A program made the translations under genes and the position numbers. DNA of 64,000 bases, taken from positions 186,001 to 250,000 of the forward strand of contig PAAX01000002.1 of the NCBI GenBank assembly GCA_002698995.1. The letters run 5' to 3'. The DNA is from Ignavibacteriota bacterium. GTDB lineage: Bacteria > Bacteroidota > Ignavibacteria > Ignavibacteriales > Melioribacteraceae. A model generated the notes under the pieces. The model made no database searches, was not told the DNA's origin, and saw only the letters and a program-made list of their open reading frames with translations. Positions 1 through 64,000 of this stretch are shown piece after piece. Every line of letters starts with the position of its first letter. Positions within the stretch are counted from its first letter, which is position 1.

Positions 1-467
1 ATGTTTACAAATTCAGTGAAGACTTCTTTAACAATAGTTGTTTTATTTCCCAGTAACGAATCAACTTTAACAACAAAACTTAATTTCTCTTCATTAAGAG
101 TATCTTTCTTTTCGTATTCATATTTATATGTGTAAACATTTGCCGAGTCAATATTGACGTCATATTTTTTTGAATTATCTTTTACAACGATGTCAATATT
201 TCTGTCATATTTTATTTTAGGATTCGGCTTCTCATTCCAAAGAAATATTTGTGTCGAATCGGGATTAATTTTATCAAGGAATATTTTTGCTACTTCTCTT
301 TTCTGCAGAGTTCTTGTTAATGAAATTAATGACTCATTTACATAATTAGAAAAGCGCTGTTCTTCCGCATTGTACATTCGTATTATCCAAACAGCTTGAA
401 TTACAATTAATCCCAAAACTGCAACACTCATTAATGCAATAATTATATTTAGTCTCGTTTTATTCAT
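1..467 (-). CDS. Sensor histidine kinase, N-terminal part (cut by window edge)
   Basis: The first 155 codons of a minus-strand gene start at ATG 467 and run off the left edge. The protein opens MNKTRLNIII, has one membrane helix at about residues 8-29, and continues with a charged, probably extracytoplasmic region (…YNAEEQRFSNYVNES…). This N-terminus is typical of Bacteroidota two-component kinases, which have a short tail, a helix and then a periplasmic sensor domain. The kinase core is outside the window, so the call rests on the N-terminus and on the OmpR/PhoB-like operator upstream. It diverges from the secreted protein at 604. The partner response regulator would be expected beyond the left edge, which is inference. 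Another single-helix sensor protein is possible. Confidence 0.6.
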   Translation of the reverse strand, partial: MNKTRLNIIIALMSVAVLGLIVIQAVWIIRMYNAEEQRFSNYVNESLISLTRTLQKREVAKIFLDKINPDSTQIFLWNEKPNPKIKYDRNIDIVVKDNSKKYDVNIDSANVYTYKYEYEKKDTLNEEKLSFVVKVDSLLGNKTTIVKEVFTEFVN

Positions 468-505
468 AATGCAAAATTAATCAACTATTATCTATTTATG
501 TTCCT

Positions 506-573
506 TTTAACATTTTTTAACATTCTTTAACCTTTCATTAACACATCGGTTTGTAAGTTTATAATATCTTTCA
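506..573 (+). promoter_or_regulatory. Four phased TTAAC repeats ending at a -35 position, with a TATAAT -10
   Basis: TTTAAC occurs at 506-511, 516-521 and 526-531, and ATTAAC at 537-542, giving steps of 10, 10 and 11 bp on one helical face. A perfect TATAAT lies at 560-565. With a 17-bp spacer the -35 hexamer would be 537-542, which is the fourth repeat. This matches OmpR/PhoB-family activated promoters, where tandem direct repeats replace the -35 box. The predicted start site is near 572, leaving a leader of about 30 nt with AAAGGAG before the ATG at 604. The site lies between a histidine kinase and a secreted protein and may serve both. Confidence 0.6.
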
Positions 574-603
574 AGCGTCAAAAAAAATAAAAAGGAGATA
601 AAA

Positions 604-1200
604 ATGAAAAAGATAGTTCTTTTATTCGTTTCGGTATTAATGATTTTCTCAATTATTCTTCAAGTATCAGCTCAAGATGATAAATCACTTTCAAAAAAAT
701 TGAAAGAGCTAAAGGGGGAAATTCTTTCTATTACAATAAAAACAAGTGATGATCAAATAACTATTGAAGATGAAGATGCTGAAAAACTATTTAAGAAAAT
801 AAAAATGTTGAATAATGATTTTGATTATGAAATCATTTCACTAAACGATGATAAAGGAAAAGAAAGAATCTTTAAAGTTAAGCTTGACGGTGTAGAGAAT
901 GGAGATTCAAGTAAAGTAAAAGTATTTGTAACTAGCGATTCTGATTTTGAATGGAGTGGAAATCTCTCGGATTTTGAAAGTAATGGTATAAGTAAAGATA
1001 TCAAAATAGAGATAACCGATTCCGGTAAAATAGTAACAGTTACAACCGAAGAGAACGGGGAGAAATCTGTAAAAATTTATGAAGGAAAAGAAGCAGAAGA
1101 GTTTCTTGAAAAGTACGAATCTGATGAGATGGAATTCAAAGTTAAAGATGGAAAGAAAATAATCATCAAAAAGATATCCGAAAAAGATAAGGAAGATTGA
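604..1200 (+). CDS. Acidic secreted protein of unknown function
   Basis: The protein has 198 residues. An N-terminal signal peptide of about 23 residues (MKKIVLLFVS… ending near VSAQ) is followed by a very acidic, lysine-rich body with no cysteine and no domain I recognise. The body alternates short beta-like segments (KIVTVTTEENGEKSV) with helical acidic stretches. The start is firm because AAAAAGGAGATAAAA precedes the ATG. It has its own promoter with a repeated operator and its own terminator at 1231, so it is a single-gene unit. Its position opposite a sensor kinase suggests it is an output or accessory of that two-component system, which is inference from layout only. Confidence 0.75.
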   Translation: MKKIVLLFVSVLMIFSIILQVSAQDDKSLSKKLKELKGEILSITIKTSDDQITIEDEDAEKLFKKIKMLNNDFDYEIISLNDDKGKERIFKVKLDGVENGDSSKVKVFVTSDSDFEWSGNLSDFESNGISKDIKIEITDSGKIVTVTTEENGEKSVKIYEGKEAEEFLEKYESDEMEFKVKDGKKIIIKKISEKDKED

Positions 1201-1230
1201 AAATCATAACTTTATAAAATCATTTTAGAA

Positions 1231-1252
1231 ACCGGAGAAATCCGGTTTTTTT
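1231..1252 (+). terminator. Rho-independent terminator after the secreted protein
   Basis: A six-base-pair stem ACCGGA/TCCGGT closed by a GAAA tetraloop is followed directly by seven Ts. It lies 30 nt past the stop at 1200. Confidence 0.85.
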
Positions 1253-1316
1253 ATTTCTATTCATTCAAGAATAATCATTATTCAATCGTTATATTTGAAG
1301 CAAAAATTTAATTAAT

Positions 1317-2048
1317 ATGATTGAAATAATTGATCTTCACAAAAGCTTTGCCGGAAAAGAAGTATTAAAAGGAATTGATCTTCAAATTAATGAAGGAGAA
1401 ACCCTTGCTATAATTGGAAGAAGCGGATGCGGTAAAAGTGTACTACTTAAACATATTGTTGCTTTACTTTTTCCGGATAAAGGTGATGTAAAAATTGAAG
1501 GAAAAAGTATTCTTAATCTTGATGAAAAATCACTCTATAAAATTAGAACACAATTCGGTTTTCTATTTCAAGGAGCCGCTCTTTTTGATTCTATGACTGT
1601 TGAAGAAAATGTTGGTCTGCCGTTAGTTGAAAACGACAATTCAATATCTAAAATAGATATCGATAAAGCAGTTGCCGAAAAACTTGAATTGGTTGGACTT
1701 CCCGGGATCCAGAAATTAAAACCAGCTGAACTTTCCGGCGGTATGAGAAAGAGAGTCGGCTTAGCCAGAGCATTAATAGCAAATCCTAAATATATTTTGT
1801 ATGATGAACCGACAACAGGACTAGATCCGATAATGTCGGATTCAATTGATCAATTGATTAAAGATTTATCCGATAAATTAAATGTCACATCAATTGTAGT
1901 TACTCATGATATGTACAGTGTAAAAAAAGTTGCAGATAAAATTGCAATGATACATAACGGCAGGATTTATTATTCAGGAACTCCGGATGAAGTTCATAAT
2001 TCATCCGACAAAACTATTCAAGAATTTATTAATAGAACCGGTTTCTAA
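1317..2048 (+). CDS. ABC transporter ATPase, MlaF-like
   Basis: This 243-residue ATPase has Walker A GRSGCGKS at residues 34-41, a Q-loop in FLFQGA, signature LSGGMRKRVGLARAL near residue 140, Walker B ILYDEPTTGLDP, and a switch histidine in VVTHDM. The IGRSG…KSVLLKHI and LFQGAALFDSMTV wording is characteristic of the MlaF/Ttg2A branch, which powers phospholipid movement between the membranes with an MlaE permease and an MlaD substrate-binding protein. Neither partner lies in the window, so they must be encoded elsewhere. The stop overlaps the radA start (TAATG), so the two genes are probably co-translated. It could instead belong to another Mla-like importer. Confidence 0.85.
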   Translation: MIEIIDLHKSFAGKEVLKGIDLQINEGETLAIIGRSGCGKSVLLKHIVALLFPDKGDVKIEGKSILNLDEKSLYKIRTQFGFLFQGAALFDSMTVEENVGLPLVENDNSISKIDIDKAVAEKLELVGLPGIQKLKPAELSGGMRKRVGLARALIANPKYILYDEPTTGLDPIMSDSIDQLIKDLSDKLNVTSIVVTHDMYSVKKVADKIAMIHNGRIYYSGTPDEVHNSSDKTIQEFINRTGF

Positions 2049-3394
2049 TGGCTAAATCAAAAATAAAATTTATCTGTGCTAACTGTGGATTTGAATCATT
2101 AAAATGGCTTGGCAAATGTCCCTCCTGCGATGAATGGAATTCTTTCTCTGAAGAATTAGTCGAAGAGAGAAAAGCTTCCGTAAAGAAAAGTGCTCATGCT
2201 AAAGAAGTAAAAACATTAGATTCGATTACCGAACTTTCAGAAGAGAGAATAAAATTCGGGATAAATGAATTTGACAGAGTTCTTGGCGGCGGTATAATTC
2301 ATGGTTCTGCAGTTTTAATTGGCGGTGATCCCGGAATTGGTAAATCTACATTGGTTTTACAGGCTCTCGCAAAATTAAAGGAAAAAGTTCTTTATGTAAC
2401 CGGAGAAGAATCATTAAGACAAATAAAACTTCGGGCAAAAAGACTTAATATAACTTCTACAAATATTTTACTATTAGCAGAAACTGATCTTGATTTAATC
2501 TCTGCAACAATTAAAGATGTTGAACCTGCTATTGTTGTTATCGATTCGATTCAAACTGTTTATCTCCCCGATTTAGATAATGCTCCCGGAACAGTTACAC
2601 AAATAAGAGAATGTACCAATTTTATAATGCAGTTTGCCAAGAAAACCGGATTTAGTGCTTTGATTATTGGTCATGTTACAAAAGAAGGAGTTATTGCCGG
2701 ACCTAAAATACTGGAACATATAGTTGATACTGTTCTTCAATTTGAAGGGGAAAGAAATCACTCGTATAGAATATTGAGAGCTACAAAAAATAGATTCGGC
2801 AGTACTAATGAAATCGGCATTTTTGAAATGCATGAAGATGGATTAGAAGAAGTTAAGAATCCAAGTGAAATATTTTTAAGCGAGCGTGATGAAAATGTAA
2901 ATGGTTCTGTTGTTACGTCCAGCATTGAAGGAACCAGACCGGTACTGCTGGAAGTTCAGGCTTTGGTCACTCCTTCAAATTTCGGTAATCCTCAAAGAGT
3001 GGCAACCGGATTTGATTACAGAAGATTGTCTATTCTTCTTGCAGTTCTAGAAAAAAGAGCGAACTTAAGAATTTCTGCCCATAATGTATTTTTGAATATG
3101 GCAGGGGGAATAAGAATAGAAGAACCGGCAGTCGATTTGGCTGTCTGCTGTTCAATTGCTTCTAGTTATTTAAATAAACCGGCTAAAACGGAAATGCTGA
3201 TTATTGGTGAAGTTGGACTTGGCGGAGAAATTAGAAGTGTAAGTCATATTGAAAAAAGAATTCAAGAAGCAGAAAAATTAGGATTTAGCTCGGTAGTACT
3301 TCCTAAAAATAATTTAAAGTCTATTAAGCAGAACAATAAAATAGAATTGATTCCTGTAGATTCAATAATTAAGGCGATAAACATAGTAATATAA
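2048..3394 (+). CDS. radA: DNA repair protein RadA
   Basis: This 448-residue protein has the full RadA/Sms architecture: an N-terminal C4 zinc finger (Cys10, 13, 24, 27), a RecA-like ATPase with Walker A GDPGIGKST near residue 95, the RadA-specific KNRFG motif, and a C-terminal Lon-protease-like domain (IRIEEPAVDLAVCCSIASS…). RadA promotes branch migration and processing of recombination intermediates. The length is normal for the family. Its ATG overlaps the stop of the ABC ATPase gene. Hairpins follow the stop. Confidence 0.97.
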   Translation: MAKSKIKFICANCGFESLKWLGKCPSCDEWNSFSEELVEERKASVKKSAHAKEVKTLDSITELSEERIKFGINEFDRVLGGGIIHGSAVLIGGDPGIGKSTLVLQALAKLKEKVLYVTGEESLRQIKLRAKRLNITSTNILLLAETDLDLISATIKDVEPAIVVIDSIQTVYLPDLDNAPGTVTQIRECTNFIMQFAKKTGFSALIIGHVTKEGVIAGPKILEHIVDTVLQFEGERNHSYRILRATKNRFGSTNEIGIFEMHEDGLEEVKNPSEIFLSERDENVNGSVVTSSIEGTRPVLLEVQALVTPSNFGNPQRVATGFDYRRLSILLAVLEKRANLRISAHNVFLNMAGGIRIEEPAVDLAVCCSIASSYLNKPAKTEMLIIGEVGLGGEIRSVSHIEKRIQEAEKLGFSSVVLPKNNLKSIKQNNKIELIPVDSIIKAINIVI

Positions 3395-3406
3395 AAAATA
3401 AGTTTT

Positions 3407-3470
3407 GAGCAAAGCAAAAAGAATCTTTTGGATTCTCTGCTTTACTCAAGAATTCATTTTATGAATTCTT
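3407..3470. terminator. Hairpins between convergent genes (bidirectional terminator)
   Basis: An imperfect hairpin at 3407-3446 pairs GAGCAAAGCA and AGAATC with GGATTCT and TGCTTTACTC. A perfect 9-bp stem AAGAATTCA/TGAATTCTT lies at 3448-3470 and overlaps the last codons of the minus-strand gene. Together they separate radA from the convergent zinc-ribbon gene. Confidence 0.6.
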
Positions 3471-4190
3471 TTCAACTTCCTCTGCAATATCAGGTGAAAT
3501 AATTAATCTTCCACAAGATTCGCAGGTGAATAATCTTTTATTTGCTTTAACTTCCAGCTGTCTTTGCGGTGGAATTACATTATGACATCCGCTGCAAGCT
3601 CCTCTTATTAAAGTTACAATTCCCTTGCCCCCTTTAGCTTTACGGATTCTCATATAAGTATTATAATCCGGCTTTCTAACTTTTTCAGCAAGTTTATCGC
3701 GTTTGTCTTTTAATTTAGCTTCTTCTCTTTCGTTAGCTTTAATAATTTTTTTGAGTTCATCTTCTTTTACGGCAAGTTCTTCATTTTTTGTATCAAGCTG
3801 AGGTTTAATTTCTTCTACTTCAATTTTGATTTTTTCTACAAGTTCTTCCAAAGCTGCATTTTCATTAGTAAGCTTTTCAACTTCTGCTTCACAATGATCA
3901 ATTTCTTTAGTTAAAGCATCATATTCTTTGTTATTTCTTACTTGATAAAGCTGAGCTTTGAACTTTTTTAAATTCTCGTTTAATCGTTCAATCTCATCTT
4001 CATTTTCTTGACGCTTTTCTAAAGACTCAGCTTTTTGATCTTCTTTATCCTTAATTTGATCTTGAAGACCTTGAATGAGACTTTTTAGATCGTTAACAGC
4101 AATTGGAAGATCACCGCGCAATTCTTCTAATTCGTCCAGTTGATCGTCTAAAAGCTGCAACTCATAAAGTGTACTTAGTCTGCTTAACAA
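3459..4190 (-). CDS. Coiled-coil protein with C-terminal C4 zinc ribbon (HP0958/CT398-like)
   Basis: The protein has 243 residues. Residues ~10-165 are almost continuous heptad-rich coiled coil (KDKEDQKAESLEKRQENEDE…). The C-terminus is a zinc ribbon with CSGC and CESC pairs. This is the zf-RING_7/CT398 family. The Helicobacter member HP0958 binds the sigma54 factor RpoN and flagellin mRNA; whether that applies here is unknown. The start is TTG at 4190, chosen because MLSRLSTLYELQ matches the usual family N-terminus and no ATG occurs nearby. It starts 1 nt after the stop of the NIF3-like gene, so the two form an operon. That neighbour pairing is common in Bacteroidota. Confidence 0.8.
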   Translation of the reverse strand: MLSRLSTLYELQLLDDQLDELEELRGDLPIAVNDLKSLIQGLQDQIKDKEDQKAESLEKRQENEDEIERLNENLKKFKAQLYQVRNNKEYDALTKEIDHCEAEVEKLTNENAALEELVEKIKIEVEEIKPQLDTKNEELAVKEDELKKIIKANEREEAKLKDKRDKLAEKVRKPDYNTYMRIRKAKGGKGIVTLIRGACSGCHNVIPPQRQLEVKANKRLFTCESCGRLIISPDIAEEVEKNS

Positions 4191-4191
4191 T

Positions 4192-5319
4192 TTATTTTAC
4201 TCCTGTATAGTTATAAAAACTTATGGGATTAGTACTTCTTGAGTACTTATAAACTTTTATATTATATTTATTTTCTCTAACAAACTTATCAATTCTCTTT
4301 TTTACTTCATCAAGTGAATGAATTTCGGTTTCGTAATGTCCTGCATCAACTAATAATATTTTTTCTTCTGCATCTTGAAAAGTATGATATTTTACATCAG
4401 CTGTAATAAATGCATCCGCTTGCTGTGAAATTGCAGAAAAAAGAAGATCAGAACCGCTTCCGCCGCAAACTGCTACTTTTGTAATCTTACTTGATTTCCC
4501 TTTTGTTAAGCGAAGATTTTGAGTTTTAAGTGATTTGCAAACATGTCCTAAAAATTCACTTTCATTCATCGATTTTTCCAATTCGCCAATTGCACCAAAT
4601 CCATAATTTATATTTTTATTTTTAAGAACATAAACATCATAAACCGGTTCTTCATAAGGATGTGCATTAATCATTGCATTCAATACTTTATTAAGATTCC
4701 ATTTATCTACCAGAACCTCAAGTCTAGTTTCCTGAACTTTTTCAAAATTATTCTTAATTCCAACATTGGGATTACTTAACTCACTTCCTTTGAATGTTCC
4801 TTCACCTAAAGTTCTAAAACTGCAATTTTCATATTCACCGATTTTACCGGCACCATTTTCAAACATTGAATCGGCAACAGAATCCAAACTTTTATTAGGA
4901 ACATAAACCGCAATTTTATATTGATTCTCTTCCTCAAGTTCAAGGAATTTTATATTCTTTAGATTTAACATTTCAGCAAGTTTAAAACTGACTCCTCCTT
5001 TGGTAAAATCCAAATTAGTATGAGCAGAATAAACGGTTATATCATTTTTAATGAGTTCTTTAATAATCTGTGATTTTTCGTCGCTGCTGAAATTTAAGTT
5101 TTTGATTGGTTTGAAAATGAATGGGTGGTGTGTGAAAATGAAATTGCAATTTTTGTTAAGTGCTTCTTTAATAACTTTTTTATTAAGTTCTAAGGCTAAA
5201 AGTATGCTGGTAATCTTAGTTTTCGGAGAGCCGATCTGAAGACCAACATTATCCTTATCCCAAGCAGCCCCTGGCGGAGCCCACTTTTCAAAATATTTAA
5301 TGAATTCTATTACTTCCAT
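4192..5319 (-). CDS. NIF3-like (YbgI/YqfO) dinuclear metal protein
   Basis: The protein has 375 residues from ATG 5319. It has the NIF3 fold with metal-binding histidines in FTHHPFIF and in VDAGHYETE near the C-terminus. A middle insert domain of the YqfO type (residues ~130-235, NAHPYEEPVYDV) explains the length. Family members are annotated as GTP cyclohydrolase I type 2, but a cellular role is not settled. A reading frame extends upstream to 5355, but those codons fall in a terminator hairpin, so MEVIEFIKYF is taken as the start. No Shine-Dalgarno sequence is visible because the ATG lies 4 nt past the U-tract. Confidence 0.85.
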   Translation of the reverse strand: MEVIEFIKYFEKWAPPGAAWDKDNVGLQIGSPKTKITSILLALELNKKVIKEALNKNCNFIFTHHPFIFKPIKNLNFSSDEKSQIIKELIKNDITVYSAHTNLDFTKGGVSFKLAEMLNLKNIKFLELEEENQYKIAVYVPNKSLDSVADSMFENGAGKIGEYENCSFRTLGEGTFKGSELSNPNVGIKNNFEKVQETRLEVLVDKWNLNKVLNAMINAHPYEEPVYDVYVLKNKNINYGFGAIGELEKSMNESEFLGHVCKSLKTQNLRLTKGKSSKITKVAVCGGSGSDLLFSAISQQADAFITADVKYHTFQDAEEKILLVDAGHYETEIHSLDEVKKRIDKFVRENKYNIKVYKYSRSTNPISFYNYTGVK

Positions 5320-5322
5320 ATA

Positions 5323-5356
5323 TAAAAAAAATGCACCCCAAATATTGAAGTGCATT
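5323..5356 (-). terminator. Terminator directly upstream of the NIF3-like start
   Basis: On the minus strand AATGCAC/GTGCATT closes a 13-nt loop and is followed by a run of Ts that ends 4 nt before the ATG at 5319. It would end transcripts from ispG and leave almost no untranslated leader for the next gene. Confidence 0.75.
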
Positions 5357-5478
5357 CTTGTAATTTTTCAACCTCTAAGACTAATAGATGGTTTTACTTT
5401 ATATCCCGTGTAAATAAACTTTTTTCTCATAAACTTTAGAACCAAAATATAATACTATTGTAAATTTATTTCAACATA

Positions 5479-7443
5479 TTATATTATTTCTTTTGATTCA
5501 ATCCAATTTCCATCTTCTTTTATTAAATTTATTAATTCATCAACTGCATGTTCCGAATTTACATTTTTTCTAACAATTTCTTTTCCTCTGTAAAGTGTAA
5601 TTTTTCCTATACCTGAACCAACATATCCATAATCAGCATCTGCCATTTCACCGGGTCCGTTAACTATGCATCCCATTATCCCTATTTTTACTCCTTTCAA
5701 GTGTTCAGTTCTGCTTCTAATTTTGTTGGTAACCTCAACAAGATCAAAAAGGGTTCTTCCGCAAGAAGGACAAGCAATATATTCTGTTTTCGATATTCTT
5801 ACTCTTGAAGCTTGCAAAACTCCAAACAAAGTTCTCTTTATTAAATCGGCACTTTCAAGAAATGATTTATTTTCAAAATTAATGTTCGAACTCCAAACAC
5901 CGTTTCCAAATCCTTCTAGTAATAATCCGCCAAAATCTGTTGACGAATAAATTCTATAATCATCCAAATTATTTAGACGATAATCACGTTTTATGATAAC
6001 CGGATTTTTAATTTCCCTTTTTACTAATTCAAAAAACATTCTTCTTAATTCAGGCATTGCATGTTCATTTTCTGTAGAAAAAATGAATACTGTTTTTAGA
6101 TCATTTCCCAGTTTTTCAAATTTTTCTGAGAATATATCTTCAATTTTCACTTCTACAAAATTTAGAAGAAAAGATTTTTGATCTGCCGATAAGTATTCAT
6201 CCACTCCAAATAAAGGAAATCCTTTTGTTTTATCTTCTAAAGATTTCCAAATTTCATAATCGTAAATTCCTTTTAAGCTGTTTGGAATTTCGAAGGGAAG
6301 ATAATTCTTTCCAAGATATATTAAATCCGGAGTAGTTTCTTTTAAGTTCCACTTATCTAATTCGGGAGAATAATTATAACCTATGGATTGAAAATCTTTA
6401 TAATCAGTTACTTTGAAATTACTGAAATCTGCAACTACAACAGGCACATTGGAACCGCCAATGTTGGTTACTTCAAATGTTTCTCTTAAATTGAATTCAA
6501 AAGGATTAACCGGAGATTCATCAATTTCGGGTATTTCCTTGTGTGGTAATCTCGATTTATATCTATCAGCCAATGAAATTGCAACCGGAGCTTCAAATTC
6601 AGGAGGTTCTGTTAAAGAGACACGAATTGTATCGCCAAGTCCGTCTTCAAGCAAAGTTCCAATTCCAACAGCCGATTTAATTCTTCCATCTTCTCCATCG
6701 CCGGCTTCCGTAACTCCCAAATGAAGAGGATAATTCATTCCTTCTTCAACCATTTTTTGTACTAATAGTCTGTAAGCCTGAACCATAACTTGAGTATTAC
6801 TTGCTTTCATTGAAAGAACAATATTATGATAATCAAGATCTTCGCAAATACGTAAAAATTCTAAAGCTGATTCCACCATTCCAAGCGGAGTATCGCCATA
6901 TCTGCTCATAATTCTATCCGATAAAGAACCGTGGTTAGTTCCTATTCTCATTGCTGTTCCGTATTCTTTGCAAATCTTTACAAGGGGAGTAAATTTCTTT
7001 CTAATTCGTTCTAGTTCGGCATTATAATCTGCATCAGTGTATTCAATCTGCTGAAATTTCTTTTTATCGGCATAGTTGCCTGGATTAACTCTAACTTTTT
7101 CAACAATTCTTGCGGCAAGCTCAGCAGCATTTGGTGTGAAATGAATATCTGCAATAAGAGGGGCTTTATAACCTCTATTTCTTAATTCTGTTTTTATATT
7201 TTCTAAATTTTGTGCTTCTTTAATACTTGGTGCTGTAATTCTTATATATTCACAGCCGGATTCAATCATTTTTATTGATTGTTCAACCGTTCCAATTGTA
7301 TCCATTGTATCAGTTGTAGTCATTGATTGAATTCTTATCGGATTATTTCCACCCAAAGGAATGTCGCCGATGTAAACTTCTCTTGTCTTAAATCTGGAAT
7401 ACTTTGTTAAACTATCACAGTACTTTTTTATTGTATCAATCAT
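5479..7443 (-). CDS. ispG: 4-hydroxy-3-methylbut-2-enyl diphosphate synthase IspG (long form)
   Basis: IspG (GcpE) catalyses the penultimate step of the MEP isoprenoid pathway. At 654 residues this is the long three-domain form of Bacteroidota/Chlorobi and plants. An N-terminal TIM barrel (residues ~1-290: GGNNPIRIQSMTTTDT, VRVNPGNY, GTNHGSLSDRIM) is followed by a central insert of about 250 poorly conserved residues. The C-terminal domain has the [4Fe-4S] ligands in CPSCGR and GCIVNGPGEMADADYGYVG. AAAGGAAATTT precedes the ATG, supporting the start. It is probably transcribed alone, because a hairpin with a U-tract follows before the NIF3-like gene. Confidence 0.97.
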   Translation of the reverse strand: MIDTIKKYCDSLTKYSRFKTREVYIGDIPLGGNNPIRIQSMTTTDTMDTIGTVEQSIKMIESGCEYIRITAPSIKEAQNLENIKTELRNRGYKAPLIADIHFTPNAAELAARIVEKVRVNPGNYADKKKFQQIEYTDADYNAELERIRKKFTPLVKICKEYGTAMRIGTNHGSLSDRIMSRYGDTPLGMVESALEFLRICEDLDYHNIVLSMKASNTQVMVQAYRLLVQKMVEEGMNYPLHLGVTEAGDGEDGRIKSAVGIGTLLEDGLGDTIRVSLTEPPEFEAPVAISLADRYKSRLPHKEIPEIDESPVNPFEFNLRETFEVTNIGGSNVPVVVADFSNFKVTDYKDFQSIGYNYSPELDKWNLKETTPDLIYLGKNYLPFEIPNSLKGIYDYEIWKSLEDKTKGFPLFGVDEYLSADQKSFLLNFVEVKIEDIFSEKFEKLGNDLKTVFIFSTENEHAMPELRRMFFELVKREIKNPVIIKRDYRLNNLDDYRIYSSTDFGGLLLEGFGNGVWSSNINFENKSFLESADLIKRTLFGVLQASRVRISKTEYIACPSCGRTLFDLVEVTNKIRSRTEHLKGVKIGIMGCIVNGPGEMADADYGYVGSGIGKITLYRGKEIVRKNVNSEHAVDELINLIKEDGNWIESKEII

Positions 7444-7499
7444 AAATTTCCTTTCACTTCAAAATCTTAAACAGAATGAAATTATAAGAAGTTCTATAA

Positions 7500-8018
7500 T
7501 TAATTCAGTCTGTTTAGTATTGCATCTGCAAATTCAACGGAAGATGCCGGATTTTTAGCAGTAATAATTTTACCTTCAACAACAACATCTTGATCTTTAT
7601 AAATAACTCCGTTTCTATCAAACTCTTTTTTATAATCGGGATAAACAACCCCTTCTTTTTGATTTAGAATTCCGGATTTGGCTATAATTACTCCGGCAGC
7701 ACAAATTGAAGCAACTATTTTATTGTTCTTATTGAATTCTAAAACGGAAGATTTCAAAATTTGGTTATCCCAATAATTAATAATTCCCTTTCCGCCAATA
7801 ATTACAAATGCACCAAAATTGTTTTTGTTGATATTGTAAATGTTTACATCCGGTTTAACCTTCATTCCATTTCCACCAACGCATAATGAATTTGCATCGG
7901 ACGAAATAAATAGATTAAATCCTTTTCTTAAAAAGATGTTTTTAACTGTTAAGAATTCCTGTTCACAGAAATTCTCCGCTGCTAAAAATAGTAATATGCT
8001 TTTTTTCTGAATAGACAT
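7500..8018 (-). CDS. DJ-1/PfpI family protein
   Basis: This 172-residue single-domain protein has the flavodoxin-like DJ-1 fold. The nucleophile elbow cysteine is in VASICAAGVIIAKSG, the strand before it reads FVIIGGKGIINYW, and an acidic residue lies early (FLAAENFCEQEF). Family members are chaperone-like deglycases, glyoxalases or peptidases; the substrate cannot be told. The ATG at 8018 (MSIQKK) is preferred over a TTG two codons upstream. It sits upstream of ispG on the same strand with a 56-nt gap. Confidence 0.8.
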   Translation of the reverse strand: MSIQKKSILLFLAAENFCEQEFLTVKNIFLRKGFNLFISSDANSLCVGGNGMKVKPDVNIYNINKNNFGAFVIIGGKGIINYWDNQILKSSVLEFNKNNKIVASICAAGVIIAKSGILNQKEGVVYPDYKKEFDRNGVIYKDQDVVVEGKIITAKNPASSVEFADAILNRLN

Positions 8019-8207
8019 TTGCAAATAGTTTAACTAACAAATATATAAATAAGATAGGAGTATTTGTAAAATTTGATTTCTTGTTTTGGATTAATTATCG
8101 GAGAATTAAACTCATTTTATTTATATGAAAATCATTATTAACACAGATTATTATTTTTAGTTCAGTTCATTTTGTAAATTACTTTCCCTAATTTTTTTTA
8201 GAAGTGT

Positions 8208-10061
8208 ATGAAGATTCCTCAAGATAAAATAGATGAAATAAGAAGTTCTGCCGACATTGCAGATGTCATTTCTAATTATGTTCCTTTAAGGAAAAGAGGA
8301 AAAAATTATATAGGACTTTGTCCGTTTCATTCAGAAAAAACTCCCTCTTTTACGGTTAATAGTAATCTGCAGATTTATAAATGTTTCGGCTGTTCAGCTG
8401 GAGGAAATGTTTTTACTTTTTTAATGGAATACAAAAATCTTTCTTTTATAGAATCGGTTCAAGAAATTGCCGAACAGTACGGAATCAAAATTGAATATGA
8501 AGAAGAAGCATTTAATAAACAGCAAGATGAAATTGAAGAGCTTTATGATATCAATTTAGTTGCTGCAAAATACTTTTCAGAAAATCTTTTTAAGAAAAGT
8601 GAGGGGGAATCTGCAAGAAATTATTTAGAAAAGAGAAGATTAAAAGTGCAGACTCAAAAAATATTTGGTTTGGGTTATGCCTTAGATAGTTGGGATTCAT
8701 TTCTAAATCTAGCCAAATCAAAAAGTATTGATTTAGACAAAGCAAAACAGATTGGTTTAATTGATGTTAACAGCACCGGCGGATACTACGATAAATTTAG
8801 AAGCAGAATTATCTTTCCAATATTCTCACCAAATGGTAGAGTTATCGCTTTTGGCGGTAGAATTTTTAAAGAAGGAGAACAAGGAGCTAAATATTTAAAC
8901 TCTCCGGAATCTAAAGTCTATCATAAAAGAAGTGCTTTATATGGACTTTATCACGCAAAGGAATCGATAAGAGAATTTGACAAAGCCATTCTGGTTGAAG
9001 GATATATGGATTTGATTTCATTATATCAAAACGGTGTAAAGAATGTTGTTGCCTCTTCCGGTACTTCACTTACTGATGAACAAGTAAAGCTTTTAGGTAG
9101 ATTCACAAAAAATATTTATGTTTTGTTTGATGCAGATGCAGCCGGACAAAAAGCAGCAGTTCGTTCAATCGAAATTCTTCTGAAAGAAAATTTTGAAGTA
9201 AAAGTAATTACACTGCCCGAAGGCGAAGATCCCGATTCATTCATAAATAATTACGGTAAAGATGAGTTTGCTGAGAAAGTTAAAAATGCAGCCTCATTTT
9301 TTGAATATCAAGTAGAGCAATTAAGAAAAGCCGGTAAACTTGATAATGTAAATGATCAAACGGAAGCAATTAGAGAAATTGTTAAGAATGTTGCTTTGGT
9401 TAAAGATGTTTTACGTAGAACTCTGCTTATAAAATCATTGGCAAATAAATTTGGATTAAGAGAGAAACTGATAGAATCTGAACTTGAAAAAATAGTCTCT
9501 CCTAAATCCGAAAGAATCATAAAACCTTCATTAATAGAGGCTGAAAAGCAAGTTGTTACTATTGATGAAGTAAAGAGAATCCCTGAATTAGAAAGGGAAA
9601 TTATTAAACTTCTATTTGAAGGAGATTCTGAAATATTAGGATTGATTTTAGATGAAGTTCATGATGATGATTTTACGGTAGAAGGATTTAAAATTCTTTC
9701 TTCAATGATAAGAAGCGAGTTTGCAGGCAACAAAAATGTTACCACAAGTTATTTAATAGAGAAAATTGAAAATCCCAAACTAAAAGACTTTGTAGAAAAG
9801 CTTCTTCTGGAAGATGATCCTATAAGTAAAAAAATGTGGGAAGAATATACTAACGAAATAGTTTTAAGAAATAATAAAATAATATTTGCACAAGATGTAG
9901 TAAGAAGATTTCATATTTTAACGATTGATAAAACTATCCATACAATTCAAAATGAACTGAATGCAGAAAAAGATCAGTCTGTTATAACCGAATTACTTCA
10001 AGAGCTTGATGCATTAATAAAAGAAAAAGCATCTTTGAGAAATCAACATGAAAACAGCTAA
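8208..10061 (+). CDS. dnaG: DNA primase DnaG
   Basis: The protein has 617 residues. The N-terminal CHC2 zinc domain (C38PFH41 … CFGC near residue 60) is followed by the RNA polymerase core with its TOPRIM motif (VEGYMD; DADAAG) and a C-terminal helicase-interacting region. It makes RNA primers at the replication fork. The length is normal. The start MKIPQDKIDEI matches the usual N-terminus. Its last 14 nt overlap the start of a GH13 gene, an unusual partner, which suggests translational coupling. Confidence 0.97.
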   Translation: MKIPQDKIDEIRSSADIADVISNYVPLRKRGKNYIGLCPFHSEKTPSFTVNSNLQIYKCFGCSAGGNVFTFLMEYKNLSFIESVQEIAEQYGIKIEYEEEAFNKQQDEIEELYDINLVAAKYFSENLFKKSEGESARNYLEKRRLKVQTQKIFGLGYALDSWDSFLNLAKSKSIDLDKAKQIGLIDVNSTGGYYDKFRSRIIFPIFSPNGRVIAFGGRIFKEGEQGAKYLNSPESKVYHKRSALYGLYHAKESIREFDKAILVEGYMDLISLYQNGVKNVVASSGTSLTDEQVKLLGRFTKNIYVLFDADAAGQKAAVRSIEILLKENFEVKVITLPEGEDPDSFINNYGKDEFAEKVKNAASFFEYQVEQLRKAGKLDNVNDQTEAIREIVKNVALVKDVLRRTLLIKSLANKFGLREKLIESELEKIVSPKSERIIKPSLIEAEKQVVTIDEVKRIPELEREIIKLLFEGDSEILGLILDEVHDDDFTVEGFKILSSMIRSEFAGNKNVTTSYLIEKIENPKLKDFVEKLLLEDDPISKKMWEEYTNEIVLRNNKIIFAQDVVRRFHILTIDKTIHTIQNELNAEKDQSVITELLQELDALIKEKASLRNQHENS

Positions 10062-11520
10062 GTATCCATCAATTTATGAAATTAATACTAGAGTCTGGAT
10101 TAAACAGTTTGGTGAAAATGCTTCGTTAAAAAGTATTCCAAATAACTATTGGCATACTCTTAAGCAAAAAGGAATTGATCTTGTTTGGCTGATGGGAATT
10201 TGGTCGGTTAACAAAGAATCAATAAGCAAATATTGTTTTGATGAAGGATTAGTTTACGAATATAAAAAAGCTCTGAAAGATTTTAAGAATGAAGATGTAA
10301 TCGGTTCTCCTTATGCAATTGAAGAGTATGAAATTGAACCGGTATTAGGAAATAGAGAAGATGTTCTAAAATTGAAGGAAGAATTAAATCAAATTGGTAT
10401 TGGATTAATTTTAGATTTTATACCAAATCACTTTAATGCATTATCAAAAATAATTAGAGAAAATCCCGAAATATTTTTAATAGCCAACCATGAGTTTCAT
10501 CTTAGCAATCCGTACACTTTCTTTAAACCATTGGAAAATGAATTAATCATTGCTCACGGACGTGATCCTTTTTATCCGGCTTGGCAGGATACAGCTCAAG
10601 TAAATTACTTTTCCGAAAGTGCCAGAGCCTTTATGATTTCTCAGCTTGAAAGTATTTCCGAACTATGTGATGGTGTAAGATGCGATATGGCTATGCTGGC
10701 TTTGAATAATATTTTCAAAAATACTTGGGCTTCTGTAATAGAAAGTGGTAACTATCAGTTTCCTCAAGATGAATTCTGGCAGAGAGCAATTTCCAAAATC
10801 AAAGAAAATAAAAATGATTTCATTTTTATTGCTGAGGCATATTGGGATTTAGAATGGAAACTTCAACAGCTCGGTTTTGATTTTACTTACGATAAAGAAC
10901 TTTTGGACAGAATCAGAAGTGCTAAAGCAATTGATATAAAAGGGCATTTAACTGCTGAAGATGATTACCAGGATAAATCATTACGCTTTATTGAAAACCA
11001 TGATGAACCGAGAAGTCTTACTGTTTTAGGAAAAGACAAAGTTATTGCCGCATCGATAATTTATACTACAGTTAAAGGAATGAAGTTTTTCAATGACGGT
11101 CAATTTGAAGGGAAAAAAATTAAGCTTCCCGTACAGTTGGGAAGAATACCAATTGAAAAACCATGCGAACAAATTGTTATTCATTATAAAAGTCTTATGC
11201 AAATAATTTCAGCCGATATCTTTAAAAACGGTGAGTGGAACTTATTAGAACCTCTTTCATCTTGGGAAGGTAATTATACATTTGAAAATATTTTAGCATG
11301 GCATTGGAATTATAAAAATGAAAATCGTTTGGTAGTTATTAATTATTCTGATAAAATTTCTGCGTGCAGAATAAAATTAGATTTGACGGGCTATAATTCG
11401 GAATTTGAGTTAATTGATTTGTTAAATCAGAAAACTTATGTTCGTTCTTCCGAAGAGATTCATCATCAAGGTTTGTATATTGAATTAAAAGCCTATAAAT
11501 CTCATATTTTTTCTTACTAG
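10048..11520 (+). CDS. GH13 alpha-amylase-family glycosidase, cytoplasmic
   Basis: This 490-residue protein has no signal peptide. All four GH13 conserved regions are visible: region I DFIPNHF, region II GVRCDMAM with the nucleophile Asp, region III AEAYW with the acid/base Glu, and region IV ENHDEP. A C-terminal beta domain follows (LLEPLSSWEGNYTF…). The substrate is presumably an intracellular alpha-glucan or maltooligosaccharide; the exact subfamily cannot be told. Its ATG lies inside the last codons of dnaG, in another frame. Its stop codon interlocks with that of the convergent PepSY gene through CTAG at 11517-11520. Confidence 0.85.
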   Translation: MKTAKYPSIYEINTRVWIKQFGENASLKSIPNNYWHTLKQKGIDLVWLMGIWSVNKESISKYCFDEGLVYEYKKALKDFKNEDVIGSPYAIEEYEIEPVLGNREDVLKLKEELNQIGIGLILDFIPNHFNALSKIIRENPEIFLIANHEFHLSNPYTFFKPLENELIIAHGRDPFYPAWQDTAQVNYFSESARAFMISQLESISELCDGVRCDMAMLALNNIFKNTWASVIESGNYQFPQDEFWQRAISKIKENKNDFIFIAEAYWDLEWKLQQLGFDFTYDKELLDRIRSAKAIDIKGHLTAEDDYQDKSLRFIENHDEPRSLTVLGKDKVIAASIIYTTVKGMKFFNDGQFEGKKIKLPVQLGRIPIEKPCEQIVIHYKSLMQIISADIFKNGEWNLLEPLSSWEGNYTFENILAWHWNYKNENRLVVINYSDKISACRIKLDLTGYNSEFELIDLLNQKTYVRSSEEIHHQGLYIELKAYKSHIFSY

Positions 11521-12083
11521 AAATATATTATTAAAAATGCTACGGGAATTATAAAGCCGGCAATTACAAACCATTTTCCTCTTCCGGATAAACCATTTTT
11601 TCCTTTCAACATAAACATTCCCGTTATTGCCAAAAGTATTAATGATACTGCAAAGGCATCCGCTACGTATGTCCAAAGTTTTTTTGGAGCATTGAGATGG
11701 AGAAAATTACTTTCTCTTAAAATAGGTTTGTTTGAAACAACTTCAACAATTGCACTCCTTTTTTCAAAATCGGCAGTAATTGTTTTCTTCTCAAAAAATA
11801 GCTGGATTTTTAATGGAGCCGAACGGAATGAATTTTTCAATGTATCTGCAATATTAAATTCATTCTGCAGTTTAGCAATTAAAGATTCGTTAGTTTCCGA
11901 ACTATCTGCACTTGAAGCAATAGCAACAGTATCTTTTGTAATGTTGTAATTCGGATTCCATTCATTAACATGATTAACTGCAATACCTGAGATAGAATAA
12001 ATAAGTGTTAAACCAACTGCTAAATATCCAATATCTCTATGAAGAACATTATTCCATTTACGCCAATTCACAAAAAACCTCAT
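11517..12083 (-). CDS. PepSY-associated transmembrane protein
   Basis: The protein has 188 residues from ATG 12083. A first helix (IGYLAVGLTLIYSISGIAV) follows the WRKWNNVLHRD motif typical of PepSY_TM proteins. A periplasmic stretch of about 80 residues carries a PepSY-like fold, and two more helices occur near the C-terminus (FAVSLILLAITGMFML; FVIAGFIIPVAFLIIYF). Such proteins often accompany iron or siderophore uptake; no such partner is nearby. A GTG frame extends to 12098, but it lies within the terminator of the upstream gene, so the ATG was chosen. The ATG follows the U-tract with no gap. Confidence 0.75.
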   Translation of the reverse strand: MRFFVNWRKWNNVLHRDIGYLAVGLTLIYSISGIAVNHVNEWNPNYNITKDTVAIASSADSSETNESLIAKLQNEFNIADTLKNSFRSAPLKIQLFFEKKTITADFEKRSAIVEVVSNKPILRESNFLHLNAPKKLWTYVADAFAVSLILLAITGMFMLKGKNGLSGRGKWFVIAGFIIPVAFLIIYF

Positions 12084-12126
12084 AAAAAAAGCCGGCACTT
12101 ATTTTTTATTAATAAATTACCGGCTT
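12084..12126 (-). terminator. Terminator of the DUF4920-like gene, ending at the next ATG
   Basis: On the minus strand AAGCCGG pairs with CCGGCTT around an A+T-rich loop with its own inner TTATT/AATAA pairing. Seven Ts follow and the next base is the A of the PepSY gene's start codon at 12083. Confidence 0.8.
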
Positions 12127-12145
12127 GTTACAAAATAAATTTTTC

Positions 12146-12598
12146 TTATTTAATAACTGCGCCAAGTCCTTTTATTTGATAGACTTTCTTTTCTTTTTCT
12201 GATTCTGAACAGCAAGATTTTTCTTCGCCTTTATGTTCGCCTGAAGCGCAATTATGTTCTTGTTCCATAGTTAAAGCATAAACTTCACCTTCAACTACTG
12301 CAGTTTTACCTTTTGCTTCTAATGGGAACACAATAACACCGTCATCAACTTTAACTCTTATTTTTTCGTATCCTTCTTTTGCTGCTACATCAATCCAGCA
12401 TCCTCTTGATTCACATACACCAACTATTGTTCCTTCAATAAGAACTTTCTTTCCGTCAAATTCTGCCGGTTTTTCTAAAATTGCAGTAACATCGGTTTTT
12501 TCTGTTAAAGTTAATTCACTTCCATACTTTTTGCCGTCTTCAGCATTTATTAATGTAAATAAAAGAATTCCTAAAATTGCTGATTTTAAAATTTTCAT
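12146..12598 (-). CDS. DUF4920-like secreted OB-fold protein
   Basis: The protein has 150 residues with a signal peptide (MKILKSAILGILLFTLINA). The core motif GKKVLIEGTIVGVCESRGCWIDV has the two cysteines seen in DUF4920 proteins, small OB-like domains that may bind metal. A further cysteine/histidine-rich segment (HNCASGEHKGEEKSCC) near residue 115 is an added potential metal site. The ATG at 12598 is chosen because GGAG lies 6 nt upstream; an in-frame ATG four codons earlier overlaps that site. It has its own terminator. Periplasmic metal handling is inference. Confidence 0.7.
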   Translation of the reverse strand: MKILKSAILGILLFTLINAEDGKKYGSELTLTEKTDVTAILEKPAEFDGKKVLIEGTIVGVCESRGCWIDVAAKEGYEKIRVKVDDGVIVFPLEAKGKTAVVEGEVYALTMEQEHNCASGEHKGEEKSCCSESEKEKKVYQIKGLGAVIK

Positions 12599-12712
12599 AA
12601 CTTTCTCCATTTATAAATTTTTGTATGTGATAATCTAACTTTTTGGTCTTTTATTTTCAACATAGATTCTATTTTATTAATTTGGGTTTTTATTTAACAT
12701 AAAGATGAAATA

Positions 12713-13756
12713 ATGAAAAGAAAAAATTTTCTTAAAATTTCCGCGTTATCAACTATTGCAATTTCTAATCTAAATGCATACAACTTATTTAATAACAGCA
12801 CAATTCAAAAGAATAATGAAATTATTAAACCGCCTAGATTAAAAGCAGGCGATACTGTAGGATTAGTTTCTCCAGCAGGATTTTTAAGTGAAAAGAGTTT
12901 GAATGAATCAATCGAAAATATGGAGAAGCTGGGATTTAAAGTTAAGGTTGGAAAAAATGTTTTGGAAAGAAACGGTTACTTAGCCGGAACAGATCAACAA
13001 CGAGCCGATGATATAAATGAAATGTTTAGAGATGAATCAGTAAATGCCATTGTCTGCACGCGAGGAGGGTACGGTGTGGCAAGAATGCTGCATCTATTAG
13101 ATTATGATGCGATTAAGAATAATCCAAAAATTTTAATCGGTTACAGTGATATAACGGCTCTCTTATATGGAATCTTTTCTCAAACAGGATTGGTTGCTTT
13201 TCATGGTCCGGTTGCTACTTCTACATTTGACGAGTTTTCCACAAAATATTTTGAAAAGGTTCTAATGGAAAATTCCGAAAGGACACTTCTTCCGATGTAC
13301 GAGGAACATCAAGAAGATTCTTATTTAATTAGAAGCGGACATGCAAAAGGTAAACTAGTCGGAGGAAATTTATCAATAGTTGTTTCATTAATAGGAACTC
13401 CTTATGACGTAGATTTAACAGATAAAATTTTATATCTGGAAGAAGTTAGAGAAGAGCCATATAGAATAGACAGATTTTTAACTCAGTTAATCAGTTCAGG
13501 AAAATTAAAGAATGCAGCCGGAATTGCAATGGGAGTTTTTAGAAATTGTGAAATTGATCCGGACAGACCTTCCTTCGAAAGATCATTTACATTAAAAGAG
13601 GTTTTATTTGATCGTCTTTTTGATTTGGGTATTCCGGTTGTTTACGGTTTATCATTCGGACATATTGCAAACAAATATACACTTCCATTTGGAATTGAAG
13701 CAGAATTTAATTCAACTGAAAAAACTATTACTCTTTTAGAGAATACCGTTGAATAG
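12713..13756 (+). CDS. LD-carboxypeptidase (peptidase family S66)
   Basis: The protein has 347 residues with a twin-arginine-like N-terminus (MKRKNFLKISALS), suggesting export. Family S66 features are the opening KPPRLKAGDTVGLVSPAG, CTRGGYGVARMLHLLD, the catalytic serine in IGYSDITALL, a glutamate in YLEEVREEPYRIDR, and the C-terminal histidine in FGHIANKYTLPFG. Members cut L,D-peptide bonds in murein tetrapeptides (LdcA) or hydrolyse microcin C (MccF). Murein recycling or trimming is the likelier role. The 3' end overlaps the priA start by 8 nt. Confidence 0.88.
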   Translation: MKRKNFLKISALSTIAISNLNAYNLFNNSTIQKNNEIIKPPRLKAGDTVGLVSPAGFLSEKSLNESIENMEKLGFKVKVGKNVLERNGYLAGTDQQRADDINEMFRDESVNAIVCTRGGYGVARMLHLLDYDAIKNNPKILIGYSDITALLYGIFSQTGLVAFHGPVATSTFDEFSTKYFEKVLMENSERTLLPMYEEHQEDSYLIRSGHAKGKLVGGNLSIVVSLIGTPYDVDLTDKILYLEEVREEPYRIDRFLTQLISSGKLKNAAGIAMGVFRNCEIDPDRPSFERSFTLKEVLFDRLFDLGIPVVYGLSFGHIANKYTLPFGIEAEFNSTEKTITLLENTVE

Positions 13757-16223
13757 TAATTATGCACAAATAGTATTTCCTCTTCCATTCAGAAATGCAT
13801 TTACATACAGCATTCCCGAGCATCTAAAAGATCTTACTCAAATTGGAGTTAGAGCAGTTGTTCCTTTTGGGAAAAGAGTTTTAACCGGCTTCGTGATTGG
13901 CATTTCCGACAAAACCGATATCAAAGAAAAAATAAGACCTATTCAAGATATACTTGATGATATCCCAATTTTTGATGAATCCGCATTAAAATTTTATGAA
14001 TGGATTAGTGAATATTACTTGAGTTCACTTGGCGAAGCATTAAAAAACTCTGTTCCTTATGGTTCCGATATTGAATCAAAAAAAACTGTTATTGGTGATA
14101 AAGATAAATGTGACGCAGAATTTAAAAATCAGACAAAAAAGAATAGTGCTACTTCTAAAATTCTTTTAGCTCTATCAAAAAAGGAAAAATGGACAATTGC
14201 ACAGCTTCAAAAAGAAGTTAAAAAGAAGAATATTTATTCAAATCTAAAAACTCTTGAAAAGAACGGATTCGTCTCTGTACTTGAAACAATTCAAGATCCT
14301 AAAGTAAAAGTTAAGACTCAGAAATTTGCAAGAATAATTAAAGATATAGACAAAGTTTATTCTCATCTTCCTGAAATCGAAAAACGATCACCTAAACAAA
14401 TTGTAATTTTATTAGAACTTCTTTCAAAACAAAATGAAGATTATCTTGTAAGCGATTTGCTTAAAAAGCTGGATGCAAATAATTCATCCTTAACCTCACT
14501 TCAAGATAAAGGTTTGGTAAACATATTTGACAAGGAAGTTCAGAGAACTTTCACCGAAGATTATGAAGAGGATAACTCGGAGTTTTCACTTACTAAAGAA
14601 CAAACGGAAATAATTGAAAAAATTTCTCCGAATATTATTAACAAAGAGTTTAATACTTTTTTGATTCATGGTGTTACCGGCAGCGGTAAAACTCAAGTCT
14701 ATATTGAATTAGCAAAAAAAACTTTGGCTAAAAAAAGAAATGTAATTATTCTGGTTCCCGAAATATCATTAACTCCGCAAATTACAACACGATTTATAAA
14801 TACATTTGGGAATGAAACTGCAGTTTTTCATAGTAGAATGTCAATCGGCGAAAGATACGACACTTGGCGTAATATAATTAAAGGCAAATATAGAATTGTA
14901 ATTGGTCCTCGTTCTGCTTTGTTTGTTCCTTTAAAAAACATCGGATTAATTGTTGTTGATGAAGAACATGACTCAAGCTATAAGCAGTATGAAAATGTTC
15001 CTAAATATCAGGCAAGAGATGCTGCAGTTATTAAAGCAAAACTTAATAATGCTGTTGCGGTATTAGGTTCAGCAACCCCTTCTTTAGAAAGTATGCACAA
15101 TGCGGAATCGGGCAAGTACCAACTGCTAAAGTTGACTAAGAGAATTGATGACGCAATTCTTCCAACCGTAAAGCTTATTGATTTAAAAGATGAATTAAAA
15201 AAGAAAAAGTCAGAAGTTATCTTTTCAAAGATTCTTTTAGAAAAAATAAATGATAGATTGAGTAAGAAAGAAGGAATTATAATTCTTCAAAACCGGAGAG
15301 GATTTTCAACCCAGATATATTGTGCGGACTGCGGCGAGATTGAGCTTTGTGATAACTGCTCTGTTTCAATGGTTCATCATATTGATAAGAATTATCTTCA
15401 ATGTCATTATTGTAATGCGGTTAAGTCTGTTCCCAAAGGATGCAGAAACTGCGGATCACTTAGTATAAAGTTTTTTGGTACAGGGACTCAAAGAGTTGAA
15501 GATGAACTTCTCTATCATTTTCCAGAAATTAGATTAGAAAGAATAGATTCTGATTCGATTACTAAAAAAGGAAAACTCAGTTCAATTCTGAATCAATTTA
15601 AGAAGGGTGAAATTGATTTACTCGTCGGAACTCAAATGGTTTCAAAAGGACTGGATTTTTCTCATGTTACTTTAGTTGGAGTAATATCAGCAGAAACTAC
15701 TTTGTGGCTTCCCGATTTTAGAGCCGACGAAAGAACTTTTCAATTATTAACTCAAGTTTCGGGCAGAGCTGGAAGAAGCAAAAATCCTGGTGAAGTAATT
15801 ATTCAAACTGTCAACAAAGATCATTTTGTTCTTAAAAAAGTAGTTAATAATGATTACTTGGGATTTTACGAAAGTGAAATGCAGCTTCGTAAAAAACATC
15901 ATTATCCCCCTTTCATTCGGTTGTGCTTAATTGAGACAAAAGATGAGAAAGAAGAAAATGCAAATGGAGCAATAAGAGATTTTCATCAATATTTTAAAAA
16001 ATATGAGAAAGGACTTCTAATTTCACCTCCGGCTGAAGCTTTAATTCATATGCTTAAGGGGCAGTACAGGTATCATCTTTTGGTTAGAACATCCAAGAAA
16101 ATTGATCCATCAGGCAGAATTTTGAGAGAAGCTGTTGAAAATGCATTTATCGATTTTAATAAAAAGAGTAGATTCCGAGATGTAAAAATTCAATTTGATA
16201 TTGATCCTCAAAGTGTTCTTTAA
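13749..16223 (+). CDS. priA: Primosomal replication restart helicase PriA
   Basis: The protein has 824 residues. An N-terminal DNA 3'-end-binding domain (AQIVFPLPFRNAFTYSIP) and a winged-helix region precede a superfamily 2 helicase core with Walker A GVTGSGKTQV, DEEH box, and GSATPSLES. A zinc-binding insert has paired cysteines (CADCGEIELCDNC … CHYC … GCRNCGS). Motifs V-VI are GTQMVSKGLDF and QVSGRAGR. It restarts stalled replication forks. The start is TTG at 13749, overlapping the previous stop; ATGs occur only well inside the conserved domain. Its TAA interlocks with the stop of the convergent gene (TTAA, 16220-16223). Confidence 0.96.
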   Translation: MNSNYAQIVFPLPFRNAFTYSIPEHLKDLTQIGVRAVVPFGKRVLTGFVIGISDKTDIKEKIRPIQDILDDIPIFDESALKFYEWISEYYLSSLGEALKNSVPYGSDIESKKTVIGDKDKCDAEFKNQTKKNSATSKILLALSKKEKWTIAQLQKEVKKKNIYSNLKTLEKNGFVSVLETIQDPKVKVKTQKFARIIKDIDKVYSHLPEIEKRSPKQIVILLELLSKQNEDYLVSDLLKKLDANNSSLTSLQDKGLVNIFDKEVQRTFTEDYEEDNSEFSLTKEQTEIIEKISPNIINKEFNTFLIHGVTGSGKTQVYIELAKKTLAKKRNVIILVPEISLTPQITTRFINTFGNETAVFHSRMSIGERYDTWRNIIKGKYRIVIGPRSALFVPLKNIGLIVVDEEHDSSYKQYENVPKYQARDAAVIKAKLNNAVAVLGSATPSLESMHNAESGKYQLLKLTKRIDDAILPTVKLIDLKDELKKKKSEVIFSKILLEKINDRLSKKEGIIILQNRRGFSTQIYCADCGEIELCDNCSVSMVHHIDKNYLQCHYCNAVKSVPKGCRNCGSLSIKFFGTGTQRVEDELLYHFPEIRLERIDSDSITKKGKLSSILNQFKKGEIDLLVGTQMVSKGLDFSHVTLVGVISAETTLWLPDFRADERTFQLLTQVSGRAGRSKNPGEVIIQTVNKDHFVLKKVVNNDYLGFYESEMQLRKKHHYPPFIRLCLIETKDEKEENANGAIRDFHQYFKKYEKGLLISPPAEALIHMLKGQYRYHLLVRTSKKIDPSGRILREAVENAFIDFNKKSRFRDVKIQFDIDPQSVL

Positions 16224-17539
16224 GGATAATTTTTTACAGCCTTAGAAAATGGAAACATCAAAAAAGTATTAGCAGCAATTCTACCCAAAATGTATGAAGC
16301 TGTTGCGGCAACCGCACCAACAGAATCAAACAGATAAATCATTGCAAAGAGTGAAATTACAATTCCGCTTACTTCAATAATTGTTGCATAAGTAATTTGT
16401 GTTGTTCTTCTTTCATGCACTAAAACAGCTCTTTGGAAAGAAATTAAAAATGTAAGTGCAGGCATAATTCCCATTATAATTACAGGAAGCGAAGCAAAAT
16501 CTGCAAGCTCTTTTGTTAATCCCGAAACATCAAACAACCAGAAATCTGATAAAGGAGTTAATCCTATTAACAGCAGAGTGGAAGCAGCAGAAATACCACC
16601 GAAGAAAGCAAAGTTTCTTAACTTCTTATAACCATCAGCTTTTTTACCAATCAAAGCAATTCCCACTTCTTGATATGAAAGTCCGACACTTCTAAAAATA
16701 AATACCAATGAATTAACCACAGGCATAACCGCTAAAGATTCTAACGACATTCTGCTCTGCCCCAAAAAGAAAGTCACAATAGGATGAACACCTAAAGCCA
16801 TTACCGAAGTTAATGCAAGAGGATAATAAAACTTAATTATTGAACTATAGGAAAGATTGTCTTCGCCGGAACTTTCACTTTCTCTAATCTGCTTTATTAG
16901 ATTTACCGTCATAAATCTGCTTGCAATTGATTCTGATACAACTGCTACAGACAAAGAAACTGCTCCAACAACAACACCGGGAAGATCAAAAAAAGTGAAT
17001 AATATTACTGCTGTAACTGCCATAGAAACTAATCTTACTACTGTTCCGTATGAAACTCTTTTCGTATAATTATATTTAATTAATATCCCTTGATAAAATC
17101 TTCTGTAGCCAATTGCACCGGGCCAAGGAATTAAAATTATTGATGCAATATGAGTTAGATGTGCAACTTCGTCAGGTAATCCAATTATCCTTTCGGCAAT
17201 AAAATAAAATATGGGTGGAATAATAAAAAGTATATAAACTGCTGTTAAAACTGCATTCATCACATAAGTGAAATTTCTGAGTTTCATAAATGATTGGTAA
17301 TCATTTACTAATTCAGTTGCAGCACTCAGAAGCATAATTATAGGGGATTCAATTACCAATGCAAACGAAAATGCAATTCCGTATGCTGCTAAGTTATACT
17401 TTGGCTCTGCAAGTCTTGCAATTATAGAAGCTAAGAAAGGACCTTCAACAGACATCATAAGCCACGTTGCAGCAAGCGGCATCCAAAAGTAGAATATTTT
17501 TTTGTAAGTCAAATTTGCTTGGCTTAAAGATTGAGTCAT
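16220..17539 (-). CDS. MATE/MOP-flippase-like polytopic membrane protein
   Basis: The protein has 439 residues and about 12 predicted membrane helices with no extracytoplasmic domain. The two-bundle pattern and the opening (KKIFYFWMPLAATWLMMSVEGPFLASII) recall the multidrug/oligosaccharidyl-lipid/polysaccharide flippase superfamily. I see no signature precise enough to choose among MATE, ANKH-like or lipid-flippase families. It is monocistronic: a hairpin separates it from the GH13 lipoprotein gene upstream. Confidence 0.55.
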   Translation of the reverse strand: MTQSLSQANLTYKKIFYFWMPLAATWLMMSVEGPFLASIIARLAEPKYNLAAYGIAFSFALVIESPIIMLLSAATELVNDYQSFMKLRNFTYVMNAVLTAVYILFIIPPIFYFIAERIIGLPDEVAHLTHIASIILIPWPGAIGYRRFYQGILIKYNYTKRVSYGTVVRLVSMAVTAVILFTFFDLPGVVVGAVSLSVAVVSESIASRFMTVNLIKQIRESESSGEDNLSYSSIIKFYYPLALTSVMALGVHPIVTFFLGQSRMSLESLAVMPVVNSLVFIFRSVGLSYQEVGIALIGKKADGYKKLRNFAFFGGISAASTLLLIGLTPLSDFWLFDVSGLTKELADFASLPVIIMGIMPALTFLISFQRAVLVHERRTTQITYATIIEVSGIVISLFAMIYLFDSVGAVAATASYILGRIAANTFLMFPFSKAVKNYP

Positions 17540-17605
17540 TTTTTAGAAGCCTAAATCAATAATTAATGAAATGAAAATTACTTGTTAATATTTGCATAAA
17601 AAAGA

Positions 17606-17638
17606 AAAGCAATCTCACATCAAATGTAAGATTGCTTT
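17606..17638. terminator. Terminator of the GH13 lipoprotein gene
   Basis: A perfect 10-bp stem AAAGCAATCT/AGATTGCTTT lies around CACATCAAATGTA, which can extend it (ACAT/ATGT). The minus-strand side runs into TTTCTTTTTT. It serves the gene that ends at 17659. Confidence 0.8.
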
Positions 17639-17658
17639 ATTTAACTTGTCAGTAAATC

Positions 17659-20043
17659 TTATTCTAGTACTAAGTATTTGTAACTTATTCCATCCATTAT
17701 TACGGAAACATTATTTCTTTCAACCGAATATGTTTGGCCGCTGAATAAATCTTTCAGCATTTGTGTATTATAAAATTCAGGTAACGTCAAATCAACTTTT
17801 TGCTGATTTTCACTCTTATTCAGTATAACAACAATCCTTTGATTTACATCTGATCTTATGTAAGTGTATATGTTTTCATCAGCATATAAAGTGTAAAAAT
17901 CACCGTAACGAAGAGCAGAGTTTTCCAATCTTAAATTAGAAATTGAGCGAACGCTCTTGAGCATTTCTTTTTCGTCTTCCGAAAGTTCATCTCCAAACTT
18001 CATCATTCTTCTGTTATCGGGATCAGAGGCTCCGGTCATTCCAAATTCACTTCCATAGTAAATTACAGGTAGACCCGGAATAGAAAACATATAAGCGTAA
18101 TACAATTCTCCTTTTTTATAACTAGATGGATTATCAACCTGCGGAGGATTATTCCATCCTTCTTCAATAGCACTCCATTGTTCTAATCGCAAGTCACCGT
18201 CTGCATATGCCATATATCTATTTTTATCATGGCTGTCCATTATATTTCCCATGTAGTGGATTGGACCATATACATCAAAATTTTTCTTAATTTCTAAATC
18301 GAGATTACTGAAAGAATCATTCTGATTTATAAAAACAGCTTGAGCAACATTGTAAAGATTAAAATTAAACTGCGAGCTCAACTGTCCATTATTCACATAT
18401 GAACTAACTAAATCATAATCACCGAAAGTCTCACCAATCTGGTAAACCTTAACATTCATCGGAATTTCAATTTTCTCTTTAATCTCTTTTGTTAAAGCTC
18501 TCCAAAATTCATTTGGTACATGCTTAACCGCATCGTGTCTGAATCCATCTGCACCAGTTTCCTTTAACCACCAAACCGCATTATCAACCATAGCTTTTAA
18601 TGCTTCAGGAGAACTTGGATAATCAAATGAAGGAAGATAGGGTTCAAACCAAGTTGTTAATCGGTAATCGTCCCATCTTCTAAGATTTAAAGTTCCGTCA
18701 GGTAATTCAAGCTGACCAAACCAATTTCTATTATTTACAAAAAATGGATGCTGTTCATGAACATGATTCGAAACAAAGTCTAATAATATATTGATGTTAT
18801 TATTATGAGCAGTTGCAACCAGTTCTTTTAATTTATCCATTGTACCAAATTTTTCCTCAACCTCTGTAGCGGAGATTGGCCAGTATCCATGGTATCCTGA
18901 ATAATATCTGTGCGGCGGAGGATATTCTTTGAATGGTTCATTTGGATTGTCATAAACAGGAGAAATCCAAATTGTATTTACTCCTAACTCTGTAAAATAT
19001 CCATCATTCAGTTTCTGAATAATTCCTTCTAAATCTCCACCCATATAATTTGCTTTCCATTCAAGAGAATCAAATTGAATAGGAGCATTAATTGTAGTGT
19101 CACCATCATTAAATCTATCAATCATTAATGAATAAATATTTGCATCAAACCAGTTTTTGTTTGTCGGCTTATCTGCAGGCTGTCCGTTTACAAAAACTAT
19201 CTGCTGGATATTTGTTGTATTACCATTTACAGAAACTGCAGCTCTTAAATTTTTTATTCCATTTTCAAGATCGGGTAGAGAAATTGATATCGTCTTTCCT
19301 TTAATTTCAAAATCGCTATGTTTTTTATTTTGATATAACACAAATATATTATCGCTGTTCAACTCATTAGTAAAATCTTCTGTTTCAAAATAGAGGTCTA
19401 ATTTATTTCCATTTAATTCCTTTATATGAAGATACGTTTTGGGTTTTTCTATCTCTTCTATTTTTAGGATAGAGTTATAACTTCCCATTCCATTTGAAAT
19501 AGAATTAGGATTATTCTGATCAACTATTTCCTCGCCGTCTGCAAAAAATTTATATTCATAAGTACCGGGTTCAATTGGAATTGTAATCTCATAAGTCCCG
19601 TTGCCATCGGCATCTTTCATTTCAAGATTTTCTCTGTTCCAATTATTGAAACTTCCGAATAGAGAAATAAATTTATATTCCTTTTCGGGTGTAAAAGAAA
19701 AAGATGCTTTTTGAATCTTTCTTGATTTAACAATTATCTGAAACTCTTCCCCTTTATGAGTGAAATTGATAAATGAGAATCCTTCAAAATCTTCTTTTGG
19801 GGTTAAGTATAGATATCCGTTAGATTGATCATACTTTAATTCTTCAAAATTGTTATTCTCTTTAAAGTTAATGTCATAATTATCAGAATAGAATAAATCA
19901 GATACGTAAAAAGAATCTTGAACACCGGATACCAAAGTAATTGGATTTATTAAATCTTTAATAGAGGTTTCTTTTGCTGAACAATTTGACAAAACAAAAA
20001 TTGATAAGAAAAGCAAAACCTTTTTATAAATAGATAATTTCAT
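17659..20043 (-). CDS. GH13 alpha-amylase/neopullulanase-like lipoprotein with starch-binding module
   Basis: The protein has 794 residues. A lipoprotein signal ends in LSNC (Cys21), so it is anchored in the envelope. Residues ~110-190 form an AMPK-type CBM48 module (LFGSFNNWNRENLEM, GTYEYKFFADGE). The catalytic GH13 domain follows with region I LLDFVSNHV, region II GADGFRHDAVKHV, region III IGETFG and region IV MDSHDKNR, then a C-terminal beta domain. It probably cuts starch or pullulan outside the cytoplasm and supplies oligosaccharides to the cytoplasmic GH13 enzyme at 10048. It resembles SusA/SusG-type enzymes, but no SusC/SusD pair is present here. Confidence 0.9.
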   Translation of the reverse strand: MKLSIYKKVLLFLSIFVLSNCSAKETSIKDLINPITLVSGVQDSFYVSDLFYSDNYDINFKENNNFEELKYDQSNGYLYLTPKEDFEGFSFINFTHKGEEFQIIVKSRKIQKASFSFTPEKEYKFISLFGSFNNWNRENLEMKDADGNGTYEITIPIEPGTYEYKFFADGEEIVDQNNPNSISNGMGSYNSILKIEEIEKPKTYLHIKELNGNKLDLYFETEDFTNELNSDNIFVLYQNKKHSDFEIKGKTISISLPDLENGIKNLRAAVSVNGNTTNIQQIVFVNGQPADKPTNKNWFDANIYSLMIDRFNDGDTTINAPIQFDSLEWKANYMGGDLEGIIQKLNDGYFTELGVNTIWISPVYDNPNEPFKEYPPPHRYYSGYHGYWPISATEVEEKFGTMDKLKELVATAHNNNINILLDFVSNHVHEQHPFFVNNRNWFGQLELPDGTLNLRRWDDYRLTTWFEPYLPSFDYPSSPEALKAMVDNAVWWLKETGADGFRHDAVKHVPNEFWRALTKEIKEKIEIPMNVKVYQIGETFGDYDLVSSYVNNGQLSSQFNFNLYNVAQAVFINQNDSFSNLDLEIKKNFDVYGPIHYMGNIMDSHDKNRYMAYADGDLRLEQWSAIEEGWNNPPQVDNPSSYKKGELYYAYMFSIPGLPVIYYGSEFGMTGASDPDNRRMMKFGDELSEDEKEMLKSVRSISNLRLENSALRYGDFYTLYADENIYTYIRSDVNQRIVVILNKSENQQKVDLTLPEFYNTQMLKDLFSGQTYSVERNNVSVIMDGISYKYLVLE

Positions 20044-20105
20044 ATAACTTCCGATTTGTTATGAAGAAAGATAATAAAAAGAGGGTTTGAAATCAGTCGA
20101 CTTTG

Positions 20106-20750
20106 TTAAACCGACTGACTCAATTTTATAAATTCATCAAGTTTATCTATTCCTGATAAGTACGTAACTTTTTCGAATTTAGATAAAACATCATTTGTGT
20201 CATTTGCCAAAGCTTGTCCCCCGACAATAATTTCCTGTTCGGGAAGTTCGCTTTTTATCAACTCAATTAACTTTACAAGTCTTAATATGTTTATATAAAA
20301 GCTGTTGGAAATACCTACAAGATCGGGTTTCTTTTCTTTGATTATATTTAACACTTCATTTGCGGGAGTATTTGCTCCTAGAAAAATTGATTCCCAGCCA
20401 TTTAATTCAAAAAAATCTGAAACTATTCTTGGACCGATTTCATGGAATTCCTTATCAACACAAGTAATTACAATTTTCTTTCCGTTTCTGGGTGTTTCTA
20501 ATATTTTGGGATAAACGAGATTTAAAAGGCTTTCAGTAATTTTTGTAGCAATATGCTCTTCGGCTATCGAACTTCTATTGCTTTCCCAAAGATGACCTAT
20601 TCTGTACATCGATCTTTGAAAAAGCTTTGTATAAATTTCTTTTATGTCAGTATCATCAGCTAAAAGCGTATTAATAATTCTTGTACATTCAGCTTTGTTG
20701 CCATCGAGCAGTGCATTTAAGTAATGAAGATATGTTGCTTCTGAAATCAT
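20106..20750 (-). CDS. Stand-alone cobalamin-binding protein
   Basis: The protein has 214 residues. A helical cap (residues ~1-85, YLHYLNALLDGNKAECTRII) is followed by a Rossmann-type B12 domain. The axial-ligand loop reads DKEFHEIGPRIVSDFFELNGW, keeping the His-x-x-Gly part of the DxHxxG motif. The order of cap plus B12 domain is that of methionine synthase-like and CarH/MerR-type photoreceptor proteins, but no DNA-binding domain is present. It may be a corrinoid carrier or a light/redox sensor domain acting with a partner. It is the last gene before the GH13 lipoprotein gene, 62 nt upstream. Confidence 0.8.
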   Translation of the reverse strand: MISEATYLHYLNALLDGNKAECTRIINTLLADDTDIKEIYTKLFQRSMYRIGHLWESNRSSIAEEHIATKITESLLNLVYPKILETPRNGKKIVITCVDKEFHEIGPRIVSDFFELNGWESIFLGANTPANEVLNIIKEKKPDLVGISNSFYINILRLVKLIELIKSELPEQEIIVGGQALANDTNDVLSKFEKVTYLSGIDKLDEFIKLSQSV

Positions 20751-20810
20751 TTTAAATACCTTATCTATTTAAAATCTTAAACGAATAATGAGTTTGGAAA
20801 ATTCCATATT

Positions 20811-21455
20811 TTAATCGATTTTTTCAAACTTTTTTATAATCTTTTTAGAAATTCTGTAAGATGCAAATGAAGCCAGCGGAGCTGCAACAACATCAACTGT
20901 GTAATGAACATGCATCAACAAAACCGAAAGTCCCATTATAACTGTTAAAATCAAGAAGAGCATTTTAATTTTTTTGTTTACCGATGTAAGATAGAAAATA
21001 AATGATGTTGCCGTATGACCCGAGAAGAATAAATCTTTGGTTAATGTTTTACCTCCTCCAAAAAATTCAACAAATGGATCCTTCAACGCTATCATAGTTT
21101 CAGGCGGATTTAACGGAAGTGAATACATACTTATAATTCTGATAAGAACCATTATTCCATAAGTCAGTAGTGCAGTTGATAATATTCTTGGTGACTTAAA
21201 CAAAGAAATGAGAGCAAATATTAATCCGCTGTATATCATTGCAAAAATCAGCCAAGTCAAATCAATTGGATTAAATAAAACTAAAATGGGATCTCTGAAA
21301 GAAAATCCTTCTCTGTTTTCTACAAACTGTAAAAAGTTGGTAAAGAAAAAAAGAATCAGAGAGACAAATATCAAAGTGGAAATAAAAAAATTTCTATTTC
21401 GGTTAATTCTAAAATAATTTTTCCAGTTTAGTTTAAGATCATCAAAAAAGTTCAT
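20811..21455 (-). CDS. PAP2-family membrane phosphatase
   Basis: The protein has 214 residues and about five or six membrane helices. Catalytic motifs are FSGHTATSF (PSGH-like) and a C-terminal HVHYTVDVVAA with the second histidine and aspartate. The first PAP2 motif (KxxxxxxRP) is not obvious, as in the sphingomyelin-synthase-like branch. The substrate is probably a lipid phosphate or undecaprenyl diphosphate. Its start overlaps the stop of the kinase-like gene (ATGA), so the two are co-translated. Confidence 0.75.
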   Translation of the reverse strand: MNFFDDLKLNWKNYFRINRNRNFFISTLIFVSLILFFFTNFLQFVENREGFSFRDPILVLFNPIDLTWLIFAMIYSGLIFALISLFKSPRILSTALLTYGIMVLIRIISMYSLPLNPPETMIALKDPFVEFFGGGKTLTKDLFFSGHTATSFIFYLTSVNKKIKMLFLILTVIMGLSVLLMHVHYTVDVVAAPLASFASYRISKKIIKKFEKID

Positions 21456-22099
21456 TTCAATCCGTTAAAATTTGCAAATAATATTTTTGCCTTCTCTTCA
21501 AATTCAACTTTATGAGGAATTCCCTTTTGAACATCCGAATTAATAAATGATGAATCGTTAGTCTCTATAAACATTTTAAATCCTTTACTGTTAAGCCAGT
21601 AATAAATTCCCCAGTTTTCTAAGGACCATTCTTTCATGAATTCGTTTACTTCGTAATCAATATAAAATATTTCGTCTTCTGTTATTACAAAATTTGACGG
21701 GAAGTAGTCTATATTGATATTCAAATCCTCACATTCTTGTGCAAGTTTTATCAATCTTTCTAAATGAATTTTTTGTAAAATATTTTCTGCAATTGCATTT
21801 GAAGCTAATTTACCATCAATAAATTCTTTCACTAAATAATTTTTGTCAATACTGTAATCAATCAATTTGGGGATATTACTTGTAATGCTTTCAAGAATTT
21901 CATATGATTTTAATTCAAGCTCAACTTTATTCTTATCAAATTTGTAATAAGGATTTTCTTCATTATGCATGAGTTTGAAAACCAATTTTTGATTTCCAAA
22001 CTCAGCTAAATATGAGTAACCTGATTTACCTCTTCCTAAAAATTCGACAATCTTTAATTCACCAATATTGGTGCTGATTATAGAATTAATTTCTACCAT
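21452..22099 (-). CDS. Protein-kinase-fold protein (WaaP/RIO-like small kinase)
   Basis: The protein has 215 residues. A glycine-rich loop FLGRGKSGYSYLA, a candidate ATP lysine in LVFKLMH, a catalytic-loop analogue NINIDYFPSNFVI, and a metal-site analogue FYIDYEVNEF give a compact kinase fold. Small kinases like this phosphorylate lipopolysaccharide sugars, other small molecules or proteins. The canonical HRD is absent. It is sandwiched by overlaps with the M24 peptidase gene (TAATG) and the PAP2 gene (ATGA). A kinase and a lipid-phosphatase-like protein made together hints at envelope phosphate chemistry, which is inference. Confidence 0.6.
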   Translation of the reverse strand: MVEINSIISTNIGELKIVEFLGRGKSGYSYLAEFGNQKLVFKLMHNEENPYYKFDKNKVELELKSYEILESITSNIPKLIDYSIDKNYLVKEFIDGKLASNAIAENILQKIHLERLIKLAQECEDLNINIDYFPSNFVITEDEIFYIDYEVNEFMKEWSLENWGIYYWLNSKGFKMFIETNDSSFINSDVQKGIPHKVEFEEKAKILFANFNGLK

Positions 22100-23289
22100 T
22101 ACTTAATTATATAAATCTCAGTTTGATTATCAGACAAAAATTCGCAGCCATCTTTTGTAACCACAACTTCTTCTTCAATTGTTGCAATTCCATAACCGGG
22201 AATTGTTAATCTCGGTTCAATCGTAAAAACTTGGTTTTCTTCCAATTCCATGTAAGGAAGATTTCCATAACGTTCCCATCTTGGTCCTAATAAAGCACCA
22301 CCATCGTGAGCAACTCTTCCTACTTGATGTCCTAATCCATGCGGATATTCTTCATAACCATTTTCTACAATATAACTGCGTGCAATATTATCAATCTCCC
22401 ACCCTTTCATTCCTGGTTTAACCGCCTTTGCTGCCAATTGAATTGATTCTTTAATAACATTAAATCCTTTTAAAACTTCTGCCGGAACTTCAGTTTCACC
22501 TTCTTTTAGTACATACCAAGTTCTTTGAAGATCAGCACAATAGCTATTTTTCTTAACTCCAAAATCCATGTTGATTACATGACCTCGTTCAATTTTTCTG
22601 TCAGTTGGACCTGAATGCGCACCAGCCGTATCTGGTCCAGTAAAAACTGCCGGACAATGTTCTTCATCCCAAGCAAAATCAAATCCTTTTTCCTTTACTC
22701 TATTTCTTACAAACTCTGCAACATCCTTCTCACTTTTTCCTGGTTGTAAAAATCCTGTTACTTCATCAAAAATACTTAAGGTTTCTTTGATGGAGTCTTT
22801 CATAAGAGTTAGTTCTTTAGTTGATTTTCTTCCTCTTAATGCAGCAACAATTTCTTCTGAGGAAATAAATCTATCTTTGTATGGAGTATCTTTAAGAAGT
22901 TCTATGAGTTCTAAATAGCAGCCGTATGTTAAGCCATCAGCAAGACTTGAATTTCTCGAAAAGTTAATTGCAATTTTTTTAGGATCAATTTCAGAAAGCA
23001 CTTTTATTAAATCTTCTTTAACTGATTTTAAATAAGGCGCAATTCTTTTGAAAGTTCCAACAGTTTCCATATTTGCTTTTTCTAAAGAACCTATTACCGC
23101 AACAGTTTCCCCTTCTTTAGTAATAATAAATGCAGAATGCCAAGTCGCCCCTGTTCCCACTATCATATCCAGCATAGGATCTTTAATGTTTCCGGTTTCT
23201 CTTACGAATGTCATCCACATATCAATATCCTTTTCCTTCAATATTTCAACTGCTTGTTTCTGTTTTTCCAGGATTAATTCTTTTGTCAT
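22099..23289 (-). CDS. M24 family metallopeptidase (Xaa-Pro aminopeptidase type)
   Basis: The protein has 396 residues from ATG 23289. A creatinase-like N-terminal domain (residues ~1-170) precedes the pita-bread catalytic domain. Metal ligands are in MDFGVKKNSYCADLQRTWY (two Asp), HGLGHQVG (His), FTIEPRL (Glu) and ATIEEEVV (Glu). It removes N-terminal residues before proline or cleaves related dipeptides. The start was moved from a TTG at 23319 to the ATG because GAGGATAAA precedes it. The stop overlaps the next gene's start. Confidence 0.88.
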   Translation of the reverse strand: MTKELILEKQKQAVEILKEKDIDMWMTFVRETGNIKDPMLDMIVGTGATWHSAFIITKEGETVAVIGSLEKANMETVGTFKRIAPYLKSVKEDLIKVLSEIDPKKIAINFSRNSSLADGLTYGCYLELIELLKDTPYKDRFISSEEIVAALRGRKSTKELTLMKDSIKETLSIFDEVTGFLQPGKSEKDVAEFVRNRVKEKGFDFAWDEEHCPAVFTGPDTAGAHSGPTDRKIERGHVINMDFGVKKNSYCADLQRTWYVLKEGETEVPAEVLKGFNVIKESIQLAAKAVKPGMKGWEIDNIARSYIVENGYEEYPHGLGHQVGRVAHDGGALLGPRWERYGNLPYMELEENQVFTIEPRLTIPGYGIATIEEEVVVTKDGCEFLSDNQTEIYIIK

Positions 23290-23340
23290 TTTATCCTCTT
23301 CAATTTTTTTATCAGTCAATCGTTGTTTATAATTTATTAA

Positions 23341-23547
23341 TTATCTTCCTACATATTTTTTTAATGTTGCTTCATCGGTTGCAGTTTCAAAAACTTTACC
23401 GCATTTACTGCAGATGAAATCAACTTTAATTGGTTTGGCACTAATTCCAACGTAAAACCAAAATAATCCCCATCCTGAATAGTGGCATTTAAAATCTATA
23501 TGAGGAAGGCCTTTTTTATGTTCGTATTGGCAGATGTTTTCGGACAT
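23341..23547 (-). CDS. Small conserved-looking protein with one CxxC
   Basis: The protein has 68 residues. One CSKCGKVF knuckle near residue 46 and two further cysteines (C6, C21) could make a small zinc site. A hydrophobic stretch (GWGLFWFYVGISAKP) lies between them. I do not recognise the family. It is followed by the M24 gene on the same strand after a 51-nt gap. It lies in non-overlapping space and has coding-like composition. Confidence 0.5.
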   Translation of the reverse strand: MSENICQYEHKKGLPHIDFKCHYSGWGLFWFYVGISAKPIKVDFICSKCGKVFETATDEATLKKYVGR

Positions 23548-23645
23548 TTACAAATCACTCCAATTCTTTTTGTAAAAGTAATTATTATAATTTTTAGCAG
23601 CAATTTCGGATAATCAGTATATTTAAATATTATTATGAGGATTTA

Positions 23646-24485
23646 ATGAACAAAGAAGTAAAAGTTGCAATTATAGATTTATATAACGGTGAAGAGAATC
23701 AAGGAATACGATGTATTAAAGATATTTTAAATGAAGCAGACTGCAGATTCCCTAATTTGGAAATCACTTATGATTTGTTTGATGCCAGAGCAAAGAATGA
23801 AATGGCAACTATTGATTATGATATTTTTATTTCTTCAGGCGGACCGGGAAGTCCATTTGAAGGAGAAGAATCCGATTGGGAAGCTGAGTATTTTACTTTG
23901 ATGGATAAGATTATAACTAACAATCAGAATATAGAAAACTCTAAAAAGCATGTATTTTATATTTGTCATTCATTCCAATTAATGGCAAGATATTTTCAAT
24001 TTGGTGAAGTTGTAAAAAGACATTCAAAATCCTTTGGGGTTATGCCTGTTAATAAAACCAAAGCAGGTGAAGAAGATATTATTCTTAAAAATTTACCTGA
24101 ACCTTTTTATGCAGCCGATTTTAGAGATTGGCAGGTTATACGACCAAACTGGAAAAAGATTGAGGAACTAAATGCTCAAATTTTATGCATAGAAAAAGAA
24201 CGTCCTCATGTTCCATACGAAAGAGCAATAATGGCAGTTAGAATTTCTGATGAAATATTAGGAACGCAGTTTCATCCCGAAGCTGATCCGGCAAGTATGT
24301 ATTTTCATTTCAGAAAACCTGAGAGAAAAGAACAGGTAGTAAGTAAATATGGAATTGAAAAATATAATGAAATGCTGAAGCTGCTTGAAGAACCGGAAAG
24401 TATTCCTTTAACTAGAAAAACTGTTCTTCCCGGATTTTTAAACAATGCAATAAAAAATCTTAGGTATGATGAAGTGGGTGCATAA
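23646..24485 (+). CDS. Class I glutamine amidotransferase-like protein
   Basis: The protein has 279 residues. The oxyanion region reads SSGGPGSPFEGE, the nucleophile cysteine is in FYICHSFQLMARYF, and the His/Glu pair is in GTQFHPEAD, so the triad is complete. A C-terminal extension of about 60 residues (RKPERKEQVVSKYG…) follows. Stand-alone amidotransferases of this type resemble the GMP synthase glutaminase subunit and gamma-glutamyl-peptide hydrolases; no synthase partner is adjacent. Its last 26 nt overlap the 3' end of the convergent histidine kinase gene. ATGAGGATTTA before the ATG supports the start. Confidence 0.8.
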   Translation: MNKEVKVAIIDLYNGEENQGIRCIKDILNEADCRFPNLEITYDLFDARAKNEMATIDYDIFISSGGPGSPFEGEESDWEAEYFTLMDKIITNNQNIENSKKHVFYICHSFQLMARYFQFGEVVKRHSKSFGVMPVNKTKAGEEDIILKNLPEPFYAADFRDWQVIRPNWKKIEELNAQILCIEKERPHVPYERAIMAVRISDEILGTQFHPEADPASMYFHFRKPERKEQVVSKYGIEKYNEMLKLLEEPESIPLTRKTVLPGFLNNAIKNLRYDEVGA

Positions 24486-25989
24486 CTGATAAAGGAAGTG
24501 TAAATAAGAAAGTAGTCCCTTTATTTTTTTCACTTTCAACCGAAATTTTGCCGCCGTTTTTTTCGATTAAATCTTTGCAAAGAATTAATCCAAGTCCCGT
24601 TCCAGGTTCGTTATTTGTTCCTTTTGTAGTATGAATAACATTCTGATTGAAAAGCTTTTTTCTTTCATTTTCAGTCATACCAACACCGTCATCGGTAATG
24701 TTTACTTCAATAAATCCATCTTTATCAGTTGCAGTAAATTCAATCTTACCATAATTATTTGTAAACTTAATTGCATTGCTCAATAGATTCTGCACCACCG
24801 AACTTATCATTTGCTTATCAGCAATAACATAGGTTGAATTGGCAATATTATTAATGATTTGTATTTCCTTGGTATATGCATTTCCTTCAAGCAGATTAAT
24901 AGAGTTATCTACAATTTGCTTGAGGTCAAAATCTTCCGGATCAAATTCAATCCTTCCGGTTTGAATTCTTGACCACTGAAGTAAATTTTCTAATAGAGTA
25001 AAAATATTTTTTGAAGCTTCATTTATCTTTGTAGAAAAATCTTTTATTTCACTTCTTGTTAAATCTTCAATATCTTCAATAAGGAATTGCGATAACCCAA
25101 TTAAAGAGGTAAACGGACTTCTTAAATCATGCGCAATTATTGAAAATAATCTATCTTTAGAGGCATTTAGTTTTTTCAAATCATTCTGTGATTCGTGCAG
25201 TTTTTTATTTGCTTCTGCAAGTTCATGTATATATTCATTATATCTTTTTTCTGCTCTTTTTTCTTCGGTTATATCTCTTAAAATCCCTCTGTAAAACTTT
25301 TTGTTTGTCTTCTCATCATATTCAACAAAAGCAGTTTCAAGAATAAATAATTCCTTACCAATCATATTCTTAATTCTTATTTCATAATTTTTCACAAAGC
25401 CTTTAGATTCAAGCCTTTCTTTTAACTTTGCTCTGTCATCCGGATTAAAATAAAACTGACTTATCAAATCAACTTCAAGTAATTCTTCTTTTGATTTGCA
25501 TCCAAACAACTCAACACCGGAAGGGTTAATATCAATTATTCGTCCTTCGGGAGTGCTTTCAAAAATTGCATCTTTTAAATTATAAAACAGCTTCTGATAT
25601 TTATTTTCTGCTGCTTCAAGTATTTTTTCTTTCTGAATATCTTCAGTTAAATCATGGGCAATGCCAAGCAGAGCTATTGAATTGTTTTTATTATCTGTTA
25701 CAATAGAAGTACGAAGCTCAATTAAAAATTCGGTACCATCTTTTTTCTTATTAAAGATTCTTCCTTGCCAGCCTTTCTTAATTGTTTTGGGAAGAATTTC
25801 CTTTACAATATTCGGATCATTACTTGAAGTGCGGAGCATTGAAATGCTTTTGCCAACCAGTTCATCTTCGGTATATCCATATAAATCACAGAAAGATTTG
25901 TTTACATAAATGATGTTATCATTCATATCCGTAACACTGATACCTTCTGAAATGGAATCAAGAATATATTCTAAAAAATCTATTTGCAT
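24460..25989 (-). CDS. Soluble PAS-PAS sensor histidine kinase
   Basis: The protein has 509 residues with no membrane helix. PAS1 (residues ~5-120, GISVTDMNDNIIYVNKSF) and PAS2 (~135-245, FESTPEGRIIDINPSG) with PAC segments are followed by a short coiled coil, a HisKA domain (phospho-acceptor in SIIAHDLRSPFTSL) and a HATPase (N box NLLSNAIKF, G1 DDGVGM, G2 GTGLGL). It should sense an intracellular cue and phosphorylate an unlinked response regulator, since none is adjacent. The ATG at 25989 is preferred to a TTG eight codons upstream. The 3' end overlaps the amidotransferase gene. Confidence 0.92.
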   Translation of the reverse strand: MQIDFLEYILDSISEGISVTDMNDNIIYVNKSFCDLYGYTEDELVGKSISMLRTSSNDPNIVKEILPKTIKKGWQGRIFNKKKDGTEFLIELRTSIVTDNKNNSIALLGIAHDLTEDIQKEKILEAAENKYQKLFYNLKDAIFESTPEGRIIDINPSGVELFGCKSKEELLEVDLISQFYFNPDDRAKLKERLESKGFVKNYEIRIKNMIGKELFILETAFVEYDEKTNKKFYRGILRDITEEKRAEKRYNEYIHELAEANKKLHESQNDLKKLNASKDRLFSIIAHDLRSPFTSLIGLSQFLIEDIEDLTRSEIKDFSTKINEASKNIFTLLENLLQWSRIQTGRIEFDPEDFDLKQIVDNSINLLEGNAYTKEIQIINNIANSTYVIADKQMISSVVQNLLSNAIKFTNNYGKIEFTATDKDGFIEVNITDDGVGMTENERKKLFNQNVIHTTKGTNNEPGTGLGLILCKDLIEKNGGKISVESEKNKGTTFLFTLPLSVMHPLHHT

Positions 25990-26098
25990 AAAAACCGGAT
26001 GGTTGTCTCTCAAATTTATGAATGCAAGATAACAATTTTGTTGGATATTCTATATCAATTATTGCTAATATTGTTTTTGAAAAATTTTGGTTTAGGTA

Positions 26099-26848
26099 TT
26101 GATTGATTTAGGTTCAGCATTATTGTTATTATTTGTTGGTGCATTAGCGGGATTTATAAACGTTAACGCCGGGGGTGGTTCTTCAATTACTTTGCCTGTC
26201 TTAATTTTTTTAGGATTAGACAGCGCTACTGCCAACGGTACAAACAGAGTTGCAATTTTTATTCAAAGTGCTGCTGCAGTTCATTCGTTCCAAAAAGAAA
26301 ATCTCAAACAGTATAAAACCAGCATCAAGCTTTCATTATTTACACTTCCCGGGGCAATTGCCGGTTCATTGTTTGCTGTAAAACTTGATGATGAATCATT
26401 TCAATTTATTCTTGGTATTGTTATGATTGGAATAATTATTTCAATGCTGGCTCCCAAAGGTAAAGTTGAAACTGATAATAATGCAGATAAGGAATTTTCA
26501 TTTCTCTCAATAATTTCTATGCTGTTAATTGGTTTTTACGGCGGTTTTATACAAGTTGGTGTTGGATTTCTTCTAATGTTTTCTTTAAGTCAGCTTTTAA
26601 AGTTTGATTTAGTTCATGTAAACATGCACAAGGTATTTATCGTATTTTTCTATACGGTTCCATCAATGATTGTATTTGTTGTTACCGGAAATATTAATTG
26701 GTTTTTAGGATTAATTTTGGCAACCGGTAATGCCTTTGGTGCTTGGTGGGGAGCAAAATTATCTATTAAAAAAGGGGAAGGATTAATCAAAGCTGTATTA
26801 ATTATTTCAATAGCAATTATGGCTGCTAAACTTTTAGAAATATTTTAA
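26099..26848 (+). CDS. TauE/SafE family exporter
   Basis: The protein has 249 residues and about eight membrane helices in the two-repeat pattern of the family: GALAGFINVNAGGGSSITLPVL in the first half and GGFIQVGVGFLLMF in the second. Members export sulfite, sulfoacetate or other small organic acids. The start is a TTG at 26099. Its stop TAA interlocks with the convergent gene's stop (TTAA at 26845-26848). A second, distinct member lies at 29475-30206. Confidence 0.85.
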   Translation: MIDLGSALLLLFVGALAGFINVNAGGGSSITLPVLIFLGLDSATANGTNRVAIFIQSAAAVHSFQKENLKQYKTSIKLSLFTLPGAIAGSLFAVKLDDESFQFILGIVMIGIIISMLAPKGKVETDNNADKEFSFLSIISMLLIGFYGGFIQVGVGFLLMFSLSQLLKFDLVHVNMHKVFIVFFYTVPSMIVFVVTGNINWFLGLILATGNAFGAWWGAKLSIKKGEGLIKAVLIISIAIMAAKLLEIF

Positions 26849-27810
26849 CTGTATTTGTTTACTGCTTTTGTTAATCTATCCATTATTGCTATTCCAAGAT
26901 TTTCTTCCGGAACTCTTTCTACCAAAATTAAATCCAAATCCTCTAATTCAAATTCATGAAGCATACTGAATAAATTTGAGGCTGCTTCTATATAATCTCT
27001 TTTAGTCGATAGGATTTTAACAACGTCAAATTTTATTGATGATTTATTTTCAGAGAAAAACAATCCGCCGACTTTTTTATTTAATAAATCTGATTGATTA
27101 ACATCATTTAAAAATTTTATTTTTACTTTTGGTGCGTAATGAAACGGAAGCATACCGGGTGCAATCGGATTATCTGACACAGATTTTATTTTAATTTTTC
27201 CTACTACATTTTCTATTTGATTAACCGGTAAACCACCTGGTCTTAATAGAACAAATTCATCTTCAATAAAAGCTATAATTGTAGATTCAACTCCAACAGA
27301 ACATTTACCTCCGTCTAAAATGATACTCACTTTACTGCCAAGTTGATTTGCAACATGTTCGGCTGTTGTAGGACTTAATCTTGTAAACTTATTTGCACTT
27401 GGTGCAGCTATCGGCACTTCAGAAAGTTCAATTAATTTTAGAGCAATTTCATTATTCGGCATTCTTACTGCAACTGTGGGATGGCCCGATGTAACAATAT
27501 CGGGTACAAAATTTTTCTTTGGAAGAACCAATGTTAATGGTCCCGGCCAAAATTTTTTGATTAACTGATTTACTAATTTGTTTGGAATTTCAGCGATGTT
27601 TTCTAACTGATGCAATGAACTTACATGAAGAATTAAAGGATTGAACGACGGTCTTTTCTTTGCTTCAAATATTTTAGCGACTGCTTCCGGATCTAATCCA
27701 TTTGCTCCTAAACCGTAAACAGTTTCCGTAGGAAAAGCTGCTAATTCCCCTTTTTTTATTTTATCTGCTGCAAATTTTATGTTTTCAAATGTCGGTTGAT
27801 AAATATTCAT
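26845..27810 (-). CDS. L-threonylcarbamoyladenylate synthase, Sua5 type
   Basis: The protein has 321 residues. The N-terminal YrdC domain (residues ~1-205) contains AAFPTETVYGLGANG, KRPSFNPLILHVS, FWPGPLTLVL, VAVRMPN and APSANKFTRLSPTTAEHV. A C-terminal Sua5 domain (GMLPFHYAPK linker onward) distinguishes it from short TsaC. It makes threonylcarbamoyl-AMP for the t6A37 modification of tRNAs reading ANN codons. It is monocistronic, with its stop interlocked with the exporter gene. Confidence 0.93.
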   Translation of the reverse strand: MNIYQPTFENIKFAADKIKKGELAAFPTETVYGLGANGLDPEAVAKIFEAKKRPSFNPLILHVSSLHQLENIAEIPNKLVNQLIKKFWPGPLTLVLPKKNFVPDIVTSGHPTVAVRMPNNEIALKLIELSEVPIAAPSANKFTRLSPTTAEHVANQLGSKVSIILDGGKCSVGVESTIIAFIEDEFVLLRPGGLPVNQIENVVGKIKIKSVSDNPIAPGMLPFHYAPKVKIKFLNDVNQSDLLNKKVGGLFFSENKSSIKFDVVKILSTKRDYIEAASNLFSMLHEFELEDLDLILVERVPEENLGIAIMDRLTKAVNKYS

Positions 27811-27910
27811 ATTGCATGTATTTATTTTAGTGATTACAAACTTAACAATTATTTAGTCATTAAATCTTATCTTTAGCTGACTAATTTTTATTTAATAATG
27901 AGATTGAACT

Positions 27911-28663
27911 ATGAAAGAATTTAAAGAATTTGCAAAATTACTTGCTTTAGAAAGCGGCAAAATCATAAAAGATTATTTTAGAACTAATATTTCAGTTGAT
28001 ACAAAATCGGATGAAAGTCCTGTAACTATAGCAGATAAAAAATCTGAAGAAATTATGCGAAGCATGATCGAAAAATATTATCCATCACATGGAATTATTG
28101 GTGAAGAATTTGGTAGTATAAATGAAGATGCGGAGTACAAATGGGTTCTTGATCCAATTGACGGAACCAAAAGTTTTATCTCCGGGACAGTTACATTTGG
28201 AACTTTGATTGCACTTCTTAAAAACAATAAACCTATTATTGGTGTTATTAATCAGCCAATACTAAATGAATTGCTTGTAGGTAATAACGCAGTTACCGAA
28301 TTAAACGGGACTCAAGTTAAAGTTAGAAAATGTGAAAATCTCTCAGAAGCAGTTTTTCTTACAACCGATCATTTGAATATTCATAAATATCAAAATGGTG
28401 AAAAGTTTGAAAGGCTTATAAGAAAAGTAAAATTATACAGACAATGGGGTGACTGCTACGGTTATTATTTAGTTGCTACCGGATTTGCAGATATTATGAT
28501 TGACCCGATTATGAGTGCTTGGGATAAACTTGCATTAATCCCAATAATTAACGGTGCCGGCGGAAGAATTTCCGATTATCAAGGAAATGATCCTGTGATT
28601 GGAGAAAGTACAATTGCAACTTGCGGCTCAATTCATGAAGAAGTAATTAAAGCATTGAACTAG
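27911..28663 (+). CDS. hisN: Inositol-monophosphatase family phosphatase, HisN-like
   Basis: The protein has 250 residues. Metal-binding motifs are GEEFG (Glu), WVLDPIDGTKSFISG (DPIDGT), and MSAWDKLALIPIINGAGG (WD). The GTKSFI…FGTLIAL wording is closest to the histidinol-phosphate phosphatase branch (HisN) of the family. A general inositol or sugar monophosphatase cannot be excluded, and no other his gene is in the window. Its stop TAG interlocks with the next gene's stop inside the 8-bp palindrome AACTAGTT. Confidence 0.8.
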   Translation: MKEFKEFAKLLALESGKIIKDYFRTNISVDTKSDESPVTIADKKSEEIMRSMIEKYYPSHGIIGEEFGSINEDAEYKWVLDPIDGTKSFISGTVTFGTLIALLKNNKPIIGVINQPILNELLVGNNAVTELNGTQVKVRKCENLSEAVFLTTDHLNIHKYQNGEKFERLIRKVKLYRQWGDCYGYYLVATGFADIMIDPIMSAWDKLALIPIINGAGGRISDYQGNDPVIGESTIATCGSIHEEVIKALN

Positions 28664-28977
28664 TTATAACCTTTTAAAAAACCCTCTTCTTTCAATGTAG
28701 AAAATGATTTGTATGCTTTAATTGTAACCGAGTAAGTTTTGTAATATCCGGTTGATTCAACAACAACTCCTTCAACCTCTTTTTCAAGTTTAACATCTGC
28801 TAATAACTGATTAGCATCAATTAATTTATTATCAGAACGACCTTTATTATCTGGTATATTCTCAAATGCATAATAAATTCCTTTAACTGCATTCTTGTAT
28901 GCAATGTCTAATTCTTCATTAAAAGATTGGGCATTTATCGAAAAGCAGAACAATAAGGAGAGAACTAATATCTTCAT
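28660..28977 (-). CDS. Small secreted protein of unknown function
   Basis: The protein has 105 residues. A signal peptide (MKILVLSLLFCFSINAQ) is followed by an all-helix start (ELDIAYKNAVKGIYYAFENI) and a beta-rich second half (VEGVVVESTGYYKTYSVTIKAYKSF). There are no cysteines after the signal. I do not recognise the family. It has its own leader and lies convergent with hisN, sharing CTAG as the overlapping stops. Confidence 0.65.
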   Translation of the reverse strand: MKILVLSLLFCFSINAQSFNEELDIAYKNAVKGIYYAFENIPDNKGRSDNKLIDANQLLADVKLEKEVEGVVVESTGYYKTYSVTIKAYKSFSTLKEEGFLKGYN

Positions 28978-29081
28978 TTTTCATCCTCTTTATTTTAACT
29001 GATTAATTTTAATATAAAATTTACTATGAATCTTTTCAATCAATAATTCATCTTATTCATAAAAAATAAAGGATGTTAATA

Positions 29082-29423
29082 ATGAATGAAAATATAGTTA
29101 TTGGAACCGATGCTAATTTTAGAAGTGAAGTTTTAGAATCAAAAGTTCCTGTATTAGTTGATTTTTGGGCACCGTGGTGCGGGCCTTGCAGAATGGTTGC
29201 TCCCGTTGTTGAAGAAATAGCTAACGAATTAAAAGGTCAGTTAAAAGTAGTAAAATTAAACACTGATGAAAATTATGCTTCTGCAAGTCAATATAATATT
29301 ATGAGTATTCCTACTTTGGGAATTTTTATGAATGGACAACTTGTTAACTCAGTTGTGGGTGCAGTTCCTAAAGCATTTTTAATGCAGAAAATTGAACCGT
29401 ACTTAACAAAAGTTAATGCATAG
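29082..29423 (+). CDS. trxA: Thioredoxin
   Basis: The protein has 113 residues with the full thioredoxin fold: [22 protein letters not shown] with the WCGPC active site, and the cis-proline loop MSIPTLGIF. It is a cytoplasmic disulfide reductant. An ATG at 29073 is also in frame, but AAAGGA sits 9 nt before the ATG at 29082, which is taken as the start. It is a single-gene unit with a strong terminator. Confidence 0.95.
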
Positions 29424-29443
29424 CAATTAACTCAAGCCTCTAT

Positions 29444-29476
29444 AAACCGGAAGACTTCGTCATCTTCCGGTTTTTT
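29444..29476. terminator. Terminator after thioredoxin gene
   Basis: An 11-bp perfect stem AAACCGGAAGA/TCTTCCGGTTT with an 8-nt loop runs into TTTTTT. It touches the stop codon of the convergent exporter gene. Confidence 0.9.
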
Positions 29477-30206
29477 ATCCGTAAATTATCAACGTAACCG
29501 AAATAACAAACAGAAAAAATAAAATCAATTTACTGTACATCTGTGAAGACACCTTCTTAAATAAAAATGTACCAAGCAAATAACCGCTTATAATAAAAGG
29601 TAGAAATTTTACTGCATCAAGAAATATTGTTGAATTTGATAATCCTGTTACGGCATGAGTAAAAATTATTAATACCGAAGCAACAATAAAAAATCCGGTT
29701 ATTGCAGATTTCTGTTCTAATTTATCTTTTCCGGTTAGATAAAAATATATTAAAACCGGAGGACCATTAGTATTAAAAGCCCCACCCAGCATCCCGCTGA
29801 AAAGTCCGAATAAGTATCCCCATTTTAAGTTCATTGTTCGCGGTTTAATAAAATTTGTGGCAGACATAATAACAAAGAGCAAAATTACAATTCCCAAAAT
29901 CCTCTGAAATAAATCTGGATCGGCTTTGGACAGAACAAATACTCCAATTGGAATTCCGATAAAAGAACCGATGTATAAAAATCTAAGACTTTTGAAATCG
30001 ATACTTTTTCTTAATTGAATTGATAAAAGAATGTTTACAACAAATCCCGCCAAAGCCCCTAATGGAACCGCATATTTAATTCCAACAACCAAAGAAATTA
30101 ATGGAATTGAAGTTAAAGCAAATCCGAATCCGGTTAAACCTTGATTAAAAGCTGCCGTAAATAAGATTAAACCAATCAATAAAAAGGTAACTGAGAAAAT
30201 TTCCAT
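29475..30206 (-). CDS. TauE/SafE family exporter (second copy)
   Basis: The protein has 243 residues with about eight helices. Family repeats are FNQGLTGFGFALTSIPLISL in the first half and LGGAFNTNGPPVLIYFYLTG in the second. The GAFNTNGPP motif differs from the copy at 26099, so the two are not a recent duplication and probably carry different anions. The ATG at 30206 is preferred to a TTG two codons upstream. Confidence 0.85.
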   Translation of the reverse strand: MEIFSVTFLLIGLILFTAAFNQGLTGFGFALTSIPLISLVVGIKYAVPLGALAGFVVNILLSIQLRKSIDFKSLRFLYIGSFIGIPIGVFVLSKADPDLFQRILGIVILLFVIMSATNFIKPRTMNLKWGYLFGLFSGMLGGAFNTNGPPVLIYFYLTGKDKLEQKSAITGFFIVASVLIIFTHAVTGLSNSTIFLDAVKFLPFIISGYLLGTFLFKKVSSQMYSKLILFFLFVISVTLIIYG

Positions 30207-30299
30207 ACCCAAATATAATTATTCTTTTAGGAAACTTTACTTCTTAGCATTCGTCTTAATTTATGAAACTAAGCAAAACTAAATATTCCGGGGGGAATT

Positions 30300-31154
30300 A
30301 TGAAAAAGACAACTTCAACAATAATATTTTTAACTGCATTTTTACTTCTTCTGGGAGCTGCAACAGCAGAATCACTTTTTAATGATCCGGTAAGATTCAC
30401 TTTCACAGAAAATGGAAAGAAATATGAAGTTACTTTAGAGAATGATAAAATAGTTTCTCTTTATATTAATGATGAAGCCGTTCCAGAAGAAGATTTCTAT
30501 CTTTATGAAGATATGATTATGGAAAAGCATCAAGAAGTAAAAGAAGGATTGAAAAAACTTGATGGTGAACTTGAAAATTTAGATGAAAATCTTGCCAAAA
30601 TGGATGAAGAATTAGAAGAGCTGAGTATTACACTGAACGGACTTGATATAAATTTAAATATCGATAGTGATGAGATTAGAAGATCTGTTGAGCATGCTAT
30701 GGAATCGATGAAAGATTTTGATGTAAATATCAGCTTTGATGACAGTCATTTTAAAATGAACATGGATCAGTTAAAAGAAAATTTAGATGAATTGAAAAAT
30801 ATTCATGTATCAATTGATGAAGACAGAATTGAACTTGCTCTTGAAAATTTAGATGAGCAGTTAAGTAAAATTAATATTGATCTGAGCGACTTAAAAAATC
30901 TAAAAGTTGAATTAAAAGATGAGATGAACAATCTTAAAGCCGAATTAAACGGCTTGGATATTGAGCTTGAAGAACTTTCAGAATTTATTGACGTTATGAA
31001 AAAAGAACTTGTTAAAGATGGATTAATTGAAAGCGAAGATGACTTGATTAACATAAAATATAAAAACGGAAATCTCTATATAAACAATAAAATTGTTCCG
31101 GAAGAACTTCAAGAAAAGTATAAAAATATGAGAGAAGAATTCAAAACAAAGTAA
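30300..31154 (+). CDS. Secreted coiled-coil protein with duplicated end motif
   Basis: The protein has 284 residues. A signal peptide ends near ATAES. Residues ~75-240 are heptad-like, leucine- and acid-rich helix (LDGELENLDENLAKMDEE). The two flanks carry related sequences: KIVSLYINDEAVPEEDF near residue 50 and GNLYINNKIVPEELQ near residue 262. GGGGGGAATT precedes the ATG, an unusually G-rich ribosome site. The function is unknown; a rod-shaped periplasmic protein with matching ends is what the sequence shows. It abuts the convergent TPM gene stop to stop. Confidence 0.7.
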   Translation: MKKTTSTIIFLTAFLLLLGAATAESLFNDPVRFTFTENGKKYEVTLENDKIVSLYINDEAVPEEDFYLYEDMIMEKHQEVKEGLKKLDGELENLDENLAKMDEELEELSITLNGLDINLNIDSDEIRRSVEHAMESMKDFDVNISFDDSHFKMNMDQLKENLDELKNIHVSIDEDRIELALENLDEQLSKINIDLSDLKNLKVELKDEMNNLKAELNGLDIELEELSEFIDVMKKELVKDGLIESEDDLINIKYKNGNLYINNKIVPEELQEKYKNMREEFKTK

Positions 31155-31610
31155 TTACAAAACTACTTTGTTTGAAAGCTCGTTAGTGTCATCAGATTTA
31201 ATTGGGAAATGTTTACTTAAAATGTTTCCCACTTTTTCTATTCCGGTAACAACTCCTTTAGCAAAATCCCCTTTCAAAAAGAATTGAAGCATTTCATCTT
31301 TTACATTTTCCCATGTTGATGGATCAACTTTTTCATTTATACCGGAATCAGCGAGAATATAAAATTTCTTTTTCTCCAAAACTATGTAAATCAGAATTCC
31401 GGTTTTGTCTCTTGTCTTATCCATTCCAAGCTTAAAGAATTCTTCTTCTGCAAGTTGACGCAAATCATTTTTACTTTTTAATAAAGGAAGTTTTTCTTTT
31501 ATACTTACTCTAATTTCTCCCGAAGTTATTTTCTCCATTTCGCCGATTTTATTCGAAATTCTTAAAAAGTCATCGTCACTGAAATAATTATAAACCAGAT
31601 CCTTTTTCAT
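31155..31610 (-). CDS. TPM-domain protein
   Basis: The protein has 151 residues. It matches the TPM (YgcG/Psb32-like) domain: an N-terminal helix, ITSGEIRVSIKEK, then TGILIYIVLEKKKFYILADSGINEKV, the core beta-alpha-beta unit. Unlike most TPM proteins it has no signal peptide and no membrane anchor, which is a notable reduction. The ATG at 31610 is chosen because GAGGGATAGA precedes it, over an ATG four codons earlier. The biochemical role of the family is not settled. Its stop abuts that of the previous gene (TAATTA). Confidence 0.75.
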   Translation of the reverse strand: MKKDLVYNYFSDDDFLRISNKIGEMEKITSGEIRVSIKEKLPLLKSKNDLRQLAEEEFFKLGMDKTRDKTGILIYIVLEKKKFYILADSGINEKVDPSTWENVKDEMLQFFLKGDFAKGVVTGIEKVGNILSKHFPIKSDDTNELSNKVVL

Positions 31611-31725
31611 TCTATCCCTCATTATTATAACCCAAATTTAATTCCCTCAAATTGATTAATCAAACCGTCAATGGTATATTTCATATTTATTTTTGTACGA
31701 AATGTTTTTAGAAAAGGAGACTTAA

Positions 31726-33360
31726 ATGGAATTGAAGTTAGAAAAGTTAAATGAATTTGAAGGAAGAAAAGGTCCTCTATTACTGGTTATTATGGATGGA
31801 GTTGCTTACGGAAGAATGGATGAAAGTGATGCTGTTTATCTGGCTAAAACTCCTAATCTTGATAAATTATTGAATGATATTCCACTGCAGACAAAGTTAA
31901 AAGCTCATGGTCCTGCAGTAGGACTCCCATCCGAAGATGATATGGGAAATAGTGAAGTTGGTCATAATGCACTTGGCGCCGGAAGAGTTTTTGCTCAAGG
32001 TGCAAAGCTGGTAAATCGTTCTTTTGAATCGGGTGAAATCTTCCAATCTGATAATTGGAAAAATGTTATTCAGCATGGTAAAAATGGCGGAACAGTTCAT
32101 TTTATTGGACTCCTTTCAGACGGAAATGTTCACTCTCATATTAATCATTGGTTTGCGTTAGTTAATAAATGTGCTGAGGAAGGAATTCAAAAAGTAAGAC
32201 TTCATATTCTTATAGATGGACGCGATGTAGGTGAAAAAAGTGCTATGGATTATGTTAATCCCACCGAAGAATTGTTGAAAAAGATTAATTCAGAAAAAGG
32301 ATTTGATTATAAGATTGCAAGCGGCGGCGGCAGAATGATTACAACAATGGATAGATATAATGCCGATTGGTCAATTGTAGAAAGAGGATGGAAAGCACAT
32401 GTACTTGGTGAAGCCCGCCATTTCAAATCAGCAGAAGAAGCTGTAACCACAATGTACAATGAAGATCCGAAAATTATTGATCAGTATTTGGAATCATTCG
32501 TAATAGTTGATGATAATGATAATCCGGTTGGTACTATTGAAGATGGTGATGCGGTTGTATTTATCAACTTTAGAGGTGATAGAGCAATTGAAATTTCAAA
32601 AGCATTTGAAGATGAAATTTTTGACAAATTTGATAGAAAGAGAAAACCAAATGTATTTTATGCGGGAATGATGGAATATGACGGTGATTTACATATTCCA
32701 AAGAATTATTTGGTTTCACCTCCGGCGATTGATAGAACTATAAGTGAATACTTATGTAATGCAGAAGTTAAATCTTTTGCTATTTCAGAGACACAAAAGT
32801 TTGGACATGTTACATATTTCTGGAATGGAAATCGTTCAGGTTATATTAATAAAAATTTAGAGACATACGTAGAAATTCCTTCTGATAAAATTGCGTTTGA
32901 TAAAGCTCCCAAAATGAAAGCTCCCGAGATAACTGAAAAAACTATTGAATTCTTAAAATCGGGTGAATACAAATTCGGCAGAATAAATTATCCTAATGGT
33001 GATATGGTTGGACATACAGGTGTAATGGAAGCCGCAATTGAAGCAGTTGAAACTGTTGATGAAGGAATAGGAAAACTCCTTCCTATAATTGACGAACTTG
33101 GCGGAATAGCAATCATTACTGCAGATCATGGAAATGCTGATGAAATGTTTAATATGAAAAACGGCAAAAAGGATGTGAAAACTGCTCACACATTAAATCC
33201 GGTTCCTTTTGTAATTTATGATTCTAATTATAATGGTGAGTATAAAATGGCAGATGTTAAAAATCCGGGATTAACAAATATTGCCGGTACAATTTTGAAT
33301 CTGCTTGGTTACAAAAATGTTGACGGGTATGATCAATCATTAATTACATTTGAGAAATAA
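31726..33360 (+). CDS. gpmI: 2,3-bisphosphoglycerate-independent phosphoglycerate mutase
   Basis: The protein has 544 residues. Alkaline-phosphatase-fold metal and catalytic residues are in VIMDGVAYG (Asp), GNSEVGHNALGAG (phosphoserine nucleophile), IDGRDVGEKSA, SGGGRMITTMDRYNADW, and ITADHGNADEM (Asp-His), all diagnostic for GpmI. It interconverts 3- and 2-phosphoglycerate in glycolysis and gluconeogenesis using Mn2+. AAAAGGAGACTTAA precedes the ATG. It is monocistronic, with a strong terminator after the stop. Confidence 0.96.
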   Translation: MELKLEKLNEFEGRKGPLLLVIMDGVAYGRMDESDAVYLAKTPNLDKLLNDIPLQTKLKAHGPAVGLPSEDDMGNSEVGHNALGAGRVFAQGAKLVNRSFESGEIFQSDNWKNVIQHGKNGGTVHFIGLLSDGNVHSHINHWFALVNKCAEEGIQKVRLHILIDGRDVGEKSAMDYVNPTEELLKKINSEKGFDYKIASGGGRMITTMDRYNADWSIVERGWKAHVLGEARHFKSAEEAVTTMYNEDPKIIDQYLESFVIVDDNDNPVGTIEDGDAVVFINFRGDRAIEISKAFEDEIFDKFDRKRKPNVFYAGMMEYDGDLHIPKNYLVSPPAIDRTISEYLCNAEVKSFAISETQKFGHVTYFWNGNRSGYINKNLETYVEIPSDKIAFDKAPKMKAPEITEKTIEFLKSGEYKFGRINYPNGDMVGHTGVMEAAIEAVETVDEGIGKLLPIIDELGGIAIITADHGNADEMFNMKNGKKDVKTAHTLNPVPFVIYDSNYNGEYKMADVKNPGLTNIAGTILNLLGYKNVDGYDQSLITFEK

Positions 33361-33367
33361 TTTTGTG

Positions 33368-33403
33368 AAACATCAGAGGTTTTAAAGGCCTCTGATGTTT
33401 TTT
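33368..33403 (+). terminator. Terminator of gpmI
   Basis: A perfect 12-bp stem AAACATCAGAGG/CCTCTGATGTTT with a 9-nt loop runs into Ts, starting 7 nt after the stop codon. Confidence 0.92.
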
Positions 33404-33514
33404 ATCTGCATACAGCATTAAAAATTTTTATTTGACGTTTAATCTCCCTCCATTAAAAATCAATCGTCTTCCTATGGAAATTTTTGATTAGATTTATCTG
33501 AGGTATAAAAGAAG

Positions 33515-33548
33515 AAATTCCGACAATCTCTAAGATTGCCGGAATTTT
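33515..33548. terminator. Terminator hairpin facing gpmI (T9SS cargo gene)
   Basis: AAATTCCG-CAATCT pairs with AGATTG-CGGAATTT around CTA, with one internal mismatch. It lies 40 nt past the stop of the minus-strand gene ending at 33588 and could act in both directions. Confidence 0.75.
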
Positions 33549-33587
33549 ATTATCGAATCTATTGTCTGATATCTTAAAGTCTTAATT

Positions 33588-35045
33588 CTATTTAATCATC
33601 AGCATTTTGCGGGAGGTAGTATAATTTCCACTACTTAATTTATAGATATAAACTCCACTTGGTAAATTTTCCGCATTAAAATTTACTTTATAAGTACCGG
33701 CAGATTTTTGTTCATTTACTAAAGTCGCAACTTCTCTTCCCAAAATATCAAAAACTTTTAAGATTACATGCTCATTATTTGGTATTGAATACTCGATAAT
33801 TGTAGTTGGGTTGAATGGATTTGGGTAGTTTTGTGATAAATAAAAATCATCAAGATTAATCTTCTTTTCATCAACGTCACCATATATATCAAATCGTTTA
33901 ACACCAAATAATTGAGTTCTGTTTTCAACACTATCTGCCCAAATTGAATAAGTTAAATGTCCGTATTGAAAATAGAAACTGCCAACAGCAGGTTTAGAAA
34001 CTTTATGTTTTAAAGGTACAGAAAGAATTTTATGATAGTAGTCGAATTCAGATCGAGATTCTGCTACTTTTATAAAAAGCGAGTCATTATTCTTATATCT
34101 ATAAACAAACGGATGATAAGGATTATTCTCTTTACCAATTATTGGAACTAATAATCCATCAAAGTATTCTATTTCACCTTCAATATCTAAGTAAAAATCA
34201 AAATTACTGTATTGATTGTTGTTCACATTATAAAGATCTACTAACTTTTGCTTAATTTCTTCTTCATCCAAATAACTTACAAAGAAAGAGGCATCACCCC
34301 AATTTCCTCTATAAGTATTATAGGAAATTACATTATCGATTAAGATTATTTCTTCAGAAACTACATTCGATTTGATTGATTTCATAACGATCTTAGTATT
34401 ACTATCAGCAGTTACTTTTTCGCATATTAAAACAAATTTATCATTCCCATTTACAAAGGATTGAATATTATGATAATAAACTCCTTCTTTTGAAGTAAAT
34501 ACTTCCTTAAGATTATATAAACTATCCTGAAAATAAGCAAAATATAGATTGTTATTTTTGGTGAAAGTAAGCGCTAAATAATTTTCTCCATACATATCAT
34601 ACGCAAATCTGGGATTTGTTTCATCATCTTCACCAGAAAGCAGAATTTTTGTATCGCTCCAATTTTCATCTTCAGAAGATTTAGTTTTATAATAAAGATC
34701 AAAGTTACCGGATTTATTTGATTCCCAAATTATCAATCCATCTCTTCCCCATGCAGGTTCTGAGGAAACTGCATTTCTGTTAATAAATTGATTATCCGTT
34801 ATAAATATTGGTGAAGAAAACGAATCGGTCAAATTATCATAAGTAAGCATAACAATATTTATTGATCGTCCTTCCCTAATTTCGCTTAAAAAGAAAGAGG
34901 GAATTCCATGTGGAAAATTCATGGGTTGAAGCGGCATGCTTGGATTGTCATAACTAAGAGAGTCATTTGTAATTTGAATAACATCTCTTGTTTGTGCTAT
35001 TATTGAAATCATTAAAATAAAAAAATGCAAAAGAAAGATTTTCAT
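33588..35045 (-). CDS. T9SS cargo: secreted beta-propeller-like protein with type A sorting domain
   Basis: The protein has 485 residues. A signal peptide (MKIFLLHFFILMISIIAQ) is followed by repeated blocks with aspartate/asparagine-rich beta strands (GLIIWESNKSGNFDLYYKTK, FAYDMYGENYLALTFTKN) that look like TolB-type propeller blades. The last ~85 residues are a type IX secretion sorting domain (QNYPNPFNPTTIIEYSIP, VFDILGREVATLV, PSGVYIYKL). It is therefore exported to the surface. The substrate or binding partner is unknown. No T9SS machinery gene is in the window. Confidence 0.88.
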   Translation of the reverse strand: MKIFLLHFFILMISIIAQTRDVIQITNDSLSYDNPSMPLQPMNFPHGIPSFFLSEIREGRSINIVMLTYDNLTDSFSSPIFITDNQFINRNAVSSEPAWGRDGLIIWESNKSGNFDLYYKTKSSEDENWSDTKILLSGEDDETNPRFAYDMYGENYLALTFTKNNNLYFAYFQDSLYNLKEVFTSKEGVYYHNIQSFVNGNDKFVLICEKVTADSNTKIVMKSIKSNVVSEEIILIDNVISYNTYRGNWGDASFFVSYLDEEEIKQKLVDLYNVNNNQYSNFDFYLDIEGEIEYFDGLLVPIIGKENNPYHPFVYRYKNNDSLFIKVAESRSEFDYYHKILSVPLKHKVSKPAVGSFYFQYGHLTYSIWADSVENRTQLFGVKRFDIYGDVDEKKINLDDFYLSQNYPNPFNPTTIIEYSIPNNEHVILKVFDILGREVATLVNEQKSAGTYKVNFNAENLPSGVYIYKLSSGNYTTSRKMLMIK

Positions 35046-35576
35046 TTCATTATCCCTTATTCAAGCTGCATATTTGTAATCAAGATTGAACTTAATTCTT
35101 TGTACACATTTTTTAATACTTATTCTCGTCTAGATTAAAATAAAATCATAAAATCAATTCAGGAAACCCCGAAATCACCTTTTTACAATCCCACCTAAAT
35201 TGTAATTCTATTTTCGGGGTTACAATGTAACAGAGTTTATGAGAAGAAACTCTCTCTTTAATCTATTGTCATTTATGTATATGAAATAAGTATTTTTCTT
35301 TAGCTCAGCTTCAAGAGCATTGATTTTTACATCAACGCTCTTTTCAGCTTTGTCATCCCCTGAAGTAAAACAATATTGTGATGACTTAGTCACGTTGGAA
35401 GGTTGAATCTTATTTATTTTAGTAATACGTCGATCACTTTTCATTTCATAATTTTCTTTATTGATTATAGGGCAATTAATATGCCATGCATAGAAAAGTG
35501 AATAAACCCAATTTTTGAGGAATTTAGTAATTCACAAATATGAATATTTTTCGTAGTGTGTGAAAAATTATACAGG
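35046..35576. other. Longest gap: hairpin-rich region with a doubtful 74-codon frame
   Basis: This is the only gap over 300 bp. It holds a nested inverted repeat at 35165-35221 (AACCCCGAAAT with ATTTTCGGGGTT, enclosing TTACAAT/ATTGTAA), a 7-bp hairpin at 35232-35253 (AGAGTTT/AAACTCT), a long imperfect hairpin at 35307-35349 (AAGAGCATTGAT against ATCAACGCTCTT, flanked by AGCT), and TGACTTAGTCA at 35382-35392. A minus-strand frame (35220-35444, 74 codons) covers the last three, and its stop codon touches the first repeat. Its sequence resembles nothing I know. A structured RNA or a small repetitive element fits better than a protein. Nothing stands out in the outer flanks. Confidence 0.5.
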
Positions 35577-36380
35577 TTAGTTTAATGGAATGGAAAAACC
35601 TAAAGAGACATCTGAATTTTTATTTGAAGTATTTGAGTTCATTTCAATCTTAGGAAAATCAAACTCGGTAAACAAGAACAAATCCAGTTGAGAATAAATC
35701 CACAAAGCAGCATAAGAAAAAATCAGAACATTTCTGATTTTATATGAATCATTATAATCTTGATACTTAGTTTCAATTAGAGAAGCATTTGTTTCTGTAA
35801 TGTAGTTTCTATATTTATCATCAGTTTGAACAATAAAATAAATCATAGAACTTAAAAGGACTGCACTTCCTCCACTTAATAAATAACCCTTTGTACTATT
35901 TTTTGAGGAAATTTGTCCCCACCCGGGAAGAATAATATTCTTTAATGCTGCGTTCATAATTATTCTGGAATTATCAACATATTGAATTTCGGTAACCTTA
36001 TTTATCGGTTCATTAGGGAGCTGTACATTTTTATTATCAGCTTTTATCGAAATAAAATTATTTTTTACTTCATCAAACAATTCTACAATTTTGGGTGAAA
36101 ATATTGATCTGTTTATTGAATAGGAAGAATCAATTTTTAATAATTCTATAAAACTGTTTCTAGCTTCTTTTTCAAAACCAATACTGAATTCCGATGCACC
36201 TTTTAAAACAAATATTTCAACTCTCTCCTTTTCATCAGTTTTGGAAAGAAGAAGTTGATCTGATAATTCAATAACCTTCTCAAATGCAAAGTCTTCATAC
36301 AGTATTTTTACATCATTTAATGATTGAGAAAAAGTAGAAATAGTAATAGAGAAGAAAAATAAAAAGAGAATTTTTCGCAT
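35577..36380 (-). CDS. DUF5683-like envelope protein
   Basis: The protein has 267 residues. A signal peptide is followed by a helical domain (residues ~20-95, resembling a TPR-like unit: DEKERVEIFVLKGASEFSIGF). Near residue 150 is the hallmark NIILPGWGQISSKNSTKGYLL of DUF5683-type proteins, then two membrane helices (GGSAVLLSSMIYFIV; VLIFSYAALWIYSQLDLFLF). The function is unknown. It is the last gene of the eight-gene minus-strand run, and its start overlaps the Kelch gene's stop (TAATG), so it is co-translated with a surface protein. Confidence 0.7.
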   Translation of the reverse strand: MRKILFLFFFSITISTFSQSLNDVKILYEDFAFEKVIELSDQLLLSKTDEKERVEIFVLKGASEFSIGFEKEARNSFIELLKIDSSYSINRSIFSPKIVELFDEVKNNFISIKADNKNVQLPNEPINKVTEIQYVDNSRIIMNAALKNIILPGWGQISSKNSTKGYLLSGGSAVLLSSMIYFIVQTDDKYRNYITETNASLIETKYQDYNDSYKIRNVLIFSYAALWIYSQLDLFLFTEFDFPKIEMNSNTSNKNSDVSLGFSIPLN

Positions 36381-37678
36381 TACTTTAACAGAGTCATTTT
36401 TTTAGTGATCACTGAATTATTAGTTCTTAATTGATATATATAAATTCCGGATGGAACCGATGAGCCTTTTTCATTCAATCCATTCCACTTTACATTATAA
36501 TTTCCTTTATCAAGATTTTCACTCATCAGTTCAATCACCTTTTCCCCTAAAATTGAATAAACTGTTAATGAAATTCTTCCCGAATTTATAATAGAAAATT
36601 CTATGTTGGTTTCGGGATTAAAAGGATTTGGATAATTATTCTTCAAAATGTCATATTCAAAAGGAATAGTTTTTTCATCAAGAACAGATGTTGGTGTACT
36701 TGACATAAACTCAATTTCTTTAACTACATTTCCATTTATATCTTCACCGCCAAAAACGTAAATTCCGCCGTCAAAATAGACTGCAGTAGGATTTTTTCTT
36801 CCAAAACTTAAAGGCTCCCAAGATATTGTAGCATTTTCTGGATTGTAAATATCAAAAACTTCTACAGAAGTTAATGCAGAGTTTAACTCATGATAACCGC
36901 CGATTATAAAAATTTTCCCGAACTCACTATAATATACTGCAGAACCGCCGGCTCTTGGAATAAGAAGCTCGGTATCTAAAACTTCAAAATGCTTTGTGCG
37001 GAAATTAAATTTAGAAATAGACTGCAGAATACCGGAATAAACTCCGCCAAATAAATATATCTCATCTCCAACTAATTCTGTCATTTGCATGCTTGGCATT
37101 ATACCGTCTGTATAAACAGAATCATAATTATAAACGAATGAATCTAATGGAACGCTGTATTCTGTAATGTATGGGAGAATATCGGTTACGGAATTTATTT
37201 TCTTATCATTATTCAAATTGTTTGAAAATCCACCTATAATAAAAAGTGAACTATCAACTAAATATCCGGCAGAATACATTCTATTAAAATTTTGGTGCGA
37301 AGATATTACGCTTGATACGAAATTATTTTGTATTGAAATACTTTCTAATGATGAAGAAATATCTTCTGAAAGAGTTGAACCTCCATAAGCTAAGATATTA
37401 TTTCCATTTAGTGAAGCTACCAAACCCTGTCTTTCTGTTGATAACGAACCAACTAGCTTCCAAGTGTTATTAATTGGATTATATTCTTGAATCCAATCAA
37501 CTTCCTGCTGTAAATCGCTTGAATAACCGCCAATTAGGTAAATTTTATTGCTATAAACTACTGGTGCAGCACTTGAAACCGGACTTTTCATTTCACCAAT
37601 AATTGTCCAATCATCTTGCGAAAATAGATTTGCCGAGATACAAATCATCACAAAAAATATTTTTATAAATTTTAACAT
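36380..37678 (-). CDS. Kelch-repeat surface protein with T9SS sorting domain
   Basis: The protein has 432 residues. A signal peptide ends near LFSQ. Five or six Kelch motifs follow (KIYLIGGYSSDLQQEVDWI, NILAYGGS, SLFIIGGFSN, EIYLFGGVYSG, KIFIIGGYHE, GIYVFGGED), forming one beta-propeller. The C-terminus is a type A sorting domain (NNYPNPFNPETNIEFSI, VPSGIYIYQL). It should be secreted and displayed at the surface as a binding module. It lies between a Ser/Thr kinase gene (46 nt upstream) and the DUF5683-like gene (overlapping). Confidence 0.9.
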   Translation of the reverse strand: MLKFIKIFFVMICISANLFSQDDWTIIGEMKSPVSSAAPVVYSNKIYLIGGYSSDLQQEVDWIQEYNPINNTWKLVGSLSTERQGLVASLNGNNILAYGGSTLSEDISSSLESISIQNNFVSSVISSHQNFNRMYSAGYLVDSSLFIIGGFSNNLNNDKKINSVTDILPYITEYSVPLDSFVYNYDSVYTDGIMPSMQMTELVGDEIYLFGGVYSGILQSISKFNFRTKHFEVLDTELLIPRAGGSAVYYSEFGKIFIIGGYHELNSALTSVEVFDIYNPENATISWEPLSFGRKNPTAVYFDGGIYVFGGEDINGNVVKEIEFMSSTPTSVLDEKTIPFEYDILKNNYPNPFNPETNIEFSIINSGRISLTVYSILGEKVIELMSENLDKGNYNVKWNGLNEKGSSVPSGIYIYQLRTNNSVITKKMTLLK

Positions 37679-37724
37679 TGTTCTTTTCTTTCGATAATAA
37701 ATTACTGCTTAACTAATATATTAT

Positions 37725-39287
37725 TCAATTTCTATTCCAATTATTTTTCTGAGCATCAAAGTATTCTTTAAAGTTAAATTCAAAATTGAATGTATCATTT
37801 TTAGAGATTTCCAAAACTGTGTTATAATCATCAAATTCTGGATTTCTAATTTTTAATTGATACATACCGGGATTTAATCTTAATGGTTCTGAAAATGGTG
37901 TGTTCCCTTTTGATTGATTATCAATAAATACTTCTCCCCAAGGAAATATTCTGCAGTTTAAATAACCAAAAAGTGTATCTAGGTTAACCTGAATGTTAGT
38001 CATTTCATTATCATTTATTTTTATACTTTTTGTATAAATAGGATAATCGGGATGAACTAATTTTACCAAATAAGTCCCGGTTTCCAGTTCAGTTGTTAAA
38101 GGTGTTGTATCAATTTTTTGATTATTTATATAAACATCCGCCCAAGGAAAACATACTAATGATAAACTTCCGCTCCCTTTTTGAATTTTAGGAACTATAG
38201 TTTCAATTTTATTTTCAGCACTATTTTTTATATTATTTTTATTTTCTTCAAATGAATTTTCTTGATCAACTTGAGTAATAGTTTTTTGTAGTGAATCATT
38301 ATTATCATCACTTGGAATATCATTTTGAGCAGTACTCGAATCAATAAAAGTATTTGGGGGCTCTTCAACTAATTGTTCTTTAGGATTATCATTCATAATA
38401 AAAACAATTACAAAAGCTACTATTAAAGATATAGCAGCTAATGTTATATAAATCCGAAAATTAACTTTCTTGTTGGGTTTTACTTCTTCTGTTTCACCGG
38501 TTTCAAATTGTAAATTTTCCCAATCAATATTTCGTTCGGATTTTTCTTTTCTTAAAACATTTCTTAAAATACTTTTAAGGTTTTCCGGAATATCAGATTT
38601 ATCTATTTCAAAAATTTCTTCATCAAAATTGATTACATTATTTATAGTTTGATTTACATCATTACCCAAAAGTGGATTTTTCTCGGTAAATAATTCATAA
38701 ATAACAACACCGGCAGAGAATAAATCACTTGTAAAATCAAGGCTTTCACCCTGCATTTGTTCTGGGGACATATAACAAGGAGTTCCAACTACAGAGTATT
38801 GAGAGGTTGCAAAATTTTCATTCTTTGCTAAAGCTAATCCGAAATCCCCCAGCTTTAGATTAAGATTACTGCCAATTAGAATATTTTCCGGTTTTATATC
38901 TCTGTGAATAATTCCGTTTTTATGTGCAACATAAAGGGCTTGAAGAAGTTGAAAACTTAAATTCTCTTTCTGCTCAGTTGTTAGAGTTTTGCCATTTATT
39001 ACTGTTCTTAAATTTTCACTCTTGAAATACTCAAATGAGATATAAAACTTCTGATCTTCAGTTCCAAAATCCAAAACCTTAATAATACTTGGATGATCCA
39101 GCTTAGCTAATAATTTTGCTTCTCTTTTAAATCTTTCTACCTTGGGATCATTTTCTATCTTATCTGTACTTAGTACTTTTAGAATTATATCCTTATCTAA
39201 ATAAATATGATGAGCCAGATAAACACTTGCGTGGTCATCTTTCTTTAATACTTCCTTTATTTCAAATTTCTTAAAGAGAGTATTCAT
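37725..39287 (-). CDS. Transmembrane Ser/Thr protein kinase with two PEGA domains
   Basis: The protein has 520 residues. The cytoplasmic Hanks-type kinase (residues ~8-265) has the ATP lysine in IILKVL, a catalytic loop IIHRDIKPENIL, DFGLAL and an activation segment GTPCYMSPEQ. The glycine-rich loop is replaced by KKDDHASVYLA and has no glycine. One membrane helix lies near residue 285 (IYITLAAISLIVAFVIVFIM). The outside part has a low-complexity Asn/Glu linker and two PEGA domains (FPWADVYINNQKIDTTPLT; FPWGEVFIDNQSKGNTPF). Its start overlaps the stop of the sigma54 activator gene (TAATG), so the two are made together. Its likely role is envelope-to-transcription signalling, which is inference. 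Confidence 0.9.
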   Translation of the reverse strand: MNTLFKKFEIKEVLKKDDHASVYLAHHIYLDKDIILKVLSTDKIENDPKVERFKREAKLLAKLDHPSIIKVLDFGTEDQKFYISFEYFKSENLRTVINGKTLTTEQKENLSFQLLQALYVAHKNGIIHRDIKPENILIGSNLNLKLGDFGLALAKNENFATSQYSVVGTPCYMSPEQMQGESLDFTSDLFSAGVVIYELFTEKNPLLGNDVNQTINNVINFDEEIFEIDKSDIPENLKSILRNVLRKEKSERNIDWENLQFETGETEEVKPNKKVNFRIYITLAAISLIVAFVIVFIMNDNPKEQLVEEPPNTFIDSSTAQNDIPSDDNNDSLQKTITQVDQENSFEENKNNIKNSAENKIETIVPKIQKGSGSLSLVCFPWADVYINNQKIDTTPLTTELETGTYLVKLVHPDYPIYTKSIKINDNEMTNIQVNLDTLFGYLNCRIFPWGEVFIDNQSKGNTPFSEPLRLNPGMYQLKIRNPEFDDYNTVLEISKNDTFNFEFNFKEYFDAQKNNWNRN

Positions 39288-40765
39288 TACTCTTCGCTCT
39301 CACCAAGTTCTTTTAATTTTAGCTGCACCCATCTTACCGAAACACCAAGCGATTTTGCAGTCTGTGTTCTGTTATCATCAAACTGTTCAAGTCTTTTTTT
39401 AAGTAAAAGGATTTCAAATTCTTTCAATGTTCCGTCGAAGTTCAAAAGATTTTTATCATCTTCCAGAATAATATCATCTTCAGTAATTTTATTTTGATCA
39501 CAAAGAATTGCTGCTCTTTGTATTACATTAATTAACTGACGCACATTTCCGGGCCAATAGTATGATTCCAATTTGGTAACAGCTTTTGCATCGATCTGTA
39601 TTTCTTTATTAAGCTTATTTTTAATGTAGCTTTGTGCAATTAAAATAATATCTTCTCTTCTTTCCCTAAGTGGTGGAATCGTAATTGGGAAAACATTCAG
39701 TCGGTAAAATAAATCTTCTCTAAAATTTCCTTCTTTAGATAACTGCTTAAGATCTTTGTTGGTAGCAGCAATTATTCTTACATCAACTTTTTTAACATTT
39801 GTATCACCCAAACGGATAATCTCTCTGTTCTCAAGAACTCTTAACAGTTTAGCTTGAAGAGCACCCGAAATATCTGCAATTTCATCTAAGAAGAATGTTC
39901 CTTTATCTGAAACTTCTAGCAAACCTTTTTTATCTTGATTCGCACCGGTGAATGCACCTTTCTTATATCCGAATAATTCGCTCATCAAAAGGTCATCCGG
40001 AATTGAGCCGCAGAATTGGGCCAAGTAAGGTTCATCTTTCCTTTCACTTAAATTATGAATAGCTTGTGCCGCAAGATCTTTTCCTGTTCCGCTTTCACCA
40101 AGAATTAAAACTGTTGCATCCGTCTTTGCTACTTTATGAATCAATTTTGCCAACTGACGCATTGGTTTGCTTTCACCTATCATATTAGGAATTTGATCTT
40201 GAACTTCAATTCTATTCTGCAGAATTATATTCTGATTACGAAGTTTTTCAAAACTTATTATTCTATCTAGTGCAAGTGCGGCAAGATTTGCAAAAAAGTT
40301 TAGAAATATTAGATTCTCTTGTGTAAAATCTTTTCTATTTGTTCTTGTATCAGCAAAAACAATTCCCCAAATTTTATCATCTCTTAAAATTGGAACACTT
40401 ATAATTGACTGAATATTTTTTAATTGAACACTTTCAAACTGAGAAAAATTTGGATCGCTTTGAACATTATGATATAAGATTGGTTTTTTATCCTTCAAGA
40501 CTTGCTTCAAGGTATTCTCAGAAAACTCAGTAAGATCATAGATATTTTCATTCTGATAATTTCGTGCAGAGATTATCTTAAACTTATTTTCCGCTTCATC
40601 AAATTTTGCAAATACTGTTCTTTCTGCATTAATAATCTTCAGTACCCAGTCAAGCATCTGTTCAATTAATGATTCTTCATAGGATGCGGTGTTAAGTGTT
40701 TGACTCAATTGCAGCAATGCTTCAAACTGCTCTTTGTTTAACGATTTGATTTCTTGATAATTCAT
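39287..40765 (-). CDS. GAF-domain sigma54-dependent transcriptional activator
   Basis: The protein has 492 residues. An N-terminal GAF domain (residues ~15-175: SYEESLIEQMLDWVLKIINAERTVF, ISVPILRDDKIWGIVFAD) precedes an AAA+ domain with Walker A GESGTGKD, the RpoN-contacting loop GAFTGA, Walker B TFFLDEIAD, and DVRIIAATNKDLK. A Fis-type helix-turn-helix ends the protein (NRTQTAKSLGVSVRWVQLKLKEL). There is no receiver domain, so control is by ligand or by the co-translated Ser/Thr kinase. Similar GAF or FHA activators paired with kinases are known from myxobacteria. Its target promoters are not evident in the window. Confidence 0.93.
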   Translation of the reverse strand: MNYQEIKSLNKEQFEALLQLSQTLNTASYEESLIEQMLDWVLKIINAERTVFAKFDEAENKFKIISARNYQNENIYDLTEFSENTLKQVLKDKKPILYHNVQSDPNFSQFESVQLKNIQSIISVPILRDDKIWGIVFADTRTNRKDFTQENLIFLNFFANLAALALDRIISFEKLRNQNIILQNRIEVQDQIPNMIGESKPMRQLAKLIHKVAKTDATVLILGESGTGKDLAAQAIHNLSERKDEPYLAQFCGSIPDDLLMSELFGYKKGAFTGANQDKKGLLEVSDKGTFFLDEIADISGALQAKLLRVLENREIIRLGDTNVKKVDVRIIAATNKDLKQLSKEGNFREDLFYRLNVFPITIPPLRERREDIILIAQSYIKNKLNKEIQIDAKAVTKLESYYWPGNVRQLINVIQRAAILCDQNKITEDDIILEDDKNLLNFDGTLKEFEILLLKKRLEQFDDNRTQTAKSLGVSVRWVQLKLKELGESEE

Positions 40766-40768
40766 AAT

Positions 40769-41731
40769 TTACTTTACTCTAAATGAAGCCGGTTTTGAGC
40801 TTCCCTTATTATTAAATTCATCAACACACCAAACAACCCAGTAATAACCCTGAGTAGTATTTGGCTGCAACGGTACATTTACCTTTACAGAAATTGAGTC
40901 CGAACTTATTCCGCTTCGTTCCCATCTCAATTCCGGCGGAGTTAAATTTTCAAATACTCTAACAGTATATTCAAATTTGAATCCCGGTTGAAATCTTCTC
41001 CATCTTAAATTTGGTTGAGTGCTTACAGTATCTAACAAAGTTGCCGGTGAAATAAATTCAATTTCCTGTCTGATTACTCTTTTAAGGTTTGAATTTCCGA
41101 TTGAGTACTCTTTACCACTTTTATCTAATGCTATTAGATGAAATTCTTTGCCGATAAGCTCTTCCAAAGAATTTATTCCAAGACTTGCCTGAGAAAAACT
41201 TGCATCAAATAATGAGAATGTTTTCCGCTCCAATAATTTTTTAATTTTCAGATCTTCATTAGCTATGTATAACGAATCCAAGTCTCCTTCTCGGTCATTT
41301 ACAACTGCTTCAAAAAAGATTCTTGTTCTTGGATTTAATGTATAATTGTTTTCATATTCGCTGTAAATATTAAATTCTGTCAACTCGGGAATTGAATTAA
41401 GAAAATACTCAACAGAAATATTTCTTCTAACCCAATTGATGTAATTTGAATCCTTTAGAAAGCCCGATTTTTCAACTATTAAATAGTCATTAACCGGATT
41501 AACATTATCAATCCTAAAAAATCCTTCTGCGTTAGTATAAGTAATTTTAGCATCTGCACCCCAAGTAACAATTGCGTTTTCAATCGGCTGAGGCGGACCG
41601 GTTTGTGTTTTTACATAACCTTGAATTGAATAAAACTTATAATTATCTCCATTAGGATCAAGCGGATTTTCTCTTGGGGCATCGCAAGAAATTATAAGCA
41701 GAATTGATAATATGAAAAGAAGAATTTTCAT
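40769..41731 (-). CDS. Lipoprotein with carboxypeptidase-regulatory-like domain
   Basis: The protein has 320 residues. A lipoprotein signal ends in IISC, followed by DAPRENPLDPNGDNYK, a start common among Ignavibacteria lipoproteins. Residues ~35-110 form a carboxypeptidase-regulatory-like beta sandwich (IQGYVKTQTGPPQPIENAIV, TNAEGFFRIDNVNP). The rest looks like fibronectin-type beta structure (LRWRRFQPGFKFEYTVRVF, GYYWVVWCVDEFNNKG). It is probably on the outer membrane. It sits 3 nt upstream of the sigma54 activator gene and is thus part of the kinase/activator unit. Confidence 0.75.
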   Translation of the reverse strand: MKILLFILSILLIISCDAPRENPLDPNGDNYKFYSIQGYVKTQTGPPQPIENAIVTWGADAKITYTNAEGFFRIDNVNPVNDYLIVEKSGFLKDSNYINWVRRNISVEYFLNSIPELTEFNIYSEYENNYTLNPRTRIFFEAVVNDREGDLDSLYIANEDLKIKKLLERKTFSLFDASFSQASLGINSLEELIGKEFHLIALDKSGKEYSIGNSNLKRVIRQEIEFISPATLLDTVSTQPNLRWRRFQPGFKFEYTVRVFENLTPPELRWERSGISSDSISVKVNVPLQPNTTQGYYWVVWCVDEFNNKGSSKPASFRVK

Positions 41732-41736
41732 TTTTA

Positions 41737-42513
41737 TTAAATATAAATCTCACTTTTAGAGTACAGAACAGCGTTTCCCGAAATATAAACTCTGTCATTA
41801 TCAATTTCACATATTAGTTTCCCTTTTCTTTTTGAAACCTGAACAGCATTCAATCTTTTCTTATTAAGCTTTTTTGACCAATAAGGCGTTAGTATTGTGT
41901 GAGCATAACCTGTTACCGGATCTTCGTCAATTCCAACATCGGGTGCAAAAAATCTGGATACAAAATCAACTTGATTTCCCGGAGCAGTAATAATTGCTCC
42001 GTGAGTTTTAAAATTCAATAACTTTCTGATTTCAAAATTCATATTTACTACATCATCTTCTTTTTCAAAAACAATAAGAAGCGATTTGTCGAATAAAACT
42101 TCAACCGGCTTTACGGTAAATAATTCAATTAATTTATGATCGGGATTTATCGGCTTTGGATTTCTAACCGGAAAATTTAAGGTAAAAAAGGGATCGGTTC
42201 TTTTAACAAATAAATCTCCACTTCTTGATTCAAATTTTATTTCATCAAATTTTTCTATGAAATTATAAATTACAAAAGCAGAAGCTAAAGTTGCATGTCC
42301 GCATAAATCTACCTCACTTGTTGGTGTATACCAACGAATGTGAAAGTGATCTTCCTTTCTTATAAAAAAAGCTGTTTCGGAAAGATTATTTTCCATCGCA
42401 ATATTCTGCATAGTACTTTCGGGCAGCCATTTAGTTAATGGAATAACTGCTGCCGGGTTTCCTTCAAATACATTATCGGCAAATGCATCAACTTGATACT
42501 TTACTAAATTCAT
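41737..42513 (-). CDS. PhzF-family isomerase-like protein
   Basis: The protein has 258 residues with the typical PhzF start YQVDAFADNVFEGNPAAVIPL, ENNLSETAFF with the catalytic Glu, DLCGHATLASAFVI, and DEDPVTGYAHTILTPYWSK. The fold is that of diaminopimelate epimerase, and members carry out isomerisations in secondary metabolism or have unknown metabolite-repair roles. It is 5 nt upstream of the lipoprotein gene and 9 nt after the YjjX-like gene in the minus-strand run. Confidence 0.88.
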   Translation of the reverse strand: MNLVKYQVDAFADNVFEGNPAAVIPLTKWLPESTMQNIAMENNLSETAFFIRKEDHFHIRWYTPTSEVDLCGHATLASAFVIYNFIEKFDEIKFESRSGDLFVKRTDPFFTLNFPVRNPKPINPDHKLIELFTVKPVEVLFDKSLLIVFEKEDDVVNMNFEIRKLLNFKTHGAIITAPGNQVDFVSRFFAPDVGIDEDPVTGYAHTILTPYWSKKLNKKRLNAVQVSKRKGKLICEIDNDRVYISGNAVLYSKSEIYI

Positions 42514-42522
42514 ATTTATTCC

Positions 42523-43050
42523 TTATGAAAAATATTCATGTTTGATAAAGGGAATTAGAGCGGTGATCAATCCATTTACATATAAGTCTTTTCTGGTCAT
42601 AACATCATTCGTAAAAAATCCAATTGCTCCTTCTTTATGTTTTGTATTTTCTTTGTTCGATAATTCATCAATAACAATTCCCAATTCCTTGCCGTTCTTC
42701 AATTGATCAATTACAAACTGCGGCATCGGAAACATTGGCGATGTTCCGAATCCGATTTTACCATTTTTATCAACAATGCACATACATCCGAATCCAAACC
42801 ATTTATTATCGATTTCTATGATTCCCCCTTCAACTCCTACAAAAAAATCATTATCATTTTTCTTATTCATATCGAATAATTTCATTGCTCTATTTTTTGC
42901 TCCAGTAAATGTATCCGAATTTACCGGCTGTTCAGGAACATCAGATTCAACAGAGATTCCAGTTATTTCTACATCTTTATAATATTTTTCAAATGCTTCT
43001 TTAACGGCATCAAGTTTAACCGGATTATTTGAACCGACTAATACTTTCAT
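42523..43050 (-). CDS. Inosine/xanthosine triphosphatase (YjjX family)
   Basis: The protein has 175 residues: MKVLVGSNNPVKLDAVKEAFEKYY, then VESDVPEQPVNSDTFTGAKNRA and FFVGVEGGI, which are YjjX signatures. The family hydrolyses non-canonical purine nucleoside triphosphates. The start at 43050 makes an ATGA overlap with the upstream esterase gene; a longer frame from 43065 is less likely. It is a nucleotide-pool housekeeping gene embedded in an otherwise envelope-oriented run. Confidence 0.88.
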   Translation of the reverse strand: MKVLVGSNNPVKLDAVKEAFEKYYKDVEITGISVESDVPEQPVNSDTFTGAKNRAMKLFDMNKKNDNDFFVGVEGGIIEIDNKWFGFGCMCIVDKNGKIGFGTSPMFPMPQFVIDQLKNGKELGIVIDELSNKENTKHKEGAIGFFTNDVMTRKDLYVNGLITALIPFIKHEYFS

Positions 43051-44186
43051 TTTGCAAATAACCATTTAAACGCATTTGGAATTCTTAAAGCCCATGCTGA
43101 TTCGCTATGCTGGGCTTCTTTATCTTTAACCCATAGAAAATCTTTCCCTTCCTTGTACCCTTTTTCCTTCAATGCTGTAAGCATTTCGTCAATACCGGGT
43201 TGTAAATCCTCTTCCAAAGCTATTCCGCCGTTATCTATATAAACTTTAAAATCTTTGTGCAAACCATTATAATTTTTAACCGGACTTACAAAATCAAGCT
43301 GCGCAATTTTAAATGCAGGGGACATGCAAATTGCTTTTGAAAAAACTTCAGAATAATTCCAAAGAAGCATGAAAGAAATCAATCCCCCGGCAGAAGAACC
43401 TCCGGTAAAAGTATATTCTCTTTCCGGTTTTGTTCTGTACAAAGAATCAATCATTCTCTTTACTTTATTTACAACAAATTCAGAGTACACAAATCCCGTA
43501 TCATTTGGAGTATATTCATACATCCTATTAAATGTATTGTAAATTCCCACTATTATCATCGGATCAATAATATCTTTTCTTATTAGAGAATCTGCAGCTT
43601 CATCAATCTGCCAATCAATACCGAATGAAGCAGTTTTAGGATCAAAAATATTCTGCCCGTCATGCATATACAAAACGGGGTAGGAGTGATCACTTTCGTA
43701 ATAATTTTCAGGCAGCCAAACAATTAAATCTCTTGGTTGTAAAAACTTGTATGAAAGGTTTTTATGATACTCAACGGTTCCGGTTATTTGTCCGTCAAAA
43801 TTTCCGCTGCTTTGTGCAAACTGATCTTTCCAATAATTGATTTCATATACAATTGAAGTGTCATTAAATGCCATCACAATATTGTTTGAAGGAACAATCC
43901 CGTTTTCGTTAACGGCTTCGCTATTCCAACTTCCTCTTGTAAATTTGAATTCGATTGAACTTCCTTTTTCGAACTTGAATTCTCTCGAAAAAGTGGAATC
44001 ATTAGTTCGATTAAGATTGATTTTAGAAGGATTCCAATTACCAAGTTTAATTCCGTTTCCCGAAATAAAAATTGAATCATCTTTTGCAATATGACTAATA
44101 ACCGAAATCTTCAAGTTCACTTCATCTTGAGAATAGGCTGTTATAATTGATAACAATAAAGCGAATAATAATTTGTTGATAAACAT
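43047..44186 (-). CDS. Secreted esterase with N-terminal CBM20-like module
   Basis: The protein has 379 residues with a signal peptide (MFINKLLFALLLSIITAYS). Residues ~25-115 resemble a starch-binding CBM20/CBM48 fold (DDSIFISGNGIKLGNWNPSKINL, IEFKFTRGSWNSEAV). The esterase domain (enterochelin-esterase/EstD type) has VLYMHDGQNIFD, the nucleophile in TGGSSAGGLISFML, and the catalytic His in EAQHSESAW. Such enzymes remove acetyl or feruloyl groups from polysaccharides or hydrolyse siderophore esters. The CBM points to a glycan substrate. It is the first gene of the eight-gene minus-strand run. Confidence 0.82.
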   Translation of the reverse strand: MFINKLLFALLLSIITAYSQDEVNLKISVISHIAKDDSIFISGNGIKLGNWNPSKINLNRTNDSTFSREFKFEKGSSIEFKFTRGSWNSEAVNENGIVPSNNIVMAFNDTSIVYEINYWKDQFAQSSGNFDGQITGTVEYHKNLSYKFLQPRDLIVWLPENYYESDHSYPVLYMHDGQNIFDPKTASFGIDWQIDEAADSLIRKDIIDPMIIVGIYNTFNRMYEYTPNDTGFVYSEFVVNKVKRMIDSLYRTKPEREYTFTGGSSAGGLISFMLLWNYSEVFSKAICMSPAFKIAQLDFVSPVKNYNGLHKDFKVYIDNGGIALEEDLQPGIDEMLTALKEKGYKEGKDFLWVKDKEAQHSESAWALRIPNAFKWLFAK

Positions 44187-44217
44187 TTTTGATCTTTGGA
44201 ATTATTAATAATCAAAA

Positions 44218-44240
44218 ATACTAATATATTGTATTAGTAT
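44218..44240. promoter_or_regulatory. Perfect 9-bp inverted repeat between divergent genes
   Basis: ATACTAATA (44218-44226) and TATTAGTAT (44232-44240) form a perfect palindrome with a 5-nt spacer. ATTATTAATAAT, itself palindromic, lies just to the left at 44201-44212. They sit between the divergent esterase and radical SAM genes, where an operator is expected. No T-tract follows, so a terminator is unlikely. Confidence 0.4.
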
Positions 44241-44287
44241 CATTCTAACTTTTTATAATATTTCTTTTTGAAAATCAGAAAATACAA

Positions 44288-46438
44288 ATGAAAGTTCTAT
44301 TAATTATACCCCCTTTCAGCCAAGTTAATACTTGCTATCCTTCAGTTACTCAGCTAACCGGTTTTTTAATTAGCAAAGGTTATAATGCTGTTTCATCCGA
44401 TTTATCACTAAATGTTTTCTTAAGAATATTTTCTAAGGAAGGATTTAAGAAAATTTTTGAATCCATTGAACTAAAAGATGTTAATGATTTTTACAGTGAA
44501 AGAATTTTGCTTCTGAGAAACAGCTATATAAATTCAGTTGAACCGATAATTAAATTTTTACAAGGAAAGGATCCAAATCTTGCTTACAAAATAGTTAATG
44601 AAAAATTTATTCCACAAGGGGAATCATTCGAAAATATTTCTGATGAGCTGGAAGCATTCGGATATTTTGGAATTCAGGATAAAGCAAAATATTATGCTTC
44701 TTTATTCCTTAGTGATTTTACTAAATTCATTCAGAAAAATGTTACTGAGCATTTTGGATTATCCCGATATGCAGAAAAAATTTCAATAAGCACTCCGGTT
44801 TTTGAAACAATAAACAGAGAAGTTCAAAGAGAAAGAAATGTAATCGAAAATTTTATTATTGAAGAAACCGATAAAATAATAATTCAAGAGAAGCCCGGGT
44901 TAGTTGGATTCTCAATTCCATTTCCCGGTAATCTTTTGGGAGCATTAATCTCAGCCATATTTATAAAAGAAAATTTTCCTCAGATTAAAATAATTTTTGG
45001 CGGAGGTTATGTTAATACTGAACTAAGAAAACTGCAGGATTCTCAATTTTTTGAATACACAGATTATGTTACTCTTGATGATGGTGAAATCCCAATTCTG
45101 AATATCATTCAGAATATTGAGAATCCTAATAGAAATATCTTTGTAAGAACATTTATCCTTAATGAAGATAAAGTTGAATTTAGAAATGATGGATTTCCTC
45201 AGAGTATAATTCATAATGAACTTACACCGCCAAGCCTAAATGGAATTGATACTGAAAAATACACTGCCATTACTGAATTGTTAAATCCGATGCATAGATT
45301 ATGGTCTGATGGATATTGGAATAAGCTTACAATTGCTCATGGCTGCTATTGGCGTAAATGTACTTTTTGTGATGTTAATTTAGATTACATAGGAAGATAC
45401 TCGCCGGCAAAGGCCTCTGTTATTGTTGATTGGATCGAAGCTATGATTGAGCAAACCGGGAAAACCAGTTTTCATTTTACGGATGAAGCTGCTCCACCAT
45501 CAGTTCTTAAAGAAGTAGCAATTGAAATATTAAGAAGAAATTTATCAATAACTTGGTGGGGAAATATTCGTTTTGAAAAATCATTTACTCTTGATCTTTG
45601 CAGACTTTTAGCAGCATCCGGATGTGTTGCAGTAAGCGGTGGATTAGAAGTAGCTGATGAAAGACTTCTTAAATTAATTCAAAAGGGAGTTACTTTAGAA
45701 CAAGTTGCAGTTGTATGTAATAACTTCAAAGAAGCCGGAATAATGATTCATGCTTATTTGATGTACGGATTCCCTACTCAAACCGAGCAGGAAGTTATTA
45801 ACAGTCTTGAATTAGTAAGACAATTCATGCAGCTCAATTTATTTCAATCGGCTTATTGGCATTTGTTTTCCCTAACTGTTCACAGTCCAATTGCAGAAAA
45901 ACCGGAAAGATATGAACTTGTGATAGAATCAAATACTGACAATCCATTTGGTAATAATGATCTTCTTTTCAAGACTAAGTTAAAAGTTGATTACAAAAAA
46001 TTTTCATTTGGATTAAAGAAAGCTCTTTACAATTTTATGCATGGAGTCGGCTTTGATAAATCAGTAGAAACTTGGTTTGATTTTCAAACAAGAAAAACCA
46101 CAATTGCTTCAAATTTGATTTCTAATTTTATAGATAATCACAAAGAATCTATAAAAGAAAATTCAAAATCTATTTGGCTGGGAAGTTCCCCCTTGATTAA
46201 AATAATGAATGATGATCTCTTGGAAGTTTATGTTTCATTTAATGACTTAGATGCTGTTTGGGAACTTGATCCTTCGACTGCCGAATGGCTAAAAAGTAAT
46301 ATTCAAAAAAGTCTTGTTGAAAATCATTCTTATAATGAATGGATCAGTTCATTTCCATACGGCTCTAAAGAATTTTCACTTTTTACTCAGACCGAAATTT
46401 GGGATGAAATAAGAAAATATGGTCTTTTGTTTGTATAG
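44288..46438 (+). CDS. B12-binding radical SAM enzyme
   Basis: The protein has 716 residues. An N-terminal cobalamin-binding domain (residues ~1-290; VGFSIPFPGNLLGALISAIFIK, KIIFGGGYVNTEL) has an insertion at residues ~60-195. The radical SAM core begins with HGCYWRKCTFCDVN, a CX4CX2C cluster spacing, then FTDEAAPP, WGNIRFEKSFTLDLC and GGLEVADERLLKLIQKGV. A C-terminal domain of about 200 residues ends in YGLLFV. Members methylate or rearrange unactivated carbons in lipids, cofactors or peptides; the substrate is unknown. It is divergent from the esterase operon and followed 39 nt later by a lipoprotein gene. Confidence 0.9.
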   Translation: MKVLLIIPPFSQVNTCYPSVTQLTGFLISKGYNAVSSDLSLNVFLRIFSKEGFKKIFESIELKDVNDFYSERILLLRNSYINSVEPIIKFLQGKDPNLAYKIVNEKFIPQGESFENISDELEAFGYFGIQDKAKYYASLFLSDFTKFIQKNVTEHFGLSRYAEKISISTPVFETINREVQRERNVIENFIIEETDKIIIQEKPGLVGFSIPFPGNLLGALISAIFIKENFPQIKIIFGGGYVNTELRKLQDSQFFEYTDYVTLDDGEIPILNIIQNIENPNRNIFVRTFILNEDKVEFRNDGFPQSIIHNELTPPSLNGIDTEKYTAITELLNPMHRLWSDGYWNKLTIAHGCYWRKCTFCDVNLDYIGRYSPAKASVIVDWIEAMIEQTGKTSFHFTDEAAPPSVLKEVAIEILRRNLSITWWGNIRFEKSFTLDLCRLLAASGCVAVSGGLEVADERLLKLIQKGVTLEQVAVVCNNFKEAGIMIHAYLMYGFPTQTEQEVINSLELVRQFMQLNLFQSAYWHLFSLTVHSPIAEKPERYELVIESNTDNPFGNNDLLFKTKLKVDYKKFSFGLKKALYNFMHGVGFDKSVETWFDFQTRKTTIASNLISNFIDNHKESIKENSKSIWLGSSPLIKIMNDDLLEVYVSFNDLDAVWELDPSTAEWLKSNIQKSLVENHSYNEWISSFPYGSKEFSLFTQTEIWDEIRKYGLLFV

Positions 46439-46477
46439 ATTTATTTATGTTTGATTATAAATTTTTGAGTAACTGTT

Positions 46478-47212
46478 ATGAAAAATCTTCTAAAAATTTC
46501 CTTAGTTTTTGTTCTCTTATTTAGCTGCACAAATGAAAAAGAGAAGAATGAAAATTCGAGCGATCTGACATTTCTGAAAAGTATTAAACTTCAAATCCCC
46601 GAGCCATCAGGAATTACCTTTTTTAATAATTCACTTTGGATTGTCAGCGATGATGAAAGTTCTGTATTTAATGTCGATACTCTCGGCAATATTTTAAATA
46701 CAATTTCGGTTGATGGAAAAGATTTAGAAGGAATTACAAATATCTCTGATTCAGTTATTGTTATAGTTTTAGAAAGAGATCGAAAAGTAGTTTCAATAAA
46801 TTTATCGGGAAAAGAAATAAAGAGCAAAACAATAGACATTACAGGGGAATTAAACTACGGACTTGAAGGGATAGGATTTAACCAAATCAAAAGGAATTTT
46901 TATATCCTCAATGAGAAAAATCCTTTATTAATAATTGAACTGGATGAAAACTTTGAAGAGCTTTCAAGAAAAGAGATTCATTTTGCCAAGGATATTTCCG
47001 GAATTACCTTTGATGAGAATAGAGATGCATATTGGGTAACCAGCGATGAATCGAACTCAATAATATTATGCAGTCATAGTTTTGAAGTGATTAAAGAATT
47101 CAAAGTGAATATTCCGCAAATTGAAGGAATTGCAATCGATATAGAAAAAAACAGACTTTATGTTGTATCCGATAGAACTGAATCTTTATATATTTATCAA
47201 ATAAACAGATAA
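46478..47212 (+). CDS. SdiA-regulated-like beta-propeller lipoprotein
   Basis: The protein has 244 residues. A lipoprotein signal ends in LFSC (Cys17). The repeated blades (EPSGITFFNNSLWIVSDDESS, KDLEGITNISDSVIVIVLERD, YGLEGIGFNQIKRNFYILNEK, DISGITFDENRDAYWVTSDES, QIEGIAIDIEKNRLYVVSDRT) match the SdiA-regulated family, a five-bladed propeller resembling phytase and esterase-like proteins. Its catalytic activity is uncertain. It ends in a strong terminator and may be co-transcribed with the radical SAM gene. Confidence 0.82.
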   Translation: MKNLLKISLVFVLLFSCTNEKEKNENSSDLTFLKSIKLQIPEPSGITFFNNSLWIVSDDESSVFNVDTLGNILNTISVDGKDLEGITNISDSVIVIVLERDRKVVSINLSGKEIKSKTIDITGELNYGLEGIGFNQIKRNFYILNEKNPLLIIELDENFEELSRKEIHFAKDISGITFDENRDAYWVTSDESNSIILCSHSFEVIKEFKVNIPQIEGIAIDIEKNRLYVVSDRTESLYIYQINR

Positions 47213-47213
47213 A

Positions 47214-47243
47214 AAAAGCCTGCTTGTTAATCAGCAGGCTTTT
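47214..47243. terminator. Bidirectional terminator
   Basis: A perfect 11-bp stem AAAAGCCTGCT/AGCAGGCTTTT with an 8-nt loop has A and T tracts on either side. It serves the lipoprotein gene and the convergent gene ending at 47255. Confidence 0.92.
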
Positions 47244-47254
47244 TAAAAAATCAC

Positions 47255-48046
47255 TTATCTAACAAACTTCCACCAGTAGAAATATTTGTTCTCTAATTCA
47301 TTTTCTGAAGGCATTGGGAAGAATTTCAATTTTTCTCCTTCAGCAAACCAGAAACCATGTCTCAAGAATTTATATGAAATATCTCTTAATAAACTTCCAA
47401 GGCTAATTGTCTTGGTAAGTTTAGAAGGATTTTCTTTAAGCTCCATAATACAATCATAAAATCTGTAAGGATTAACTCCGGGAAGATCAATATTAAAAAT
47501 TTCTTTATTCTTGTTGCTTTCAAAGAAATGATCAATGTTGAAATCAATCTGAGTAAAACAGATTTTTGGCGCACCTTTACTTCTTGTTTCGGTAGTAATA
47601 AACTTTCCAAATTCTCTTTGGTCTTTAGTTGATGCAACTAAATTTTCAAGAGGTGAAACTTCTTGGTAAATTCTAATCATATCAGGTGCATTGTAAGCGG
47701 TATATTCTTTAGCATCAATACCTAATACTTTACCGTTAGTTGTACATAAATACAATTTTTTAATTGCATCTAAATCTATATGTTCTAAAACATTGTAAGA
47801 ACTTATGAACTTAGTCTTTTTAGGTGAACCATCTTCATGTTCAACTGTTTCAGCAAGTTTTTCATCTATTTGGAAATAATCATTTCTAAAATTAATATCC
47901 AATTCTGCAAAAATTACTTTGCCGCTGAAATGTTTAGCACTGCCAATTGTATAATGTTCGCCAAACTGCTCAGGTTCTAACTGCGAAGCAACCAATGCAT
48001 TATTTGGAAACACAATCATATAAAGATGTTTTTCATATTTAGCCAT
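47255..48046 (-). CDS. Hypothetical cytoplasmic protein
   Basis: The protein has 263 residues from ATG 48046, preceded by GGAGATAAA. The frame continues upstream to 48109 but without a ribosome site. There is no signal peptide or membrane helix. The N-terminal half is beta-rich (EKHLYMIVFPNNALVASQLEPEQFG) and the C-terminal half helical (LRDISYKFLRHGFWFAEGEKLKFFPM). I do not recognise it. It is monocistronic with its own terminator. It is a well-formed gene, so its confidence as a coding region is high while its function is unknown. Confidence 0.8.
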   Translation of the reverse strand: MAKYEKHLYMIVFPNNALVASQLEPEQFGEHYTIGSAKHFSGKVIFAELDINFRNDYFQIDEKLAETVEHEDGSPKKTKFISSYNVLEHIDLDAIKKLYLCTTNGKVLGIDAKEYTAYNAPDMIRIYQEVSPLENLVASTKDQREFGKFITTETRSKGAPKICFTQIDFNIDHFFESNKNKEIFNIDLPGVNPYRFYDCIMELKENPSKLTKTISLGSLLRDISYKFLRHGFWFAEGEKLKFFPMPSENELENKYFYWWKFVR

Positions 48047-48170
48047 TTTATCTCCGTTAAAAAAGTCAATCGAATCAACAAAACTATAAAAAGTGTCTAA
48101 TAAGAGCAAGAAGCATTAGGAGAATCTTTTACCTCTTTTTTGCATCTTACATTTTATATTATTCTATTAA

Positions 48171-48404
48171 ATGAAAGATTATATGAAAAACACAACTATC
48201 AAATCGGTTTTATTAAAAAGGGTTCTGCCTGTTGCTGTTGGCTCTCTATTAGGATATGCTTATTATTATTTTATAGGATGTAATACAGGAACCTGCCCAA
48301 TTACGAGTAATCCTTTTATTTCAACTTTTTATGGGGGACTTTTAGGCGGAATTTTTGCTTGGCCCGGCAAAAGCAAAAAAGAGGTTTCAAATGAAAATAA
48401 CTAA
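48171..48404 (+). CDS. DUF6132-like small membrane protein
   Basis: The protein has 77 residues and two membrane helices: VLPVAVGSLLGYAYYYFIG and ISTFYGGLLGGIFAW. Between them is the short conserved-looking loop CNTGTCPITSNPF with two cysteines, as in DUF6132 proteins. It opens the redox operon and overlaps the next gene by 14 nt. A paired-cysteine membrane protein next to thiol oxidoreductases suggests electron or sulfur transfer, which is inference. Confidence 0.75.
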   Translation: MKDYMKNTTIKSVLLKRVLPVAVGSLLGYAYYYFIGCNTGTCPITSNPFISTFYGGLLGGIFAWPGKSKKEVSNENN

Positions 48405-48600
48405 AGAAATTGAGATTGAAGATTTAGTAAATTCTATTCCTAAATCAGTTTCATATTTAATGGAACAAGGGATTAGATGCTTAAGATGCGGCGAACCGAT
48501 CTGGGGAACTTTAGAAGAAGCAGCAAAAGAAAAAGGATTTAATGAAGAACAAATTGAAAAATTTGTTGTGGAACTTAATAATTTAGCAGATGTAAATTAA
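48391..48600 (+). CDS. DUF1858-domain protein
   Basis: The protein has 69 residues. It matches DUF1858: EIEDLVNSIPKSVSYLMEQGIRCLRCGEPIWGTLEEAAKEKG. The CLRCG pair is the feature usually found in this domain. Similar domains occur alone or fused to hybrid-cluster-like and sulfur-metabolism proteins. The ATG at 48391 is preceded by GAGGTTTCAA; the same frame is open further upstream. It is translationally coupled to the DUF6132-like gene. Confidence 0.82.
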   Translation: MKITKEIEIEDLVNSIPKSVSYLMEQGIRCLRCGEPIWGTLEEAAKEKGFNEEQIEKFVVELNNLADVN

Positions 48601-48630
48601 CACATCTTATATTTTTTAAAAGGAGAGGCA

Positions 48631-49236
48631 ATGGCTCAAAAAAACGAAAATAAAATTCTCAAATTTTTAGAAAGCAAAAAAAATAGAAGCAGATTATATA
48701 CAGTCTTATTCTTTGTAATATTCGGAGTCTTTTTTATTGTAAATAATTCAGGAAATGAACCTGAAAAAGGTCCTTATCCGCCTAATTATGTCCCCGGTCA
48801 AAATAACGCTGCAGTAAAAGAAATTGCTCCAAATTTTTCTCTGAATTCTATTGAAGGAGAAAAGATCTCATTAGCGGATTATAAAGGGAAAATTGTACTT
48901 GTAGATTTCTGGGCTACATGGTGTGGTCCTTGCCGTAAAGGTGTTCCCGATTTGGTTGATCTAAAAAATAAATATAGTGATAAAGGATTTGAAGTTATTG
49001 GAATTTCTGTAGATAGAAGCAATACTATTAGTCAAGTAAAACCATTTGCAAAAGAATTTAATATTAATTATCCGGTAGTTTATACTGATGAACAAACTCC
49101 GGGTAAATTCGGTGGAATACAATATATACCAACTTCTTTTGTAATCGATCAAGAAGGATATATCGTTTCTAAACATGTTGGTTATGTTGAAAAAGAACAG
49201 TACATAAAAGAAATTGAAGAACTATTAAAAAAATAA
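48631..49236 (+). CDS. TlpA-type thiol-disulfide oxidoreductase
   Basis: The protein has 201 residues. A short cytoplasmic tail and one membrane anchor (LYTVLFFVIFGVFFIVN, residues ~22-40) place the thioredoxin domain outside the cytoplasm. The active site is WATWCGPCRKG, and the cis-proline loop is IQYIPTSFVID. It probably keeps cysteines of cytochrome c or partner proteins reduced, as ResA and CcmG do. AAAAGGAG precedes the ATG. It is followed after 1 nt by a c-type haem protein, fitting a role in haem attachment. Confidence 0.92.
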   Translation: MAQKNENKILKFLESKKNRSRLYTVLFFVIFGVFFIVNNSGNEPEKGPYPPNYVPGQNNAAVKEIAPNFSLNSIEGEKISLADYKGKIVLVDFWATWCGPCRKGVPDLVDLKNKYSDKGFEVIGISVDRSNTISQVKPFAKEFNINYPVVYTDEQTPGKFGGIQYIPTSFVIDQEGYIVSKHVGYVEKEQYIKEIEELLKK

Positions 49237-49237
49237 A

Positions 49238-49813
49238 ATGAAAATTCTATTTCAATCAGTTTTAATAATTCTGTTTGTTTCATTATCGGCACAAAGTTAT
49301 AATCAGAATGAGCCAAAAGTTGAAGATTACAGAAATCTCTCTATGAAGTTTATGGGGGAATTAAAATCAATTCTTCAAAAAGAAATTAAGCAGAATGGAA
49401 TTGTAAATGCGGTTTCAGTATGCTCTGATACCGCTCAAACCTTAACTCAACAATTCGCTAAGGAACACAATATTTATATCAAGCGTGTATCAGCAAAAAA
49501 CAGAAATCCAATTAATATTCCTAATGATTATGAATCATCGGCAATTCAAAAATTAGAGAAACTTAAATCAGAAGGTAATTTAAAGAAAGAAACAGAATTT
49601 TTTGAAATAGTGAACTCAAATGGAATTAAGACTGTTAATTACATTAAACCAATTGTTACCGAAGGAATTTGTTTAAGTTGTCATGGAAGTGAAAGCACAA
49701 TTTCAGATGATGTAAAGCAAATTTTATCAAATAAATACCCCGAAGATAAAGCCGTCGGCTATTCAATTGGTGATTTACGAGGCATAATTTCAATTTCTAA
49801 AGAAATTAAATAA
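49238..49813 (+). CDS. Periplasmic c-type haem protein, DUF3365/Tll0287-like
   Basis: The protein has 191 residues. A signal peptide ends near LSAQS. The DUF3365 body (LKSILQKEIKQNGIVNAVSVCSD, IYIKRVSAKNRNPINIPNDYE) is followed by one haem-binding CLSCH near residue 148. The fold is that of a PAS-like haem sensor domain, usually found fused to histidine kinases; here it is free. It may be a soluble sensor or an electron carrier. It starts 1 nt after the TlpA gene's stop and ends the operon at a terminator. Confidence 0.88.
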   Translation: MKILFQSVLIILFVSLSAQSYNQNEPKVEDYRNLSMKFMGELKSILQKEIKQNGIVNAVSVCSDTAQTLTQQFAKEHNIYIKRVSAKNRNPINIPNDYESSAIQKLEKLKSEGNLKKETEFFEIVNSNGIKTVNYIKPIVTEGICLSCHGSESTISDDVKQILSNKYPEDKAVGYSIGDLRGIISISKEIK

Positions 49814-49840
49814 AGTGCTCTCGTTATCTTTCTCCTTATT

Positions 49841-49865
49841 CCCCTCCATTTTGGAGGGGTTTTTT
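49841..49865 (+). terminator. Terminator of the redox operon
   Basis: A GC-rich 7-bp stem CCCCTCC/GGAGGGG with a 5-nt loop is followed by six Ts. Confidence 0.92.
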
Positions 49866-49940
49866 ATTTAAGAAACTTTTTATTACAGCAATTATTTTTT
49901 ACTTTATCTCTGATTCGATAAATAATTTAGAAAGGTTTTT

Positions 49941-50498
49941 ATGGCTGCTACACCAAGTGCAATGAAAGAGTTAGGTACAATAGCTCCGGATTTTAATTTA
50001 TATGATACTGTAAGTGGAGAAATGAAATCTCTAAATCAATTAAAGTCCGAGAAAGCAACAGTTATAATGTTTATTTGTAATCACTGTCCTTATGTTATTC
50101 ATATAAATAAAGAATTAGTCAAAACGGCAAAAGAGTATATTCAAAAGGGAGTTTCATTTATTGCAGTAAGCTCAAATGATGTTGAAAATTATCCTCAAGA
50201 TTCACCCGAAAAAATGAAAGATACCGCTTTGGAAAATGATTATCCTTTTCCTTATCTGTATGATGAGACACAAGAAACTGCCAAAGATTATAATGCTGAA
50301 TGCACACCGGATATTTTCGTTTACAATTCCGAAATGAAACTTGCGTATAGAGGACAATTTGATAGTTCAAGACCCAAAAATAATGAGCCTGTAACCGGCA
50401 AAGATTTGCGAAATGCACTAGACGCAGTATTGGGAGGAAGAGAAGTTGATCAGAATCAAATTCCAAGTATTGGCTGCAATATCAAATGGAAAAAATAG
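49941..50498 (+). CDS. Peroxiredoxin-like thioredoxin-fold protein
   Basis: The protein has 185 residues and no signal peptide. It has the AhpC/TSA-like redoxin fold: LGTIAPDFNLYDTVSG, VIMFICNHCPYVIHINKEL with a CNHC pair at the active site, and TPDIFVYNSEMKLAYRGQFD. The CNHCPYV variant is a recognised subgroup of thioredoxin-family proteins lacking the classical peroxiredoxin TxxC. Its target is unknown. It lies just after the redox operon terminator and therefore has its own promoter. Confidence 0.85.
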   Translation: MAATPSAMKELGTIAPDFNLYDTVSGEMKSLNQLKSEKATVIMFICNHCPYVIHINKELVKTAKEYIQKGVSFIAVSSNDVENYPQDSPEKMKDTALENDYPFPYLYDETQETAKDYNAECTPDIFVYNSEMKLAYRGQFDSSRPKNNEPVTGKDLRNALDAVLGGREVDQNQIPSIGCNIKWKK

Positions 50499-50508
50499 AT
50501 TAAAAAAA

Positions 50509-50536
50509 AGCCGGATACTTATGAAGTAATCCGGCT
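50509..50536. terminator. Bidirectional hairpin terminator
   Basis: AGCCGGAT-ACTT pairs with AAGT-ATCCGGCT around ATG, with one unpaired base. The minus-strand side runs into seven or more Ts, the plus side into AAAA. It lies between the convergent redoxin and barrel-like genes. Confidence 0.82.
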
Positions 50537-50556
50537 AAAATAGAATACAAAAATTC

Positions 50557-51453
50557 CTAAAATGTAAATGTTAATCCAATTCTAAAGTTTTCATATGTAA
50601 TAGGATTTACACCACCGAATGGCCAATTCATGTTATCTTTACGTAATGAAAAAAATGCGTAAGAAACTCCACCTTTAAGTAGAGCATTTAAAATTGGGAC
50701 TGCTTCAGGAGTTGAATCCATAACTTCATCAACAAAATAATCAATAAATCCGATTCCAATTGCTTCGGTAATTAAACTTCCTGTGTTTTTCCAAAATAAA
50801 TGTCTTGGATAAATAACACTCATATCATAAGAACCGTTAAGTGAAATTCTTTCGGCAATTTCAAGTTTTACACCGACTGAGTTTGCTGTTCCAAATCTGA
50901 AACTATCTTTATAAAGGTCGATTGGTTTAGTATCAATTGTACGATTGAAATTTCCCAAATAAAAAAGTGAGTAGTCGCTAATGTTCTTGTAATCGAGTTT
51001 AGTCCAGTTTACATTAAAATCGGCAAAGGGAGTTATAGAAAAATTGCCGATCTTATAACCATATCCTTTAAGAAATCCAAAACCAAACTGCCAATGCTCT
51101 ACATTTAATTCGGAATTCTTAAGATCCTTAGTTCTCAATTCGGGCGAAGAAAATTGAACAAATGAATAATTATCTCTCACTTTAATAATGTAATCTTCAT
51201 AATAATCATCAACCGATCTGTAACCCAAACGTAATTTAAGCAAAGAGGTTTTTGCAAACTTTTCGTTATAGTCTTTAAGCTTTAATTCACCTAAGCCGTA
51301 GTTCAATTCCAGATAAGGACTTTTTCCAAAACTATAATCAAACTGGAAATTTACCCAGTCATCATCCCAATCATCCCAATCCGGTTTTGGATTTTGTGCG
51401 GTTAAATTTGAAATGAATAATACCAACAGCAGTAAACTTACACGCTTTAACAT
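50557..51453 (-). CDS. Outer-membrane beta-barrel-like protein
   Basis: The protein has 298 residues. A signal peptide ends near LTAQ. The body alternates amphipathic strands with aromatic girdles (PYLELNYGLGELKLKDY, LRLGYRSVDDYYEDYIIKV, GYKIGNFSITPFADFNVNW), and the last strand ends in phenylalanine (FRIGLTFTF), a usual outer-membrane insertion signal. The Asp/Trp-rich segment DWDDWDDDWVNFQFD near residue 25 is unusual. No transport or enzyme motif is visible. Confidence 0.7.
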   Translation of the reverse strand: MLKRVSLLLLVLFISNLTAQNPKPDWDDWDDDWVNFQFDYSFGKSPYLELNYGLGELKLKDYNEKFAKTSLLKLRLGYRSVDDYYEDYIIKVRDNYSFVQFSSPELRTKDLKNSELNVEHWQFGFGFLKGYGYKIGNFSITPFADFNVNWTKLDYKNISDYSLFYLGNFNRTIDTKPIDLYKDSFRFGTANSVGVKLEIAERISLNGSYDMSVIYPRHLFWKNTGSLITEAIGIGFIDYFVDEVMDSTPEAVPILNALLKGGVSYAFFSLRKDNMNWPFGGVNPITYENFRIGLTFTF

Positions 51454-51520
51454 ACTTTCCCCTAATTATTATATAAACCAATAATTAAGACGAGCAAAGT
51501 ATGGAAAATGTTACATTTTC

Positions 51521-51928
51521 TTAATCTACTTTTATACCTGATTTCTGTTCTAATGTTTTTATTAAAGTATCCATCAAAACATCATTTTGAACAGGTTTTG
51601 TTAAGAAAACATCAACACCGGCATTATAAGCATTATCTTTATCTCTTTGGAATGCGTGTGCAGAAAGACCAACTACAGGAAGATTTTTATATTCGTCCAT
51701 TTCTCTAATTTCTCGGGTTAATTGAAGACCGTCTTTCTTTCCTCTTAGAGAAATGTCCATTAAAATAATATTGAATTCGTTCTGTTTCAGTTTTTCGTAA
51801 AATGTGTCTGATGAGTCACATATTTCAAGGTCAAATTTTCTTTTCAAAAAGATTTGTAAAAATTTCTGATTTTCATAATCATCTTCTACAACCAACAGTC
51901 TAGGTTTCATTTTGGTGTTATCAGACAT
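51521..51928 (-). CDS. Stand-alone response-regulator receiver protein
   Basis: The protein has 135 residues and consists of one CheY-like domain: VVEDDYENQKF (acidic pocket), phospho-acceptor Asp in IILMDISLRG, Ser in VVGLSAHAF, Lys in VFLTKPV. There is no output domain, so it works as a phosphotransfer or switch protein like CheY or Spo0F. No kinase is adjacent; the PAS histidine kinase at 24460 is an orphan without a partner, which makes it one possible match by elimination only. Confidence 0.92.
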   Translation of the reverse strand: MSDNTKMKPRLLVVEDDYENQKFLQIFLKRKFDLEICDSSDTFYEKLKQNEFNIILMDISLRGKKDGLQLTREIREMDEYKNLPVVGLSAHAFQRDKDNAYNAGVDVFLTKPVQNDVLMDTLIKTLEQKSGIKVD

Positions 51929-52096
51929 ATACTCTTTTCCCTTTTTCCTAATTGCAATAATTACAAATTTATTATCGTAAAGTAATTAAAAATCTTTACT
52001 AAAATAATGAAATAGCTCGTAAAATTAAATTATCTAATTAACTATTTGATTTGGATTATGTTAAATTTAGTATAATAACTTTAGGAGCATAACTTG

Positions 52097-52702
52097 ATGA
52101 AACATACAATTTATTTATTCCTTTTTATATCAACAATTTTAATTTTTTCATGTACATGCAGTACTTGTGGAAAACAATCGGAACTAATCGAGATTCCGGA
52201 AAAGGTTAAATCCGGTGCGGCTGAATTTATAATTAGCAAGACCGGTAAAGATTTTTTTGATAATTATATTTTTCCCGATTTATTAAACACAAAAAAAATT
52301 AATGATATGTATGAACTTCATTATGTACTTAGAATGATTGACTATGATTTTGTTAATGAACCGATTTTATTATACTCCGATTCGCTGGGTAATATCCAAA
52401 CAAACTATGAAATTAAAGGAATACCAAACATTAAAGATAATCCCGATTTAGGCGTATTTAAAGTCGATGAAAATAAAGCAATTGAAATTGCCGAGGAGAA
52501 TAATTTAAGAAAAGGAATTAGAGATTGGGAGATTAGTTTTAGATGGCATTCATCCTACCAAAGATATGTATGGCATATAATTTCAACAGAAAAGGAAATT
52601 GGTGATTTGAATTCCGAAATGTATAAAGCAGAAGGAGATGAAATAATTATAAACCCATTTAACGGTGAGATTTTACTTCAGCGTGAATGGAAAATAAACT
52701 AA
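52097..52702 (+). CDS. Lipoprotein with PepSY-like fold, unknown function
   Basis: The protein has 201 residues. A lipoprotein signal ends in IFSC, followed at once by a cysteine-rich start (CTCSTCGKQ). The C-terminal half (NKAIEIAEENNLRKGIRDWEISFRW … YVWHIIST … IIINPFNGEILLQREW) looks like a PepSY domain: helix, then strands ending in a DxxTGEV-like turn. The ATG at 52097 is chosen with AGGAG 9 nt upstream; a TTG directly precedes it. It is 12 nt upstream of the aldo/keto reductase gene. Confidence 0.65.
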   Translation: MKHTIYLFLFISTILIFSCTCSTCGKQSELIEIPEKVKSGAAEFIISKTGKDFFDNYIFPDLLNTKKINDMYELHYVLRMIDYDFVNEPILLYSDSLGNIQTNYEIKGIPNIKDNPDLGVFKVDENKAIEIAEENNLRKGIRDWEISFRWHSSYQRYVWHIISTEKEIGDLNSEMYKAEGDEIIINPFNGEILLQREWKIN

Positions 52703-52714
52703 GGAGAATTATTT

Positions 52715-53701
52715 ATGAAGTACAGAAAATTAGGAAAGACCGATATTGAAGTTTCCGAAATTAGTTTGGGATGCTGGACAATGGGAGGAAGAAACTGGAG
52801 TCAAGGCAACTCAATCGGCTGGGCTGATGTAAACGAAGAAGAAGTAAAAGAAGCAATTTATTATGCTTTGGATAATGGTGTTAATCATTTTGATAATGCC
52901 GATGCATACGGAAACGGTAAAGCTGAAAGAATGCTTGCAGATATTTTAGGAAATAAAACTAACGACGTTACGATTGCTACTAAAGTCGGTTGGTTCCAAG
53001 GAACAGCAAAACATGCTTATGATCCGCTTCACATTAGACATCAATGCGAACAGTCATTAAAAAACCTCAAACGTGATGTTATTGATCTTTATTATTTTCA
53101 TCATCCTTATTTCGGAGAAAATGATTTTTATATTGATGATGCTGTTGCTGAAATGAACAAGCTTAAGGAAGAAGGAAAAATAAGAGCCATCGGACAGTCG
53201 GCATACACAAATGAAGATTTTTTAAGAGTTGTTCCAAAAGTAAATCCTGATGTACTGCAAAGTTCTGCAAGCGCAATGGATGATCATTATTTAGCCGAAG
53301 GAACTCCAATTAGAAAATTATTAGAAGAAAGAGAAATGTCTTTTATTGCTTTTGGTCCGGTTGCACAAGGATTACTTCTAGGAAAATATAATAAAGAAAA
53401 TCCTCCAGTGTTTGAAGATGGCGACCACAGAAAAGGACAGCAAAGATTCACAAAAGAATTTTTAACTTTACTTGATCCTAAAATTGAAGCTCTTAAAAAA
53501 GAATTTGGAAGTGAAACTGAAGATTTAGCAAGAGTAGCTTTACAGTACTTACTCCACTACAATGTTACAGGTGCCGTTATACCTGGATTTAGAAATTTGA
53601 ATCAAGTAAAAATAAATTTAAAAGCTGCTGAAAAACCTTTGACGAATGATGAGTTTAACTTTGTAAAAAACTTATTTGCCGGTTTTAAGTTTAATCCATA
53701 G
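52715..53701 (+). CDS. Aldo/keto reductase
   Basis: The protein has 328 residues. The TIM-barrel signature includes RKLGKTDIEVSEISLGCWTMGG, the catalytic tetrad in FDNADAYGNGKAERML (Asp, Tyr), ATKVG (Lys) and YYFHHP (His), and the cofactor region VTGAVIPGFRNLNQV. It is an NADP-dependent carbonyl reductase of unknown substrate. AAGGAG precedes the ATG. It is probably co-transcribed with the lipoprotein gene. Confidence 0.93.
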   Translation: MKYRKLGKTDIEVSEISLGCWTMGGRNWSQGNSIGWADVNEEEVKEAIYYALDNGVNHFDNADAYGNGKAERMLADILGNKTNDVTIATKVGWFQGTAKHAYDPLHIRHQCEQSLKNLKRDVIDLYYFHHPYFGENDFYIDDAVAEMNKLKEEGKIRAIGQSAYTNEDFLRVVPKVNPDVLQSSASAMDDHYLAEGTPIRKLLEEREMSFIAFGPVAQGLLLGKYNKENPPVFEDGDHRKGQQRFTKEFLTLLDPKIEALKKEFGSETEDLARVALQYLLHYNVTGAVIPGFRNLNQVKINLKAAEKPLTNDEFNFVKNLFAGFKFNP

Positions 53702-53706
53702 ACAGC

Positions 53707-53730
53707 GGAGCCTTGTTTTTGCAAGGCTCC
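53707..53730. terminator. Terminator after aldo/keto reductase gene
   Basis: A perfect 9-bp stem GGAGCCTTG/CAAGGCTCC with a 6-nt loop begins 5 nt after the stop. The T-tract is weak on the plus side. Confidence 0.8.
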
Positions 53731-53741
53731 AAAATTATTAT

Positions 53742-54539
53742 TTATTTAACAATTCTTCTTTTTATAAATCCTCTTATCATATCATTAACAAAACTTGGAT
53801 TTTCAAGAGGAGCCATATGTCCTGCTCGCGGAACACTGGCATATTCAGAATCTTTAATTTTTTCTGCCATTTCTCTCATTACCGTTGGAGGAGTTAATTT
53901 ATCAAATGCACCCCCCATTACTAAAGTTGGAATCATAATCTTTTCCAAATTCTTAGTTGTATCTGTTCTACTTAACATAGCAATTAAAGCCCCTTTAACA
54001 CCAAGCGGATTATGGCTTTGAGCCATTTTTATAGTATCGTTATATACGTCAATAAGTTCTTCTTTATTTTCTTCAGCAAAAAGATTTGAAACGAAACTTT
54101 CTGCAAATGAAGCTAATCCCTCAATATTTATTTTGTTAATACTGTTGGATCTTACAAGCTTTCCATTATCATCATCGGACTGTGATTTTGTATCGAGAAG
54201 AATTAATCCGCTGAATTTATCTTCACCAACTTCAACTGCTCTAAGAGATATATAACCACCCATCGAAAGTCCGCATAAAACAGGTTTGTTTAATTTCATC
54301 CCTTCCATAACGGAAAATAAATCACTAACGTAAGCTTCCATTGTATATTGTCCGTCGCCAACATAACTTTCACCTAATCCTCTTATATCATAAACAACAA
54401 GGTGATGATCTTTCTGAAGTTCATTTATCTGTTCTTTCCACATTGTATGATCAAACGGAAATCCATGCACAAAAATTATTGACGGATTTTTTCTATCACC
54501 AAACTCATAAACTGCTAAACTGTTAATTTCATATTTCAT
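53742..54539 (-). CDS. Alpha/beta hydrolase
   Basis: The protein has 265 residues. The oxyanion strand is IIFVHGFPFDHTMW, the nucleophile elbow CGLSMGGYISL, the acid in VMGGAFDKLTPP, and the histidine in PRAGHMAPLENP. It resembles 3-oxoadipate enol-lactonase or haloperoxidase-like esterases, and the substrate is unknown. It has no signal peptide. It diverges from the CHASE2 activator gene; the 62 bp between them must hold both promoters. Confidence 0.9.
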   Translation of the reverse strand: MKYEINSLAVYEFGDRKNPSIIFVHGFPFDHTMWKEQINELQKDHHLVVYDIRGLGESYVGDGQYTMEAYVSDLFSVMEGMKLNKPVLCGLSMGGYISLRAVEVGEDKFSGLILLDTKSQSDDDNGKLVRSNSINKINIEGLASFAESFVSNLFAEENKEELIDVYNDTIKMAQSHNPLGVKGALIAMLSRTDTTKNLEKIMIPTLVMGGAFDKLTPPTVMREMAEKIKDSEYASVPRAGHMAPLENPSFVNDMIRGFIKRRIVK

Positions 54540-54601
54540 AATTCCCTCTTCAATTAATCTTTAATGATGCTTATCTTTATAAATAACTAAAACAAATTTT
54601 T

Positions 54602-57028
54602 GTGAATAAGAAAAGTAACAATATAATTTATTTTCTTTTAAGTGCAATTGTCTCAATAATTTTATTGACGTTCACTGATATTGATAAATCAATTAATAAC
54701 AATGCAGAAGCTTCGATAAAATCATTTTATGCTAATGATAAAGCTGATACAAACATTGTATTAATTACTATTGATGAAACAGATATTCAACAACTCGGAG
54801 GCTGGCCGCTAAAACGAAGCTACTATGCTTTACTTTTCAATAAGCTGAATAATCTTGATGTTCGTGCTGTTGGATTAGAAGTATTCCTTTCCAATTTAGT
54901 ATCTTCTCAATCAATATATAGTGAGCTTCTGTTAGATCAAGCAAAAAATTACAACAATATTGTGTTCGGCTCAATAATTTCCAGCATAAAAAAAGATGGT
55001 GATAAATATATATCTGATTCAATTCAACTCCCATTTGTAGCTAAATTAAGCAGCATTAAAAGCGGACATTTAAGCTATATCAGTAAAAGTTCGGGAATTA
55101 TTCTACCTCTCAAAATCGAAAATAATCTTATCGAAAAAGCTTTTGCATTGAGTCTTGCTGAGATTTCGGACCAAATTAAAATTGATAGACCGCATATAAA
55201 CATTAACTTTGATAAATCATGGAAAGAATACAAATCATTATCTCTCCTTGAGTTTTTTCAAATTTACGAGAATGATGAAGAACAGCTTGCTTATTTAAAA
55301 AACAAAATTGTTCTAATTGGTATAACTGCTCAATCATTAGCAAAAAATCTTAATACAATTTACGATGATGAACTTCCCGGAATTGGATTTCATGCAATTG
55401 CATTGGATAATATTCTAAATAATAATTTTTATGATGATTCCTACTATTCAATATCAGCTTTGTTTTTATTTTTACTTGCTTTTATACCGGTATTCTTCAA
55501 AAGAACAAGCTTTATAATATACTTATCAATACTGGCGTTTACAGTAATTATTGCATTTACCGCAATCACTCTTTTCAATGTACTTCTAAATTATGCTTCA
55601 TTTGTTCTTCCTTTTTTATTTAATCTTTTAACCGCGCTGTTAGTATTTGTAAACAGTAGAAAAGAAGAAACTGAATCGGTAATAAAAGAGAAAGATTTAA
55701 TTCTCAAGGAACTTACCGACAAAACAAATCAATTGGATACGCTTCAGAATGAGTTGGAGCTTGAGTCCAAAAATTCTTCACATGAATTGTTGGACAAAGT
55801 AACACAGCTTAAGCAAGAAGTTTTAGAACTGCGTAACCGTCATAGAGATAGTGAAGAAGTAAAGTTTGAAGAGCAAAACAAAGCAGAAAATTTCCATGGA
55901 ATAATTTTCAAAAGTAAAGAGATGCGTCAAATTGTTTCTACAATTAAAAAAGTTGCTGATGAAAAAGCTACCATATTAATTATGGGTGAAAGCGGAAGCG
56001 GAAAGGAATTAGTTGCGCGTGCTATTCATAATTTAAGTTCCAGAAAAAATAAAAATTTTGTTGCTGTAAATTGTGCAGCATTATCAGATACTCTTTTGGA
56101 AAGTGAATTATTCGGACATGTTAAAGGCTCATTTACAAATGCAATTTCTGATAAGAAGGGACTTTTTGAAGAAGCAAATAATGGTACAATTTTACTTGAT
56201 GAAATCGGTGAAACATCAGAAACTTTTCAAACAAAATTACTTAGAGTATTACAAAACGGTGAAATACAAAAAGTCGGTTCAGCTGCTGCAGTAAAGGTTG
56301 ATGTAAGAATTATTGCCGCGACAAATAAAAATCTGAAGGCGTTGGTTGATGCAAAAATATTCCGTGAAGATTTATATTACAGGTTAAATGTAATTCAAAT
56401 AAAGATTCCCCCTTTAAGAGAAAGAAAGGAAGATATTCCGGCAATTATTGAGTTCTTCTTAGAAAAAGAGGATGGTAATTTCAGAGTATCGAAAGCGGTT
56501 ATGGACATATTACTTTCTAATGAATGGAAAGGAAATGTTAGAGAACTGGAATCAATTATAAAACGAGCTGTTATTTATGCAAAGTCTGAAGAAAGAGAAG
56601 TAATTCAGCTTAAAGATTTACCGGACGAATTATCTAAACTTAGTAAATCTAATTTGGATGACGTTATAATTGAAGCTTTAGCAGCAAAAAATTTCAGTCA
56701 TTCTTCAATCAATGAAACTGCATCGGATTTAAATTTAAGCAGAACTCTTGTTTCTGAAAATCTACGCGGTTATTTATTTAAAAACTTAGTTAAAACAAAC
56801 TTTGATATTGATTTAGCAGTTGTAACAATTACTAAGGATAAAGATTCCGCTGATAAATTAAAATCAAAATTACAGACCTACCTTACAAACATTAAAAAGG
56901 ATTTAGAAAAATTAGAATCTAAGGATTTCGATTTTATCAAAGCTCAATTCACATCAAAGTATAAAAATCTACCTCAGAAATATCATTCTCATTTAGATGA
57001 AATAATAAAATATCTTTTGAATAGCTGA
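54602..57028 (+). CDS. Membrane CHASE2-sigma54 transcriptional activator
   Basis: The protein has 808 residues from GTG 54602; no ATG fits the N-terminal helix. Order: membrane helix (~7-24), extracytoplasmic CHASE2 domain (~30-270, VLITIDETDIQQLGGWPLKRSYYALL … KNKIVLIGITAQS), three helices (~280-350), coiled coil (~355-415), AAA+ sigma54-interaction domain (Walker A GESGSGKE 462-469; Walker B TILLDEIGE; DVRIIAATNKNLK), then a helix-turn-helix (NETASDLNLSRTLVSENLRG) and a C-terminal helical tail of ~80 residues. The RpoN-contact loop reads GSFTNA (509-514) instead of GAFTGA. It should sense an envelope signal and activate the genes downstream. Confidence 0.92.
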   Translation: MNKKSNNIIYFLLSAIVSIILLTFTDIDKSINNNAEASIKSFYANDKADTNIVLITIDETDIQQLGGWPLKRSYYALLFNKLNNLDVRAVGLEVFLSNLVSSQSIYSELLLDQAKNYNNIVFGSIISSIKKDGDKYISDSIQLPFVAKLSSIKSGHLSYISKSSGIILPLKIENNLIEKAFALSLAEISDQIKIDRPHININFDKSWKEYKSLSLLEFFQIYENDEEQLAYLKNKIVLIGITAQSLAKNLNTIYDDELPGIGFHAIALDNILNNNFYDDSYYSISALFLFLLAFIPVFFKRTSFIIYLSILAFTVIIAFTAITLFNVLLNYASFVLPFLFNLLTALLVFVNSRKEETESVIKEKDLILKELTDKTNQLDTLQNELELESKNSSHELLDKVTQLKQEVLELRNRHRDSEEVKFEEQNKAENFHGIIFKSKEMRQIVSTIKKVADEKATILIMGESGSGKELVARAIHNLSSRKNKNFVAVNCAALSDTLLESELFGHVKGSFTNAISDKKGLFEEANNGTILLDEIGETSETFQTKLLRVLQNGEIQKVGSAAAVKVDVRIIAATNKNLKALVDAKIFREDLYYRLNVIQIKIPPLRERKEDIPAIIEFFLEKEDGNFRVSKAVMDILLSNEWKGNVRELESIIKRAVIYAKSEEREVIQLKDLPDELSKLSKSNLDDVIIEALAAKNFSHSSINETASDLNLSRTLVSENLRGYLFKNLVKTNFDIDLAVVTITKDKDSADKLKSKLQTYLTNIKKDLEKLESKDFDFIKAQFTSKYKNLPQKYHSHLDEIIKYLLNS

Positions 57029-57038
57029 CAAATTTCAT

Positions 57039-57070
57039 TCAGGCATTTTTGCTTGAAAATCAGGCATTTT
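57039..57070 (+). promoter_or_regulatory. Triple half-site, likely upstream activator site
   Basis: TCAGGCATTTT occurs at 57039-57049 and again at 57060-57070, exactly 21 bp apart (two helical turns). Between them is TGCTTGA on the opposite strand sense (57050-57056), so three half-sites alternate. The centre is about 100 bp upstream of the predicted start site near 57157, the usual distance for enhancer sites of RpoN activators. Confidence 0.55.
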
Positions 57071-57130
57071 AAAACATTAATTCTATTCATAACTCCTTTA
57101 TTTATAATAATTTACCTATTCTTTTCTCTT

Positions 57131-57146
57131 TGGCACAAATCATGTT
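57131..57146 (+). promoter_or_regulatory. Sigma54-type -24/-12 promoter
   Basis: TGGCACAAATCATGTT matches TGGCACN5TTGCW at all six bases of the -24 element and at T, G and W of the -12 element; the -12 GC reads GT. GG and the -12 G have the required spacing. The predicted start is near 57157, giving a 37-nt leader with AAAGGAG before the ATG at 57194. Confidence 0.55.
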
Positions 57147-57193
57147 TTAATAGCAGTGTTAATTTGATTTCAAAATAAGTAAAGGAGATAAAA

Positions 57194-58132
57194 ATGAGAA
57201 TTACAGCATTATTAATGTTATTAAGTTTTCTATTCTTCACCGCATGCAGTCAAGAAGATGCATTAGTCACTTCGGATGATGAATTTTCAAATGATCAAGA
57301 AGCAATTGCAAAACTGATTGAGGATGACGAAGCAGTTCAATCTTTTGAGCCAAACTTTAATGAAGAAGATGTAATGAGTTTTTACGGTAAGGTTGCTGCT
57401 GAAATCTTCCCCGTTAGAGTCGGACAAAAAATGATTTTAACCGATAGAAATTATGATGTAAATATAATCGGCGATTCAGCGTTTGTTTCTGTAACACACA
57501 CATTCGACGGGAAATTATTTATAGCAGCTTCTTATGATGAATTTACTCCGGGGGATTCTAATGTTGTAGATACTTTACTTCAAAAAGATTTTATTACCCA
57601 GGTTAAAAGAAATATAATTATGGTTAAAATTGGAAACCATGAAAGACCAATATTGAATTGGAAAGTGAAATCGGTATCATTGCCTGAAGGAGGAACTTTA
57701 TCTGAAAATATAGAAATCAAAAAAATGACTCTTACTTTTAATGATGGTGAGGTTATTGAAATTATAGAGCCAACAGAATATTACTTCTCTAGAATTCCGG
57801 GCTTCAATAATCAAATTCCTGTGTTTGGAAGAAATGAAGATGTTATTGTAAATATTGAACTTCAGAGCGCTTATGCCGATACCGATTTTGTCTCTTTAAC
57901 TTGGGGAGCTTTAAGAGGAATGCCTCATCATAGAGTAAAAAGAAAATTTGATTTGGTCTCATCCGAATTTGACGGAACTTATTATCAAAAAATTTATCAG
58001 CAAACTTTAAAGACTCATTTTATTCCAGGATTTAGACATGCTGTAATAAATGCAATGCCAAAGCAAGTTGTTTTTGATGATGCTTCGGAAGTTGAATTAA
58101 ATTCATGGGGAATGCCTTATGCTGTTCGCTAG
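57194..58132 (+). CDS. Lipoprotein of unknown function, first gene after the sigma54 promoter
   Basis: The protein has 312 residues. A lipoprotein signal ends in FTAC (Cys17), then an acidic linker (EDALVTSDDEFSNDQE) and a mainly beta body (YDVNIIGDSAFVSVTHTFDG, SVSLPEGGTLSENIEIKKMTLTF, FVSLTWGALRGMPHHRVKRKFDLV). I do not recognise the family. AAAGGAGATAAAA precedes the ATG, the same leader as the gene at 604. A strong hairpin after the stop suggests much of the transcription ends here, making this the main product of the sigma54 promoter. Confidence 0.75.
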   Translation: MRITALLMLLSFLFFTACSQEDALVTSDDEFSNDQEAIAKLIEDDEAVQSFEPNFNEEDVMSFYGKVAAEIFPVRVGQKMILTDRNYDVNIIGDSAFVSVTHTFDGKLFIAASYDEFTPGDSNVVDTLLQKDFITQVKRNIIMVKIGNHERPILNWKVKSVSLPEGGTLSENIEIKKMTLTFNDGEVIEIIEPTEYYFSRIPGFNNQIPVFGRNEDVIVNIELQSAYADTDFVSLTWGALRGMPHHRVKRKFDLVSSEFDGTYYQKIYQQTLKTHFIPGFRHAVINAMPKQVVFDDASEVELNSWGMPYAVR

Positions 58133-58160
58133 CAGCATTTGCAGAAACCTCACTCAAACG

Positions 58161-58186
58161 GTAAGGAATTCTTATGAATTCCTTAC
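58161..58186 (+). terminator. Perfect hairpin between the two lipoprotein genes
   Basis: GTAAGGAATTC/GAATTCCTTAC forms an 11-bp stem with a TTAT loop, followed by TTATATTTTAAATT. The T-tract is interrupted, so it may terminate only partly and set the ratio of the first gene to the rest. Confidence 0.65.
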
Positions 58187-58222
58187 TTATATTTTAAATT
58201 GATTTTTTATTATGTTGATAAC

Positions 58223-59125
58223 ATGAAAAGAATAACAACTAAAATATCTGTAATAATTTTGATTGCAGTTTTATCCGCTTGCAATAAACCAAATCCAATT
58301 GAATTGGAAAGGGACAATACAGATGATGCTTATTCATTAGAAATTATTGCTACTGATCCTAGTCAGTTTGATTATCAAAATGGTTATGACAGTACTGGTG
58401 TTGCAAGTCCGCTTCCAAGAGCTTCATCCGAGTTTATAATTACTTTGAATAAAAATTCCGGAGGAATGAATCAATCGCACGGAAATAGATTTGGAATTGC
58501 TACAGCAGTATTTTATGATAAATCTAAACCAATTTATAATCAAAATAATAGATTAGTTGGATACTTAACCAAGGATTTGGGAGAAGTAAAGTTTAACAAT
58601 TTTCCAGCTTTCAAGCGTCAATTTCATGTTAGATTAAGACAAGGCAATTCATTTGTTGATTCCTTAGCAGGAATCAGATACCATCTTCCACTTAGACCAA
58701 TGATGAATCTGGGAGAAAACATTAATATTTCCCTTACATCAAATAATAATATTTTATTCCAATCAACTATAAATATTCCCGAAGAAATAACCGGACAAGT
58801 TGAAAAAATTGTTGACCAATCCAATAATCTTAGAGGAATAAATTTAACTTGGAACGGAAATAATTCCGGTAAGATTGAAATCATTATCGGTGGATTTATT
58901 CCACAGAATATAAGTCCTCTTCCTTTATTAAGAATAAAAGTTAATGATGACGGAAAGTTTATACTTCCCAAAAATATTATTGATCAAGTTCCGTATCAGA
59001 ATTTTGAAAGCCTAGTCTTTTCTTTTATAAGAAGAATTGAAAAATCAGAACAATCAAACAGTTTGAGTGATAATTATATTGCAGCGCAAAGTATTCACAA
59101 TATTAAATTTTCTATTAATAACTAA
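58223..59125 (+). CDS. Lipoprotein of unknown function
   Basis: The protein has 300 residues from ATG 58223 (MKRITTK…, lipobox LSAC, Cys20). An upstream TTG at 58199 is in frame, but its extra residues spoil the signal peptide. The body is beta-rich and asparagine-rich (HGNRFGIATAVFYDKSKPIYN, EKIVDQSNNLRGINLTWNGNNSG). I do not recognise a domain; the segment at ~50-150 with GYLTKDLGEVKF looks like a beta sandwich. It overlaps the next gene by up to 59 nt, implying translational coupling. Confidence 0.7.
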   Translation: MKRITTKISVIILIAVLSACNKPNPIELERDNTDDAYSLEIIATDPSQFDYQNGYDSTGVASPLPRASSEFIITLNKNSGGMNQSHGNRFGIATAVFYDKSKPIYNQNNRLVGYLTKDLGEVKFNNFPAFKRQFHVRLRQGNSFVDSLAGIRYHLPLRPMMNLGENINISLTSNNNILFQSTINIPEEITGQVEKIVDQSNNLRGINLTWNGNNSGKIEIIIGGFIPQNISPLPLLRIKVNDDGKFILPKNIIDQVPYQNFESLVFSFIRRIEKSEQSNSLSDNYIAAQSIHNIKFSINN

Positions 59126-61106
59126 ATCGAAAATTATATTCATTTTATTTATGATATTGTTCAGCAATACATACGGACAAGCATCAATGGATTTATTTTC
59201 TTTTAACGGAAATTTGACTGATTACAAACACCGTTTAAATAGTTTTGAATCCAACTCCGCCAACCATATTTATAAAGGTGATTGGCAGCTTAGCGCTTCG
59301 TTCAATTCAATTTTAGGCGATAATCCTTCAAATAGCTTACTCTCTTTATCTTTGGGAAAAGCAATTGAAAATCATTATTTCTATGTAAGATATTCACCCG
59401 GATTAACAGCGCAATTTAGGTTTTTAAATGCATCCACAATAACAACAGAAAATGATGTTGAAGTTGAAAGTGAACTTCTTACTGATCTTACTTATTCTGA
59501 AAATTTTGGTTTTGGATATTCTTATAAATTCACAGATAATTTTTCTATCGGCGGATCACTTAGATATTTTACTCAAAAATTTGATGAACAAATTCCACTT
59601 ATAATATTAACCAGTGATTCTGTTAATTACATCAGCACTAAATCTGTAGTTACGGAAATAAATGTTTGGCAAGGTGATTTGGGATTGAATTACAATCTTA
59701 ATGATGATTTATCATTCAGTCTAAGCTCACATAATTTATTCTCTTTTAAGGAACAAGATACATCTTCAAGTTACGGAATGAATTTTAATAAAGGATTTAT
59801 CGCCGGAGCCGCATACAGATTATCAAGCAACTTTTCTGCAAATATTAATTATGAAATGAACGGTGCATTCAATTTATCAGGTTCTCATAATTTTAATTTT
59901 CTTAACGGTAAGATTGGTTATGAAATTGCTTTAATGCACGATAAATACCAAGCTCCATTTATTTCGGCTGTTCTTCCATCTATTAATTATACTAATGAAA
60001 TACTAAGTCTTACATTAAAATACGTTAAGTATACAAGCGATAGGAACAAAGCATTTTCTTTAAGTGATTTTAACAATGAAGGGATTAATAATATTATCAA
60101 TAATAAATATAGTCCGGATAAACTTATACTCAATCTAAATATTGCATTATCATTTGTACCCGATAAAAATGTTCGTTTCGTAGAAATAGAATATGTTGAA
60201 AATATTTATCCGACTTTAATTGATGAATATATTGACAAGCCATTTGCAAAAGCAAAGGTAATTAATCTTACAAACAAGGCGGTAAATGTAAAACCTTCCA
60301 GCTTTATCGAAAATCTCAATTCCGATATTATTCATTCTCCTTCAATTAATATTTTAGGAAATGATACTGCGGAAGTTTATTTCTATACGGTAATTGAAGA
60401 TACAGACGAATTAATAAATAAAAGTATATTAAGCAGTGTTAACTTTTATCTAACTACATCCGGCAGTAATTATGATGATGAAATCGAAAAGCCCATTTTA
60501 CTATACGATAAAAACAGTTGGAACGGTGATGTTTCATCATTAAAATATTTTGTTTATGCCGATCTTAATAAATCAGAAAAGTATGCAAAGGAAGTTCTTT
60601 ACGACAACAAAACAATACTAGATGAAACAGATGAAAATGAGAAAATATTTTCAACCGTAAAACTATTATTTAACAATTTTGTTAAGCAGCTTCAATATGT
60701 CTCCGATCCAAGATCAAATATTGAAAGAGTGCAGCTTCCAATGGAAACCCTTAATATTAAAGGGGGAGACTGTGATGATCTTTCAGTAAGCTTTGCTTCA
60801 ATTTTAGAAAGTATTGGAATTCAAACAGCATTTATTGACTACAAAGAAGAACCTGTAAACCATGTTAATCTTTTGGTAAATACTAAAATTCATCCTTCTG
60901 AAAGGAAAAGAATTACGAATAACGATAAAAGAGTTTTTATAAGAAAAAATAATTTAGGTAACGAAGAAATTTGGATTCCGGTTGAAACTACTGTCTTAAC
61001 AAATTTTGAAGAAGCTTGGGAATCCGGTTCGGAAAAATTTTATAAATCTGCTGTTACTGATTTTGGTTTAGCAAAAGGATCAGTAAAAATAATTGATATT
61101 CTTTAG
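59067..61106 (+). CDS. Outer-membrane barrel fused to transglutaminase-like domain
   Basis: The protein is up to 679 residues from GTG 59067. The start is uncertain because it lies inside the previous gene; a TTG at 59079 is also possible, and the ATG at 59151 would cut into the signal peptide (…IIFILFMILFSNTYGQA). Residues ~45-370 are amphipathic strands like a PorV/FadL-type barrel (NHYFYVRYSPGLTAQFRF, FGFGYSYKFTDNFSIGGSLRYF). Residues ~375-510 form a beta-sandwich. The C-terminal transglutaminase-like domain has Cys569 (GGDCDDLS), His599 (VNHVNLL) and Glu640 (WIPVETT) in triad positions. This is an unusual fusion that would place a cysteine peptidase or acyltransferase at the outer membrane. 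Confidence 0.75.
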   Translation: MIIILQRKVFTILNFLLITKSKIIFILFMILFSNTYGQASMDLFSFNGNLTDYKHRLNSFESNSANHIYKGDWQLSASFNSILGDNPSNSLLSLSLGKAIENHYFYVRYSPGLTAQFRFLNASTITTENDVEVESELLTDLTYSENFGFGYSYKFTDNFSIGGSLRYFTQKFDEQIPLIILTSDSVNYISTKSVVTEINVWQGDLGLNYNLNDDLSFSLSSHNLFSFKEQDTSSSYGMNFNKGFIAGAAYRLSSNFSANINYEMNGAFNLSGSHNFNFLNGKIGYEIALMHDKYQAPFISAVLPSINYTNEILSLTLKYVKYTSDRNKAFSLSDFNNEGINNIINNKYSPDKLILNLNIALSFVPDKNVRFVEIEYVENIYPTLIDEYIDKPFAKAKVINLTNKAVNVKPSSFIENLNSDIIHSPSINILGNDTAEVYFYTVIEDTDELINKSILSSVNFYLTTSGSNYDDEIEKPILLYDKNSWNGDVSSLKYFVYADLNKSEKYAKEVLYDNKTILDETDENEKIFSTVKLLFNNFVKQLQYVSDPRSNIERVQLPMETLNIKGGDCDDLSVSFASILESIGIQTAFIDYKEEPVNHVNLLVNTKIHPSERKRITNNDKRVFIRKNNLGNEEIWIPVETTVLTNFEEAWESGSEKFYKSAVTDFGLAKGSVKIIDIL

Positions 61107-61115
61107 GAGCATAAA

Positions 61116-61793
61116 ATGAAAGGTTTTATAACAATTTTTATTTTATTGGGAATTAATCTGATTTCCCAAGAATTTATTGTTGAAAAGGTAAGCGGTGATG
61201 TTAAATATTTAAGAGGAAGCAAAAGCAGCTGGGAAAAAGTTATTCCCGGTTCTAAGCTTTTAGCAGATGATTTTATTGAAACAGATGAAAAATCATTTAT
61301 ACAACTGAACAAAGATGGCAAGAAATTTATGTTAAGTTCTTCATCGGCACTTGGATTGAATTATATAAAAGAAATTTCCTTAAATGATCTTTTACTTGCT
61401 TTAGCAATGGAAGAAATAAGAAATGTTCCGCAAAAGAAAAATGAAACGAATATCAGCAATACTGCAGTTTATGGTTCAAAAATAAAAAACAAAGAAGATG
61501 TATATACCAATGATTTTGAACATGGTTTAAAGAGATTAAATGGAGCAAAGCAGTTAAACGAATTTGGTTATAGTAAATCGGCTGTAATTGCAGCAAAAGA
61601 GACTTACAGAAATTATCCTTCTACTAAAAAACTAATTGATGAAAGATTATATTTTGCAGATATATTAATTCAGTTAAAGCTTTTTGAAGAAGCCTTAACT
61701 GAACTAAATAATATCAAAGAAAACTCAATAGATGAAAAAGATATTAATCTTGTACAAGAAAGAATAAATAAAGTAAAGCTGGAAATGCTTTAG
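61116..61793 (+). CDS. FecR-domain secreted protein
   Basis: The protein has 225 residues. A signal peptide (MKGFITIFILLGINLISQ) is followed by a FecR domain (~20-85: VEKVSGDVKYLRGSKSSWEKVIPGSKLLADDFIET, FIQLNKDGKKFMLSSSS). The C-terminal half is helical and TPR-like (SAVIAAKETYRNYPSTKKLIDERLYFADILIQLKLFEEALTEL). Free FecR-domain proteins without a membrane helix occur next to CHASE2 proteins in many bacteria; here one closes the CHASE2 activator cluster. TTAGGAG precedes the ATG, 9 nt after the barrel gene's stop. Confidence 0.82.
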   Translation: MKGFITIFILLGINLISQEFIVEKVSGDVKYLRGSKSSWEKVIPGSKLLADDFIETDEKSFIQLNKDGKKFMLSSSSALGLNYIKEISLNDLLLALAMEEIRNVPQKKNETNISNTAVYGSKIKNKEDVYTNDFEHGLKRLNGAKQLNEFGYSKSAVIAAKETYRNYPSTKKLIDERLYFADILIQLKLFEEALTELNNIKENSIDEKDINLVQERINKVKLEML

Positions 61794-61802
61794 AAAATTA
61801 TT

Positions 61803-63968
61803 CTAGAAATAGTACAAGTATTTTATCTTAAAAACTCCGGCTCGGTTAACTAGATGCATTCTATTTTTTAACAGATTTCCGTTTGCATCATATTCATTGC
61901 TTCTATCTTGCAATTCGTTGTAAGCAAAGTAAATCCAGCTTTTGGGAAGAAAATTATATGAGAACAAGAATCCTAAAATAATTCTCTCCATTCTATCTGT
62001 TGATCTTACAAATACATTATCAACATAAACTCTCATATTCAAATCATTAATTGGAGTTACCGAAAGAAACGGTCTGGCATTATAAGTTATATCTTCAATA
62101 TTTTTTGCGGGATCAATTTCAAAGTACATATCATAACTAGTTCCGGTTTTCACAGTTTCAAATAATTGATAATCGAATGAAGCACCCAGCCATGAATAAA
62201 ATCCTAAATAATTTCTGGAAAAATTATATGATTTTTCATACCCGCCGTAAAGATTACCATCCCAAGTTTTACTGATATTGAACCAACTACTAAAATTAAC
62301 TCCAAAACCATCATAATAAATTCCGTTGTCCTTAGATTTTCCGTAAAAGAAATTTACTTCATATCCCCAATTATCTCTAAAGTGCATATTGTAACCAAAA
62401 ACTCCGCTCACATCTGTATAATTATCTTCTAATTCATTATAAAAACTTGGTCCAAAATAAATAAGTATCTGCTTTATGTATCCGTCATCAAAATACCATC
62501 TTGGTCCTGTTAAAAGAGTAGATTCTGTTGTTCCTTTCCAAGGGACAAATCCAACTTCATCTGCATTAAAACCTTTACCAATATGTCTAAGTCTTGTCAT
62601 AATAACATAGTTATCATCAAATCTGTTAAAACCCATAGATGTAGCAAAACCCTTTTGATCATTATTAAATGAACCTGCTAACTGATAAGCAAACTGCCAA
62701 TTTGATTCTCTTATTGCACCGTCAACATCTAAAACACCGCTATGATTTCCATTACTGAACTTTCCTACATAAAGCATTCCTAATGTAGAGTTTCCCCAAA
62801 TCTGTTTCTTTAATCGAACAGAACCGAATGTTGCTGAATGTTCTATATTCTTATTTCCGTTAAGGTCATATTCTTTTTCACCGGTTTGAGAAATGAAACT
62901 GCCATACTCCCAAGAATCCAATCTTCCAAAAACCTTAGCTCCTAAAATTAAAGGGACTTCATTTCCGTCCGGTAAAAGTTTTCCAATTCTTCTTGAATAG
63001 AAAAGTTCTATTGGTCTATAAAAACCGGAATTTCTATCTCTTCCGGCAGGAGTAAATATTTCATTTCCTTCAGTAAAAAAGGGTCTTCTTTCAGAGAAGT
63101 AACTTTCATAACGCGAAATATTGAATGAAAAAGGATCGGCTTCAATCTGAGCAAAATCCGGATTTGCAGTAAACTGCAATGTCAATTTAGGAGAAGGATT
63201 ATAAAACAAGTCCAATCCGGCATTTGCAGTAATTTTATAATCACCGTTTCCTTCGTAATTAAATTTTGAAAGTCCAACAGGATAAATTTCCAAATTAAGC
63301 CCTTTTACAGAAGGTTTAAATTCTGAAAAAACTAACTTGCCAAATTTTGAAATCCTCTGTCCTTCACTTTCTTCATAGGGCATCCAGTAAATATCTTCAC
63401 TTAAATGAGGAATCCATCTATCAAAATCTAATCCCCATGAAGATAAATCTTCATCATATTGAATAGATTTATACGGAATTTCCATTTCAACAACAAAACC
63501 CCAATCATGAATTTTGGTATCGGCAAACCAAATGCCATCCCAGTTATAATCTCTGTTTCTTCCATCATCAAGCATTCTTGAATCGGCACGAACTCCCGAA
63601 GCAGAAACAGCAAATTTGTACCCGGTTTTTTTATCATTAAAAGTATCAATCATAAAAGAGACAATATCACCGGCAAAATCATCAAGTTTCCCGGTTTTAA
63701 TATCCATCTCATCTCTTTGGCTGTAACAAATCATCAAAGCATAAATAGAACCTTCTGTTGTTAACACTTTTGCTGTTGTTTTTCTGGAAGGAAGATTATT
63801 GTGATAAGGCTGATATTGAACAAAATCGGAAACTGAATCTGCTTCCGACCAAACATCATCAATTATTCCGTCGATTTTAATTTCTTGATCAATCTTTTTA
63901 AGAGTTAAAACTTTTTCTTGTGCAGTTAATATTGAAGTCAGTATTAAAAGTAGTAGAATTTTTTTCAT
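61803..63968 (-). CDS. DUF5916-like outer-membrane protein with CBM9-like N-terminus
   Basis: The protein has 721 residues from ATG 63968; another ATG four codons upstream is in frame, but MKKILLLLIL… is the better signal peptide. Residues ~20-210 are a CBM9-like domain (EIKIDGIIDDVWSEADSVSDFVQ … VVEMEIPYKSIQY). Then comes the DUF5916 barrel region with the hallmark FAQIEADPFSFNISRYESYFSERRPFF-type segment, and strands to a terminal KIKYLYYF. The family is widespread in Bacteroidota and its role is unknown. It is convergent with the FecR gene, with 9 nt between stops. Confidence 0.88.
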   Translation of the reverse strand: MKKILLLLILTSILTAQEKVLTLKKIDQEIKIDGIIDDVWSEADSVSDFVQYQPYHNNLPSRKTTAKVLTTEGSIYALMICYSQRDEMDIKTGKLDDFAGDIVSFMIDTFNDKKTGYKFAVSASGVRADSRMLDDGRNRDYNWDGIWFADTKIHDWGFVVEMEIPYKSIQYDEDLSSWGLDFDRWIPHLSEDIYWMPYEESEGQRISKFGKLVFSEFKPSVKGLNLEIYPVGLSKFNYEGNGDYKITANAGLDLFYNPSPKLTLQFTANPDFAQIEADPFSFNISRYESYFSERRPFFTEGNEIFTPAGRDRNSGFYRPIELFYSRRIGKLLPDGNEVPLILGAKVFGRLDSWEYGSFISQTGEKEYDLNGNKNIEHSATFGSVRLKKQIWGNSTLGMLYVGKFSNGNHSGVLDVDGAIRESNWQFAYQLAGSFNNDQKGFATSMGFNRFDDNYVIMTRLRHIGKGFNADEVGFVPWKGTTESTLLTGPRWYFDDGYIKQILIYFGPSFYNELEDNYTDVSGVFGYNMHFRDNWGYEVNFFYGKSKDNGIYYDGFGVNFSSWFNISKTWDGNLYGGYEKSYNFSRNYLGFYSWLGASFDYQLFETVKTGTSYDMYFEIDPAKNIEDITYNARPFLSVTPINDLNMRVYVDNVFVRSTDRMERIILGFLFSYNFLPKSWIYFAYNELQDRSNEYDANGNLLKNRMHLVNRAGVFKIKYLYYF

Positions 63969-64000
63969 ATCAATTAGCATTTTGTTTTATGATGAATTTT

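Follow-up and report, generated by a model that had tools for sequence, protein, structure and literature searches.

A conserved candidate enhancer and sigma54 promoter adjoining a CHASE2 activator gene and a lipoprotein operon in an Ignavibacteriota bacterium

Positions 57024-57146 of the window (the whole stretch of 64,000 nucleotides that was analysed) very probably form a sigma54 promoter with its upstream activating sequence, controlling the lipoprotein operon at 57194-61793 and served by the CHASE2 enhancer-binding protein encoded alongside. Binding and transcription are predicted here from comparative sequence analysis. The relevant elements are as follows.

57024-57028, minus strand: putative inverted upstream half-site, GCTGA; its position is conserved in relatives and it overlaps the activator stop codon
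57039-57045, plus strand: putative direct-repeat half-site 1, TCAGGCA; CA[GTC]GC is essentially invariant across 45 loci
57050-57056, plus strand: TGCTTGA, the middle half-site of an earlier sequence-only reading; its alignment columns (11-17) carry no information in relatives
57060-57066, plus strand: putative direct-repeat half-site 2, TCAGGCA, 21 bp from half-site 1; near-invariant across 45 loci
57131-57146, plus strand: predicted sigma54 -24/-12 promoter, TGGCAC-AAATCA-TG-TT; the conserved bases are GG (-25/-24) and G-13
57157, plus strand: predicted transcription start, placed from the -24 spacing

Both copies of TCAGGCA, TGCTTGA, TGGCAC (57131-57136) and ATGTT (57142-57146) lie where the sequence-only reading had placed them, and the 21 bp separation of the outer copies is confirmed by position. 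That reading proposed three half-sites. The outer two are conserved in relatives, but the middle TGCTTGA is not; it was rejected as a half-site on these grounds and is probably incidental. Judged from the alignment, the third half-site is instead an inverted TGC[CA]TG[GA], which precedes repeat 1 at a conserved position and of which GCTGA in the window is a degenerate version. In several genomes (CATGCA-type loci) the inverted half-site switches to the CATG form along with the direct repeats.

Conservation was assessed in 65 regions upstream of lipoprotein homologs, with one genome supplying two. The repeat pair [TC]CA[GT]GCA occurs at 21 bp spacing (22 in a few) in 50 of these, where shuffled sequence matched the repeat-pair score in at most 2% of trials. 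One of the 50 (G083) is a short match near the gene that we do not count as convincing, and it was omitted from column statistics. Across the approximately 49 aligned loci, information is near maximal in both direct repeats and in TGGCA[CT] and drops almost to zero in the columns separating them. Thus, in orthologous loci, the comparison that the sequence-only reading had put forward as a check, the outer repeats and the -24 element stand far above neighbouring positions. The composite CAKGCA-N15-CAKGCA-N50-80-TGGCAC was found in 26 of 116 relatives versus 1 of 116 for the reversed control, and the three-half-site pattern in 28 of 116 versus 2 of 116. The relaxed -24/-12 string TGGCAYRN4WTG is uninformative within the organism's own genome (25 places versus 17 for the reversed control, not significant). 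The site therefore owes its significance to the composite pattern and to conservation, and not to the -24/-12 string alone.

Within the genome (4.23 Mb in 36 contigs), the window has the only exact copy of the repeat pair. A further nine places match with one mismatch, only one of which is intergenic, and there too TGGCAT lies downstream. A search of some 85,000 species genomes for the exact three-half-site pattern gave 52 matches. Sixteen of these are non-coding with TGGCA[CT] at a gap of 50-67, and they come from Melioribacteraceae/Ignavibacteriales bins (nine), bins labelled only Bacteroidetes (five) and 'Bacterium BMS3Abin04' (two). A match in Pantoea has CGGCAC within a long open frame and was taken as chance.

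Because TGCTTGA is able to pair with either TCAGGCA, and because the region sits after a stop codon, the repeats could be viewed as an RNA hairpin (a terminator or attenuator) that ends the activator transcript, rather than as a protein site. The predicted fold is weak (z-score -1.55), a terminator search found none, and relatives do not keep TGCTTGA, with which the repeats would pair. The motif also precedes operons that have no upstream activator gene, in fixed relation to TGGCAY. We rejected the hairpin as exceedingly improbable.

A dyad of the form TAACTYATTG-N6-CAATAAGTTA lies between the enhancer and the -24 element (window approximately 57085-57115) and is partly conserved in homologs of the 61-67 gap class (e.g., L084 and L013). 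Its self-complementarity is significant in just 2 of 49 loci, though striking in some. Perhaps it is the site of a second regulator or of a bending protein.

Returning to the enhancer and promoter, GG at -25/-24 and A at -22 are present in all 49 aligned loci. In families f1 and f2, G-13 occurs at fixed spacing in 28 of 28 loci and T-14 is frequent. The sequence-only reading regarded the T at -12 as the weak point of the promoter. This concern is not borne out, as what f1 and f2 conserve is G-13; position -12 varies freely (A in 10, T in 9, C in 7 and G in 2), C-12 is not conserved, and the T of the window is thus ordinary for its family. G-13 is lost in family f3, where T-15/T-14 are retained. 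Several promoters of FnIII genes also lack G-13, and since some of these are in f1 the G-13 rule is not strict. The gap from repeat 2 to TGGCA falls into discrete length classes (42, 50-54 and 61-67, with none between), and the usual enhancer and promoter distances assumed at the outset are conserved. A requirement that activator and polymerase meet on one side of the helix would account for discrete classes of this kind.

The genome has a single rpoN (E 3e-59), a gene whose absence would have told against the sequence-only reading, and its product carries the RpoN box in canonical form, ARRTVAKYREQL. It might still be argued that TGGCAY belongs to another type of promoter, given that the GC at -12 is missing, that C-12 lacks conservation and that G-13 is absent from f3 promoters. 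We consider this very improbable in view of the RpoN box, the exact -25/-24 GG, CA and G/A-20, and the fixed-spaced G-13 throughout f1 and f2. In addition, TGGCAY is always paired with the sigma54-activator site, and none of the 11 activator-less loci keeps it.

The gene immediately upstream was described in the sequence-only reading as a sigma54 activator with a helix-turn-helix, and its domain content and predicted structure agree.

54602-57028, plus strand: activator gene, with Pfam CHASE2, Sigma54_activat and AAA_lid domains (Pfam, hydropathy and an AlphaFold2 model of the C-terminus)

Hydropathy places an N-terminal transmembrane helix at approximately residues 4-29 and further transmembrane helices at approximately 280-353. 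The CHASE2 domain (residues 47-277; PF05226, E 2.5e-27) lies between these predicted helices, and the sigma54-interacting AAA+ domain is confidently recognized (PF00158, E 2.4e-69). An alignment of orthologs and the AlphaFold2 model indicate a helix-turn-helix at approximately residues 696-732, followed by a conserved helical C-terminal tail. The modelled C-terminus is confidently helical (mean pLDDT 89.8), and its solved structural relatives cover mainly the lid. A Pfam search of the activator gave no helix-turn-helix match, including to HTH_8. Recognition-helix residues R714, E719, R722 and G723 are invariant among orthologs. Some association between the half-site base (G or T) and recognition-helix residues 713 and 718 was seen, confounded by ancestry. 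A P0002 scan of genome_contigs found no relative. The tail itself, SKYKNLPxKxHxYLDExI (window 56850-57025), is highly conserved and unusual for an enhancer-binding protein.

In the L1 loop (near residues 509-514) the window activator has GSFTNA in place of GAFTGA. GAFTNA or GSFTNA is found in most f1 and f2 orthologs (with D in G052 and G in G046), and the canonical GAFTGA in f3. In NorR, the GAFTNA variant works with sigma54 and is no longer repressed by the sensor domain (PMC2941729). Since N at this position works in NorR, GSFTNA is compatible with sigma54 activation, and the analogy hints that CHASE2 may not control the ring as the GAF domain of NorR does. The loop variant roughly parallels whether the target promoter has or has lost G-13, a pattern that is clade-confounded.

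We defined activator orthologs by E<1e-100 and found them in 57 of 116 genomes. The site and the activator are both present in 50 loci and both absent from 11; 4 loci have the activator and no recognisable site, and none has the site alone (Fisher p 1.5e-9, a test that ignores shared ancestry). TGGCAY is absent within 200 bp in all 11 activator-less loci. Contrasts occur within genera: in g2 (G001 versus G035 and G049), g31 (G030 versus G045) and g37 (G069 and G104 versus G102). In f1 and f2 the activator gene is immediately upstream of the lipoprotein operon. The two are convergent in G069 and G104 and lie about 1 Mb apart in G082, and the site is kept in all three. Retention of the site with the activator about 1 Mb away argues against conservation from mere adjacency. 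We infer from co-occurrence and adjacency that the site belongs to the CHASE2 activator, other sigma54 activators being present in the genomes.

The many loose sigma54-activator candidates in these genomes leave room for the idea that the half-sites and promoter are real but are bound by another enhancer-binding protein, with the CHASE2 activator a mere neighbour. This is unlikely, as there is no locus with the site and without the activator, both are lost within genera, the two are adjacent in f1 and f2, and the recognition helix matches the half-site in its degree of conservation. The strict co-occurrence, together with persistence of the site where the activator is unlinked, supports the link from CHASE2 activator to site to target that was originally proposed.

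The predicted targets in this genome are an operon beside the activator and probably a second gene elsewhere.

57194-58132, plus strand: target gene 1, a lipoprotein without a Pfam family; homologs in 66 of 116 relatives
58223-59125, plus strand: second lipoprotein of the operon (synteny in families f1-f3)
59112-61106, plus strand: outer-membrane-barrel-like protein with a weak transglutaminase-core match (domain search and synteny)
61116-61793, plus strand: FecR-like/LapA-retention-like exported protein, last of the block (synteny; NF033682 E 3.6e-5, below its cut-off)
G000:C12, half-sites 51039-51066: L209, second probable target, with TCAGGCG-N14-TCAGGCA and TGGCATTATAATTG at a gap of only 42, before a gene for a T9SS-sorted secreted protein

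The four operon genes (57194-61793), encoding the two lipoproteins, the barrel with its transglutaminase-like core and the FecR-like protein, form a block conserved across three families. L209 is the sole intergenic one-mismatch pair, with TGGCAT before a T9SS gene, so two or more targets are probable in this genome. In relatives, the same composite also precedes genes for FnIII/carboxypeptidase-regulatory-like secreted proteins, a WXXGXW repeat protein, a small membrane protein (approximately 100 residues) and T9SS-sorted proteins. We assigned FnIII and WXXGXW by inspecting the sequences, and T9SS, for the target in this genome, from an NCBIfam match. Half-site triplets also occur upstream of exported proteins at L199 and L201, with no clear -24 element; these are candidates for degenerate or non-sigma54 targets.

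Taken together, the predictions suggest a membrane-tethered activator that would sense the state of the envelope via its extracytoplasmic CHASE2 domain. The helix-turn-helix may bind the inverted pair TGCMTGR / YCAKGCA and, two helical turns away, the second direct repeat; the conservation of these half-sites is observed, and their binding is predicted. By analogy with the family, the AAA+ ring would assemble at the half-sites, loop over one of the few discrete gap lengths and remodel RNA polymerase-sigma54 at TGGCA[CT]RN5TG. The same activator may also control further exported proteins as a small regulon.

In the literature that we searched, no paper joins CHASE2 to sigma54 activators or reports a binding site for an activator of this type, and to our knowledge Nla28 of Myxococcus, considered below, is not a CHASE2 protein. 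One-component enhancer-binding proteins of the NtrC/NorR/DmpR class share with the system predicted here an AAA+ activator, a sigma54 promoter, ATP-driven remodelling and a remote binding site at approximately -90 to -120 (PMC7057263). Unlike these, the window activator has a membrane-embedded CHASE2 sensor, GSFTNA, a helical tail and no HTH_8. The closest parallels in site architecture show that three-half-site and tandem-half-site enhancers are already known (PMC4641369, PMC9765219). DVU2956 of Desulfovibrio vulgaris is likewise a one-component activator by a sigma54 target with three half-sites predicted by comparative genomics (PMC4641369). It differs in lacking an N-terminal sensor, in its motif and lineage, and in having been confirmed by gel shift. 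Nla28 resembles the present case in its tandem half-sites and small sigma54 regulon, and differs in its 8-bp CT[C/G]CG[C/G]AG half-sites and variable spacing (PMC9765219). An association of CHASE2 with FecR is known with histidine kinases: in the Burkholderia CHASE2 histidine kinase / LysM-FecR operon a CHASE2 sensor is found beside an exported FecR-domain protein, as here, but it acts through a histidine kinase and a response regulator, not through a direct sigma54 activator (PMC5192318). For the wider Bacteroidota, the available part of the Flavobacterium psychrophilum account covers sigma54 promoters of exported and envelope proteins, including T9SS-linked ones, and describes neither an activator site nor a CHASE2 activator (PMC9723704). 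A recent cross-phylum survey of sigma54 does not name this lineage (PMC12316311).

A larger claim would be that of an undescribed sigma54 regulon, apparently confined to Ignavibacteriales, with a CHASE2 activator, a one-inverted-plus-two-direct operator and promoters without C-12, in which the L1 loop and the -13 base appear to have diverged together. We regard this as doubtful in its entirety and offer it tentatively. If true, the divergence of the loop and the -13 base would be a natural case of co-adaptation between activator loop and promoter. The envelope-protein targets predicted here fit a proposal that the main role of sigma54 is to control the exterior of bacteria (PMC3162934). The CHASE2 domain is widespread as a sensor, and the signals it receives have been described as unknown (PMC5192318). 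The site, the promoter and the list of targets (the lipoprotein/FecR-like operon, FnIII proteins and T9SS-sorted proteins) may be used to learn the signal to which this CHASE2 sensor responds.
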